Shown here: positions 1 through 64,000 of the stretch, one piece after another
Layout of the letters: each line of letters begins with the position of its first letter
Numbering within the stretch: the stretch's first letter is position 1
Assembly: GCA_019828545.1 (NCBI GenBank)
Contig: JACVRA010000093.1
Location: 9,025 to 73,024, forward strand
DNA: 64,000 nt
Direction: 5' to 3'
Source: Paracamarosporium sp. OC-R06-R3
Taxonomy: Eukaryota; Ascomycota; Dothideomycetes; Pleosporales; Didymosphaeriaceae
Notes under the pieces: model-generated
What the model saw: the letters and a program-made list of their open reading frames with translations, nothing else
The model's database searches: none
What the model was told of the DNA's origin: nothing
Made by a program: the position numbers and the translations under genes

Positions 1-725
1 ATTTTATACTATTATATATAGTATAAACTTTAATAAGAACTTAGTATTATAAGCTACTTACTTATATAAGTTACTTACTTAATAAGTAAGTTAGTTAATT
101 AAGTAAGTTAGTTAAAGTACTAAGACTTTATTAAAATATACTATAGCTATTTATAAAGTCTCTTAAAGTATAATAAGTAATTAGTATAATATACTTTTTA
201 AGTACATTATAGTTTAAATTTTAGTAAAGACTTAGTATTTTTATATATTTACTTATTTTAAACTTTTACTTATTAAATATATTATATATTAATTATTTTA
301 TTTTTTACTCTTTTAAACTAATTTTATTATTTTAAAAAAATTATTTTTTAGTAAAAATTTTTTTTATTTTTTTATTAAGCTATAGTTCTTTAAAGAGAAC
401 CTTCTTTTAATAAAAAACTAATTATATAATATTAAACTTTAATAATTTTAATACTTTTAATTTATTTTTTATTATTTATTTTTTATTACTTATTTATTTT
501 TTTATTATATTATTACTAGTTAATTCTTTATTGGTATCCTATATACTTATAATATTAGGCCTTATAAAATGTAATAAAAATTTATTTTAGTTTTTTAAGG
601 TAAGAATTATTAATAATTTATATTAGAGTTAATTTAAATCTATACTATTAATGTCTTAGTAAAAAATAGTTAAGTACTTAAGTTAACTACTATCTTAAGA
701 TCTTATATAGACTTTAGATTTTAAG
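1..725. repeat. AT-rich RIP-like block
   Basis: This stretch is almost pure A/T with very frequent TpA. Reading 1-720 by eye I find only about four CpA/TpG dinucleotides and no CpG, which is the expected outcome of RIP (CpA to TpA on both strands) acting on repeated DNA in filamentous ascomycetes. Composition changes sharply near 725-740, where ordinary GC-containing sequence begins. No reading frame survives, so the original element, probably a transposon, cannot be named. It runs off the left edge. Confidence 0.85.
73..91. repeat. perfect inverted repeat in AT block
   Basis: ACTTACTTA, a single A, then TAAGTAAGT form a perfect 9-bp inverted repeat. It sits in a longer run of TTAC/TAAG/TTAG tetramers (about 56-116). 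It may be RIP debris or part of a transposon end; nothing more can be said. Confidence 0.4.
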
Positions 726-1873
726 TTATTGCATATGGCGCTCTATCGGCGTGGAGTTGGGGCATGGTTAGTTATATAATAGGGTATTGCGGTATCTCTT
801 CATTACAGCTAAAGGGAACGTATCTAGGCCGTAAGCGTGTTCTTTAGTAGTATCAGCTTCTTCGGCTTTCGCATTGGAGCCGCTGTGAGGGATCTGGCCT
901 GTTTACCTGATTTTTGCCTGCCCATGATGAAATATTTGGTTTTGAAGGCGTGGTGAGGGTACAGCTAAGTATACCTAGGAATGTTCAGCTTGAGACGAGA
1001 GGCATATGGAAGCGGCGGCCCTGGTATTGGGAGCTGGTACATAGCACGACCAGTAGCGCGTTTTAGGACGTTTTAGACAGAAGGATACGGAAGCCTTCGA
1101 CTGGAGAACAGGAAAGCAATGCAATGTTACGTCTTAACGAATAATAGTGGAATATATAAGCGAAACTCCGCAGAAAACGCCTTGCCGCAGTCGGCTTTCG
1201 AAGTAGAACTTAGTCTGAAGGATGCGGACCAATCTGGACGAAATTTAGCAGCAAATCATCTCGAGTTGCAGCACGGAGGACACTTCACCCTAACGGTAAA
1301 GAATAATGCAAAAGACTGGTTGTAATTCTCCCTGTTCAACCTGCGATTCCTGTTTCAAGTGGTAAAAGTATATCCGAGTGATAGAAAGGTGAGCCATCCA
1401 TTACCAGGACGACCGACTCCGGGTGTTGCGAAAGCCATACGTCCCTTAAAAAAGAGCGTATCGTCGCCAATTTCGTTTCTCGAGGAATTGAAAACTAGAG
1501 GCGAGACTAAAGCTATAGGTATCTTGAAGATCATGATCTCTATCAATCCTGTCCTTTTCATGGAGAGGGTAGTATCAGGAGTCGACGGGCTTGAAAAGGT
1601 CAAACATAGAGGACCGGAAGGCACGCTGGACGAGATACTAGCATTACTGGGTCTAAATCACCACGCTTTACCTACTTTACGGGGGAGCGACCTTGGCCCA
1701 GAGAACGATGATGAGATCGTGGGGACTGACAAGTGATGGTTCGTGTCGCTGAACCAAAACAGCTGAAACAGTCTTCATTCAGTCGTGCTGCAAGAGCACG
1801 ATGCGAATGCGCCGAGGCAGGGCTACATAAGCTGCTTCGTGCCGCAGACAGGGCACGTCATTGATACGGACGA
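726..1873. other. gene-poor border zone
   Basis: Normal-composition sequence between the AT block and the first gene. The only sizeable open frame is 1359-1736 (+, 125 codons), but the opposite strand is also open over 1355-1624, codon use is unremarkable and no family is recognisable. I see no supported gene, tRNA or repeat here. Confidence 0.5.
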
Positions 1874-2794
1874 TCAGCAGATGTATGTCGTAATTTCCAG
1901 CTCGACCTATAATTCTTAGCAACACTGCCTATCTTCACGATCACGAAAAGGCCCCACGACTTACCACAACCCCACAATCCTCCCCGATAAACCAAAACTT
2001 TCCATGCTCCTCCGGCTGCCGCCGAAACTTCTCCTGACGCGTACTACCCTCATCGCAAGGCGCCAAGTAACTATGCAGCCCAACATGCTCTAGACTCCCC
2101 GTTTTCTCCGCTCCCTTTCTTCGCTCGACGTCCAATATCCACACCACAGCCAATCGATCTTCCTCCTCGAGACAATCTCGAACAGCCCAGCCCTCTCCGC
2201 CAACCAACTCTTTGGCCGTCTGTGTAAGGCTCTCCTCGATTATTGGAACAGCAAGGACATTCGCTGCTACCGGGTCACAATCGCCATAGTACCGCTCCAT
2301 ATACAGCGGCGTGTACTTGATCTTAACTTTCTCCCAGGACGTCTCCAGATTCTTCAGGAAACTGAAATCAGCAACGTATCCGCTCACCTCCCCGGGCTCC
2401 GACAAATTGGTTCCGTATCCGTTCCAGTAATTCTCGTTGTAACTGTCATCGGAATCGGAAATGTAGTCCGAATCTTCATCTTCATCGCCATCATCGTCGT
2501 TGCCATCACTGTCTTCCCCGCTGCACACTTTAGCCTCGCTCCACACTATGTTTACCATCAATCCGCACTTACTTACAAGTTCACCAAAAACTTTTTCCCA
2601 GAAGCCTCCCAATCCCCAGTACGGTCATACGTCCTAAACAAATGCACATCCAGCTCCAACTCCCTTAATGCGCATCCCTCCAGCGCCACAAGCGCCCTCT
2701 CTATGCCCGCAAAATCCTCTACATAGTTGAACTGCTCTTTGCCCCACGGCACTATGTGTTGATAAGACGAATTAGGGGGTCGCGTTTTACCCAT
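1874..2794 (-). CDS. unrecognised protein with acidic stretch, 3 exons
   Basis: Proposed exons 2794-2577, 2520-1965 and 1906-1874 (268 aa). Intron 2521-2576 has GTAAGT...TGCAG and its removal joins a TTC codon in frame. Intron 1907-1964 has GTAAGT, a GCTAAGA branch site and TATAG, and keeps phase 0. Without the last intron the frame would stop at 1941. Residues after the first junction are strongly Asp/Glu/Ser-rich (GEDSDGNDDDGDEDEDSD); the rest is globular-looking with many Trp and Tyr. I recognise no domain. The 5' end is uncertain: coding-like sequence at 2801-2939, in another frame, can be joined by an intron at 2752-2800 (GTAACA...CATAG), which would replace the first codons. The gene lies between the RIP border and a tRNA on the same strand and may be 5'-truncated. 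Confidence 0.55.
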
Positions 2795-3002
2795 TGTTAC
2801 GCTCAAACTCGTAGCACCTATCCTCGAAAACACTCCTTTTGCTATCCAGTGTCAGGTCGTGAAAAAGGTAATCGCTGCTGCTTTGCACCACATAACAATA
2901 TTCTAGCGTCGCAAGCTGATAGAAATGCTTGAGGTCTTCGGGCAGGACGGTTTGTCAACAGCCAGCAGAGATTCTGGACCTTTTGCCCAAAAATAAAAAG
3001 AA

Positions 3003-3135
3003 CGACACCTGTGAGATTCGAACTCACGCTCCCGAAGGAACGGGCTTAGCAGGCCCGCGCGTTAACCTGATCGCTATTAGTTAAAGTAATACTTTACTAA
3101 TGGATATCTAGTACATACCACTCCGCCAAAGTGCC
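3003..3135 (-). tRNA. tRNA-Ser(GCU) with non-canonical D-loop insert
   Basis: With 3067-3118 removed, the remaining 81 nt fold as a class II tRNA: acceptor GGCACTT/AGGTGTC (7 pairs, two of them G-U), D-stem GCG/CGC with GAGTGGTTAA loop, anticodon arm CGGGC-CTGCTAA-GCCCG (anticodon GCU), variable arm of the serine type, T-arm GTGAG-TTCGAAT-CTCAC, discriminator G. GAGTGGTTAACGCG is the usual Ser D-arm/B-box A sequence, so the insert splits box A after GAGTG. Canonical nuclear tRNA introns lie one base 3' of the anticodon; none is present there. The gene is either functional with an unusual intron or disrupted. Confidence 0.85.
3067..3118 (-). other. 52-nt GT-AG intron-like insert in tRNA D-loop
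   Basis: The insert starts GTATGT and ends GATCAG, has a TTTAACTAAT segment resembling a fungal branch site about 16-20 nt before the 3' end, and its exact removal restores a normal Ser D-loop. It is also self-complementary: ATTAGT+AAAGT pairs with ACTTT+ACTAAT (one bulged A, ATT loop), and CTaGAT near the 5' end pairs with ATCAG near the 3' end. GT-AG ends plus a hairpin resemble introner-like elements described in Dothideomycete protein genes. Whether it is removed from the tRNA is unknown. Confidence 0.7.
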
Positions 3136-4128
3136 TATGCTTCGGATGAGATGTTGCTCATTCATGAATATTCCCAAAAATTTTCGTTACATATACCCAG
3201 GATGTTCCGCATTGCACGCCAAGCTAATAAAATCAGAGTGGGGCTCCTGAGCACTTGGCGAACTGGGCCCAGCGCTTATAATGACACAGTATCGAAAATA
3301 CCCTGCAGTTCGCTCATAGGAAATGCAAAGAACATAGAGAAAGTCATATACCTAACTAACTCTCTGTATAAGCCACACGAGTCCGGCGATAAAGATATGC
3401 TACCCTCTAAATTTGTTCGCAGACTGTTGGCGGAAGAGAAACTGCGCGTTTTAGCAGCTGCCTCCACACCAACTAGTAGGAGCCACCGTACTAGCTCCGG
3501 TCTACGCAGTATAGAGGCGGGTTTCTCCATCTTAGCAATCAACAACTCTCATTTCCAGTTTGTTCAATCATGTGGAAGAGACTATGGAGGGTAAGCCACG
3601 CCGTAGAACTCCTCTACGTCTTCGTGACTTGTATTTAGCAATCTACTTGGGAGGTGCCGTGACATGAGTGTGCCGGGTTACCAATTTATCCAGTTAGTTT
3701 TGACCGAATGCACAAACCCCGTCAACGTTTTGAGCGAATTGACTTCCGCCTCACGATCCCCCCCAAAGTGCCATCGACCAACCTGAAAAGGGGTTATTGG
3801 CTAGTTGTTGAAGATCTTCGGCATTATCATCATATACTGATGATGATGATATTGCACTCTTGCGCGCTGTAAAACAAGCCCTGGTGGACTATGAGGCCGC
3901 ACCAGAGAACGGTAAATGGATTGAGTGGGGATACCTTCAAGGTAGTGGATCCTCCGTCTTTCGGTGCGGAGAAACCATGATGCGGATGTCTTGGCAACCC
4001 ATCCGCGAACCCGCTTCTCGAAGCCTCAACTCAAACGTCTTTCAGTGCCTTTCATTTTCACCTCACGACATAGGCTCTCGCACCAAGTCTCAATTCCTGC
4101 CTTCATTTTTGCTCTTCAGAAACCAAAA
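3136..4128. other. intergenic, no supported gene
   Basis: Open frames here (3151-3594 +, 3276-3545 -) overlap on both strands and look random. A small hairpin-forming repeat (ATCATCA, 5-nt loop, TGATGAT) lies at 3826-3844. The part after about 3860 is probably the promoter and 5' leader of the gene starting at 4129. Confidence 0.5.
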
Positions 4129-4995
4129 ATGCCTCAAGTCGGTGCGTATACAGTTCCTTTGCGGCGCGTCGTTTCATATCCCTTGGACATGCGGGTGCAC
4201 ACATTGCTTTGTGAGCTTCACTAATACCAAGCAGCCGCACGGGCGCTCTCACAAGCAGACCTTCCGCCCTCGGTAGAGAAGGCGTATTACAAGAAGTGTA
4301 TCGATCTCCGACGGCGTATAACCGACATCGAGGAGAGCAACGATGGCACGCGCCTACGCATTAAGCGCTTACATCGTGGGATCCAGAAAATGCGCCTTGA
4401 GCGTGCCTTCCTCCTTGAACAGCTCCACAAGCATATGGAGTTTAATGTCGACGACTCAGACAGAAGTAGCAGTCCACCACCAACGCCCACCGACAAGCCG
4501 TTGAGGAGCAAGCGAAGTCATCGCAAAGGCACACCGCCCGGAGGCTCGCAGACAGGCGGTGGCGCACCCGCACAGCATGAGAGCCCTAATAATTCTCACC
4601 ATCAGCCGCTTCTCCACGCGATGAATCCCATGTCTTCCGCCCAAAGCACGCCGGATCCAAGTCGCTCGAATAACCCCTTCTTCAGCACCATCGGCGCGAC
4701 CGCTGCTTCACCACATGCTGTCAATGGCAACACACAACCGATACTTCCACCGCTACATTCGCTACCCCCGCTGCAGCCGCAGCGTGCCTCCGAGCCTACA
4801 CGTGGCGCATATTTTGACCCTGTCAGCGACGAGTCACGACCGCCGCCTACAGAGAATGACCCGGAGTATGCTGGTCGCCGACGTGCCCTTTCCGGCACAA
4901 ACCCACCGGCTTCCGAACAACGCGAGGTGCAGAATGGTGACACTGAGATGATTGACCCTGCAGGCGCTGGCTTTACCGCCGTTAACAGGGGTTAG
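4129..4995 (+). CDS. putative INO80F/Nhp10-like coiled-coil protein
   Basis: Exon 1 is only 13 nt (ATGCCTCAAGTCG, 4129-4141); intron 4142-4234 has GTGCGT, a CACTAAT branch site and CAG; exon 2 is 4235-4995. The 257-aa product begins MPQVAARALSQ. Residues about 20-65 form a basic amphipathic helix (AYYKKCIDLRRRITDIEES, then IQKMRLERAFLLEQL), which resembles the short coiled coil of INO80-complex subunit F (TFPT) and yeast Nhp10-type subunits. The remaining 190 residues are Pro/Ser-rich and probably disordered. If the resemblance holds, it is a nuclear chromatin-remodelling subunit. The family call is by eye and moderate; the exon structure is better supported. Confidence 0.6.
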
Positions 4996-5692
4996 TGATT
5001 TCGTCATAGCCTTGGGGACTTGTGCAGTGGATCGATCATCTTGTATTTTATTTTGACTCCGTTCGCTAGGACGGTTGGTAACTTTCTACACTGGGAAACT
5101 GGCGTTTAGTTTGCGGCTTGAAATCTGCCTATTGCCTTTTGTACGACTGCTGTCGCTCTCATGCAGACGGCAATTTTAATCAGCAAGGTGTTCAGCAAGG
5201 GTTTTTCTTGAAGCAACGGTGTTTTTGGTCGTGCGGGCGTGCTGGTCTAGGTTCGTGGTTTTTAGATTTTATGAACATCAATTGGAGTCTGTATCACGTC
5301 TGAACTGATCTCTTTTCTTCAAATTTTGATCAACGGTCGAGGGGAGCATGATTTGTAAGTCGCTTCAATGCGTTAGGTGTGGTGCATTCTACATGCATGC
5401 GAGAGTTTCCCGGATTCACAATCGCCACCCAGATTGGCTCAATAGTGGTTGAAATGCATCGGACACTTTACGTTCTAATGACACTATCTGCCCCCTGTAT
5501 CACCCTAATATGTCTAACGCAGAGTCAGATTACTCGCAGGTTAGCGGGCAGGCGCTGGTAAGGTCTACTTTTCATTGCTGTACATTCTGTGTTAACGCAC
5601 ACGTCCGACCTTCTAGAGGATCTCTTATTTTCGTCGCCCATTGTTGTTTACTCTCTACCAACTAGCAATATTGCATCCGAAAGCTACCCTTG
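4996..5692. other. convergent 3' intergenic region
   Basis: Lies between the 3' ends of the coiled-coil gene (+) and the NmrA-like gene (-). It should contain both 3' UTRs. Open frames are short and unconvincing; no RNA gene or repeat was seen. Confidence 0.5.
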
Positions 5693-6816
5693 CTAGACTA
5701 CACTTTTCCAGTCTACACTCTTCAGATACTCCTCCACCGTCGTATACGTGATATTCAACCCATATTTCTCGTTCGCATCCCACGGATAAACAACACTCTG
5801 ATCCCCGCCATCGTACCCAAAGTCATCCATATACTCGAACATGGCGGCGTACTCCCTGCCTGTTGTACCCATTTTCTCCTCCATGACGGCACCGGGATAT
5901 GATTCAAAGGTGACGGAGACGTTATTAATGCGACCCCAGACCGAGGCATACTCGGACCAGGATAGCTTGGAGCCACAACCCAGGAGGTTCGTTTGCGGTG
6001 GGAGAGAGAGAAGGGCGTGGACAAAGTGGCCTACAAGTCTTCGTCAGTGCATCCTCGAGCGAGCGGCCAACCAAGTTCTACCTGTATCAGCATTTGGATC
6101 CACCATAGGTACCTTGCTCTCTCCACCCATTGGCATCGCTAACGTATAAGTCCCATCCACCTCCCTCTTTGGTAACGCTAGTCCGCTCTTCCAGTTCGTC
6201 AAGAAATATCCGAGCTGTAACATACTCGTTTTCGCCCATAAATCCGGATATGTCTCCTTACAGTACTCCACCGCCTTCCACTTGCTCTCGAAGTGCAGGT
6301 TGAATGTTACCTTCCCCTGGCTCCACTTCCTACTGTCACTCAACGTGCACATAACAAATCTCTTCAGACTCCCCGTTGTCGCAGCCGCAGCATCAACAAT
6401 ATTTTTCCCCTGCCGGACTTCACGCTCAAACGCGATTTCGTTGATCGTGATACCGCGGGCGGCAGCTTCAGACTGCGCTGAAGGATCCTTCATGTGTTGC
6501 CAAAAATCGGTAGTACCGAAGATGACGGCTGAACCTGCGAATGCTTCTTTGAGACTCTCGACATCGTCCAGCTCTGCGCGAACAAGCTCGATGCCAGCTT
6601 CTTTGAGGTGAGCGTGAGTGGGCTTATAAGGGTCCCGGGTAAGTCCGCGGACATGCCAGCCAGATTGTCTGGAGAAGAGTGATGCTACGGAGCCACCCTA
6701 TCAAATATTAGTCTCTATACTCGGAAAGGAGTATTGATCGAAGCAGACTAGAATAAGAATAATCAAATCACCTGGTTCCCTGTGGCCCCCACAATTGCAA
6801 TAGTTGTCATTGCCAT
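5693..6816 (-). CDS. NmrA-like family NAD(P)-binding protein
   Basis: Three exons: 6816-6772, 6697-6082 and 6030-5693, giving 332 aa. Introns are 6698-6771 (GTGATT...GATAG) and 6031-6081 (GTAGAA...TGTAG). The protein starts MAMTTIAIVGATGNQGGSVA, with the GxxGxxG Rossmann dinucleotide-binding motif split by intron 1. Later features fit the NmrA-like branch of atypical short-chain dehydrogenases: AELDDVESLKEAFAGS, VIFGTTDFW, a KNIVDAAAA helix, KRFVMCTLSD, and DTGHFVHALL after intron 2. A catalytic Tyr-x3-Lys is not evident, as in NmrA redox sensors; the substrate is unknown. A second in-frame ATG lies two codons downstream. Neighbours give no pathway hint. Confidence 0.88.
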
Positions 6817-7596
6817 AGTATAATCAGTAACGATGTATATCCCTCAGACGGTACGAATGCATGTACAAATTTTTCCTAGGATTTCTACCTTCGAAAACCT
6901 TTAACTTAGACTTACATCTTCAGGTTTAAATCCAGTCATATAGGAGGTTACTCAGCTACTTACCTATCACACATGTGTACATTCAACTAAAATAGATCTT
7001 GTTCTGGAACATGCACTAAAGCTCTAACCGTCTATGGGCTAGGATAACGTTCGCTTTGAACGCTTGATCAATGGGACAGTTGAGGTACAGCGGCCGCTGG
7101 CGCCGCCCTCATGCCATGCTACCCGACCGGAGCCATGTCCGGCGACCCAAGGCCGCCATTGCACCCCCGCGTCAATACCGTCGATTTTTTGTCAGTCGCT
7201 TTGTAAGAATAGTGGCAAAGCCGGCACGAGATGGAGTGACAATTATTTCCTGCATACCTGGAAACCTGACGTAAGAGAAATGAACTCTCACCCCTCTTTA
7301 CTTTGTACTTCATTCACACCAGAGTCGGATAAACTCAGACGGGCCTTTTCACGATGTGTTTTTATGTTTAAGAATGCTTCGCTTCGGGTTCGCTCCATGT
7401 GTGAGATATAATAGAGAGTTTCAATCAGAATCGCCACACAACGATCCTTCGCTTCTTGGGCCTAAAGCATTCATAACGTAGTAGTACACTGCGCGTTCCG
7501 TTAATGATTAGAAAAGAAAAATACTGAGATTCATGACCGATACACGCTAGTGTAGCAGTGCGCAGAGAACAAGGCGCCAAAAATCTGCAAAAGGAA
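6817..7596. other. intergenic, promoter side of NmrA-like gene
   Basis: Upstream of the NmrA-like gene and downstream of tRNA-Lys. The ORFs at 7064-7411 and 7119-7313 oppose one another and match nothing I recognise. No repeat was noted. Confidence 0.45.
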
Positions 7597-7702
7597 AGCC
7601 CGACGTGGGGGTCGAACCCACAACCTTGAGATACCGAGTAATCGTGCAGTTAGACCGTGAATACTTAAGAGTCTCACGCTCTACCGATTGAGCTAGCCGG
7701 GC
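7597..7702 (-). tRNA. tRNA-Lys(CUU) with canonical intron
   Basis: The 5' strand GCCCGGCTAGCTCAATCGG and 3' T-arm GTGGG-TTCGACC-CCCAC followed by GTCGGGC form a standard tRNA. The anticodon arm is TGAGA-CTCTTAA...TCTCA with anticodon CUU. About 33 nt are inserted between positions 37 and 38, the normal site cut by the nuclear tRNA splicing endonuclease. Mature length is about 73 nt. Confidence 0.95.
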
Positions 7703-8793
7703 TAGTCGATGATTTGATGGGAATGATTTCAATTAACTAGTAAATATATCCTCAAAACACACTCAAAAGTCTGACTCTTAGGCTGGGTTGAAAGGGCAGT
7801 CGCTAGGTAAACGAATGGCGGCACGTTGGCGGGCTCGGTCAGCCCTATCACGGTTCTACTTGCCCACCTCAGATGTCATGTGCCGAGTGCGAACCCATGG
7901 ATACCCATGACCACCCTCATAATGCGTGTCGTTTCCACACGACATAACCCGACACGAATTGCGGAAATAGCGCCTCATGTTGAAGTTCTAAAACGAGCAG
8001 TGGTCACAAAAAGAAACACCGTAGCCGGCAAAGCAACAATGCGCCGCTCGGATGCGTTACTCGTACTGGGAGCTGAGCAGCCGCACCTATTCTTATACTC
8101 CTAGCCAGGTGCCTCACAACGAGGCCAAGGGAAAAGTACATATTCCAGGATACAAATACCCTATATTATCAGGTCAATTGGCGAAGGAGCTGTAACGCAC
8201 ATAGCCGTGGTGCAGTGAGCTTGAGTTCTGCCAAAAGTCGCAAGCTGCGTAGTCTTGGCAGCGTCGTGTCATGCTACCTCGAGGATTGGGCAACACGCAA
8301 TGCGGAGCAGGACAACATTGGAGGTTTGCGCACAATTGTGTCGGTAGGCCCGGTCGTGTTCGTGAGGATAGGAGATATGTAGAGCAGGGCTGTTGCCGCG
8401 CGTTCGCTATTGCTCCCGCAGGCGCAGGGCCTCCCGCACCCGCACTGCCCCCAGGTGCTGTCCGTGCCTTTTACCTACCCAAACGCTTGCTCCGCCCATT
8501 CATAATAGAACAAACCACTACCGCGTACTACGACCATCATCGCACGCTACTGCCCGTCTCGCATTCGCTGAATTACTGTCCTCGCGCCCGCCCGCGCCTT
8601 TCGAAACGTTGGCCAAGCTTCGGAGGCTGTGCTGGGAGCCGGGGGATTGTCTTACGTCCTTCTGCCCCATCGTCGAACCCCCAACCGCGCACCGAGATTC
8701 ACAGGAAGAGCAGCTGTACTGTACACGCTCTGGATGCAGCGAGCAGTGCAGTAGTGAAGAGCGGAGCAAGCGCCTTGATTTCGTTGTGCCGCC
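7703..8793. other. intergenic and 5' leader of flippase gene
   Basis: No gene is supported in 7703-8270. From about 8380 to 8793 the sequence is GC- and C-rich and should be the promoter and 5' leader of the Drs2-type gene. Several overlapping frames there (8271-8834, 8393-8842, 8518-8829) are open on both strands, as expected in GC-rich leader DNA. Confidence 0.5.
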
Positions 8794-11700
8794 ATGGCCG
8801 GCAGGCCGCCAGGTGCACCGCCGTCTCACAATGAGAACCTAATCGACTTTGACGACCACGACCACCACCAGCCGTACCACTACAATCCCGGCGCACCGCC
8901 GCCACACACCGACGAAGAGCTACTCCAGCGATACAACACAAATACCGCCGGCACGCCTCAGGGTCGGCCCTCAGAATCATACGATGAGTTTCTGGGTGGC
9001 AGACCGGCAGCAGGCTTACCAGGAGGACCTGGTGCTCCTGGCGCAGGAGCGACACCGTACTCGAACAGCGGAGGCGTCTACTCGCAGACATCGGATCTAA
9101 ACAACTACTCGAGATACTCGGATGCAGATGTACATGTGGACGAGGATCATTCCATGCAGGGTTACTATGCCACTGGCGGAGGCTACGAACCGCCAGCGGG
9201 CATGCGTCGTGCGAATACCGGCAAGGCGAATAGAAACAGCATCCTTAGTCTCGGCGGCGGTCTCACAGGGCGGGTCAAGAACATGTTTGGGCAAAGGCCT
9301 GAATACTCGGAGATGGATCTGCCCTTGACCGAGCATGCGGCGCAGCAAGGTCAATCAGAATCAAGAGGAGTGTATGATGAGGACGCAAAACAGACACCCA
9401 AGAAGCGCAGCTCTGGAGTGTTCAAGTTTGGTCTCGGGCGCGGAGCTCCCGATCCATCAACACTCGGTCCTAGGATAATACACCTAAACAATCCACCTGC
9501 AAATGCCGCGAATAAATACGTCGACAACCACGTCTCCACCACCAAATACAATATTGTCACCTTTCTCCCCAAGTTTTTGTACGAGCAATTTTCCAAGTAT
9601 GCCAACTTGTTCTTCTTGTTCACCGCCATTCTTCAACAAATCCCTGGTATCTCCCCTACAAAACGATACACTACCATCGTACCCCTCGGTGTTGTCTTGC
9701 TCGTCTCTGCGGTGAAGGAGTATGTCGAAGACTACAGACGAAGACAATCAGACTCTACATTGAACAATTCAAAAGCGCAGGTCCTCAAAGGATCCTCGTT
9801 TCAAGATGCGCGGTGGATCGAGGTTGCGGTTGGAGACATTGTGCGGGTAGAGTCAGAGCAGCCTTTTCCCGCCGATCTCGTATTACTGGCATCCTCTGAA
9901 CCGGAAGGTTTATGCTATATCGAAACGGCAAATCTGGATGGAGAGACGAATTTAAAGATCAAGCAAGCTATACCAGAAACTGCCGATCTCGTCAGCACTG
10001 CCGAGCTGGGTCGTTTGGGAGGCAAACTCAAATCGGAACAACCAAACAGCAGTCTATACACCTACGAGGCGACCTTGACTATTGCAGCAGGTGGAGGCGA
10101 AAAAGAACTGCCATTAGCTCCTGACCAATTGTTGTTGCGTGGAGCCACTCTCAGGAACACACCTTGGATCCACGGCGTGGTGGTCTTCACTGGACATGAA
10201 ACGAAGCTCATGCGAAATGCAACGGCTACTCCCATTAAGACCACGGCGGTTGAGAGAATGGTGAACAAGCAGATTCTTATGCTTGTCGCTATTCTCATTG
10301 GACTCAGTGTCATCAGTTCCATTGGTGACGTCTTGATCAGAACGACTAAAAACTCGACTCTCGATTACCTTCGGTATGATGGCTTCAACGGCGCTTCTCA
10401 ATTTTTCCTCGATTTGTTGACCTATTGGGTCCTCTACTCCAACTTGGTGCCCATTTCGCTGTTTGTCACGATCGAGATTGTTAAATACTGGACCGGCATA
10501 TTAATTGATTCCGATCTCGATATTTATTACGAGCCCACCGACACGCCTGCCAACTGTCGTACTTCGTCCTTGGTGGAGGAACTAGGTCAGATTGAATACA
10601 TTTTCTCTGACAAAACAGGTACGCTAACACAAAATATGATGGTATTCAAACAATCGTCTATCGCAGGTATTCAGTATTCTGATGAGGTACCTGAAGACCG
10701 AAGGGCCACGTTTGAGGATGGTGTCGAAGTTGGCATTCATGATTTCAACAGGCTTGAGGAAAACCGCAAAACACATCGTGATAGGGATATCATCGATAAT
10801 TTCCTGACGTTGTTGTCGACATGCCACACTGTTATCCCCGAACGAGACGGCGAGAAGCAAGAGATCAAGTACCAAGCTGCTTCACCTGACGAGGGTGCTT
10901 TAGTAGAGGGTGCTGTACAGTTAGGTTACAGGTTCATTGCCCGCAAACCTCGCTCAGTCACGATCTTAGTCGACGGTCGCGAGCGAGAGTATGAGCTCTT
11001 AGCAGTCTGTGAATTTAATTCCACGCGGAAGAGGATGTCGACTATTTTCCGTACGCCAGAAGGAAAGATCGTGTGTTATACCAAGGGTGCCGATACTGTT
11101 ATTCTGGAACGATTAGGAAAGCAGAATCCATACGTAGAAGTGACTTTGACGCACCTTGAGGAATATGCCGCGGAAGGGTTACGTACACTGTGTTTGGCGA
11201 TGCGCGAAATTCCAGAAAACGAGTTTCAGGAATGGTTCAAGATCTTTGCTGCAGCGCAAACCACTGTTAGTGGTAACCGAGCGGAAGAGCTAGACAAGGC
11301 GGCCGAGCTGATCGAGCATGATTTCACCCTTCTTGGAGCAACTGCTATTGAAGACAAGCTTCAGGAAGGCGTTCCCGATACTATCGCGACACTGCAGACC
11401 GCAGGTATCAAAATTTGGGTTTTGACGGGTGATCGACAAGAGACAGCTATCAATATTGGAATGAGTTGCAAGTTGATTAGCGAAGACATGAGTCTCCTAA
11501 TAGTCAACGAAGAGAATAAGGAAGCAACAAGGGATAATATCCAAAAGAAACTGAATGCTATCAACAGCCAAAGCCAAGGTGGCGCGGAAATGGATGTTCT
11601 AGCACTTGTGATTGATGGTAAATCACTCACGTATGCCTTGGAAAAAGACCTGGAGAAGACCTTTCTGGATTTGGCCGTCAAGTGCAAAGCCGTTATTTGT

Positions 11701-12901
11701 TGCCGTGTATCTCCGCTTCAGAAGGCTTTGGTCGTCAAACTTGTCAAGCGACACTTGAAGGCAATTTTGCTTGCCATTGGAGACGGTGCCAATGACGTGT
11801 CCATGATCCAGGCTGCTCACATCGGGGTCGGTATCAGTGGTGTTGAGGGCCTTCAGGCAGCGCGGAGTGCTGATATATCCATTGGCCAATTTCGATACCT
11901 TCGCAAACTCCTCTTGGTCCATGGCGCCTGGAGCTACCAGCGTGTCAGCAAGGTCATTCTATACTCCTTCTACAAAAATATCGCGCTCTTCATGACTCAA
12001 TTCTGGTACTCTTTCCAGAATGCCTTTTCTGGTCAAATCATTTACGAGTCCTGGACACTCACGTTCTACAACGTGTTCTTCACGGCTGCGCCTCCCTTCG
12101 TCATGGGTATCTTTGACCAGTTTGTCAGTGCCCGTCTCCTGGATCGCTATCCGCAGCTCTATCGTCTCAGCCAGACAGGCGTCTTTTTCAAGATGCATTC
12201 ATTTTGGTCATGGGTCGCGAATGGCTTCTACCACTCTCTCGTTCTCTACTTTGTCTCACAGGCTATCGTACTTTGGGACTGGCCACAGGCAGACGGCTTG
12301 AACGCAGGACATTGGGTGTGGGGAACTGCGCTCTACACAGCTGCACTCGCTACCGTTCTGTTGAAAGCGGCGCTCATCACCAACATCTGGACCAAATACA
12401 CCTTCCTCGCTATTCCAGGTTCGATGGCCCTCTGGTTCATCCTAATGCCCGTCTACGCGACCGTCGCCCCGATGGTAAATGTTTCACCTGAATATATTGG
12501 CGTCATCCAACGTTTGTTTCCCGACGCCAGATTCTGGGTAATGTTATGTGTGCTGCCTCCGCTTTGTTTGATGCGAGATTTTGCGTGGAAGTATGCCAAG
12601 AGGATGTACTTCCCACAGAGCTATCATCATGTTCAAGAAATTCAAAAATATAACATTCAGGATTACAGACCTCGGTATGTTTCAATATTCCCATGCATGT
12701 TAATAGCTGGATGCTGACAGGTGGGGTAGCATGGAACAATTCCAAAAAGCCATCCGCAAGGTGCGCCAAGTGCAACGCATGCGCAAGCAGCGCGGATATG
12801 CCTTCTCCCAAACGGATGAATCGCAAGCGCGGGTACTGCAAGCGTATGATACAACGCGCGAACGGGACCGCTACGGTCACATGGCGAGTTCGAGACGATG
12901 A
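8794..12901 (+). CDS. DRS2: P4-ATPase phospholipid flippase, Drs2 type
   Basis: Exons 8794-12674 and 12721-12901 with a 46-nt intron (GTATGT...GACAG) give 1353 aa. The start lies in GCCGCCATGGCC. An N-terminal tail of about 230 residues is disordered. P-type landmarks follow in order: N-terminal P4 motif around NKYVDNHVSTTKYN, actuator loop DGET (382-385), phosphorylation motif DKTGTLT (Asp606), nucleotide-binding domain, and hinge GDGAND (996-1001), then the C-terminal membrane segments. The short last exon restores the conserved basic tail RMRKQRGYAFSQ, the regulatory segment of Drs2-type flippases; without splicing the frame would end after 12 wrong residues. It should flip phosphatidylserine/ethanolamine to the cytosolic leaflet in late Golgi and endosomes, with a Cdc50-family partner. 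Confidence 0.96.
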
Positions 12902-15094
12902 CCATGAGCTTCTGCCTTTACACGTATAGTTTGCATTCTATGCTCACGGAGTACATTATCGTGGCGTTCTTCTAAGGGACTGGGAAAGGGATTGGACCTT
13001 CAATTATAAATGTCTGTTCGTGTAAGAGTGAGCGTTCTCTAAAGTACTGGATTTGTTTGATATCGGTATAGTGTGTATTGCTTTATAGGACGAAAGAATT
13101 GATCGGCATGGGGCGTATGCTTCAAATGTTATTCTGTGCTGGTATGATCAATTTGCTGTCGGCGTACGATTACCACGGATGTTCTGACAATCTCACCAGT
13201 AGGTCTCAGAATTGTTACTATCTATTCTGGATACTACATGGAGTGTTTTACGCCAAGATCTACAACCTTAAACATGACTATCAATACCGCCTATAGCTCC
13301 TCGTAGAACTGCGCCGTATGCTATGTCGGTTATCCGACGTGAGGCAACAGAAACTAGGATCCGAGATGCAGACAATTTATAATAGGAATACTCGTCAGAA
13401 AGATGTGTACTCACAAGAAACCTTGAAGGTCCTCTTTTTCTAGCTTGCCAAACTATATATGAACTCAAACTTCTCTTGCACTATTACTTCGGACCTTGCG
13501 TGCTTTCACCCCGCCATATTTCAAGATAATAAACAACTGCCCGAACATGTTGTTTGTTGCTGTAATCGTGCACCATTTCCTGGCCTTTATGGTACAGTTA
13601 TTTATTATTATTTCTCTTTACGATGCCATACCTGAAGTACCCAAAGTAACATCCATTATCAATACCATGATCTACCAGTCGCGCACAGATCTTTTATGGG
13701 CGAGTCATTTTCACGGGGTTTCCTCTCATGTCTCCTTTCGTAGAATTCCCATACATTAACAACACTGCCAAAATGTAACATATAAGTTTGACCTTTGCCC
13801 TAAATATTGCGATAGTTTGGCGCCTTTGATCAACCTATAGAGGGGATAGTTGTTTACAGACAAGCGTGTGCTCCGAGCTCATGTAGTTTACAGTAACTAA
13901 TATGTAGATAAATATTGTTTTTGTTATTATGTAGCTTTTATACTCCTTTGAAGCTCGGAACCGTTCAATTACGCTATACTCACGGATAAACAATCCTGGG
14001 CGGGACTAAAAAAATTGGGTTTCAAGACACTGGTTGGGCTTAGGAATTCAATATAACACTGGTGCGTAAAAAAGCTGTCTATGGTTTTATTCTCAGACGA
14101 TGATTACAATTCAAGTGCAGGCAAATACTGCAATGCACGTTACCATAGGGCATATGTTAATATGACCTAATTCTACCTTTCGGTTACACTTTTGCCATTG
14201 AAGATGTTCTAAGATGAACATAAACGGCGGTACACGCAATTTCTGTTCATCATCTCCAAGCTCATCAGTATCATTCCCTATACCCGTGCTCAAGCCGGGA
14301 CCTCTGCTGTTATGTTTCCTAACTTCTATTTCATTTACTAGAGACTCTAGCCTAGGCCTACACGTTTGTGTCGGCTTAACCTCTATAAACTTCAATCAGC
14401 TGAAAACTCACATTTCTCTTCCCACACTGGTCTTCAGCCTTTAAACAAATACCTGTTATATCTCTTCGACATCCTCGTTTCCGTGCCCTCACATTCGATA
14501 AAACCGTCAACCTATTTACTCAACATTTTCAATACATTCACTTTACTATTACTATATGTCACGACTGAGGGTGAGGAGAAGTTGTCACTTGTTCATCTCA
14601 GTTTGATGTCATAACATTTAACCAAGTTCTCATTGATGCGCTGGATGTTTTACACTACGAAACAACAGCAACTGGCTCTGCGATATACAGTCTACAAGAT
14701 GAGACTTGGATTGTAACTATGCGGAATGATATTGTCGACTTCATAATCGTATTTGATTTCCTTCTCGGATCGGATCTTGATAACGAGGTAGATTCGGGAC
14801 AGCATAGCTTGGGTATGTCTGTGCAGTCAAAGGCCTAATCGAGGCAGGTGTGACGGAAGAAAAAGCCTTGAATCCCCCTGTAGAGATGGCTCTCGGTCTT
14901 AAAACTGTGCTTATGTTTATAGGGGACATAAGGGCTTTGATTACAGCATGTCGATTTGGGAGACGTTTCGAGAACTAGAAAATGTTCATCTATGGCCTGT
15001 TGGAGCAGCTTAAGGTCATTTGGCTTGTTCATCGGCAACTGTTGGGATTGTCCTATCAGATTGTGCTACAGGAAACATCAAGACCTTCTCGGGA
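12902..15094. other. 2.2-kb gene-poor region
   Basis: This follows the flippase gene and precedes the 3' end of the nucleoside transporter. It is moderately AT-rich with only short frames (the longest under 100 codons) that overlap on opposite strands. CpA/TpG are present, so it is not RIP-degraded like the left edge. I see no RNA gene or recognisable mobile element. Confidence 0.5.
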
Positions 15095-16493
15095 TCAAGC
15101 GCCAGCCGCGAAGAAGCTCAAAAAGCTGCCAGCCGTCAATCCAGCAACCAGGCATAGCGACATGAAACCGCCAGCTGCTTCGCGCTCTTCTGGATCGACC
15201 CACTCTACAAAACCCATCATGCAGTTACTGCCAATATATCCGTTTGAGATGCCGAAAAGAAGTTGTACAACGAATAAGTAGAAGAAGTCTGAACCAACGG
15301 TAGCGCCTCTGCCGCCGACGTTGCACAACAAATAGAGGGGTATAAATGCGAGGCGGCATACAGTCAAAGTGAACAACAAGCGAGGACGCGCTGTCAGGGT
15401 TAAGCTTGGGATGCCTGGAATGACTCGCCCGATGAGATCGCCAATGTTCCAAAAGAGGAATCCCAAGGGAATGAAGACGGCGGGTTGGAAGAGGCGAGGA
15501 GAAGTGGCAGGGTCCCGAACGCTCAGGATCTTTTGAGTGAAGACAGGGTAGAACATGGTTATGGCGAAATCGAGAAAGACGGCGCCAGCAAGCCAATATA
15601 GCTTCTGGAGGAGTCTTGTCAAAGGAATTGATTTGTGCGTAGCGGGTCGATATTCGACGGCAACTTCGTCATCGTCGAGCGTCGATCTCACCTGTCCACG
15701 AGAATTCGGTTTAGACAGAAGGTACACAAAGGCAAGAAAGGTGAGGGCGGAAATGATGGTCGCCGTGAGGAAGTAGACGAAGGCAGACTTGCTGGACTCC
15801 TGTGGCGCACCTTCCTGTGTTTGTTTCTGGGAAACTGAAAGGACCGACACAATTTGGGCTATGCAAGGTAGCACGCCAGCAATGCCCTGGCCTGTCATGA
15901 TACCCTGGGTATATTCCTCTCTTCCAAAGCTTGCCACGTAGGCAAACACACCATTCTGACACAGAGCTGTAGCTAGGCTGGCGCTGAAGACGACGAGCAT
16001 GAGGAAAGCGAAGTATACGCCAGCCGAGACGCCCAAGAAGGCTCGGGTGGATATTGCCAACAGGGTGAAGACGACAATGTTGAGCACGAGGGAGGACGTT
16101 ATGCGTTTGGGGTAGGAGGCATGGGCCTGCATCTTGGTGAGGACGATCATGGAGCCCAGACTACCTGCAGTCGATACGGCAAGTTCGGCGGACTGGAAGT
16201 TGCGCAGGAGGCGTTCGTCGGACTCGAAGCGGCGCTGGAAATACGGAGCAGCCGCGAGGAACATGTTCCTGGACCCTGTTAGGACGTGCGTGTTGGAGCC
16301 AGCGAACAAAACCATACCATGCCCATAGCATAGCAACGCCGAGTAGCAGGAAGACATAGTAGTCGAGCCTCGAGTACTCGGGCTGCTCTTCGTCCTGGAT
16401 GCGTTGGCCGTCGGGGCGCTCCGAGCCACCCTCGAGAGGCGCGTACGAGGTTTCGGCGTCGGGGCCCTGGAAAAGGCGGCGGATGAGGCCCAT
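15095..16493 (-). CDS. FUN26: equilibrative nucleoside transporter (ENT family)
   Basis: Exons 16493-16318 and 16268-15095 give 449 aa. The intron (16269-16317, GTATGG...TCCAG) uses the second of two tandem AGs; only this one restores LLGVAMLWAW-NMFLAAAPYF, the ENT TM1 signature with its conserved Trp-Asn. Roughly eleven hydrophobic segments follow, with a long hydrophilic loop after the sixth (KQTQEGAPQESSK), and the C-terminal half carries SNGYIGSNCMMGF, matching the ENT segment in TM9-10. The family exchanges nucleosides and nucleobases across membranes; the yeast ortholog Fun26 is vacuolar. The N-terminus has an acidic cytosolic tail. It is divergently transcribed from the Iwr1 gene. Confidence 0.93.
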
Positions 16494-16859
16494 GGCGAGC
16501 GAGGGGAGATGGTGCGGGAAGGGGCGAGCGGAGGCAGAGGGAAGGGGCGAACGTGGGCACAGGAAGGAGCGAGCGCGCAGAGGACGGCAGGCAGGCTCAA
16601 GAGAACGGCAGGCAGGCAGTCATGTTACAGGTCGGGTCACCCGTCGGGAGGGCGTGTTCAGCGGGCCCGGATGACTGACGTGTGTGCACAGGTGGTAGAG
16701 AGCGCAGGGACCGACGGACCGCGCGGGTGGCTGGTGGGCGTGGCGGTGCACCCCCGCCAGACAACCCACGACCCCCCGTCCGCGTCATTCTCACCCCCGA
16801 CACTGCCAACACCTCGAGCCCTTCCCCATTGCACCATTGCACCATTGCACCATTGCACC
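16494..16859. promoter_or_regulatory. divergent promoter, ENT / IWR1
   Basis: 366 bp separate the two start codons, so both promoters must lie here. The region is GC-rich with many purine-rich GGCGAG/GGCAGG runs on the ENT side. Its right end is the CATTGCAC tandem repeat described separately. Confidence 0.6.
16827..16858 (+). repeat. 4 x CATTGCAC tandem repeat at IWR1 start
   Basis: Four perfect direct copies of the 8-bp unit CATTGCAC end exactly where a fifth, diverged copy supplies the ATG of the IWR1 reading frame (CATGGCTC). It lies in the 5' leader. Confidence 0.9.
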
Positions 16860-17837
16860 ATGGCTCCGCAGCCGCCGCAAACCCTCTCGGTCAAGCGCAA
16901 GCGCAATGACGCCCCCGTACACCAGCTCGTCGTCGATGCCGAACGCACAGTCAAGCGCCAGAGGAGCGCGCCTAGATTTACCTGGCGCCTGCTCCAGAAA
17001 CCCGGCGAGCACGTTCCTGCCGCCGCACCGTCGCCTACCCAGCAGAATCGGCGCTTTCATGTTTCGCTCTCGGCAGGGCAGCGCGTCCTGATCGAAGCCT
17101 CCGACCCGCTCGATGAGACTCCAAGTGTGCCCAATGTGCCCCAAGTCAGGAAGCCACAAGTAGAGACGAGCGTCGCGCCGGCCACCCCCCGCCCACGCAA
17201 GCGTCCAGGAGCAGGGGCAGCTATGCGCATGAACCCTGCATATACGGCGAGATCTGAGGCAGACGCCAGTCCTTCGGACGAGCAGGTCAAGCACTTCGAG
17301 AAGTTCTCCGAAGAGCTCGAGCAGGAGGAGATGGCGCGATCCCATCCCTTGTCAAGTCCCGTCAAGTACCTTCCCACCGGCCCTGCTCGCCGCCCCAAGA
17401 ATCGCTCTTCCCAGCAAGCCACTACGCTCGCAGTGCGGGATCCAGATGCCATGGATGTGGATGATTATGTGATTGACACATATGTGCGCGAAGAGGTCAT
17501 GTCTGATGCCGATGGCAGCGTTCCCGAGCACAAAGGTATCGTCGGTTACATCATCCTTAAAGAGGAGGACGAGGAATGGTGGAATGGCGAAGACGAGAGT
17601 GACAGGGAGTTTGATACCGACGAGGAGGACGAGAACGCCGAAGACTACTATGCCAACGATTACCCGGAGGATGAGTTAAGCTCCGACGACGAATTTGATC
17701 GAGATCCATATCAGCGCAGGTACCGCCACGGTTCTGATGACGAGGAGTATGACCTGAACGACGAAGAAGCATACAGCGGCGACGAGGATGACGAGCATTT
17801 TCGACGCATGGCTGTCCAGGTGAAGCAGCGCTATTGA
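16860..17837 (+). CDS. IWR1: RNA polymerase II nuclear import factor Iwr1
   Basis: Single exon, 325 aa, starting at ATGGCTCCGCAG right after the tandem repeat; the frame is open further upstream but that part is repeat and promoter. The N-terminus has a basic segment (VKRKRN) and conserved RFTWRLLQK. The diagnostic Iwr1 region is DYVIDTYVRE (202-211), followed by an acidic stretch with NAEDYYANDYPEDE, the hallmark of the family (human SLC7A6OS). Iwr1 binds assembled RNA polymerase II between its two large subunits and takes it into the nucleus via importin alpha. The C-terminus is strongly acidic, as expected. Confidence 0.93.
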   Translation: MAPQPPQTLSVKRKRNDAPVHQLVVDAERTVKRQRSAPRFTWRLLQKPGEHVPAAAPSPTQQNRRFHVSLSAGQRVLIEASDPLDETPSVPNVPQVRKPQVETSVAPATPRPRKRPGAGAAMRMNPAYTARSEADASPSDEQVKHFEKFSEELEQEEMARSHPLSSPVKYLPTGPARRPKNRSSQQATTLAVRDPDAMDVDDYVIDTYVREEVMSDADGSVPEHKGIVGYIILKEEDEEWWNGEDESDREFDTDEEDENAEDYYANDYPEDELSSDDEFDRDPYQRRYRHGSDDEEYDLNDEEAYSGDEDDEHFRRMAVQVKQRY

Positions 17838-18398
17838 ATCGCCTTGGGCACTGGATTCTTACGTGTCTTGGCTTAGACGTGAAGCTACGAACCTACTTGG
17901 AGATACCCCATTGAGTTTAGCGGATTGGATGAGAGTTGCTGCACATGCCTTGCATCTTTTGAAGCGACAGGACCAGAGCATCAGAAGCTATGCTACAAAT
18001 CACGCCCAAATTTGCCTCCCTGCGTTACTACAGTGATGTTGGAGCAGAGGTATCGATACAAACTTCAAGTGTAGAATGTACCTTGAGAATGGCAATACCG
18101 GGATATTTATTGAGTGAAACCGTGGCACTGGTGCTGGAATGTCAAGGTAACATATGTTGCTGTTATCGGTTCACATGTTTTTGTCACAGCAAAACACTCG
18201 AAATCGCGTGGTTTCGACTCAATGCTAGATCGAATGCTGTATGTTGAGTGTTGGTCTAAGATAGGAAATACAGCGACCGTCCTCGAGACTATTCTCCTGG
18301 CTATGAATGGCCGTTCACCACAACGCCATCCCTGGAATTTACGGCCATCAACCCTGTTCATCTTGAAGGCCTACCACACTTATCTCAAAGGCTTGTCC
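17838..18398. other. convergent 3' region IWR1 / glycosidase-like gene
   Basis: Holds the 3' UTRs of two convergent genes. The short ORFs (17990-18247, 18107-18361, 18114-18419) overlap on both strands. No gene is supported. Confidence 0.5.
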
Positions 18399-20575
18399 TC
18401 AAAGAAGAAGTCTCTCTAGGCCCTCGGATCGTAACTGTATAAGCAATGCCCCAATCATACTCCCCGGCCAACTGAACCAAGCCTTGCTACTACATTCTCC
18501 TGTACGTGGATCTACAGCCTCACTAAACGTCCCGTCCCACTGCATCGCCTTCACCACTTTCCTCCACGTCGTTCTTATGTCTTCTTCGTCCATTCTTGTT
18601 ATTGCGTACGCCAGCTCCTGGAAATAACCTAGCACCCATGCACCAGGAGAATGTACACTGCCTAGGCCAGGGTAGGGAGGGATGCTACAGTATCCCTGTA
18701 TGTTTGCGGGTGAGAGCCCGAATGACATAGTATTATGCCATATTTGGATATCAGAGGGTGTGGTGACGAAGGACCAGGTAAGGGCGAATAAAGTGGGGAT
18801 GTCGTTTGCATCGTGGTAGATAGTGTGACTGCCTTTTCCGTCTGTAAGGTAGGCGAACACTTGCTTACCAGATTCTGGATGTGTCACGGTAAATTTCTGA
18901 AGTGTACTTCTTCGCAGGGAATTCGTTAGTTCTTCGAGAGAGGAAAAGGAGGGATGTGAGGGCGAAAACAAGCGGGCATAGAGGTTCCGCAAGCGATTCA
19001 GCGTGCGCCAGAGCAAAACATGGCTTGAGAAGTGGTATGGATACAGCACTGCGTCATCGCCGGGTGTTTCTTCTGTGGGCCACAACCCCGTTTCTTCATC
19101 GTGCTTCGATCTTAGCAGCTCTATAACCTTGCCTACAACATCCATGTTCAGTAGGTCCTGCACGAAGTCTGCATCCGCGGAGAAGTAGTCAAAATAGTCG
19201 CATAATTCCAGAAGCGGGTAGCATTGCTGATCCAATTGAAACACTGCTCCGTCTTTTGGCTTTCCTGTGACTATGTAAGACCGATGCCAGTACCCATAGG
19301 GTCGCTGTGCTACTTTGAATACCCAGTTTAGGTGGCCCTTTGCAATGACGTGAATGCTTGAGATGTAATCTGATATCCTATCGCCACGTAGAAGAATAGA
19401 AGCTTGTCTGTACGTTTGGTAGAGGAGCTGGAGTTGCCAGTAGTTGTCTCTGTTCCAACCTAGTGGCAGGGCGACGTGGTCGGTTATGATGCATACTGAA
19501 GGCTCTTGTGGAGAAGAGGATATAGGGATGGTGCAGTTGGCTAGGATATAGTCGACATTCCGGCGGAGGATGTAGGTCGTTACGGCCGATTGCTGTAGCC
19601 ATGCGGAATCTTGGATCTTTGTTTCTTCATGCATGTGCTGTTCTTTCCCGTCAAAGGGGTGAAATCTAGAATAGCGGGTCTTACTATCCGGTGTAAACCG
19701 GAACCTGCTCCTAATGATGACTGAATCATGAGGTTCGCAGTCGACTCGAAGTGGTATATTTAGACAGAGAGGGGCATCCCGCACTTCTTGGCCGTTCGAG
19801 GGACATACGACACTGATCGGATCTCCATTTGGATTCGCTGTAATGTCCATCTCGACGGCTAGCTGGGCATCGAGCTCTGGGTTGATGATGTTCACAGTGC
19901 CAGTGTTGCCGGGTAAGAGGACATTGTGAGAATCAGGCAGAGGAACTGGCCCTCCCTCCGTGAGCTGACCGTACGATGCGCGATTGAGGCTCACTCCCAG
20001 ATTTATGCTGCATGCCAGGGTGGCCGCGGTAGAATTGTTATTCTTCACAGTGGCCGTCTGTAAGATGTGGCCGTCCTCAACCACCTGCACTTGAAGTACA
20101 ACATCGATGTTTTCCGTCAAGGTGAATTCAAAGGTAGCGATGTTTGCCTTTGGGATATTAATGGAAACCCTGACGACGTCGCGCTCAAAGTTGATTCCTA
20201 ATCCGGGCCTGTTCTCTTGCATCCACTGCAGCATACGCTTTCGATAGTCGCGGACGTATGTTGGATCGTAGAATTTGGTGCTATCGAACTGCGCGAATGG
20301 GACAGCAATTATAACACCATGTTCAGGATGGAAAGTGCTGGCTTGCAGGATCTGCGGCTACTTTAGCGCTGCTGCAGCGTTTCGGCGAGTGTTCGTACTC
20401 TTCCGTAGGCATCAAGAGAGAGTGAGATGCCATCACGACCGATGTCGACCGTCTTGTCGGGCATTCGTGTTCGAAGGTCAAAGTCTGTAGGTCGCGCGAA
20501 GTCGCGAGAGGTGTCAGTGCCTCGTTTGCCCTCCTGTATCTCAGCCCCAGACATGATGTCTCCCATTTCAATCAA
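18399..20575 (-). CDS. six-hairpin glycosidase-like protein
   Basis: Exons 20575-20399 and 20351-18399 give 709 aa. The 47-nt intron (GTACGA, GCGCTAAAG branch, CGCAG) joins LSLDAYGR to ILQASTFHPEHG in phase 0; the continuity of a beta-rich segment across the joint supports it. The N-terminal 230 or so residues look beta-sandwich-like. The C-terminal half contains motifs of (alpha/alpha)6 six-hairpin glycosidases: DHVALPLGWNRDNYWQLQLL, an acidic ETGLWPTEETPGDDA, HSPGAWVLGYFQELAYA and SSKAWFSWPGS. The exact family is not clear to me; candidates include GH125-like or GH78-like enzymes. No signal peptide is visible, so it is probably intracellular. An alternative start three codons in (MGDIMSG) is possible. 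It is divergent from a Zn2Cys6 regulator 262 bp away. Confidence 0.8.
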
Positions 20576-20837
20576 GTGTAGACCAACCCCGAATTGACCG
20601 AGAACGTTGAAGTGAAGCCATATTTAAGGGAACCGTCTGTCCAGGTTGCTGCTCGTATGGCCCACGTGATTTTGCATGGTCCACGGATATCGCTCTGGCC
20701 GGGTACGTCACCCGCTGCGCTAACCCTGCGCGGCCTGCTCCCAGGCTTCAAGGCTTGCACGAGTCCCCACAATCTATCACTACTCACACCACAAGTCATG
20801 CTACTGGCGGAAGACGCTCCCGGCCTGCACCCTCACG
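20576..20837. promoter_or_regulatory. divergent promoter, glycosidase-like / Zn2Cys6 regulator
   Basis: 262 bp between the two start codons. It contains CGG/CCG trinucleotides (for example in GGCCGGG and CGGCC) of the kind bound by Zn2Cys6 proteins, but spacing was not tested. Co-regulation or autoregulation is an inference from position. Confidence 0.45.
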
Positions 20838-23236
20838 ATGCAGGACAATTCGGCTCGCACACAGCGTTTGCCTGTGAACCCGCGCCGACGCAAAGTAGCT
20901 CCAGAGAACAGAAAACGCGTGGCTCGGGCGTAAGCCATCTTCCGCACCTCAATTAAGTAATCTCTTTTGTAGGTCTGACCCGCTATAGGTGCAATAGCTG
21001 TAACGTGCGCCGAGTGAAATGCTCGGGTAAGTCCTCTATTGGGTACGCATGTTAACCGGGGAACTCATGCTCATCACGCTTCTATCTACCAGGGGACCAG
21101 CCTTGCCAACAGTGTCGGACGTGCTCGAGAGAGTGTATTTACCCTGCCGCAGAACCTTTGAAAGGAGCATCACTGAAAGAGGAGCTGGAACGTCTCCGTA
21201 AAAAGTGTGATGCTCTGGAAAAATGTCTGCAAACAGTGCTCCCAGATAAAACAGCGAGGGACGATTTGCTCTTCGACGTGGAGTCCGTGGACACATCTCC
21301 CGCATCCTCCATATGCTTTCCACCATGTGGAACCGATGATAGCGAGACAGCCGAGGGCCGCATGCTTTTCGACCCAGATGGCAACATGAGATTTCTTGGC
21401 GAAACGTCTGGAGCGACATTCCTCGATCTGCTTAAAAGTTTCATGCTGACACTCGTGCCACTGGCTTTTGTACCAGTACCAGAAGCAATCATGCCCGAGG
21501 ATGGATCGACATTCGTAGCCTCTCTAGGCCGATACCAAACTTTTGATTCGCGGCCGTTACTTGACTTGGATGTGGATCCGTTCTGGTTACCTACCCGCAC
21601 AGAAATGATCATGATGCTGGCGGAGCTACGGTATCATATACAAGATGGCAACGGAGATTTCCCATCCGGGGGCATATTTTACTGGGGCGACCTGAGCTCT
21701 ATGCCAGAAGCTATCACGCTGACAATATCCCAATCCGAGGCAGCAGCTTCAGATCGTTATCGCTACCTTGCCTTCAACCAGGTTTCCTTTGCGCTTGCAG
21801 CACAGGTGCTGAATCAATCCTTGCATCAAGGCGAGATACACGCTGGGGACGCGTACTTCAAACGAGCTAGAATACTTCTAGGCAACCCTTTAGATACAGT
21901 GCGGTTCGCGCTGAGAGATGTCCCTGTGCTTGCTTTGATGGCCCTTTATCTAATCGAGATCAATCGTCGCGATGCTGCATACGTATACACGAGCTTAGCT
22001 ATGCACATAGCTGTTACGCACGGTGCAGCCAGACACTGTGGTGACGAGGCAAGTAAACGGATCTTTTGGACCGTGTATATCCTCGATCGATGGCTAAGCT
22101 GTCTTATGGGACGTCCTTCAACACTCACTGATGAGGCCATTCGGCTTCCCTTGCCGGTTGACGCGCCGTAAGCTAGGTTGTTGTTGTTGTCTTGATGCTG
22201 GCTGATCAACATAGTAACATGCCATCGTCTGCCGGTATTCGTGCTCACGTACAGCTCGCACGTATATCAGGATTCATCGTCTGTGAGACTTATAAGATCG
22301 CGCCTAGGAAATTGAATACAAACCCAACAACCCCTGATATCGATAAGCCTATGAGGATGCTGCGTGACTGGCTCGCGCAGCTACCAGCGTCACTACGAAT
22401 GTCTTCAGACCAGCTTAGTGCTGACCCCGCATGCTGCATCTTACATATGACGCATAATCAGGTAGGCTTGCTTTTCCTTTCTCCTTTCTCTTTTTTCGAA
22501 ATTTTTTTTGTGGTATCGTCTTGCCTAGAAAATCTGAGCGGACTGCGCCACCCTAAAACGGGATAACACAGAGACCGATGCTATTTAGAATATATGACCT
22601 TATCATATGAATTCACTGCTAACATCTCGCTAATAGCTCATCTTGATTACAACTCGTCCAGTCGTTCTCATGGCAGTGAAGCGTGCGGTGGCAGAGCGCT
22701 GCATGAACGCCTGTAGTTCGAATATAGAAGGGCAACCACAGTTCAATTACATCGATGCCTGTTCAAAAGCTGCGCACAGCAACATCCACCTGGCGCAGTG
22801 GGTGATTCAACTTTATAGTACAAGACGTCTGCTTCAAGCTGGCTTGCACTTCGTATTTAATGCGGCCGTCATCCTTCTCCTCAATCGCGTCTTGTGGAAT
22901 CACCTGGCCAATCCAAAAGAGATAGAATTTGCCATTGATGTTTTCGCTCAGCAGTCTCGAACAGGCACCAATTACGAGCGAGATTGTCTGCAGGTATTGA
23001 AGGATCTCAAGATACTGATCGATCGGTTCTTAGCTGGATCATGTTCACCGCAACAGAATTACTCAAGCGATCCTTCAAGCATCTCGCCAGAATTCCTCAA
23101 CCACACCGCCGTTACCCACTTTGACGTTACCCAGAGCCGGCAGATTCTACCAAACGAAGGAGGCAATGTATATGAAGAATTGATGACTTGGATCCAAGAC
23201 GACAATTCGCAATTACACAGTAGTTTCCGGATCTGA
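20838..23236 (+). CDS. Zn2Cys6 fungal transcription factor
   Basis: Five exons: 20838-20929, 20989-21026, 21093-22167, 22215-22461, 22637-23236, giving 683 aa. The first two introns split the DNA-binding domain; intron 1 must use the AG at 20988 (CTATAG) to stay in frame. The zinc cluster is C32-x2-C35-x6-C42-x5-C48-x2-C51-x6-C58, preceded by a basic NRKRVARA stretch, followed by a short coiled coil (LKEELERLRKKCDALEKCL) for dimerisation. The rest contains the fungal-specific domain: RDVPVLALMALYLIEINRR, ACAAKR-type SKRIFWTVYILDRWLSCLMG and RPSTLTDEAIRLPLP. Intron 4 (175 nt) joins HNQ to LILITTRPVV. It is a nuclear regulator of unknown target, possibly the divergent glycosidase-like gene. Confidence 0.92.
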
Positions 23237-23748
23237 CATTAGTGAATAAATGTGTGATCCCTTTCACTGCGCACCTGAGCTTCAACATCGACGGCCAATT
23301 TAAAGCCTACTTCAACCTATCATTTGTGCAATACGACCTGCACATGATGCGTTGTCCCAATCAAGCTGTCTAGAGCGTATGTCCTGACTGCGTCAAACCC
23401 GCAGATACGAGCGTCGTCTGCAAGATGGGGTACGGTACCCATGCAACACAGTGTATGTTTCTACGGGACGACTGACACCATGACAGAATAAGTGGTCGCA
23501 GGATCTTCTGTTTCGCGCACGTTTTCAGCAGGCATGATCAAATCACAAATGGGAGAACACATACACATCCGTTCGCAGATTAGGGATATAGTAGCAATCT
23601 ATGGAAGGTCATGAACTTGGGTCTGACAATTGTACGGCACGAGATCAGACCGTGAGCCACTTCTTGATGCTTTATGCAATGGCTTTAAGATCTACGAGCC
23701 AGAGAGTGTAGATAAAAGCACATCTTTGTGGCACATTCAATCCACATC
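23237..23748. other. convergent 3' intergenic region
   Basis: Between the 3' ends of the regulator (+) and the cupin gene (-). No supported coding frame, repeat or RNA gene. Confidence 0.5.
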
Positions 23749-24447
23749 TTATAGCTTACTTGTTGCAGGCCTCTCTTGCCATAGTCCACACATGCCGTCC
23801 CTACTCAAACCTAACACCGGATCCATCTCTGGCACTGGCACATTCCATACTTGCTTCTCCCTCCCCTTGTGGTCTCCGCCCACCGCAAAGTCCCATTCAT
23901 TCCCTTTTGGATAACTTCCCATCATCTGGAAATTCTCACCAATTTTGATATCTTGAAAGAATCTTCGTGCTTTCGTTTCGTCTCGTATCACCCTTCCATT
24001 TTCGTCTTTACATTGGAAGAACGCAAATTCTACTGGACTCGGTTTCGGGTCGTATGTTTTATGCGCAAGGCCAGCGGGCAGGATAAAGACGTCGCCTTTC
24101 TTTGCCTCGACCCATATTCCACCATCCTCATGCCCGTCACCATGCGTGTGTTCTTCTTCGTTATCTGAGGTGTCTGCCACGCCGAAGCGAATTGTTGCAC
24201 CTTCGCCAGAGATAACGGTCATGGCTTCGTGAGCGGCCGAGTGGTAGTGTGATGCTTGCGTTGGCCCGTAGCGCGCTACCCATTGCGATTCCCAGCCATT
24301 TGAATTATAGAGGTCGTAGAGCTCTGTGCAGTTAAAATCTGGTTTAGAGACCTTATCCAAGAACAGTCCAGGATAATGGATCAAAACATGTGGAGAGTTG
24401 GGTATGAGGGAGGTGGGCTTTAGGGTGTAGGTACGAACTTCGACCAT
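23749..24447 (-). CDS. cupin-domain protein, YjlB-like
   Basis: Single exon, 232 aa. A cupin motif 1 is visible as HYHSAAHE (H67, H69, H73, E74), preceded by GW...QWVARYGPTQAS and followed by AMTVISGEGATIRFG. Motif 2 is KKGDVFILPAGLAHKTY with the third histidine. Between them is an acidic His-rich insert (EEEHTHGDGHEDGG) that may bind metal or be a flexible loop. The arrangement resembles bacterial YjlB-type small cupins, which are thought to bind a metal but whose reaction is not known. No signal peptide; probably cytosolic. Confidence 0.85.
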   Translation of the reverse strand: MVEVRTYTLKPTSLIPNSPHVLIHYPGLFLDKVSKPDFNCTELYDLYNSNGWESQWVARYGPTQASHYHSAAHEAMTVISGEGATIRFGVADTSDNEEEHTHGDGHEDGGIWVEAKKGDVFILPAGLAHKTYDPKPSPVEFAFFQCKDENGRVIRDETKARRFFQDIKIGENFQMMGSYPKGNEWDFAVGGDHKGREKQVWNVPVPEMDPVLGLSRDGMCGLWQERPATSKL

Positions 24448-25370
24448 GGTTACACGGGAAATTAATGTGAAAATGAAGGTTCACGCGTAGATGTTGAGTT
24501 TATGGTGTAAAAGATAAGACGTGATAACCAGAGATAAATGTAATCGGGAAATGTATCCAGCTTAATGGGAGCTGGGGTAGAGTACCCTTGTAGAGCTACC
24601 CCGCACTACGGGGGCTATACCGTAGCGCGGTGCGCGACGATTCGTTGGAATAGCGCATCGTTACGAAGAGCATCGTCTAGTGAGTCTACATTGAGGACCT
24701 ACGACCTTCGATGTTCATCGGTAATTCTAGGTTGACTATGGTTAACAAAGCACGAAAGATTGGGAGTTGCTATAGACGTCGAAACCGTGACGTCCCTCGA
24801 CGGTGCTCCCTCGGAAAGCACTGCATAGGAATCCCCATACTAGCTCAAGTGTGAACTAAGCTCGATCTAGCGATTCTATCCGCTGCGTTCATTACGCCTA
24901 TGCCTATTATTCTATTCGGATGTGGTCAATGATGTGTCCTGTTCTTAATGGGAAGATTTGCATGCACCGGTTTCGCTGTCTATTTGAATATACGAGATAA
25001 ACTTGTACGTAAGCTGTGAGACCCGACCCTGAATGTACGTGCGATCTATATTATATTGATCTCTAGACCTGAATTTGTGAAATACAGTTGACTATGGAAT
25101 GGCGAACGGTGAAGGATGACGTGCGCTTCAGAGAGCAAGCGAATTAGGTGAAGTTCAAGTAAAGTGTAAATAGTGCCACTGGTCCTGCGCTTCAACACGT
25201 GAACAACACTTGTATTGGGTATATGAACAGGCGCTAGAGCGCGTGTAATCGTAGGTTAAGCGTTGTTGAGCGATGTCCTTCCGTCAGACGAATCCTATGG
25301 TACGTCGGAGCTTCAAAAGTCGCCATGCTGTGACCTTTCTGGGACCTCTTCTTTTTCCACACTCCTGAGA
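24448..25370. other. intergenic, no gene seen
   Basis: Upstream of the cupin gene and downstream of the Nudix gene, both on the minus strand. Only very short frames. Around 24590-24620 there is a short imperfect inverted stretch (GTAGAGCTACCCC / GGGGGCTATACC). No RNA gene or transposon recognised. Confidence 0.45.
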
Positions 25371-26477
25371 CTACTTGCTATCCGGTTTGGCAGGCATATC
25401 TGGCAATGTACCGCCAATTCTCTTGAGGCTCTCGTACAAGCCTACTGCAGCCAGACATTTGGCATCTCTCCCTCCTTCCTTCCACATTTCCTTCATAGGC
25501 ACCACTTTGAGTGTGATAACCTCACCTTGATCTCTCAGCCCGGTAGTGCGTGATTGCAAGTCCTCGATATCCCCTCTGCTCAGTCGCTTTTGCAGCAGCA
25601 TCAGGGAAAGAAACTCGTCACAGCCTCCGGGACTGGGGTACATTGAGTCCTCGACGACTTCATGGAATGTATCCTCGTCGTCGGGATTCGTGTATGGCTC
25701 CTGGTAGATGTCCTTGACGGCGGCTTGAGACATGTTGAACAATTCGGACTTGTTGATGCTTATACCAACCTCTTCCTTTATCTCCTCGCTTGCCTTGCCC
25801 CCGAGATCGCCGCTGTCATCGAGCATACCGGCAGGCAGTTCGGCAAAAGCGAGTGAGCCTGCAGCTATACGCGGTTGGATGACAAGGATAGAGAAAAGCT
25901 CAGGTTCTTGTTTTCGGTTTAGTTTTTGTTGCTCCTGCTCTTCTCCATCGTATGGCTGGATGATGATCTAGGGGTTATTAGCTACAAGCCCGGTCATGAG
26001 ACGATCGACACAGCATACAAGAACACCAACAGTACCTCCGCGAAGAAACACAGCACCTGGAAGCCACTGTTTCTTTCCATGATCCGGATGATCAGCCTCA
26101 ACGGCACACTGCGCCTTGAGAAAGCCCAGCTTGCCAGGAGATTTTCCTACTGGAAACCACGTTGGAGCTTGAAGATCAATGTTTTTGAGCTTATATTGGT
26201 TCTTGTGAAATGTGTGATGAGGCCTGTGCTGCAAGGCTAGATTCTGGAGCAGTCGGGTGAGCCAATTCTTGTAAGCTGGCATGTTCTCGATGATTTCCCT
26301 GGTACACCTGGGGTCTTGTGGGAGATAAACCCTGCATGCTGCCTCATTCCCATTGTGGATGTGTTTTGTGACGGATTGATGGTTAAAGGTGGTGAGCTCG
26401 AAGTACCTTCTCTGCACGCCCTCAAACACCGTCAGGTGCTGCGGCCTATTATCTGGGATGGGCATGTCGTCGCCCAT
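25371..26477 (-). CDS. Nudix hydrolase, ADP-sugar pyrophosphatase-like
   Basis: Exons 26477-26019 and 25967-25371 give 351 aa; the intron (25968-26018) is GTATGC, GCTAATAAC branch, CCCTAG, phase 0. The first ATG of the frame (MGDDMPIPDN) is used. Before the junction, AVFLRGGTVGVL is the strand preceding the Nudix fold; after it, SILVIQPRIAAGSLAFAELP leads into the Nudix box PAGMLDDSGDLGGKASEEIKEEVGI, given here as LPAGMLDDSGDL then GGKASEEIKEEVGI. The spacing matches plant ADP-sugar pyrophosphatases of the NUDT14 type. The catalytic EE pair is present, but the Arg of the consensus REUxEE is Glu. Likely substrates are ADP-ribose or ADP-sugars. It is divergent from the RING gene. Confidence 0.88.
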
Positions 26478-26819
26478 GATTGTATCAAAGAACACTCTCA
26501 ACGCTCAACCTGTGTCGCGGGAATGACTCGAAGCGATAGTGCCGAGGAAAAGTAAAGGGCAAGTTGAGGCATGAGCGGCTGCTCGAGGGTGTGCATGCCC
26601 GTGCCTGGCACGTGACCTGGTGCCTCAGCTCGGCGCCCCACGCTCCGCCCCGCCCCGCCCCGCCCCGCCCCGCCTTGTTCTCGCCCCGCCACCGCGGCAA
26701 CAAGGCGCTTAAGGCCGAGAGGGAGAGTGTCTACATAGACCAAGGTTGGCTGGTTGACCGTGGCAAATGTCCCTCCTTTCTTCTCCCCCTGGTCGCTGTA
26801 CCTTCGCCCTACCATCGCC
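26478..26819. promoter_or_regulatory. divergent promoter, Nudix / RING gene, with GC pentamers
   Basis: 342 bp between start codons. It contains six uninterrupted CCGCC pentamers (26645-26674) and another CGCCCCGCC shortly after. These resemble GC boxes and may serve both genes. Confidence 0.6.
26645..26674. repeat. (CCGCC)6 microsatellite
   Basis: Six tandem copies of the 5-bp unit, counted directly, in the middle of the divergent promoter. Confidence 0.9.
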
Positions 26820-28559
26820 ATGGGTACGTTGACGGCTGACTGTCCGCGTCTGGACTCGCACTGTCCGCACAAGCTCGCCACCTCATGCCGCCTGACCAGC
26901 ACCCCCAACTGCTGCGCGTGCGCAGACGAGCGCGCCCACTCGCGTCTATACCGTGTGTACATTGATGGCGTGGGCTACGTGCAGCGAGGAACGCGGTGGC
27001 AGAGCTACTGTTGGTTCTGCAAGGGTACGTTGCTTGTCAATCTTCAGCCATCAATTGGGTCGTCTTGTTCCCAACCACCGGACTGACACATGCACACAGA
27101 GTTTTGGAACAATCGACTAGCAGCCACCGATCCCCCACTCGAAGCTGCCCAGACGCAGATCCCGCATGTCCCGGATCAGTCCGAATTCATCGAGCGCTGG
27201 TTTGAGTTCCACCAGGGCTATCGCATAGTTCGACAACCGGACGGAACCGAGTCGCGGATAGCCGTCATAGGGGAACCCTTCAGAGAAGTCAGCCCCGGAT
27301 TCCTGCCACGGACCTTGGCTCAGTTGAGGGCTGGCACCGAAAACGACGCTTCGAGACCAGAGAATGTCTTTAGGAGGAGGAGGCTGACTTCGGAACAAGA
27401 AGCGCCAGGCGGCATTCAGCAGACCATCGAGGACGCGTTAGATGATCTCCTCCAAGGGCTTTCGGATGACGACGACGACGGCGAAAGCGAGACACCTGTG
27501 ACCGAAGCACAGAGCGCAGAAATGCTGCGCAGGAGCAGTAACGGTGGCTTTCCGCGACCACTTGGTCGAGCCGAGATACACCTCCAACGCGCCCGCGATC
27601 GCCTAGTCCGCGTGTTCGGTACGAGAGAAGACGTGCAGCGCGACGACTACGAGAGCCCCATTTCCACACTGTACAATCGGGCAGAGGATCGTTACAGACA
27701 GGCCGAAGAACGCCGCGCAACCGGTGAAACCACGGATTCTCGAATAAACAATATGAATGATCTCTCGAGGCAGGAGCGAAGAGAACTAGAAGAGCAGATA
27801 TTATGGGGCGTGCTTCAAGACTCACGGCATACTTTTCTAGAGCGCCACCCTGATGGAAACGTAGGAAGCAACACTCCATTGTCACTCCCCAGGACGAGGG
27901 AGGATCTGGCCGCCGAAGCAGGGCTTATACCCACTACCATGCCATCTAGTGGGTTCGACTCAGGCTCTGTTGCGGAGCGTGATGATCCAGGCTTTTCATC
28001 AAATGCAATATCTGCATCATCCTCTTCCCTTCGTGCCTCTCTTCACGCTTCTTTAGAGCAAACAAGATCCGACATCTCCCGTCTCCAAGCAGCTACCGAT
28101 GCTGTCGCCAGCGCTCGAGTCGCCCTTGTTCGGCAGCGTCCTACCCGTTCCACCTTCCCAGAACCGACGCAAACCCTTGACCAGCCCGGCCGTCCACCGC
28201 CGCTCACCGACGCGCAAATGACGAAGAAGCTCGACTGTCAAGTTTGCTATAGTCAGATTGCCGATATCGCAGTGCTGCCATGTGGACACATGGTAATGTG
28301 TCGATGGTGTGCAGACATCGTAGTACCAGTGCGACACAATCACATTCCTGCGCGACCAAGCAAGTGCCCTATGTGCAGGAAGACCGTAAAACAAAGGTTT
28401 AAGATTCACATTGGAAGTGACGATGTAGGCTTGAAGGATAGTCAGCCGATAGGGAATAGAACGAAGAGTATGCACGTAAAAGTTGTTGATACAGCCGATG
28501 ATGTGAGCGTTGTGGATACTCATGTAGAGCCACAGGAAACAGGAGATCTGGTGGCATAG
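26820..28559 (+). CDS. RING-finger (C3HC4) protein, putative E3 ligase
   Basis: Exons 26820-27024 and 27100-28559 give 554 aa; the intron is GTACGT...CACAG and joins FCK to EFWNNRLA. Exon 1 is short and Cys-rich (DSHCPHK, NCCACADE, YCWFCK). The middle is long, charged and probably disordered (DDDDDGESE, coiled RQERRELEEQI). Near the C-terminus lies a C3HC4 RING: C448, C451, C463, H465, C469, C472, C491 and C494, with the LPCGHMVMCRWC core typical of ubiquitin ligases (also cIAP-like). Such RINGs recruit E2 enzymes. The substrate is unknown; there is no membrane segment. Confidence 0.88.
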
Positions 28560-28918
28560 AATTCATCCCATAGGTAGAACGTGAGTTGACTAAGACGTTG
28601 GCGTTGGTGCGAGAGGGTATGCATATGAGAAAATGACAGGTGTTGATGATGAATATGATATCAGTGACGGTATACCAATGTCGGTACCACTGTGACTTCT
28701 CACAACTCGTTCGCAGACACAAGAGCCTCGAACAATACGTCGGCCGCCGACTTTACACGAAGATATGGTATATCACTTCTGTATTGACCTGATGCATGCC
28801 CAAAGCGAAAGTCCAAGTCGAGGTTGGTCAAAGAAAAGCAAAACAGTGCGAAAACTCATCAACGATAAGTGCAACTAGCAAAACAAACGTCAACGCTTGC
28901 ACAATTTTTCTCATCCCT
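28560..28918. other. convergent 3' intergenic region
   Basis: 359 bp between the 3' ends of the RING gene (+) and the peroxiredoxin gene (-). Nothing beyond presumed UTRs is seen. Confidence 0.5.
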
Positions 28919-30726
28919 TCAGATCTCTACAGCATCGACAATAACATCGAAATAACCCGGCGTCTGCACCTCCTCCTTCCGCCCTCCCTTTTCTACACCT
29001 ACAAACTTCTTCGGACTAGGACTAGTCAGCCCGGCACTCATCTTTTTGATTGCTTCAAACGTCGCTTGGAGTCTTGTCTGACCTCCACCGCCACCGCTTC
29101 CATTCCCCCCACCCGGACTCGCTCCACCCGCTACATTTGGCCTGGGAGTAGATGCGGGTGACGGCGAATGTAGTGGAGCAGTCAAGTACTGTGGATAGGG
29201 AGGCAAAATTTGGCTCGGTGTGGCGTGCGGGGAGGCTTGAGGCGAAGACGTGGGGTCTGCAAATTCGAGGACGACTTGGGAGCCGCGGCGGGACTCATAG
29301 GTATTGCGTGGAGAAAGAGCTAACAGATGAGAGGGTGTAAGAGGGGCATTGCTGGGAAGGATCTCCTTGGTCTTTGGTGGGGCACGGGTACTGCAATGGC
29401 CTAGTCTTGCTATCAGTTTAATGTATCCCAATGAGGCTATGTATGGATCAAGTGGTTGAATGATCGAACATACGAGGACGATACTGTGGACAAATAAGGG
29501 GCTCGTACCTCTTGCATGACGTGCCGTATTGTTCGAAGATTGCTGTTTGGTCAATTTTGGCGGTTCCTGTTTACTCGGTGTAGGCATCGGCGTGATACTC
29601 GCACTTGGCGGCGCACTCGTGCTCTTTTCCGATTTGAACGACCATCTTGAGCGCGTGAAATTCATGCTCGCCCTCATTTGAGGTAGGCAATCATTCGAGG
29701 AGCTTTTGGGTAGTGGGTCGGCCTCCTTGTCCTTGCCGCCCTTTGTCATCTCGTTCAGAGAGTCGATGTCTTTGACTCTACTAGAATCCCGACTTGTCGG
29801 CGCATCAGGGCTAACCTTGCGGATGCTAGGAGTACTGATACTCCTTGTGTGACTACTCGTAGTCACACTGCTACTTTGGCGAGAATGTTTGGCATGCTCG
29901 TCGTTGACTACGCTTCCTTTGCCTTCGCCTTCATGTCTGTGCTTTGCGTCTAAGTCCGTAACGACTGTGTCGCCAAACTCCTTTTGTAGATTTGCGAGGC
30001 GATCCTCGTATGATTCAGCGAGGGTGTTCGAGATGGTTGTTAAAGTGTCGTTGGTACTGTCGGACGGCTTCCAATCGATGGGACAGAGGACTCCGTGTTT
30101 GGCTACGGCCTGGAAGGCTTCGAGCAAGCGGAGTGCTTCGAGGACGGAGCGGCCGACAGTAAGATTGTTCAGAGTTATCTGGAGAAGTTAAGTTCCAGGT
30201 CTTACGGACAAGAACAAGCATGCGAAAGAAAGAAGGGTGTACCTGCTGTACCACCGTGTCCCCATCTAAAATGAACATGCCTCTCAAACAGATCCCTTCT
30301 TCCTCTATTAAAACTCCGTATTCGCGACTCATCTTATGACTAGCATCGCTGAGTAGCGCGATATCAATCTGGCCTAAGCCACCGTACTGTCGAGGTACGT
30401 TCTGCCAGTGCCATAGTGAGTGCTTGGTGTCGACAGAAACAAACACAACGTCGCAATTGCGGTCTTTAAACTCATCCAGACAATTCTGAAAGGCGAGCAC
30501 CTCGGTTGGACAAATGAAGGAAAATGCTGCGGGGATGAAAAGTAAAATAAGCCAAGCCTTCTTCCTCTCGTTGATGTAAGTGCTGAGGGTGACCTCTGTG
30601 AGCACGATTAGCAGCGTCATATGAGAGGATAGCAGGTCATGTACCTTCGATTATGCCTTTGTGAACAGCGTCGCAACGGAAGTCTGGTGCTTTGCTTCCA
30701 ATTCGAACGCTACCTAGCATGCTCAT
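28919..30726 (-). CDS. 2-Cys peroxiredoxin with long disordered C-terminal tail
   Basis: Exons 30726-30645, 30595-30243, 30178-29509 and 29400-28919 give 528 aa. Residues 1-200 are a typical 2-Cys peroxiredoxin: peroxidatic Cys56 in [12 protein letters not shown] (P-x3-S-x2-C), [16 protein letters not shown] with the GGLG motif of hyperoxidation-sensitive enzymes, [10 protein letters not shown], and resolving Cys177 in [12 protein letters not shown]. It should reduce peroxides using thioredoxin. Residues from about 215 to the end are Ser/Thr/Pro/Lys-rich with a Gly run ([11 protein letters not shown]), quite unlike the usual length of about 200. The tail is encoded in the same uninterrupted frame over exon 3 and joined to exon 4 by intron 29401-29508 (GTACGA...ACTAG), the least certain junction. 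The usual C-terminal YF motif is not obvious. Confidence 0.85.
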
Positions 30727-32446
30727 GATTCTATACGCTCTCTAAAGCGTAACGAAGATGAACAGCAACTGCCCAGTTTCAATATTACCGATTGACGGCA
30801 GCTTTTGATGCTCGTACGCAATGTGGGATGTTTACGAGAGCATGATGCGAAAGGCTTGGCTAAGTAATCGGGTAGCCCTATTTATACATGACGACGCGAG
30901 ACGTTGTGATGCCATACTGTCTTGCACGCACTCGATGGTCGATCAGCAGCAATAGCAATCGCACGGCGGTCAGGGATATGATGTCTCACAGAAAACATAT
31001 CTAGATTGCTGTTTTCAGGTTGGCAGCATTCCACAAGCGGTATAGAAGCGCTGTGTTCTTTGAAAGAAAGCGAGACATCCATGCAACGCAGCCTGTAGGG
31101 AAGGAATCGTTATCATATTATAGGCTGAGAGCAAGGAACGTGGGTAGCAGATGAATGATAAACCTCGATGAGTTTAGAAGATCGCGTGATGCACCCGGCT
31201 TATATTCGTGTTGTGTGTATATGACATAGTCCGATGGTCCAGGTACTGATGTCTCGGTGCTACGGCGCAGGTATCGTGTTGCACATTACAGTGAAAACGA
31301 TGTCTTTGTTGATTTAGCAAAGTGATTACTGATCATAAGCCAGATAGAGGCCACATGTAGTGTTTCCGGGATGTTTTTCTCGGAACATCTAGGACTATGG
31401 TCCGATTTCGCGACCAAACGAAGATGAGCATCTGTAGAGCTCTATAATGATCGGAGACAATAGTCTAGCATTGTTGGAGACATTTCGCGAGAGTTGTGCG
31501 TATGGTTTAGGTTACACTTTTAAATGTAAATGTAGATGTGTTTGTCAACTATGAGCCTGCATTGGAAAGCCACTACAATTTCCAGTGGCGTGACGTCATC
31601 CAAAGATTTGGATGGCCTGTGATATTTCAGAATTGGGCAGATGTAGACCAATGGTCCTAAGAGTTGATTTAGAATTGTATTAGATAACCTATCTTCATTT
31701 GAACGATATCTTTTATCTCACGTTCCCCCGCACGGATTTTGATACACTCTCTTGCTCAGTCCTTACTAGGAGCTGAATATGCATGCAATACAGGAAACAT
31801 ACCGGTCGATTGGAGGGGGGGTATTTCTGCTCACTGGAGCCGAGGCTCGGTAGCTTCTACGGATATTGCTAAAAAGAAGGCAGGCGAACTCGACTCCACG
31901 GACGTTGCGAGTCTGATTACTTGAGAGGAAGGCGATTGCATTGCTGTGCATTCCACTGGCGATGTAGTTCGCATGTGCCCTCTCATTTTCTTCACTCGTC
32001 CGCTCGATAATCTTAATCCAACCCTGCAAGAGACAACTTCCATTGAGAGCCTCACGATTACTCTTTGAGTACTCGTGGTCGCAGTATGTACTGTGGTCCG
32101 AGAATTGGCTGGACCACTGTCCGAGAGGATCTAATGCATGTCATTCGATGCTTAGAAGCGGTGCATAATCGTGGGCATCCCAAGGTGGATCCATTGGCAA
32201 AAGTGAAATCTATCTCACAACAATGACACGGTTGCCGATATTTCACGGCGTTCGCGACGGATATTATGTTTCTTGCGGATGAAGATGACGGTGGTGTGAG
32301 GTGACCATCGGGATATGGCAGGACGCAGGGATTCTCTTCGTGACCAGCAGCGATGCTTACCCGACATGAACACATGATTATGACGTTCTCAGAACCAGAC
32401 CGGAAAGTACGAGGAGGCTCACATGGAGCGCGCCATAGCAAAACAA
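30727..32446. other. 1.7-kb intergenic region
   Basis: Promoter side of the peroxiredoxin gene and 3' side of PEX8, both on the minus strand. Frames of 60-130 codons (30882-31082, 31739-31924, 32058-32450) oppose each other and have no recognisable features. No repeat or RNA gene noted. Confidence 0.45.
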
Positions 32447-34587
32447 TCATAGTTTGCTCTCCCGACGTGGTAATGCCCCGCTCATCATCAGATTCTCTTG
32501 TTCCGTCTCTCTACCAAAAAGCACCATCTCACGGCCACCTCTAGTTCCCCACCAAGCCACAGCGGAGCCGCTGCGCTCAGGATCCATTTCGCCGCTAACA
32601 AGCACCTCCCAGTAGCGTGCCTTGACTGTTTCTCGCATCGCAGAGTCATCAATTTGGTTGAGCAGCTCCGCGCATAGCGGCATCCATTCCTCCAAAAGCG
32701 GAATCGGAAGGAAAGGGAGGGCGTCGAGCAGTGTCAATGTGAGCACGGCTTGTTCAGACAGGGCTGGAGGGGGGGCGTCTGAGCCTTGTAGCGCAAGAGT
32801 TGTCTCGTCTGGAGGAAGAGGTTGTGTCGGGGCATTGAGAGCACGATGATATACAAGCTCCATCAATGTAGCAGAAAGGTCCGGATGCGATGCTGAGATT
32901 ACAGATGGAGGTGCCGTGACTCGCATTAGAGTTTTGAATGCTAACCTAAATTGTCGTGGTGACAAGTTGTGTGGAAATACACTAAACAGAGCGTCAATAT
33001 AGAACGGGAGATGTTTCGCTGTGATCTCGGCGGACTGGGGTGCAGAGAGGACTGATAGCATAACACTATGCGCTGCTTCAAAGATCGGCAGCATGTTGTG
33101 GTTGCCGCCAGCTGCGAGGTACGGCACAGCCGAAGCCACAAGCAGGTCTTCGTTCGTTGCAGTCGAGAGCACCAACGAGAAATGCTCCGCCGTGTTAAGG
33201 AAATAAAGATCTAGGATGCGGTCGAGTGGATGTCGAGGTATCTGGCCCAGCTGTGGTGGAGCTATTGACTTGAGGAACTTGTCGGCATGCATAGGATATG
33301 CTGAGAGTATGTCGATCGCAGTGAGGTATACGAAGGTGTGCTGCGAGAAAGACGCTGGCCCAAGCCTCGACGTAATGAAGTATAGGTGTCGCAGGGTTTG
33401 CAATGCCTGTGAAGCAATAACGGGTGCAACAGCGTCTCCGGATAACGTCTTGTCGCCTAGAGTGCGAATCAATACTCCTCTCAATGTAATAGTCGTCGCA
33501 AACAACGCAGCCTTTAATAAATTCCAAAGTAATGGCACTGTCTTGTGAAGAGCTTCTTCTTCGAGATATACAGCCTCCTCGGCTGGATCGATCTCCGAGA
33601 AATTGATTTGTCGCCATTGCGTAGTGAGTGCTCTCGCAAAACTTGCCAAGTCATCCATCATGGTCTGTATTACCCATGGATCCCGCACGTTCTCCACGGC
33701 ATGTGCGATGATCCTAGAAAGCGGTCCCATAGACGATACCAATGGCCTCGCCATGATCGCCTCAACTTGGCGAAAAGAGCTTGAGCGGGTGTCCCAGTCC
33801 AACTTGGCACCTTTCATCTTGATGTCTAGATTTAGACCTCCCATGAAATACGCCGACTGGAACCCTTCGTTTGAAAAGTAAGCCGTACCGATGAGCACCG
33901 GCAGAAGTAAATCATAGTCTAGCTGAGCTCTCTCAACGTCTGACAGACAACCAAAGGCATGGTTAAGCACCAGAACGATGGTTTGGCCTCCGAGTCCATC
34001 TGCTTCCGATCGTTCTCTGACCTCGACCAATGCGAGGTTAGCAGCACGTACCAGCGCTCCCTCCACTCTTTTCTTGATCCCAGATGCCCAGTACAGATCT
34101 ATTCCTTGCTCTTCCAGACTCCCCATGGCAATTAACAATCCTGCTAATGCTATTAGGTGTTTCCACCTTTGACTACGTTCGTCGGCACCGGCAACGACAG
34201 CGCGCACCCAGTCGTCGAGCGGGAGGCCTCCGCCAACAGGTGTCTGTCCAGGCAATAAATCGGGAGCTTTGTGGTATCGAACATCGTTGTGATGATTTAT
34301 GACAGTGGTAACTGCAGTGTGGAAGACAGAGAGCAGCCGAAAGGGGGTTCGGATGCCTTCAGGGCGATCCCAGAGCGCAGGTGCCGTGAGAAGATGCGAA
34401 GTCAAGAGACTTAGATTATGGGGGTTTCCAAGGGTCGTCAACAGCGACGAGGCAGTTCCGAGGATGCTGGGAAGCTGTGAGTGGGAGGTGGCCCGAGAAG
34501 AGGGCTTGCGTACCGTGGCGTGTCTTGCTGGTCGGTGTAGGTCTGAAGCGACCGCAGAAGGGTCGACAGTAGGCGATCAGCTGGCAT
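32447..34587 (-). CDS. PEX8: peroxin Pex8, peroxisomal import factor
   Basis: Exons 34587-34514 and 34466-32447 give 697 aa, beginning MPADRLLSTLLRSLQTYTD. The 47-nt intron (GTACGC...TTCCCAG) joins DTPR to ILGTASSLLTTLGNPHNL. The long alpha-helical, HEAT-like body (for example LLTSHLLTAPALW, PIFEAAHSVMLSVLSAP, AKHLPFYIDALFSVFP) matches fungal Pex8, and the C-terminus is RRESKL, a perfect PTS1 signal, as expected for this intraperisomal peripheral protein. Pex8 links the docking and RING subcomplexes of the peroxisomal importomer and helps Pex5 release cargo. It is fungus-specific. The gene is divergent from the TMEM170-like gene, 266 bp apart. Confidence 0.9.
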
Positions 34588-34853
34588 CGTGGCCGATTGA
34601 AATGCCCTCTCTGGACTAAAGTGTGGTCATGAAAGATGCGCATCGCCGTCACCGTGGTTGGTGTCGTGTTGGTCAGCCGAGGCACTCGGGAGAAGCTCGG
34701 AGTTGCTTCAGCCCTACGCACGCAAGTCTTCACACGCCCGCAACCTTCGCTCTTTTCCCTCCATCACGCATCATCGTCCCAGTCGCATAGAGGGGCTCGC
34801 TCTGCTTCTCCAACGCCTGCCAGCGCGCGAGTCCAAGCGACTATGCTCCCCAA
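34588..34853. promoter_or_regulatory. divergent promoter, PEX8 / TMEM170-like
   Basis: 266 bp between the two start codons with no other coding signal; both promoters must share it. Confidence 0.6.
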
Positions 34854-35382
34854 ATGAGGTGTGTCACCTTGCACCCAGGCCCTCACCCGTTCGCTTTGCT
34901 CACAACGTGCCCAGCTTCATCACGCGTACCGGCAGCGCGGCGCCTCCGGGCTACAAGTCGCCGCCTTGGCCTTCCCTCTACTGGCCTCTACCTGTCAGTG
35001 CCTCGGTGCCTTACTACCTTTATGATCCCGACGACATTTGGCGCTTTACCCTTATATGGACCGTCCTGTTTTTCGGAGCCATGCACTTGGTAGTGGCATT
35101 CTGGGCATGCATCGTGCAATGGCGCAACTGGAAGATCATATGGATCACGCCACTAATATACGCCGTCATTGGAGGGCTTGAGGGTTTGATTGCGGGCAGT
35201 ATCGTGGGGGGGCTGTGAGTGCACACATGCCTGAGACATCGGCTGTACTGATTGTGAACAGACTAGGCGGCGTGTACCAGTCTGGTTACTATAAGATGTC
35301 GACCTGGATCCCTTTTGTTTGGGCCCTGATCAGTGCTGTCGTCCTAGTGCTGTCGTCGTTCGCCATCCACGGTGGTTTGTGA
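34854..35382 (+). CDS. TMEM170-family membrane protein
   Basis: Exons 34854-34858, 34915-35214 and 35262-35382 give 141 aa. The first coding exon is only five nucleotides (ATGAG); intron 1 (GTGTGT...GCCCAG) yields MSFITRTGSAAPPGYKSPPW, and intron 2 (GTGAGT...GAACAG) joins IVGGL to LGGVYQSGYYKM. Three hydrophobic segments are clear: LIWTVLFFGAMHLVVAFWA, WITPLIYAVIGGLEGLIAGS and WIPFVWALISAVVLVLSSFA, followed by IHGGL at the end. This matches the TMEM170 family, whose animal members shape ER sheets and the nuclear envelope. A longer frame upstream of 34854 is read-through of intron 1 and leader. Confidence 0.85.
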
Positions 35383-36952
35383 GTGCCGGACTGGGTTGAG
35401 TCATGACATAGTCTCCATCACCGTCTACGTCCTTGTGCCAAGATGAAAGATAGCGACATGAAAGCCATCGTCCCGAAAGCTGCGGCGATTTCTGCCATCT
35501 ACCACTGATCTGACAGTCCGAATGCTGTCAATTAATGCAGTTCATGTTGCCCAAAGCTTTGGCACGCAGCGGTACAATCTTCTAGGAACTGATTTACGCA
35601 GTACCTCCACAAGTCTGGCGCGTTAAACCATCATCTACTGGAGGGTCACACTGTGAGAGGTGGATACACCCTGCATGTCGAAAATCGAACAAATGGAGCA
35701 CTCAAAGCGACTGTCTGAACTTCAAGTCATGAAGACAGTTGAAAGTACCCTCCTAGAGCAAACTGGGGCTGCAATTCTCTCGTGAGAAGCCTACCATTCT
35801 TCGTCTCATGAAGCTCTGGTATACCATGCTGGCCACATCCAATCTTAGCGAACAAAGCAAATGATGATTTACAAAACTTTAAAACAATATCACGGCGTGC
35901 TTTCCAGCTAGTCGTATGCGGGAGACCGGTGAACAAATGTCAGAGAAAACGATCCTTGCCAAAAAGTACACTCATGGTAGTGTTCCATGAGATAAACTTG
36001 CTATAGATTGTGCTAGAGTCCCATAGTGCCAGCCATCTAAGCGACAATCTTCTGCTCTACACTAGTGTAGCTGGTAGCGGCTAATGTCTCCTTACCATGG
36101 AGTGACAATGAAATCCCAGCTCGTGGGATTTCTCATCGGCTGTTTGATCTGTAGAGTCGGCTATGCGATGGAAAAGGATAACACAGCCGATAACATTGTT
36201 GTTGGACGCTTAGTGGGTAGCCATGCACTGGGATGTCGATCAAATCAGCGATACTTCACCGAGTAGCTGTATGCGACAGGAACCTCGGATCTAGTGGCAG
36301 CTGTAGTAATAGCGGGCTTACTGGGTCAAAAACATTGTTTCAGGCAGGCATATCATAATATCATATGCTGATGTTGGTGCAGCCATCAGCGGCGGGGGCC
36401 GGTAAGCAGCCAGAGGTTGGCATCGACTGTTAGGAGACAAAAGACGACGGATGATGGTGGTTGGCGACGCGGTGGGACAAGATAGCATACGGTGGGTGGA
36501 GGCCGTTGGGGTCTGTTGGGGTCTGTTTCACTGTGGTTCCACCTGGCTGGGGATGTTTCTCGGGTTGACGTGCAAAGCCGTCGCTGGGCCTGGCGGCGTC
36601 GACGGCGTCGATGGCGTGTTGGTGGTGCCCCGGAAGGCGGGGAGCATGGCGCAACAATGGTCGTGGTGAGCCAGCGCGGCGCTGTGATTGCCCTCTACCC
36701 AAAGTAGTGGCGTCGATGGGCTTGGCCACGACAAGGGAGCCCACGGCGCCGGAGACGGACTATTGGCTGCCCTCGTGTGCTGCAGCGCGCCTTGATTAGC
36801 AGCCGTCTGAAACTGACGACTCGACTCGTGCACCTGGCCTCGAACGTTTCTCTTGTTTCTTCTTCCACCAGGGACTATGAGCACCCCGACACCCGCCTCC
36901 GTCTCCACGCCCGTCCACGCCTGACCCCGACTCGCAGCGCACCGCCGCCGCC
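35383..36952. other. 1.6-kb intergenic region
   Basis: Between the TMEM170-like gene and the start of the next plus-strand gene. It turns GC-rich after about 36450, probably promoter and leader. One small frame at 36108-36266 is listed separately; other ORFs oppose each other. Confidence 0.45.
36108..36266 (+). CDS. possible small secreted peptide (52 aa)
   Basis: The frame starting at this ATG encodes MKSQLVGFLIGCLICRVGYA, which looks like a signal peptide, followed by a short hydrophilic sequence ending NQRYFTE. There is an in-frame upstream ATG at 36084. With 52 residues, one Cys after the predicted cleavage site and no homolog I can name, this may easily be chance. Confidence 0.2.
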   Translation: MKSQLVGFLIGCLICRVGYAMEKDNTADNIVVGRLVGSHALGCRSNQRYFTE

Positions 36953-38787
36953 ATGCGGAGGAAGTTCTCCTTCAACCTCGCGCCCCTCGTATGCTCCTCC
37001 GTGTCTACCATGGCTCGAGTCCCATCAGCTGACTGACTATTGGGCAGAAGGTGCCCGTCATGTCCGACAGACAGGCAGAGCCCAGCCCCTCGGACAGGTC
37101 CCCGCACAAGAGACACGCATCCAAAGACAGCATCACGTCGCTGAACATGGCATACATCAGTCGCCAGCGCATCGACCCCAAGACCGAGTACGAGCTTCGC
37201 GCCGCGTGCGCCCTCATCCTCCAGAACTTCAAGCCTTCTGACCATGGCATGGCCGACGCCGACCCCAAGCTGGACTTCAGAGGACCTCACCGGCGGAGAG
37301 AGCACAGGACCGAGCCATCGCACGTCAGGGTCCACAGGCCCTCTGGCGCGCCGCCCGAGCACAAGACGTCCCACGATGCACGGAAAGAGACGCACCGAGT
37401 CGCCGCCAGCGCCTCCAAGAGCTACCCGGATCTGCCCATGCGAGCCAACACGGGAAAACGAAGGGTGGAGAGCACCGAGAACACGGAATCAGAGGCCGAG
37501 GCCCGGCGGCCGATCAAGTCACCCACTTCGGATGCTCCCAGACACGTCCTCGCCCGCGCCGAAACAGACACCGATGACGTTTTGAGTGTCGGCACACCAC
37601 TTACTGCATCCACAGATACACACATGTACAGCGTCTCGACAGCGCCGACGTCGGTGGCTGTGACGCACAGGAGCTCCAAGCGCACATCTCGTCAAGGTGA
37701 TAATCCCGCGGCCATTGCCGATGCCCAGGCTGCTGAATGGATGCGTCAAGAACTTGAGAAGCGCCGCTACCAAATTGCTGCGCAACCACGGTCTCGTCCG
37801 CAGACATCGGAAAAACCGCCCAGCCGCGCAACAAGCATAAGATCAGGAATCAGAGACTACATCTTCCCTGGATCTCGGAGCCTCAGCCGCACGCAGTCTC
37901 GCGACTCCCTGCGCAGCCAGTCTTCAAATCAACAAAACCGCAGTGGCTCTTCTCAAGGATGGCGAAGCTGGGGCTTGAATCGCATGTCTAGCTCACGTAG
38001 CAGCAGCAGACCTGGTACCTCGAGTGGACGAAAGGGGTTTGCCGAGCATGACAAGAAGAGCGAGCTCAACCTGAATCGAGAGTTGCCCCCACTGCCTGGC
38101 CTGGACACTTGGAAGGAACCCGAGCGACCAAAGGATAAGCCAAAGGCCCCAGTGCAAGGCACGCACATCGCGACGCTAATGCGAACACAAGACCAGCAAC
38201 AGCAAAGCTATGCTGCAGCTGCCCGCCAACATCATCGACGAAGCGGCTCCGATTCGCTGGCGACCCGATACGCAAATGCTTACGGACAGATTCCAACTCG
38301 CGTGATATCGCCCACTCAACAGGCATTCGCGCAGAAGAGCACCATATTAGTGCCAGAAGATCGGTCGATGGATTTCGATCATATGGTATCTGCCATGTCA
38401 AGTTCGCGAAATCTTGATGATCAGCCCCGACTGCATCCCAACGCACACACATTGCAGCGTAGCGGCAGTACAGTTTCGAGGCCAAGTGCCGAAGGCCGTC
38501 TCATTGCACCCAATTTCTCGCGCAAGATCAGCACGGATGGACCGCACCCCGATCGTCCGTTCGATGCCAATGAGATTACCTACCCGAATGTTGTCCAAAT
38601 TACGGCAACACATGCACCCAAAACGCCAGAGCAGAAATCGAAGCTAAAGAAAGTGCTCAGTGCGTGGATGCTCAAGAAAGAAAAGAAGAGCGATGGGGAC
38701 TGGATGCAGAAGTTTGAGAAAGAAGGTATCAAGAAGGGTGTGATGATGCAGGACGAGGCAGCGCTTCCTCCTGTTGTGCGGTATTGA
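36953..38787 (+). CDS. low-complexity Ser/Arg-rich protein, unrecognised
   Basis: Exons 36953-36988 and 37048-38787 give 591 aa. The 59-nt intron (GTATGC, CTGAC branch, GGCAG) joins MRRKFSFNLAPL to KVPVMSDRQ in phase 0. An ordered-looking segment near residues 45-75 (MAYISRQRIDPKTEYELRAA, then CALILQNFKPSDH) could be a conserved core. The rest is Ser/Arg/Pro-rich with many predicted phosphorylation-type sites, a QQQQ run, and a basic C-terminus (KSKLKKVLSAWMLKKEKK). No catalytic domain, signal peptide or membrane segment is visible. It is probably a conserved filamentous-fungal protein of unknown role, possibly signalling or cytoskeleton-related by composition only. Confidence 0.75.
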
Positions 38788-40169
38788 TGTCTACTACTCT
38801 TCCGCATGTCAATGACGCATGTATTTCTTGGTCTACATTCTTCGGCCAACTTTCATAGGCTATGCTGGACATTAATGAACACGAGAAGATGATATTACGA
38901 CGGTCAAACTTTGTTGAACAGCAGGTCTGGCTTCTTTTCGCTTTATTATTTAGGATGACCTTTGGCACATGTGGGTGTCGCTAATTCTTGGGCGTTGCGA
39001 AGTCGTAATATAAAGCATTGTATCATAAAGGTCATTCTTGACCATTATTAAAAATCGTCAAACCGTCGTCCTTCATCCGTCCTTGGATTCGCACCATAGT
39101 CAACCTCTCATCTAGATGCAACAACCTCCGACACGTTCGACATGATCGCGCCTGGGGCCCTTGTCGATAATCTATATCCTAGTAAGTAAAAGGATTTACG
39201 GCAAAACAGAGGAATTGTTCGCTTGTTTAGACGAAACGTCAATGTTTCATGTGTGACGAAACATGAACCAAAATACTCGCTATAGTAAAGAGTATCTGCC
39301 AGCTAGCCCGGTGGCTTCGGCAATCGTAGTGATGCCGTCGTACCTGGGTTCTTTCCACTCTTGCACGTCACGTGATTCCGCGCCTCGACCGCGCCTCTCA
39401 CTTCACCTTAGTACCTGCCCCGCAACATAAGAACACCAATTGGTCCCTATGAATGCGCAGGTCCATTTATATCACGTCTCCCGCTCAGAGTTGATCTGTC
39501 GAGCAGTCTTATCCTGTCTGTTGTCACTACCCGAATCTTAGTCACTATTGCTTTACATTGGTGCTCTTCTACCTCTATCGCACAACAGTTACTGTATCTT
39601 TCTACCTGGATCGTCTGAAATACTTTTTTGGCAACCTTGTGAGACCTGGCGCCTGCAAAACTTTCCTCCTCGGTCTCAAGCTTAGAAAATTTGGACAGCG
39701 CAGTCAAAGGCCCCACCCTGGTGCTACTGAAGCGACAACTTCTCTGGCTTCACCTCTTGGTATTGCCGGACCAAAACAACTGCTTGATAATCTGTTCTTG
39801 AACTGCAAAGCTGTCGGGGTACCTCTGTGCCTTCAATCTGCACGATCAGAATTGTTCGAGAGTTTGCAAAAGATATTAATGTGTGTGTGCATGAAGGATC
39901 TCGAAGTTGTTGGTTTCCGTATCCTTTTGAATGACTATGATTTGACTTTCGCTAACCTTATGGTATAAAGATTGATTACAGCTACGTATCCCAGAGGTGC
40001 AGGGCAACTCATCTCCTAGGACTAACTCTCAAGCGACATTTTCCCCCCTTACATGGTTTTCTGAACATCACAGTGTAAAACGGGCAAAACTTGGAAACGA
40101 GCACCAGCTTCCATCAGTAGAGGTTGCCAAAAAAAAATCCTGACAGAGATCGCATCATTCCTCATCATC
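38788..40169. other. 1.4-kb intergenic region
   Basis: Contains a CACGTCACGTG sequence (39365-39375; E-box/bHLH-like) in the presumed promoter of the next gene. The ORF 39558-39968 is 136 codons but begins with a non-ATG-rich context, has a stray composition and is partly opposed by 39447-39716; I do not support it. Confidence 0.4.
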
Positions 40170-41499
40170 ATGTGTACGGTAATACATTATCGGTTCGACT
40201 GCGGTCATTACATTACACGACACAAATCACGTTGCAGTGGGACCAAAGTCAAAATAACACGGGGCAGCCGAAGAGCTGCATGTTCTGCCAAAGGTTATAT
40301 AACGATCAAGTATGTTTCGCCTTGCAACATGTGTTCAAATGAAGCATGGAATTCCCGCTGGCAGAAAAGACTCGAAAAGGCAAGGGCATTTCTTGAGAGA
40401 CTCATTAAGCAGGATTTATCTGGAGTAGGAGCGATATCTGATTTGACCAAGGAACTTGAACAGCAATATGAGATCGAATCATGGGAACTCAGAAATACCA
40501 TTCCCTACGGCAACAAAGCAAAAGTTCGAAGGGTGGATCCAGCTGAAGTAGAGCAAGGTAAGCTGCGATCATCGCCATTAAGATTCGAAGTGAAACCCGA
40601 GGACGTCGTGATTCCTGTCATGACCGAACCGGTATATGATGACGATGATGATTGGGTGGGGAGTACAGATCCGCTTCATCCCATCAGTACCAACTACGAC
40701 ATCAGTCCTGCTGGTATCGACGACGATTATCTGGAGCTCCTCATCGGAGATGAAGCAGCGACTGTTGCACCCTTTGAATACGATGCGTACAATTCTTCCT
40801 ACACAAGCTCGCATGAGAACAGTGAAGGCATAAATTCTGTGGTAGACTTCAAAACTCAGGATGATAGCCTCAATAGTACGTGATCTAAATTGCTCACCTA
40901 CCAAGAGTTTGCTAACTTTCTTATCAGACAGCGAGTTGAGTATGGGTACGGAACCACTGATAGCTTGGGGTCCTGTAGCAGAAGACAACGTTTCTTTTGG
41001 AGAAGTAAGCATCAACGGCCTGCGAACGGATGAAAAAGTTAAGCAGGAGCAAATTGAAGCAGTCACCAAAGAATTTTGGGAAGTAGTCAACATTGACGAC
41101 GATGACAACCAGGATACACCAACGACTAAAACGATTGAAGACAGGAACATTGCCAACGGTATCTCAGTTCAAACGGGCAGCAATACTGGCTCAACGTCTC
41201 CGGCCTTCCAGTCTAAAAAGACTGATTGCACTTTGGATTCATTGGTAGTTCCTCCATTCAAAACGAGCTGTCTTGGCAAACAGTTGAACAATGGTGAGTC
41301 ACACCGGGTCATACCTCCCAAAGGTAGCTCCACAGATGTAAAGTATGAGGCATTCCGCAAGGCGATTGTTCATCTAAAGGAGAAAGATCCTAGGAAGTAT
41401 TATGAGCAGTGGCTCATAGAGCGCCGATTAGAGATCAAGGATATTGTGGGACCTGAGGGAGCGAGGATCTATGACCCCCCAAGGCAGAAGACGCAGTAA
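40170..41499 (+). CDS. orphan acidic protein with Cys/His N-terminus
   Basis: Exons 40170-40875 and 40928-41499 give 425 aa. The intron is GTACGT, GCTAAC branch, ATCAG, and joins DDSLN to NSELSMG. The first 60 residues carry a compact set of Cys and His: MCTVIHYRFDCGHYITRHKS, then RC, AC and PCNMCSNEAW, which could bind zinc. A helical stretch follows (RWQKRLEKARAFLERLIKQ). The remainder is acidic and Ser/Thr-rich, ending in a conserved-looking helix (KYEAFRKAIVHLKEKDPRKY). I do not recognise the family; similar MCTVIHYRF... starts occur in lineage-specific Pleosporalean proteins as far as I recall. No signal peptide. Confidence 0.75.
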
Positions 41500-44141
41500 A
41501 AGTTGGTCAAATGTGTCACATTGAGTACTTGTGGTAATATAAATTCTAACGCTCTGAATTGTATCTTAAGTCTGGCGTCTCTGATGTGTCTAAGTGCATT
41601 TATACTTAGGCAGGTCATTCTAGTTCCTATCAATGGAGTTTTAGATGGTCCACTTTGGGATACACCGATCTCCAATGCCACCCCTAATATCACGATTAAT
41701 TGATATTCTGATATTGATAACGCGATTGTCTCAAACCATGCAGATGCATTTCATCGATAGGCCGCCTTGAATAACCCGGCTATCGTACCACACCCTCCCG
41801 TTCCATCAGCCTTCCGTTGTCCAAGCTCTACCTCAGCACGGTAGACTCTCTTTGCTATTCAATATTTCACGATACGTAAGGCAGCCCCTCTCCGCCTGTC
41901 ACTGATTTAAAATTAGATTTATTGGAGAGCATGACACCAGACCACAAACTAGATTCTCCCAACACGAGAGTTTGGCCTTTTAGATCGACATGCTATGTGT
42001 CACCAATTAGAGTTATAGAACGTTACTTGTAGATACGAAGAGAGCAAGACCTTTACTCAAAGGTTAATTTAGGGAAAGGCAAATGATTTAAAAAAGGTTA
42101 TTTGATATTAGAATAAGGAGGATAGGATCTGGCACCTCGTGTCGTGGCAATTCATAGTTCTGTATTGCTTCGTCTGTATTCAAGAACGAGAGGCTAACCG
42201 TTTGTTTGATATATAACTAGTTCATTTGCTTGAGATCACGCATAGAAGATGTTGACAGTCTTATGAGAGTGGTTTGTGTCACACAGGGACAAGTAGAGCC
42301 CCAGAAAACTCACTCATGGCTGTGGAAGTGCACCGGGTTTGAAAGTGCGCGCAGAAGACTAGAGGAGATTTAAGATACCGTAACGCCGATTTATACCACT
42401 ACTGAACTCTTATTTCTCACTGTCTTGCAATGATGAAGAAGCTGAGCTTGTTATAAAGTTATAACACGGCCATTCCGGGTACTTCCAAAGCGGATAAGAA
42501 TAATTCCAAGGGTGGAAATGGTCTCAGGGGCAATGATTGATAGCCTACTCGTCTATACATGCACGGACTATAACAACTCAGTTCAAAATAAACTTCTTCA
42601 TGGTTGATTAGGTACGTACTTCAGCTAAATTTAAGGTATCTTAAATAGTCCCTACAGGATTTGTTACGTGAATGCCGACCAGGCGTGCCATGAAGTATTG
42701 CTAGAGGCTGTGGAGTAGCTAAGACAACTCGAAACGGCAATACTACAAACCTTTATTTAAGAAGCGATTGAGGTCACATTTTGCACCATTATGACGTAGG
42801 CTTTGTCGGCTTTGCGGTGACTGTAAAGCCCGAAAGGATCAGTATCTGTAACGATTATATGTCCGTTGCTCGGCGTGAGAGGCTGTTGCCTCAAGCACAA
42901 GCATCATGGTAATCGAGAGGCGTTGCGCCCGTATGCGTTGTCCAACCGGGTTTATCCGCAGCTGTTTCTGTTTCATGGTCTGCGCCACACAACCGACTCA
43001 CATAGCTGTCGTGGTAAATGTCAATGAGAAACTTACTGTGCGTTTTAGCATTAGTGTCTGGCCATACATGAGGCAGTGCATTATTCTAGGTTGTGCGATA
43101 GGGCAAACGGATCTCCTCGGATGCTTTGTTGTAGGACTGGCGGCACTTCGAAACGTGAGCTCGCAACGGGGCCGCAAGAGACTCACGGCCTCGGCGATCA
43201 CAATTTGACGTCAATGCAAAGAATGCACATGTACGAAAAGACAGGAGATTATGTTCTGGCACTCCGTCGATCGCATTGCGCGAACAATAAGCTACAAAAT
43301 ATGTAAAGGCCCCAAAGATAGACCAGAAGACAAGGAAGATGTGTTGCCCTTCTAGAAAGTGAAGCAACATGATTCAGTCTTTCGGTCATAGGAAGGACCG
43401 GCGTAACGGGCTTTGTGGTCGAACGCATCGCGACTCAGCTCATTACTAGCGCACTGTGCGTAGGAAGCCAAGAATCCGTAGCTTGCAATCCGCAAGTCCT
43501 GTGCCAATAAGGTTCTTGTTGCCTAAATAACCTTATCGGTTAAATGACCAATCATAGAGAGTGACTTCCGGTTTTCGCCCCCAAAACTTCCGCCACCCTT
43601 CGTATTCGGCGTCACAATGGCTACGCGAAACACCCCCATGAAACAAATTGCCGAGTTGAACCTGCCTACATACACATCGAGGATGTGGCTTGGTTCAATC
43701 CTTGCTACTATCCTGTAAGCTTCCGTGTCGATTATGGTGAGTTGATTGGTCAAAACACCGATTTCATGCGTACTTGGATAATGCAGGGGTGCGATGGTAT
43801 GGCTACTCATGTGGACTGCGGACTTCGGAGAGAATTCTGGTCCTGGCTGCTTCGAGGCAAATAAAGATTCTCGCCGGAGGCTTGTCGAAGCTTTGCGCGG
43901 AGGACCGGGATGGGGAAGGACATTGCGAGTAGAGAGCATGTCACTCACTCCACGAGATGTCTGTTTTGGTGACTACGGAGTGGAAACATTGTTTCATCCT
44001 TATGCTCAGACAACTTAAAGTAAGTAAGTATAAAGATCCTCGTGCGGGTCTTCTCATTCTCGTTCACACTCTCCAGCACCTCATTCGTTTCCCCACTCAT
44101 CTACTTTCATATTTTGCCATTCGTTTCTATTCTTATCTATC
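41500..44141. other. 2.6-kb gene-poor region
   Basis: Moderately AT-rich, with no frame over about 140 codons. The pair 43523-43948 (-) and 43794-44018 (+) overlap on opposite strands and neither has recognisable features. The last 100 bp before 44142 are pyrimidine-rich, as in many fungal promoters of strongly expressed genes. No RNA gene, and CpA/TpG are present, so no RIP block. Confidence 0.45.
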
Positions 44142-45080
44142 ATGGTTCGATTCACTTCCGCTGCTGGTATCGCGCTTGCGTTGGTCCCTAGCATTCGTGC
44201 TCATACACTTCCCCTTTCCCATGGCATGTCACAACTTACCCAGCGGGATCTGGCTAAGACCCCGCTTCTGGATAATTTCGATGCCCTTACAGCGGATCCT
44301 TCTCGCATTCCGCCTATAGTGAAAGGCACTGCTACCAAGTGGGATGCAGGAAGGTATCCCCAGAATTGTTACGACAAAGCTCGAGAAGCCATAAGTGACG
44401 AGGACGCGCGCCCCAAATGCGAACTGCGCGACTTGGAAATCTACGATGTCACATATGAGGACTGCCCTTCCGGCCGTGACCCCTGGATCCTGTGCCGATG
44501 TTCAAATGCTGAGCTTAGCCTACAAGACACCATTGACGGCATGGGTACCGTTCCCCCTGGTGCTCGCAGCAACGTCCTTCACATCGTCACTATGAACGGT
44601 TTCGGTGGAGGAGGCGGTTACTCCGATGGCAACTCCATATTTTGTGGAGGGGCTCCGTCGAAGACGTGGTTCTCACACGAGAGTATGCACTGTAATGACC
44701 GGGACGGATTTGCCTTTTCGAACGGTGATGTCTTCAACAACGCCATCAATGCCGACTCCTGCGTACCTGACAGCTATGCAAACAATAACCCAACCGAGGA
44801 CTTTGCACAGGTCGGAACCTACCTCAACTACGACATCAATGGTCATACCATTGACTACACTGGCAAGGATGCGTCGTGCATGGGCAACCAGTTGAACGCT
44901 GCGAAGGACTATCTAGCCGAGCGTCTTGACAAGAACGGAGCGTGCTTTAATGCTCCTGGTACTGACGGTATTGTCAATGGCAAGAGGGACACGAGGCGTG
45001 ATATCATCGAGAGGGATCCCAACTCTTCATATGAGAAACTACTCCCTCACACTCCATACGCACATGGCGAATTCTTTTAG
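44142..45080 (+). CDS. secreted cysteine-rich protein with HExxH motif
   Basis: Single exon, 312 aa. Residues 1-20 (MVRFTSAAGIALALVPSIRA) are a clear signal peptide. The mature part has ten cysteines (for example QNCYDK, KCEL, ILCRCSN, IFCGG, MHCND), fitting five disulfides. An HExxH motif (HESMH, 179-183) lies in KTWFSHESMHCNDRDGF, suggestive of a zincin-type metalloprotease, though I see no certain third ligand. A basic GKRDTRRD near residue 290 could be a kexin-type site. The organisation recalls secreted proteins of the conidiation-specific con-13 group, but that is a weak by-eye match. No membrane anchor. Confidence 0.82.
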   Translation: MVRFTSAAGIALALVPSIRAHTLPLSHGMSQLTQRDLAKTPLLDNFDALTADPSRIPPIVKGTATKWDAGRYPQNCYDKAREAISDEDARPKCELRDLEIYDVTYEDCPSGRDPWILCRCSNAELSLQDTIDGMGTVPPGARSNVLHIVTMNGFGGGGGYSDGNSIFCGGAPSKTWFSHESMHCNDRDGFAFSNGDVFNNAINADSCVPDSYANNNPTEDFAQVGTYLNYDINGHTIDYTGKDASCMGNQLNAAKDYLAERLDKNGACFNAPGTDGIVNGKRDTRRDIIERDPNSSYEKLLPHTPYAHGEFF

Positions 45081-46080
45081 ATACCGCAGGGGTAGTGGTG
45101 TAGTAGGAGTTTTCGTCACTTTACTGGCGTTAGATCGATCTGGTTGACTCTCAACCGTGGGTGGGTGATGGTTGGGTGGTGAGTACAGAGCAGCAGTATA
45201 CACACCGCCAAGCTAGTAACTACCAACACTAACCTAAATGGGACATGATGGTGTTGGCTCTTCTCATTCTGCATAGATACCACTACTGTTGACTGTATAT
45301 TATTCTCAAATTAAATTAAATTTCAATGTTTGAACGAGTCTGCCAACATGTTACGAAAGGTCAGCGAATCTTATAAAGTACATTTCTGCAATTGAACATT
45401 CCAATAGTACATGTACTGTATTTCTTAATAGCACAACTGACTAGACATGATCCTGGCGCGCTTCTAATAAGACTTGTCTGTGCCACTCTTGTGTACTCTG
45501 TTGCTACGCTCACGAATCAACACGTATTTCGTTGTCGTAGTTCTGTAGCGACCGTGCATGACAACTTGTGATCGAAGGACTAAATATAAAAGGAGCCGAG
45601 TTGTTTGTTGGTGCATTTTGGGTTTATTTGTGTTATTGTCTGAGAGATCAGCGGGCTAGGGAACACCCACTACGACAAGTCGCACACCCTTAACCAATAT
45701 TCAAACCCACTGTCACATCTTGGCAAGGTTTGATGCCTGGAAGAGTATTTATTAGTTGGTTACTTCCTTGCTTCGGAGTCCACTCCGTAACGATATACCA
45801 GGTGCTGGCAAGTCCCGATGATATGCCTGGTGCAGGCCCCGCAACGTAACATAGGAAAGTTTAGCGAGCGAGAAAAGCAAGCTTGGATTTACCGCGTCCT
45901 GTTGCTAGGACCCTTGTCCGAACGCATGGCATTCGAGGCTCCATTAGAAACTATCATGTTTTGGGTTCACATGTCGTTTGCCCTCATCTTAGTGCTCTCT
46001 GTAGTCACCACATAACATGCAGATACTTCAGCGCACGCTTTGACACTCAGAATCCGAACGATACTCGATTGTGCGTGGGA
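45081..46080. other. 1.0-kb intergenic region with TATA-like box
   Basis: 3' side of the secreted-protein gene and promoter of the receptor gene. A TATA-like AAATATAAAAGG occurs at about 45582-45594, some 490 bp before the receptor ATG, implying a long leader or an unrecognised transcript. The frame 45883-46080 upstream of and in frame with the receptor is not needed for the family match. Confidence 0.4.
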
Positions 46081-47588
46081 ATGGCACCCGTAGAAGATGA
46101 ACATTTCTTGCCTGAGATATGGGCTTTGTTCTCGTTAGGGTCGTCATGGGTGGTCCTGCGCTTTGCCGTTAGAATTCGCACATTTGGACTCTACGGCCTA
46201 CGAATCGATGACAGCTTTGCCTTCATAGCCTTGTTCTGCTGGGCTGTCATTATAGCCGGGATAAACGGCATATATTATACGGCAACGAATATCGACTATA
46301 AAGTAGATGAAGTGTGGGCCTTGACCCCCGAACAGGTTAAGGGGGTAGAATGGGGATCGAAGTTCTACATCATCACTCTCTATGCGTAGTAAGTGGCGAC
46401 GACTTTACACTCCGGAAAGAGACGATGGTTAATCAAGGCCTAGCATTGTCATGGTGTTCAGCCTGAAGGCGATTGTCATCATCCTCTATCAGCGCCTTGC
46501 GTTCGGCTCATGGCAAAAGAAGTTACTAAAGTTTACAATCTTACTGTGCACATGCGGATTCATCTCGACGACTTTGATGCTCAGTCTGATGTGCTTACCT
46601 TATTCGCGAAGATTCAAAGTGCAACCTCTACCAGACAACAAATGCACCGCGTCGTCGTCCTTTTTCATCGTATTGAGCTGCTTCAATGCGACAACGGATG
46701 CGTTCCTACTCGCTATACCCGTTCCACTTCTGTGGACTCTACGCATACCTCTACACAAACGAATCGCGGTCTTTGTGCTTCTCTCATCTGGTATATTCGT
46801 TATGGCTGCATGCATTATCCGCGTCTCGTTAACGGTAAGTCCTTCCCCTCCACCGATCCGAGGACTTAGGCCTACTACTGACTTCCGACCTAGGTAGTTC
46901 CCAACATCACAGTACGCATTATCGCGCGATGGGGAGCACGTGAGCTTTCCATCGCCATGGTCGCAGTCAACTCAGCTAGTCTGCGTCCAAGTAGGTACTC
47001 GTTCCTGCATTTGAACCTAATCTGACTTTCCAAATAGTGTTTCGCAAATCCTTCTGGCAATCAAAACAAGCTGCTCTCCCTCAAGGTCAACCCCGCCAAC
47101 AGCACAACGTATACATATTCGCTTCAGCGCATCGTGCCAGACAAGCCTTGGCGAAAGGACACTACCGCAACCAAGGCCTGAACTCCACGTCCGTTGGTCA
47201 GTCTACATTGGAGCGGTTTGCTCAATCGCAAGCTAGTACTATGTACGAAGGCGCGGATGAAGTTCCAGCGCAACCGCCGCCAACCTACGACCCTTCATCG
47301 AGACGACAGCGCTTTCTCAACTCGTTGGGTAGTTTCGGTAGCAATGCTCTGAGAAGCGTCGCTCGAAGCCGACTGGTATCCCGTCCAGTGCCTAGTCAAG
47401 GTTTAGAGCCAACGGACGTTGATACAGAACACACAGGGAATGACGGGAGATGGGGGATTGACTTGGAAAAGGGAAAGAAGGCGAATGATATGGTAAGGAG
47501 TACGACGGGTGGCAGCGTCCTTCCAGTCATCGCGAACACGTACTCCGACTCTGATGCGACTGAAGGCCAAGAGCAACTTGATGCATAG
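46081..47588 (+). CDS. fungal rhodopsin-like 7TM integral membrane protein
   Basis: Exons 46081-46388, 46444-46834, 46894-46990 and 47038-47588 give 448 aa. Introns are short (55, 59 and 47 nt) with GTAAGT, GTAAGT and GTAGGT donors. The N-terminal 280 residues contain about seven hydrophobic segments (IWALFSLGSSWVVLRFAVR, FAFIALFCWAVIIAGI, KFYIITLYAYIVMVFSLKA and so on) with conserved GLRIDDSF and Cys in TM-proximal loops, matching the fungal rhodopsin-domain (SAT4/PTH11-related) family. The last intron lies just after TM7 (NSASLRP). The C-terminal 160 residues are a cytosolic Ser/Pro-rich tail. The family includes receptors and biosynthesis-cluster proteins; the ligand is unknown. Confidence 0.88.
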
Positions 47589-48931
47589 CGGTTCTCAGTA
47601 GCATAAAGGCTAAGCAAAACAGCAACAACATTTAACAAGATGCGTTCTGTTCGTGTAAAGAATGCTCGAAGCGTACAGCTGTTATGCGTATTGCATATAC
47701 AAGCGTGGGCTTGAAGGGCCATATGATGAATCTTTGGTGAAGTCTAAACGTATTTGTGACTGTTGGAACTTCTCGGTCCACTCAGTAGTTGTTCCTTACA
47801 ATAATTCCGGGGCTTAGGTATACCACTATGTGAGCGAGTGAGCAGGTCTACCTGCTTGTCATCTACAGCCTCAAATTCCCTTCGTTCCAAACAACCCTAG
47901 AAAGCCCCTATCCAAGCTTTCCATGTTCGCACTCTCTTTTCTTCTTCCCTTCTTGACAACGCCGAGTCGGTTCACATAGACACTATGGCTTGGTGACTCA
48001 AGAGGTTAGAGTCCAAAAACTTGCACTGTTCCGCTTGGAGCGATCAATCCGATCGAGGTCTTTGTAACAGCTGTGTACCCAGGTAAATGCAAGTGGAAAC
48101 AATGGGAACTAACGCGTTTATCTCATGTCAGTGTAGTCACTTATGTCAAGGATCCGGACTTCGTGAGGGTAGGGGCATAAACACTGTGGCGATCGCTATG
48201 TGGACGAGGAGATCCCGTGCCTTCCCTCTGCATTCTTCATAGTAATTTTGACGTAACAAGACTATTTGAAGATACCCGTTGTTTGAAAAGTGCTCTGGGG
48301 ATTCTTACGCCCGGATAGGACTGAGTCTCCGAGCATCAGACCTGTCATTGCATTCCAACCCGGTTCCAAATTTCGTACTGGTAGCACAAGACCTGGACTT
48401 ACTGCGCAGCATTTTTCCTGATTGGCGGCTTCCCTCCAACGGATCGCTTCATCTCCGAGAAAAAAAATGACGTTTCCCTGATGTGTATGCGTCCCTTCGG
48501 CAGCTTGAATTGACAAAAGAGCCATTTTCTGAGACCGAATACCAATTGGGCAGGTGTAGTGGAAGCTCCACGCAATTGACAATGATGAGTCTAGTCATTC
48601 ATTTGCGATGAACAACGAGTAGATGGTGTTATATCCGGGACTGTCGCCCGGTTGATCATATATTCTTTGCACTTATCGTGCGTCTCATGGTATCTAGTTA
48701 TTACACAACAGAAGCCCTGGGGCCTGAACGCCAGCCCCTCCACATACCAGGAAACTTTTATTGGCAGCCGTAACAATTAAGAAGAAATGGAGCGCCAATG
48801 CATGCGAGCTATGCCCTGCACAGCCGATATATGAAATAACGCCAGGTAAATGTAAAGCAAGCACGTCCAACCAATGTGCTCGAGCTCGGTGATTGAATGA
48901 ATTGTATGAGGGAATTAGAGAAGAAAATCGC
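47589..48931. other. 1.3-kb convergent 3' region
   Basis: Between the 3' ends of the receptor gene (+) and the Ecl1-like gene (-). ORFs at 48262-48582 (-) and 48279-48470 (+) oppose each other. Nothing else is supported. Confidence 0.45.
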
Positions 48932-49955
48932 TCAATGCGGGGTTGAAGCAAGTAGTCGCCCCAGACTCCCATTGGCCGGCGACATGGACATGATTGGAGT
49001 TTTTGCGTACGTGATCTCGCCTTCGATTGTGCTGGCTGACGTTGCGGTCTCCGCGTGGGACTTTAACGAGTACTGACGTGGACTTGATGGCGCAGTGCTC
49101 GCATATGTAAGTGGGGTCACAAGATCGATAGACTTGTACGACGAGCTAGTCGGGTTTGTTCTCGGAGGGAGCGGCCTCGTCGATGGAGTGTAGGGAAGCG
49201 AGTAGCTGATTGAAGAGGCAGGGGTATGGGACAAAGAGGGGGCGGCGCTGAAGTTGGCATGTGAGGTGGAGGCGCGAGAGTAATGAGGGCGACGAGGTCG
49301 CATGTTGGCGTCGGCAGGGTAGGCGGCCTGCTGAAAATGGCGCAGATAGCGCGAGGCGTCGGAGTCTTGCCTGGATTTCTCGTCGCCCGAGGCAGCGTTA
49401 TCGTCTGAAGAGAGCTCGGAAAAGGCGCATGATGAGCGGTTGGAGCGGAGCTGGGTGGGTGAACGGGGCGGCACAATGTCACGGAAGTGGAGGTCTTCGA
49501 AGGAAAAGGTTGCGAATTGCGAGAAAGGCGTCAATGGCGGGGAATGGTCCTGTGGAAAGGCGAAGTGCTTCTCGGTGTCCTTCTTGCGACAGCTAGAGCA
49601 GGTCAGCCTGACATTGCATGCATGGTGGTCACAGGGCATCAGAAGGGCGTACCTTTCGGAGCAGTAGAGGACTGAGTTGCAAGGCACAATGATTTGTTTC
49701 TCGCAGGTAGTACTGCCAAGGGTCAGCGACGGCGGGCATGGGACAGATGGAGCATGAGTCATACCAGAATTGCAAGAAGCTCGTTGCCATGAGTTCCTCG
49801 TCGTCGAAGTCGTCGTCCTTGGGGTGCAGAGAGGCGGCCTTTTTGTGGGCGCCGTGGCTACTGGAGCGTTTGGACAAGGGCGCCGGCTTGGATGGCCGTG
49901 CGTGGGCCGGCAAGGGCCTTTTAGGGTTGGACGGATGACGAGCGTGAGTGGCCAT
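48932..49955 (-). CDS. Ecl1-family zinc-binding life-span regulator
   Basis: Exons 49955-49765, 49712-49653 and 49592-48932 give 303 aa. The two introns (52 and 60 nt) flank a 60-nt exon that carries the diagnostic motif: the spliced product reads ATSFLQFCTTCEKQIIVP, then CNSVLYCSESCRKKDTEKH, i.e. C-x2-C ... Y-C-x3-C-R-K-K-D, the Ecl1/2/3 zinc-binding signature. Either unspliced frame lacks it. The N-terminus is basic, the C-terminal 200 residues are Ser/Pro-rich and probably disordered. Ecl1-type proteins extend chronological life span and respond to nutrient and sulfur limitation in fission yeast; filamentous homologs are larger, as here. Confidence 0.88.
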
Positions 49956-50853
49956 GGGGATGTTGGAATGAGGGAGAGTTTTAATCCCTCTCCAGACAGA
50001 GACGCACGGAGCGCGGTGAGATTGATGGCGTTGTGGACAGGCTTGCCTAGTGGAAGCAGCAGCGGACAGGCGGTGACACAGCCGCCGAGCTAATATGACG
50101 AGATGGAGGGCTTTGTTCGAGCGTCTTATCGCGACATGTGCAGCCGAAAGGGCTTAGCCAGGAACGGTGCACGCAAATGGAGAAGATAAGGGTGCGACAG
50201 CGCAGATCGATAAGCTGAGTCGATAGCAGCAAGAGCCGGGGCTGGCCTCGGGACCGGCGGCTGGCGGCGGCTGTCTGCACTGTTAGCAAACGCTGCGTCG
50301 CACCCGGCGGGCTTGCCGGCATACCTGGAGATGGCGGATAGATGAGCCGCAGTGGGCGGGCGGCGTCGCAGAGATATAGGCGACGATGGTCCAATATGGC
50401 GAATTCGATCACACGCGCGCAGTCATCGAGCACACCATCGACGACGACGGGCCGCCCGCTCTATTATACTCGCCCGCGACCCACCCGCTAGACATCACGG
50501 TGTTGTGCATAACGGCTCTCGTCCATGGCGCGAATCGGATCACCCATGGCGCCACGGCCAGCTCCACCCTCTGCTGCTGCTCCCCTTCGAACCTCAGAGT
50601 TTTCCTCGACGCGTGCTCCGCATCTTAGCTAACAGACGTCAGGAATGTGCTCAGCGTGCATCTTCGCACCCGACCCCCTGCGCTGCTTGACTCGGCCTGC
50701 CAATCGCCGCCTGTGCACAACCCACTCGACGCTCCATTTGTTCACAGCAAAGAACTAAACCAACAGTCTGGCCAAAGTAAAGTTTCACGATAGCATCAAG
50801 TCACCGCAACCGAGCCCGCCACGTGTTGGTCCACTACCTGCCTGCGGAGGCGG
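49956..50853. other. 0.9-kb intergenic region
   Basis: Promoter of the Ecl1-like gene and 3' side of EFM3 (both minus). A plus-strand frame from 50386 (80 codons, MVQYGEFDHTRAVIEH...) has a plausible protein-like start but is short, ends in Cys/Ser-rich sequence, and overlaps frames on the other strand; support is weak. Confidence 0.4.
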
Positions 50854-52468
50854 TCAGAACGCGAATGCGTCCTGCCTTGGCTGCGCCCGCGTTATTCGCC
50901 AGATCTGAATCGGCGTTGACGTCGGATAGAAAGGCCCATCCTGGAGCCGCTCAGGCACTGGTGCGAAATCCACCTGCTGCAGCGTGAAGCGGTTTCGTCC
51001 TACCCCACAGAAATCAGCAACACCTCACCAGACGTCGCAACATGATGTATTTTGTGGGGAGACCCACTACACGCGTTCAAAAAGGTCTCGAACGTCTGCT
51101 CGTTGCGTATTGTCGCAGCAACTAAAACTTGCAGTGCCGGATTCAGCTCGAAAAATTCCCTCATTGACGAAACGAGGGCCGGAATCACTACCGAATCGTA
51201 CGTCTGCCATGGTTGTTTTCTTGGTTCAGCGGGTTCCCCTCGTCCAAGCGCTTAGGAGAGCTGGCTTACCACATCGGCCCCTAGAAGCACATCCGGTACT
51301 TCCATCCCGTAGTCTTCTAAAAATGTATTGCCATTGAGAGGCCATCCCCACCTCAACGCCGCTGTATTCACGGCGGTCCGAGACGCGTCGAGCTGGTTGA
51401 GGAAGATGTTGGTCTTGATTGCGTCCACAACCGCCTCGTCACCATCGGTTGCAACGATGCCCGTCACACCGAGGTGCTTTGCGCAGAGTATCGACAGCAT
51501 GCCCGTCCCGGCCCCGAGTTCAAATACTCTCTTGCCGTGGACCATCGCGCATCCGCCATCAGAAGTCAAGTATTGCCCTAGGAGCAATGCGGCTTCCCAA
51601 GTTCGGAGGCCCGTGGCTAAATTTGTGCGTGCGACGTCAGTCAAAGTCAGAGTATCGGGGACTCGGTACCTTGCATATGTCTGTCTCAAGTGCACATAAA
51701 AACCCTCTTCTTCATCGATGGTCTAAGGCACATATGCAATCGCACCAGGACGTTACGTACTTCCTGATGATGAAATCACCGAGCGGGACTCGAGGAGCGT
51801 CACTGAGTAGTCGCTAGATGCATTTTGGTCGGTAGAGTGACGCGCATATGCGTAAGTCACATACGCTTTCTGTTGAGCAGACTCGGACTCAGACAGAACA
51901 CTTGACCCTAGAATGGAAGAGAGCGCTGCCATGAGATTGTCGGAAATTTCCTAATCACGGAACAAGATGCAACGGTTAGTAAGGTGAGAATTGTCTGCCG
52001 CGACAGAAGTTTTGACAGCGAAGCATTGCGTGGGCCGGAGAACCAGTACAGTGCCAGGATAGTAGACCAATATCTTTTGGCTGATTGAAACGTAGCCCGA
52101 AGGTTTGGACCGGACCACGTCGTTGCGATCTGGTCCTTCCAAAAAGGCACGAGTGCTACCCTGACACCGTAACGGGGTGACGCGACAGTGCATATTGAAT
52201 GAAAAGTGGATAGCCATACATCTTCTTCGGGGTCGTTGATTGCTCTTTCAAGCTTCGAGATCAGAACCTTAAGCACTCTGAGACGATATCGATCTGGTGG
52301 TAGAGCTTGAATCTTCTCTGTATCAAATAGGTTACTGAACATCCAAGACTGCACCTCCGGGTCCTTGAGAGCATGATCCTCGAGCCATTTTAGTTGTGAG
52401 GGCTCGACAAGCTGGTAGTATTGGCGGCGAAATATCACCAGTTCCGTCCACGCGTCTTGTGCAGCCAT
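50854..52468 (-). CDS. EFM3: protein-lysine N-methyltransferase Efm3 (FAM86 family)
   Basis: Five exons: 52468-52220, 51950-51761, 51616-51270, 51203-51068 and 50999-50854, giving 355 aa. The joins restore continuous family sequence: INDPEED to EISDNLMAALSS, VISSSG to TTGLRTWEAALLLGQYL, GADV to TYDSVVIPALVSSM, and FLNAC to RRNRFTLQQVDFAP. The SAM-binding motif I is RVFELGAGTGMLSI; acidic motif DGDE follows, and VPDVLLGADVTYD is the post-I/II region. This order (FAM86 N-domain, class I methyltransferase, C-terminal PIQIWRITRA) identifies the eEF2-Lys methyltransferase (human EEF2KMT). It is cytosolic. Intron 1 is unusually long here (269 nt). It is divergent from RPS24. Confidence 0.92.
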
Positions 52469-52833
52469 GATAGATGCAGCACGGGTTGCTATGAAACCTT
52501 GATAAGCTCTTGCCTCGGAACAGATTTAGTACCTTGTATGGCTTACAAGATAAATTGCTGGAGGTGTTGCAACGAAAGTGCTGCAGGTGCGCTTACCTAA
52601 TTGGGCGCCCCGCTCCTGGGCCGCTTAGCGAGAGGTGCCAAGACACACTCAAGATCAATTTTGAACCACAGCCGAACTTCTCACGTCGACGATATCCTGC
52701 GCCAACAGCACCCACCCACACCGACACAGAGCAGGATCGATTTCCGTTCAGTACGTCCTGCACCGTCCGGACACGCGATATTTTGACGTAGCACTCCCTA
52801 ACAACGCTCAGATCGGCACAGCTCGTCCTCAAC
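52469..52833. promoter_or_regulatory. divergent promoter, EFM3 / RPS24
   Basis: 365 bp between the start codons. A ribosomal-protein gene on one side and an elongation-factor modifier on the other share it. No specific factor site was identified. Confidence 0.6.
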
Positions 52834-53378
52834 ATGGCTGATTCCCAGGTCACTCTGCGCACGCGCAAGTTCATCCGCAACCCCCTCCTCGGCCGCCGCC
52901 AGATGGTTGTGTAAGTGCAGGATACCGGTCGCGATGCGGACACAAGGAAGGAAGGTCTAATGGCATGCAGCGACGTCCTCCACCCCAACCGTCCCAACGT
53001 CTCCAAGGACGAACTCCGTGGCAAGCTCGGTGAGCTTTACAAGGCCAAGAAGGACGATGTCTCCGTCTTCGGCTTCAAGACACACTTTGGTGGCGGCAAG
53101 AGCACCGGCTTCGCCCTCATCTACGACAGCCCCGAGGCCATGAAGAAGTTCGAGCCCCACTACAGGCTGGTGCGGTACGGCATGGCCTCCAAGATCGAGA
53201 AGGCCAGCAGGCAGCAGCGTACGTCGCCCTCCCATACCACCGTTCCACGGATATACCCGTCGGGTCAAGGATGTGTTCGACATGTGCTGACACGGAAACA
53301 GGCAAGCAACGCAAGAACAGGTCGAAGGAGTTCCGGGGTACGGCCAAGACCAAGGGTGGCGACAAGAAGAAGAAATAA
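52834..53378 (+). CDS. RPS24: 40S ribosomal protein eS24
   Basis: Exons 52834-52910, 52971-53218 and 53302-53378 give 133 aa. Introns start GTAAGT and GTACGT. The product begins [19 protein letters not shown], continues [20 protein letters not shown] and [20 protein letters not shown], and ends in a lysine-rich tail [13 protein letters not shown]. This is full-length eS24, a small-subunit ribosomal protein. Codon use is strongly biased to C-ending codons, as expected for a highly expressed gene. An upstream frame from 52915 is intron and shadow. Confidence 0.98.
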
Positions 53379-54551
53379 GCGGGTGCGCTATGATGGTCGG
53401 GACGGAGTCGGTTCTCTGGTTCGGGTGGTTCACCGTGGACATGACGGAGTTGCAGTGGGCATTATCATCGTGTACAGTTACGAGAAATGCCTGAAAAACT
53501 CTTGCACTGGGCCGGCAAGATGGGACGGCGTTTGAGATCTCATGTCAGTCAGCTAACCATCAAATGCATATCATGGACCTTTCCATTTCCTGAATACGAT
53601 CGTTTCACAATCTGTGCACCACGAGATTCATACTGGATTGGGGCATGTGGTCATTGATGGCCCGTCGTGTTTGGATTGCGGTAGTACTTTTGTACCGACG
53701 GATCACCGTGAGACAGTTGATTTATTCTTGTCCTTTGCGACATACTCACAATGCCTGTACACCGAACTGGGATGCATAGTACTCGGACAACCGCTGCTAC
53801 TACCCTGTCTGACCCCCACACCCAACAACATGCTTCTCTTACTAACATCCTACATTCATCAACATTCACTGTTATCATCGTCAACTTGCAAGGTCGCACA
53901 CCCCTATTTTATTTTCCCACTGGCGCGTAATGAGATGTACCATGCTTGTTATGGCCGTGGTTATGTCGGGAACCCGATCTCACTCACCTCGCCACTATAC
54001 TGCCGGCAAATACCGACACAGCCAGGGAACCCTTTGCATCTGCCATGAACTGCGAAAGACCATATTTAGACACATCACATGCTGCCACCCATCGGCGTGA
54101 TCCTTCGTCACTCACCTTTCTTAGGATTTGCTCGATTACTCTACTCCCGCTTGTACGCTAGAACTCCCACTCCCACTCTCAATCTTAAACGCCAACCTTG
54201 TCCTGTTTCAGAATGCTGACATGCCATGCAACCCCGTTGTTCTCGTGCGGACGTGCACCTCGCCTAAGCTTCAAGCAAAATGTCCGCGAGGCAGAATGCT
54301 CCGCGATCTGACTGCATTGCACCACGCAGCTTATTTCGACCGCATGAGGGGTCTGAGACTGTTGGTTGGTTCGCAACTCCGCGCTGAACGGGTTCTAAAG
54401 GAATAGAAATATATTACATTTTATCGTTAGGGGTATATCTATGACAAGCTATGGACTTGCAGCTCTTTTCGTTCATCATACAGGGTAGTGTAGTAACAAG
54501 GTGGACAGCCGTAGCTTCCACGAGGGAGTATAGGCTAGAGGGATACAACAA
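53379..54551. other. 1.2-kb convergent 3' region
   Basis: Between the 3' ends of RPS24 (+) and VPS72 (-). ORF 53614-54048 (+, 144 codons) is opposed by 53651-53899 (-) and has no recognisable feature. No gene is supported. Confidence 0.45.
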
Positions 54552-56621
54552 TTAGGTAGCAGTAGTAGTAGCAGTAGCAGTCTCTTCCGTCTTTACTGCC
54601 GCAGCCGGTGCCCCGCTCCCTTCCGCTGCATCACCGACGGCACTCTTCTCACTTACAACAGCCTCGACAGGCTTCGGCTCACCCGCAGCTTGCACAGGAG
54701 GAGCACTAGGCCTCTTTTTCTCCATCTCCAGAAATCTTTTCGGCACCCCAGCCGCAGGTGCCATGCCCAAGAAACCTTTGCCTCTGCTCTCCATTGGCTT
54801 CGCTCTTCCCCCAACATAACATCCCAACTCCCCGCACCACACAAACCCTCCACCAACCACACCTCTCAGCACGCCAAACGCCCTGCTATCTCTATACGCA
54901 ATCCCCGTTTCCGGGTCGCGGTACCTCGCCTCTTTGTTGCTGACCGCACAAAGCTCCTTCTTCGGCTTGGCAAGCGCTTCCTTCTCCTTTTTCGTCTTTG
55001 GCGCATTGAGCATGGCTGTGACAAAGGCGGTTGCATCTGGCACCGACCAATTGAAGAGTGCGGTCGATAACTGTACTAGCGCTGCTTTGTCTTTTTCTTT
55101 GAGCAGAGACGCAGTGGAGCGGGCGCGGCTTGGTGCTGCAGCAGTATCAAGGTTTGGGAAGGAAGAGAGGATGAGCAGGTTGCGGAGTGCACGACGAATG
55201 ACTTTACGGCGTGGAGGTGGAGGTGGTGGCGGTGGTTTCTGGAATTGTGCGAGAAGATTCTGTGGTGATAGGGTTGTGGGTTCTTGGGGGAAAAGTGAAG
55301 GAGTGAGGGAGAGATTGGAGAAGTCGGGGTTTGAAGTTGAGAGGAAAGGGTTTGGGGGCAGCTCGGGCTGTGAGGTGATGAAGAGGTTGGATGGTAAACC
55401 GGGTTGCGAGGTATGTTCTTGTTGTGGCTGCGCATATTGCTCCATGCCGAGAAGGAAGGAGTCTGAATTCGAGGCTGGAGTAAACATGATGTTGTTCGCG
55501 AATGGTAAACCTTCCGACACCGTGACGTCCTGCATTGGTGTTTGTGAGTCTGCTAATGACACAGGCTGCGAGTCGATGCCTGGTGCTTGCGATGTCGCTA
55601 CGGTTTGTGGAGTCTGAGAAGCCTGCAATGGACCAGCGGGCGTGGACGTCTGTTGGTCAGTCTGATCGACAGGCGCAGATTGACTGTTTGTGGATACCGA
55701 GACGGATGCCTCCTTGTTTAGTTTCTCCTCCAGATCTTCGAGTTTAGGGGCATCCTTCCCCGTGTACTTGATTTTGTCATCGACCCAAACTCCGGGACCA
55801 CTGTAGAAGCGAATGAACGGACCATCGATCTGCCTGTTCTTGAGGGCATCAATCTTGGCTTGTCTTTCGGCAGCTCTCTGTTCCTCGGCCTCTTCCCAGC
55901 GGTGCAGTGTCTTCTTGTTTATTCGTTCTACTCGGGCGGCTTCAGCTAGACGTTCGGCCTGGGTCAGAGGCTTGGGCTCATCTTTGGCCTTGCGCGCCTC
56001 TGCGGCCTTCATCATGGCCAGGGTCTCGTCGCGGCGCTGGTCCTTCTCCTTGAGCTTCGCCAGAGTGTGCTCCTTGTTTGCCATTGTTTGCTTCCTCGAC
56101 GAAGTTCGCGTGGGTCCATCTTCCTCGGTGGGGATCCACGACGCCCTCTCCGACTTCTTCTTGGGCCGCGGCGGGGCAGGCGCTGGGGATTGGGAGGAGG
56201 TAGACGGGACATCGAGTTTGACGCGTTTGCGAGAGGCGGCGGCCAGACGTGCGGCGAAGGGGTTGGCAGCCGTCTTGCGTTTCTTGGACCGCTCCTGACG
56301 CTCTGCCTTGCGCAGCTCCTTTTCCCCCGCGTCGTCATCGCCGGCGTCGTCGTCGTCGTCGGACGACGAAGAGTCCAGGTTGTAGTCCTCTTGCTCGTTC
56401 GCGTCATCGCCCACAAACTCCTCCTCGTTGGCAACCTCCTCCCATTCCTCTCCCCACTCTTCCTGCTCGGCCGACTTGGCCAGGAGCGTGGACATGCGAT
56501 TGCCCGCGTTTGATCTCCGCGCGCGCGAAACGACCATGAGATCGGCGGGCGCGTCGGGCTCGCTGTCGCCCTCGGACGTCGAGGGCCGGCCATGGGGGTC
56601 AGAGGGCGTCGCGTCGTCCAT
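54552..56621 (-). CDS. VPS72: SWR1-complex subunit Vps72/Swc2 (YL1 family)
   Basis: Single exon, 689 aa. The N-terminal half is the YL1 domain: SRARRSNAGNRMSTLLAKS, an acidic block with NLDSSSSDDDDDAGDDD, then KKRKT and long charged helices (KEHTLAKLKEKDQRRDETLA; NKKTLHRWEEAEEQRAAERQ). Residues about 540-600 are the YL1_C domain (CAVSNKEARYRDPETGIAYR). Vps72 binds H2A.Z-H2B through the acidic N-terminal region and hands it to the SWR1 remodeler for deposition in nucleosomes. Between the domains are a Gln/Pro/Ser-rich linker and a run of eight prolines. It is longer than the roughly 360-residue human protein because of this linker. It is divergent from the PUF gene. Confidence 0.92.
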   Translation of the reverse strand: MDDATPSDPHGRPSTSEGDSEPDAPADLMVVSRARRSNAGNRMSTLLAKSAEQEEWGEEWEEVANEEEFVGDDANEQEDYNLDSSSSDDDDDAGDDDAGEKELRKAERQERSKKRKTAANPFAARLAAASRKRVKLDVPSTSSQSPAPAPPRPKKKSERASWIPTEEDGPTRTSSRKQTMANKEHTLAKLKEKDQRRDETLAMMKAAEARKAKDEPKPLTQAERLAEAARVERINKKTLHRWEEAEEQRAAERQAKIDALKNRQIDGPFIRFYSGPGVWVDDKIKYTGKDAPKLEDLEEKLNKEASVSVSTNSQSAPVDQTDQQTSTPAGPLQASQTPQTVATSQAPGIDSQPVSLADSQTPMQDVTVSEGLPFANNIMFTPASNSDSFLLGMEQYAQPQQEHTSQPGLPSNLFITSQPELPPNPFLSTSNPDFSNLSLTPSLFPQEPTTLSPQNLLAQFQKPPPPPPPPRRKVIRRALRNLLILSSFPNLDTAAAPSRARSTASLLKEKDKAALVQLSTALFNWSVPDATAFVTAMLNAPKTKKEKEALAKPKKELCAVSNKEARYRDPETGIAYRDSRAFGVLRGVVGGGFVWCGELGCYVGGRAKPMESRGKGFLGMAPAAGVPKRFLEMEKKRPSAPPVQAAGEPKPVEAVVSEKSAVGDAAEGSGAPAAAVKTEETATATTTAT

Positions 56622-57415
56622 GGCGGCGCGCAGAGAGGATGTGGATGCGGGGAGAAGGCTGCGGTGCCGGCGACGGGGCGCGAGGGAAGGTGCAAGCGGG
56701 ATGCTGAGGCGGCTTAGCGCGCGGGCAGGACGTGGACAAGGGCGGCGGGCAGGCTTCGAGAAGGAAGACGTGGAAGAGTCGGTTCATGCGCGTTTCAAGG
56801 CGCGATGCAACGATGCAATGGGGTGGATGCACGCGACCAAGGCTTGCGCAGCCATGCGCCATCTGCGCGGGGCCCAAAGCGGCTTGGGCGGGCCAAGGGC
56901 GCTGAAACATAGCGGCGCCCAGGCTGTCTATCGGAGGGAAAGACGTAGCGGCGATTGCGAATGCTCACAGACGGCGGCCCAAAAGGGAACGCGGTGGGAT
57001 GCAGCGGACAATGTGCACCGGGGCCGGCATGGCGCTGTGCTGCGTGGTTTGATCCTGCATGGCGGAGCAGCAAAGGCTCGTCTCGACAGCCTCCGGGCGC
57101 TCCAGAGGGGAGTCCCTCATGCATCATGTATCATGTGACCTCCTCGCAGCAACTCCAACACCAAGCACCCACACAGACGGCGGAAGCGAGCGACACTAGC
57201 AACTCCAATAGGCACGGCGGCCAATGGCAGCAGCAGGCGGGGCTGGTCCACGTCAGACGCAGCGACGGTGTCGTTCGACGTTGTTTCATGTGTGGGCGGG
57301 CCAGTTACGAGTAGACGGGAGCGCCCTCAGCGCCCCTATTGCGCGTGGCCCAGCCCAGACGGCTCCTCGACGTCCTCAGGTTCGCGCGCCCGTCCCGATC
57401 GGTGCGGTGCGTGTA

Positions 57416-57456
57416 TGCCTGCGCCTGCGCCTGTGCCTGTGCCGGTGCCTGTGCTT
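57416..57456 (+). repeat. imperfect GCCTGY hexamer repeat
   Basis: About six imperfect copies of GCCTGC/GCCTGT in a row, read directly, in the leader/promoter of the PUF gene. Confidence 0.75.
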
Positions 57457-57935
57457 GCGTGGGCGTTTTGCGTCGACGAGTCGCCCGTCCGTGTGCCTGA
57501 CCCAGCCGCTAGCTAGCTCCACGCGAATACTTTACCACGCCCTCACCACCTACCCTTACCCTCTCCTCCTCCCTCCTGCGCCTCCGCATCTCTTCCGTCT
57601 GCCTCCGCCCGCCCCCCCCGATGAGCGAAGCGGCCTAATCGCGCCTAATCCCCTTTGCTTCGCTTCTCCAGGCTGCTCGCGGCTTGTCTATTGCTGTATC
57701 GTAATCAGGACTCCCGCCGGCGACGACCTGTGTCTCATTCACGAGACCAAGCCCGGCCCGTCACTCCTTGATTGCCATTGCCGCCTGCGTTGAACGCGCT
57801 CCCTAGCCCGCCAACGCTCGCCGCCCTGTGCACCGCGCTCCCTCGAGCCTCTGCGTCTCACAACCACACCAGCCCGCCGCCGCCCACAGCTGCTGCATCT
57901 GCATCCGCATCCGCATCCGCACTCGAAAGAGCTGC

Positions 57936-57960
57936 CTGCACTGCACTGCACTGCACTGCA
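57936..57960 (+). repeat. (CTGCA)5 repeat
   Basis: Five perfect CTGCA copies, immediately downstream of GCATCC repeats, about 250 bp before the PUF-gene ATG. Confidence 0.9.
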
Positions 57961-58201
57961 CTGCCCCCGCCGTCAACTGGCAACCTGGCCTGGATCCCAG
58001 CGGTGTGCACCTGTACTCTTCCACCCCCCATCGGGCACAACGTTGAGCTGAGCCCCGTCTCTTGCTGGCAATAATCCACTCGCCTCACATTCCTTTGGCC
58101 GGTACCAACCCACGTTTCTGCCGTTACCCTGGTCTTGGTACCTCGATATTCCTTCTCCTAGACAACACCGCACAAACTAAAGACAGGGTCTGTAATACCT
58201 A

Positions 58202-61200
58202 ATGGCTCCCTCGAACCGCCCGGAGCACCATATCAACCTCAACTACATTCCCCAGCTCACCTCGCAGCCCCCGCTGTCCGCCTCGTCCACCACGTCCGCG
58301 TCCCCCACCGAACCTCCCTCCTCGGGCGGCTCAATTCGCTTCCCAATGCCGTCCGCCAACACATCCAACCCGCTCGCGGGTGCTGCTGCGGGTGCGAGGC
58401 TTGGAGCAGGGTCCCCATCGCATGAATATGGTGGCAGATTATACTCGAAGCGGTTTGTCGCATCCTGAAACCCGCGCTCAGGCCCCATTTTGGCTAACCT
58501 CCTATGCAGAGCTCGCGAGATCCAAGCTCAGGAAGGCCTCACTCCCCAAATGTGGGGTCCTCCCACGAGTGGAAATTCCACGCCGCTTCGAGAGACCATC
58601 CCAGAGTCACCCAACGGCGAGAGCTTCCCCGACTTCAACGGTGCAATGCCAGAAGTCGCCACTACCCAGACATCTGGCCGCCGTGCCCGCGCTGGCACCC
58701 TTCCCTCGCGATTCTCTCCCTCGGCCGCACCGCCAGGTCTGCTATCCGCTTCATCACTCCTTCCCAAGACGTCTCGCCCAACACCTTCGACGAGCCCCTT
58801 CAAGCCCGGCTCGGGCACACCCACTGAAAACGCCGGTTTCGCTGCTCCTCTCGGCTCGACCAACGCAGCCGCCAAATCAGCACTCCTATCTCGCCTACGA
58901 GCCGGCTCGATGCCGCAACGACCAGGCTTTCTGCCGCCTGCTGTGTCGCCGTTCGGAAACCCCATCTTTTCTACCGGATGGGCAAGCAGCCGTGACCGAA
59001 GCAGCACGCTCCAGAGCATTGCATCTCAGCCTTCGAACGGCCCCACATCACCACAGTCTTCCTTCTCCAGGGATTCTCTTGCCGATACCGATGTGAAGAC
59101 ATTGGATTACCTTGGTCTCGTGGACACTCCTCAGCCAGCCCGCGCCACCCTTGCTCCATCTGACATCGAACTTCTCCTCGAAGGCCAACGCAATGCAGCC
59201 AACCAAAACGCAACCGCTGCTGCCAACCGTTTCCGCTCATATTCGGTCAATGCCAAGGAAAAATACGCCGATGAGGAGGATGAGCTCGAACAAGCTGCCT
59301 ACGGCAACTACAGCGGAAGCATGACTCCGGCAGAAGCAAATGCTCTGGCCATCCACGAGGCTGTCCGCCAACACAATCTGGAGGTACAAGCATTTGCCAA
59401 CTTCGCTAGCGCTACTCGTCCTCGTGCGCGCACTGCGGGTGTTCTCGACTCACCGTCGCAGCGACTCATGCGAAACTACCTTCCGACTTCGTCCCGACTT
59501 GACAGCAGCCTCACCGCTGCAGACTTGACCGAGGATGCAGAGTACAACCTGACTGAAGCTGTCAAGAGCCTCCAGCTGGGCGGCAAACCCAGCTCGAACC
59601 TTGGTGATGATACCCTGGAGGGTCCCACCCGAGCGCTTTGGCTTGGTAACATACCATCATCCACCACTGTTTCATCCCTAGATGTCATCTTCAAGGCTTT
59701 CGGTCCCATTGAGTCTACCCGTGTTCTGACTCACAAGAACTGCGGGTTTGTCAACTACGAGAACATTGACAGTGCCATTCAGGCGAAGCTACAGCTGAAT
59801 GGCAAAGAGATTTTCCCTGGTGCTGGTCCAGTGCGTATCGGTTATGCCAAGGTCCCCAGTGCGGCAGCTACTCCTGGTCATAACGGTCTCTTCCCTTCTC
59901 CAAGTCCCGATCCACTTGCTAAATCCCAAACCGAAGGTGCAAATTCGTCAAGCACTGTTTCCAAAGCCAACGGCGTGCGTGCTGAAAGTGCCAACGTTCC
60001 TCTCACCACTCCTGAGCTGACCGACATCCGTGGCGATATCGTCAATATTGTAAAAGAGCTAGGTGCCACGGATGAAGAGCAGTTGCGCATCTCGGCCCAA
60101 GTCGAGCAGGCTGTTCAGAACGATGACTATGTATCGGAGATCCCTCCTGTTGAAGAGCCCAGCCATACGCGCGTTCACGATGCGCCACGTCTGCGGGACA
60201 TCCGCAAGCGAATCGACAACAACTCATGCTCTCAGCCTGAGATCGAGGAAATTGCTATGAACATGCTACCCGAAATCGCTGAGCTGTCGTCAGATTACCT
60301 GGGCAACACTGTCGTCCAGAAGTTGTTCGAATACTGCTCCGAACCCACTAAGGAGGCCATGCTGCGTGAGATTGCTCCTCATCTGGCTAAGATTGGCATT
60401 CACAAGAATGGAACATGGGCTGCACAGAAGATCATTGACGTTGCCAGGACCCCTACTCTACAGAAGATGGTTGTTGATGCTCTCCGACCATACGCTGTAG
60501 CTCTCTTCCTTGACCAGTTCGGTAACTACGTCATGCAAGGTTGCCTCCGCTACTCAGCTCCGCTGAACAACTTCATCTTTGAAGCCATGCTCAGCCGCTT
60601 GTGGGATCTTGCTCAGGGTCGATTCGGTGCGCGAGCGATGCGGGCTTGCTTGGAGAGCCATTACGCAACAAAGGACCAGCAGCGCATGGTAGCTGCCGCG
60701 ATTGCCCTCCACAGCGTGCAGCTTGCGACCAATGCCAATGGTGCCTTGCTTCTCACCTGGTTCCTCGACACTTGCAACTTCCCTAGGCGTCGCACTGTCC
60801 TTGCTCCTAGGCTCGTCCCACATATTGTTCATCTATGCACTCACAAGGTTGCTTACCTAACAGTCCTGAAAATAATCAACCAGCGCAATGAACCTGATGC
60901 TCGTGACACCATCCTCCAGGCACTGTTTTTCTCGCCAAACGATCAAGTCCTGGAAGATATCCTCATTGATCAGAACTGCGGCGCGACATTGATTTTTAAG
61001 GTGTTGACAACTCCTTTCTTCGATGAGAAGATCCGTCCGGATGTTGTTCAGAATGTCCGCAACGTCTTGACACGCATCAAGGCACAGCCGGGACAGGGTT
61101 ACAAGCGTTTGATGGACGAAGTAAATCTCTCCACGCGCGGTGGCCCTGGCCACCGAGAGCATTCCCAAACTCGGCCTGCTTCTTCTCGCGACAGCCCTGC

Positions 61201-61699
61201 AGGCTCTCATGCTGAGCCTCGGCAGTTCTACCCGGGCATCGCTGCACCTGGAATGGATCCCATCGCACTGCAAAGGACCGCAAGCATGGATTCCAATGGC
61301 TTCGAGCAGTATCCCATGGGCGGGAACGGCCCAATGTTCATGCCTGGTATGCAGGGTATGACTGGTCCTCAACAGCTTCAATATCAACAACTTCTTGCAT
61401 CACAGACACGAGGCCAGCCTTTCTACCCCCAAATGAATGGCTTCCAACCTCCGGGTTCTGGCATGGATTTTAGGAACGTAAGCCCCGTTGCAGCTCCCGG
61501 CTTCACCGGTTCGCCTATGCTTCAGCCCGCTGCCCTCGGACAAGGGATGAACCCGGTCATGGGTGCGCAGATGTATCCTTACGGCATGTATGTGCCTCAG
61601 CAGCAACAACAAGCCGCTGGAGGTGGTCAACGACGCGGCAGGGTAGGTCAACCGCTTGGACGAATGCAAATGGACAAAGCTGATCAAATGCAGCGATAA
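58202..61699 (+). CDS. RRM + Pumilio (PUF) RNA-binding protein, Jsn1/Puf2-like
   Basis: Exons 58202-58452 and 58510-61699 give 1146 aa. The intron has a less usual GTTTGT donor and TATGCAG acceptor and joins GGRLYSKR to AREIQAQEG. Residues about 457-533 form one RRM (RALWLGNIPSSTTVSSLDVI; NCGFVNYENIDSA). Residues about 650-960 are Pumilio repeats, with typical GNTVVQKLFEYC, NGTWAAQKIID, FGNYVMQGCL and NANGALLLTWFLD helices. N- and C-terminal regions are disordered, the latter Gln/Met/Gly-rich (MPGMQGMTGPQQLQYQQL). An RRM before PUF repeats is the yeast Jsn1/Puf2 layout. Such proteins bind UGU-type motifs in 3' UTRs of membrane- and mitochondria-related mRNAs to control their decay or localisation. 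Confidence 0.93.
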
Positions 61700-63486
61700 A
61701 TGCATCGCGCAAGTTCAAGAGATCTCAACGGGTATATTTTGATCTGATATACTTATGTTGAGCGTTGTCACGGGCTTTCTGGTGTTGTAAAGTGCAACAG
61801 CAGCTACCTTCTGTACATGATTGCTCAGGCCTTCTCTGACCTGACTTTCGATATTTATTCGGCAGTCCAGGATGGACTCGGCAAACCCCAACGGCGGGAC
61901 GGTACCTCGTCATTTCCTTGCGTCATTTCTACTTCGCCGGAGAGAAGGGGAGCAGGCCTACCTTGCATCTCACGCCGCTTTTACGACTTGCATGTTTCTT
62001 TCCTATGGACTTCGGACTGGTTGGGCTGTTCGATCTTCTCTCTGGCAGATATGCAATCACACTCGCTTCCCTTTGGATCAGTACGGTGCTCGCTTCAGCT
62101 TTTGATGGTTGTGCGCTTATGGATTCGACTATACACTTCACCTTCTTGTATCTTACTTCGGCAGCCACTTGACTTCTTAGCGGAAGCCAAGTGTGTCTGC
62201 ATTTAGGTCTCAACATCACCCTCATGTATACGGAAAAGGTGGTGTTCAGGCATATTTTAGCGACTCTTACCACTGGTGGCATTATGTGTGAAGAGGGGAA
62301 CGATCATACCTGGGGATGAAGGAGGGCAAGGTGGATATGATAAGCAAAAGTTGGGATCCAGGATCTAAGGGTTTCAGTGTTTGGTGCTTTTTTGGTGGGA
62401 CATACATGTTCTTTTGTCAATTTGGGGATAGTGTTTTTTATGGCAGGTAGAATGGCAATTTAGGCTTCTTTGGGTCCCAGCGGGCTTAAAGAGCGTACAC
62501 TCGAGAAAGCTTTCAATTGTGCTTCATGCTGATACATCAATCACTGGGCATCGTGCGTGTTGTCTTCGTCTACATACCGGGTCTCAGTCTCCGAGAGATA
62601 GTCCCTCTCGACGTGCTGTCAAGGGAGGCTGATGTCATTTACGACTATCAAACTCGCCTGCATTGGTGAGTCTAATTCCACTTCGGCACTACAGGAGGAT
62701 GTCTTCCTAGCTTATGCACCTTTGCGTCCAGGTGACTATCACTCCTAGCTTCGGTCTTCTCTCATGCTACCACTTCATGCTATACACGACTTTGTGTCTG
62801 GTCACACCTGCAGGCATGTCTAATTTCTATCAAGGTGTGCTCGATTTCCGAGTGTTCTACGCCACATGGCGACCAAACATTTATTTGAGACAAGAGAAGA
62901 TATGGTGAAGCTAGCATGCTTGAAAGGATGCATGGTGGGATGTTGAAGAGAAGAATGTACAGCCGCATGACTAGAGACACTCGCTGTTGCATTTGCATCA
63001 CGGATACATCATGAATGATCAGGTAGTCAGTCGACATAGTAACGATGACCGCACATGGCAGCGAGGAATAACAACTAATCATTTCCTAGGGTATCATCTG
63101 TAAACGCGAAACGCCCCTGCCCATCCGTGTACTTCAAACGCCTTTTCCCAAATGCGTAAGTGACTTCATCCTGTAAAACCAAAAACAAAACACAACCTGC
63201 TGTTTACTGCAATGACGCGTTGTGTATCGACAGAGCTATGCTCTTAGCTGTTCTTCAGTAGCATGCGCGTACCCTTTCTTGAGTAGGAGTTGAAATGCTC
63301 GGAAGCAACGCGCATCGACGGTGAATACGAGAGCACGTCTAGTGCAGCGTAGCATTCGAAAACACGTCGCGCATCCACAAGCATCATCATGCGTTGTGTC
63401 GACACACGGATGCTCGAGGCCCATCTCACGCAGCTTCTGCAAACCCTCTAAGACCGACGGCACAGGCAGGGGTTGCAGGTGCACTT
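61700..63486. other. 1.8-kb convergent 3' region
   Basis: Between the PUF gene (+) and the capping-enzyme gene (-). The longest frames (61817-62206 +, 61929-62282 -) oppose each other. A small minus-strand frame just downstream of the capping-enzyme stop (63236-63484, MHLQPLPVPSVLEGLQKLRE...) has a reasonable composition but is not supported further. Confidence 0.45.
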
Positions 63487-64000
63487 CTAATGCGATGATC
63501 CATTTACATCGTCAATACGACGCCTCTTGTTTGCGTGGTCCGGCTCCTGATATTGCCCGCCAGCTTGCATTTGCTTGACGGCTTTCTTGATTGTGCCTTC
63601 AGCATTGCGCAGATCTTGTTCGGTAACCGGATCCTCAATACTCCCTAGCACGCTCTCCACAGTGGAGATATGGTTCGCATCCGCCTTGTCATCTCGCCAG
63701 CGAGGCGTGCCATCGTCGTCTTTTTTGAACTTCCACCGTCCGTCTATGTCGCGGAAGCACTCAATGATCCTGCCGTCTAGCCGCTGGTTCAGGCGCTTCA
63801 GCATCTCCCATTCTTGTGGCGTAACATAAAGGTTATGCGCAAATGGCCGATACTTGTTGCTCCCGTGGTTCACGAGGAGTTCGAAATTTATTGGCATGGC
63901 GTCGTAGTCTGCGATGGGGGATTGATCTTCGTCGTCTGGGGAGGCATCGATTGTAGGGAACTCGCCGAGGCGCAGTTTGAAGTCGATGGTGTTCTCGTGG
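63487..64000 (-). CDS. CEG1: mRNA guanylyltransferase (capping enzyme), C-terminal part
   Basis: The frame is open to the right edge, so the start and the KxDG active site lie outside the window. The visible 170 residues begin HENTIDFKLRLGEF and include the OB-fold domain: INFELLVNHGSNKYR, TPQEWEMLKRLNQRLDGRI, IECFRDIDGRWKFKKDD, and motif VI around RWRDDKADANHISTVESVL, which contacts the GTP phosphates. The enzyme transfers GMP to the diphosphate end of nascent Pol II transcripts in the nucleus. The C-terminal tail is basic (ANKRRRIDD). No intron is seen in this part. Confidence 0.88.
   Translation of the reverse strand, partial: HENTIDFKLRLGEFPTIDASPDDEDQSPIADYDAMPINFELLVNHGSNKYRPFAHNLYVTPQEWEMLKRLNQRLDGRIIECFRDIDGRWKFKKDDDGTPRWRDDKADANHISTVESVLGSIEDPVTEQDLRNAEGTIKKAVKQMQAGGQYQEPDHANKRRRIDDVNGSSH

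Follow-up and report, generated by a model that had tools for sequence, protein, structure and literature searches.

A tRNA-Ser(GCU) gene of 133 bases (3003-3135, minus strand), located in the 64,000-nucleotide stretch of DNA that was analysed here (the window), carries a real 52-nt insert in its D-loop. The signals within this insert, the existence of a second copy and the recovery of other genes interrupted in a similar way make it very probable that we are dealing with a spliceosomal intron of the U2 type, hosted by a working Pol III gene, and that the genome has no fewer than ten tRNA genes of this kind. The introns of tRNAs and those of the spliceosome are taught as separate classes that are handled by separate machines, and no literature on spliceosomal introns in tRNA genes was found within the open-licence text of PubMed Central.

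The tRNA-Ser(GCU) gene and its second copy

The gene can be read as two exons and one intron, all on the minus strand: i) exon 1 (3119-3135), which holds the 5' strand of the acceptor stem and the start of the D-arm; ii) a GT-AG intron of 52 nt (3067-3118), inserted between two conserved Gs of the D-loop (G18/G19, numbering inferred); and iii) exon 2 (3003-3066), with the anticodon GCT at 3048-3050. The intron starts with the 5' splice site GTATGT (3113-3118), has the branch-site motif ACTAAT 9 nt before its end (3076-3081) and finishes with the 3' splice site CAG (3067-3069). The insert junction can slide from -1 to +2 bases and has GT and AG at its ends at just one setting, and the combination GTRNGT/CTRAY/YAG was matched by 1 in 400,000 composition-preserving shuffles of the insert, for this Ser copy as well as for the other. 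The exact removal of 3067-3118 yields an 81-nt tRNA with a complete cloverleaf, which ARAGORN calls Ser(GCU) on the joined exons and only after excision, in line with the earlier note, which held that a serine tRNA is restored in this way. Most of the D-arm that results from the joining is also present in the tRNA-Ser(AGA) genes of this genome, which are uninterrupted. On the unspliced gene ARAGORN returned a false Pro(CGG) call only, and the Rfam tRNA model gave 32 bits over 3011-3076 only, with a decoy D-arm that is partly made from insert bases.

The Pol III box A TGGCGGAGTGG (3118-3128, minus strand) had been thought to be split by the insert; it is in fact intact across the junction of exon 1 and insert, because the first G of the intron restores it. 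A pattern match to box B, AGTTCGAATCT, lies at 3014-3024 and a Pol III-type terminator, TTTTTATTTTT, at 2989-2999, directly downstream of the gene and on the same strand. The locus combines the cloverleaf after excision, the promoter boxes and the terminator expected of a functional nuclear tRNA-Ser(GCU) gene. The hairpin that had been seen in the insert does not appear to be meaningful, as equally good folds are obtained with 28 of 200 shuffles and the hairpin is not predicted in the second copy. The GC content of window positions 1-4000 is 0.42, as compared to 0.46-0.62 in the rest of the window, and AT-rich tandem repeats are found at 30-515.

A search of the genome (43,091,187 bases, 337 contigs) with the 133-base query recovered two places, the window gene and C327:454751-454884. 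The search for other Ser(GCU) copies that had been suggested thus produced one more, with a 53-nt insert at the same site, and no intact gene. The exons of the two copies are identical (81/81 bases, exon 1 included) and their flanks are unrelated, while the inserts agree at 38 aligned positions and differ by 13 substitutions and 3 gap columns (Fisher 1.5e-6 for exon against insert); both have kept GTATGTA, TAACTAA and TCAG, the branch-site motif reading ACTAAC in the second copy. Unspliced, the second copy received no ARAGORN call. These identical exons and kept signals, together with the eight further genes described below, bear out the description of a tRNA-Ser(GCU) with a spliceosomal-looking D-loop insert (GTATGT, AACTAAT, CAG) from which the analysis departed. 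An uninterrupted Ser(GCU) gene was not found with a pattern of anticodon loop and T-loop, which had 27 matches in the genome (31 in the reversed control) with the two known copies as the only tRNA-like ones by reading. In seven ORFs of the window 112 of 398 Ser codons are AGY, and therefore tRNA-Ser(GCU) should be needed. Since both Ser(GCU) genes that were found carry the insert and no intact one was found, a pseudogene is unlikely, and so is the idea that the insert kills the gene.

Nine other interrupted tRNA genes

The total so far is ten interrupted nuclear tRNA genes: Ser(GCU) (twice), Leu(CAA), Trp(CCA), Glu(UUC), Ala(CGC) (twice), Pro(CGG) and His(GUG) (twice). A pattern in which GTRNGT, then AG, then a T-loop come after a D-loop had 8 matches (reversed control 6), 3 of which were tRNAs, namely the two Ser(GCU) genes and the Leu(CAA) gene on contig C306. 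A second pattern had 40 matches in the genome (reversed control 49). In an excision screen, stretches of 40-90 nt of the form GTRNGT..AG were cut out and the joined remainder was submitted to ARAGORN. For the window, 658 excisions led to calls at the Ser locus only (the correct one and one decoy with the same donor). Elsewhere, 187 excisions in 35 of the 37 second-pattern matches that were not already known tRNAs led to one gene, read as Trp(CCA); 948 excisions in 30 box-B loci (the first 30 of 359) led to Glu(UUC) and His(GUG); and 169 excisions in 104 of 117 box-B loci led to calls at six loci, among them the His and Glu genes already found, Pro(CGG) and one of the two Ala(CGC) genes; the calls at the other two, L020 and L186, were judged to be noise. 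The other Ala(CGC) gene has the donor GTAAGA, outside the pattern of the script, and was recognised by eye; the second filled (insert-bearing) His gene was located via its own box B. After excision all interrupted genes except the second filled His gene were re-run in ARAGORN, the second Ser copy being compared instead.

In five control runs of 161-167 random excisions each, ARAGORN made calls at 1-4 loci per run, mostly of other isotypes, although the isotype was correct on two occasions (Glu at L032, Ala at L182), and a control with mirrored motifs gave 0 calls in 165. Because random cuts also yield calls, ARAGORN alone constitutes weak proof and the case for introns rests on the identical exons, the empty His site and the branch motif. 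The least biased sample was obtained with a pattern of box B plus T5 (70 rows, reversed control 2; by count 44 places): 31 of these places hold tRNAs that are uninterrupted apart from anticodon-loop introns (including L239, assigned by reading and against a wrong ARAGORN label), 5 hold genes with an insert (both Ala, Glu, Pro and Leu) and 8 are unreadable or non-tRNA. At the places L217 (C54:256700) and L224 (C61:163506) no tRNA could be read, and L214 (C53:686232) has a 3' end and an acceptor that resemble those of a tRNA, while its anticodon arm is interrupted by some 100 nt; a single GT-AG excision did not yield a readable tRNA there. A further box B pattern (37 rows, reversed control 7; other places partly fetched) included the two Ser and the two filled His genes. 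Contigs C26 and C300 carry dense tRNA clusters and are probably mitochondrial.

The inserts were found at several sites in the tRNA body. The Leu(CAA) gene, the only one found in the genome, has a 48-nt insert (GTAAGT, GACTAAC 9 nt before the end, TAG) at the same D-loop site as Ser(GCU), yet its sequence is unrelated to that of the Ser inserts; 2 in 400,000 shuffles matched GTRNGT/CTRAY/YAG. In Trp(CCA), whose isotype was assigned by reading, the insert adjoins the 18/19 site, and ARAGORN reported Trp(CCA) with a misplaced 57-nt intron on the unspliced locus and Leu(CAG) after excision. The anticodon stems of Trp and Leu contain one mismatch each (A-C, T-T). The other inserts lie between D-stem and D-loop in Glu(UUC), where box A is broken, between D-arm and anticodon arm (26/27 region) in both Ala(CGC) genes, inside the anticodon, after C34, in Pro(CGG), and between T-stem and T-loop in both His(GUG) genes. 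The Pro locus can alternatively be drawn as Thr(CGU) with a single 88-nt anticodon-loop intron; Pro(CGG) is preferred because the body has what we take to be a Pro pattern.

A third His gene, on C37, is the exact and natural empty site of the filled gene on C317: it equals that gene minus the insert over 86/86 bases, anticodon-loop intron included. The inserts of the two filled His genes differ at 13 of 65 aligned bases and those of the Ala pair at 18 of 47, the latter without a detectable relation beyond the signals, and in both pairs the exon differences are confined to the anticodon-loop introns. Such an anticodon-loop intron is additionally present in eight of the ten interrupted genes (all but the two Ser; that of Trp by reading only), and a single RNA would therefore undergo both kinds of splicing. 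In the window, an ordinary tRNA-Lys(CTT) with an anticodon-loop intron is located at 7597-7702 (minus strand), and related introns occur in three other Lys(CTT) genes.

With respect to Pol III signals, the inserts of Ser, Leu and Trp either complete box A or leave it untouched, and those of Ala, Pro and His have box A upstream of them; in His the final AG of the intron restores a box B, and in Trp the first base of box B deviates from the consensus. A T5 run follows 11-41 nt after box B at nine loci (Ser twice, Leu, Glu, Ala twice, Pro and His twice). Run on the unspliced sequences of the ten genes, ARAGORN named the correct isotype once (Trp, with the misplaced intron) and nothing or a wrong isotype nine times. 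The Rfam tRNA model reached its cut-off in four of them (Pro and both Ala among these) and stayed just below it in two (both filled His), while the remaining four (Glu, Trp, the C327 Ser copy and Leu) were not matched at E up to 0.1.

Splice signals and known systems

The ten inserts measure 48-67 nt and are all GT-AG, with a GTRNGT donor in nine and GTAAGA in one; GT-AG in 10/10 is not independent evidence, because the searches selected for it. CTRAY, which was used neither in the search patterns nor in the excisions, occurs 8-12 nt before the AG in 10/10 inserts, with a shuffle chance of 1.8-4.0% each (the 8-12 range was set after the data had been seen), and was found at that distance in 20 of the 658 GTRNGT..AG stretches of the window that serve as background. 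TTTT is absent from all ten precursors, which is unremarkable and not significant since the product of the per-insert rates is about 0.10.

Four mRNA introns of the window were available for comparison. Two belong to the gene of ribosomal protein S24e (plus strand): intron 1 at 52751-52811 (GTACGT, CCCTAAC at 9 nt, CAG) and intron 2 at 52911-52970 (GTAAGT, GTCTAAT at 9 nt, CAG); with both taken out, the reading matches Pfam S24e over profile positions 1 to 92. The third, at 16269-16317 (minus strand; GTATGG, TCCTAAC at 9 nt, CAG), belongs to a nucleoside transporter gene, to which four homologues can be aligned on either side of the intron, the aligned parts overlapping by 4 residues at the junction, and the fourth is a probable intron of an unnamed gene at 40876-40927 (plus strand; GTACGT, TGCTAAC at 11 nt, CAG), identified by reading frame only. 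All are 49-61 nt long and have CTAAC or CTAAT at 9-11 nt and CAG; three are backed by protein homology and one by frame. Judged by sequence, the ten tRNA inserts are similar to these mRNA introns in length and motifs, S24e intron 2 and the window Ser(GCU) insert both having CTAAT at 9 nt. De novo coding statistics gave 7 intron candidates in the window and were too strict to help, and a scan of the window for strong-motif introns gave 21, against 17 in the reversed control, hardly better overall. The nucleoside transporter shares 90% identity (78% of the query) with Didymosphaeria variabile, and the YL1 protein is 82% identical to that of Paraconiothyrium brasiliense, which places the fungus among the Pleosporales, close to the Didymosphaeriaceae.

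A Pol III product with an mRNA-type intron is already known from the U6 snRNA gene of fission yeast, where the intron is spliced during U6 maturation (PMC10484740). U6 is itself a part of the spliceosome, with an intron thought to stem from reverse splicing near catalytic nucleotides, whereas the hosts here are tRNAs. The present genome has two full-length U6 matches that leave no room for an intron. At C302:51797-52187 two U6 matches are found in opposite orientation, one full length and one of 72 bases, with a box-B-like site GGTTCGAGTCC and T runs between them, an arrangement that presumably resembles the downstream B block of yeast U6.

Insertions in the D- or T-arm of eukaryotic tRNA genes are described, in the part of a review that deals with them, as mostly occurring in one of many synonymous genes and as taken to mark pseudogenes, with Cyanidioschyzon and nucleomorphs as exceptions (PMC4090602), and the relevant part of the tRNAscan-SE 2.0 paper has archaeal-model candidates analysed for non-canonical introns (PMC8450103). 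Cyanidioschyzon merolae and the nucleomorphs resemble the present case in having D-/T-arm introns, sometimes next to an anticodon-loop intron (extracts of PMC4090602, PMC3978253 and PMC9602550). The introns of C. merolae, however, depend on bulge-helix-bulge motifs, and in the Guillardia nucleomorph the introns measure 3-24 nt, in contrast to the 48-67 nt with GT, branch motif and AG found here. The canonical 37/38 introns removed by TSEN also exist in this genome, within eight of the ten interrupted genes themselves, and differ from the inserts in site, length and signals. Pattern scans for relatives in public collections had 2, 0 and 0 matches in viral contigs and 7 in genome contigs; all nine were read and none is a tRNA.

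Alternative explanations and implications

It is very unlikely that these genes have been disabled by their inserts, with the tRNAs coming from intact copies at other loci or in DNA that is missing from the assembly. The assembly consists of 337 contigs, uninterrupted copies exist for His and Glu(UUC), and earlier authors have treated D-/T-arm insertions as marks of pseudogenes (PMC4090602, in the part referred to above), but both Ser(GCU) genes and the sole Leu(CAA) gene that were found are interrupted, the exons are identical while the inserts drift and keep their splice signals, and at nine of the loci a T5 run comes after box B. It seems exceedingly improbable that TSEN excises the inserts at unusual sites, in the manner of Cyanidioschyzon and the nucleomorphs. 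The eukaryotic enzyme can cut bulge-helix-bulge structures (same part of PMC4090602), and the nearest approach to one is seen in the first Ser copy, where a setting without GT-AG ends has 3 of 4 pairs in each tested helix; this setting is not kept in the second copy (1 of 4 in the intron helix), and in the three of ten genes examined (both Ser and Leu) the motif with its 4-bp helix and 3-nt bulges reaches at most 3 of the 4 central pairs at any of the four settings. The inserts are moreover not located at position 37/38 (D-loop in Ser, elsewhere in the others, with Pro also drawable as one long anticodon-loop intron), the anticodon-loop introns read by ARAGORN are 6-33 nt in the first tRNA set and up to 40 nt later, as compared to 48-67 nt for the inserts, and the GT, branch motif and AG of all ten, at several sites, would be left unexplained.

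The spliceosome normally acts on Pol II RNA, which would fit tRNA bodies that derive from Pol II transcripts, with the inserts as ordinary mRNA-type introns of longer RNAs. We regard this as highly improbable: T5 follows closely on box B at the nine loci examined, the ORFs of at least 90 aa around three loci have no tRNA overlap, and the introns would be spliceosomal even then. The earlier note suggested that an introner-like element may have landed in a tRNA gene, and such elements do occur in Dothideomycetes, a class of fungi with recently gained spliceosomal introns (PMC4457414, in the passages concerned). This origin is extremely unlikely here, as no repeated family was seen among the inserts: the 52-nt window insert, the sole one searched alone, has only a self match in the genome, where the note had advised to look for it, and among 45 insert pairs clear likeness is confined to the Ser and His paralogue pairs, the Leu-Ala2 pair being borderline (2/200 shuffles). 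In PMC9860276, on introners, no passage on non-coding genes or Pleosporales was found.

For the preferred reading, a spliceosomal intron in a working tRNA gene, the following course of events is proposed. Pol III would start from the intact box A and box B and transcribe through the Ser(GCU) insert, and the spliceosome would then take out the insert by the two-step lariat reaction, before tRNA folding and end trimming or in competition with these; genes that also bear a 37/38 intron would additionally need the TSEN endonuclease. Transcription, removal by the spliceosome, this order of processing and use of the tRNA are inferred. The unknown route of removal that had been considered is not needed, as the known mRNA route, the spliceosome, would suffice.

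Introns removed by the spliceosome probably form a standing second class of tRNA introns in this lineage, which would have arisen more than once and at various positions in the tRNA, an anticodon included, and which would come and go between paralogues, such that some codons, above all the Ser codons AGU and AGC, would be readable only if the spliceosome works. The unspliced genes are mostly missed or mislabelled by ARAGORN and the Rfam tRNA model, which is a warning for annotation, and since the scanners used miss or misread most of them, the class may extend beyond this genome. These genes also offer natural tests: of an uncapped Pol III transcript with a 17-nt 5' exon as a substrate of the spliceosome and, through the filled and empty His genes, of the gain of a new intron. 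The finding of mRNA-type introns in tRNA genes, for some of which no intact copy was found, suggests that the production of some tRNAs in this filamentous fungus depends on the spliceosome, which would therefore be needed to read part of the genetic code.
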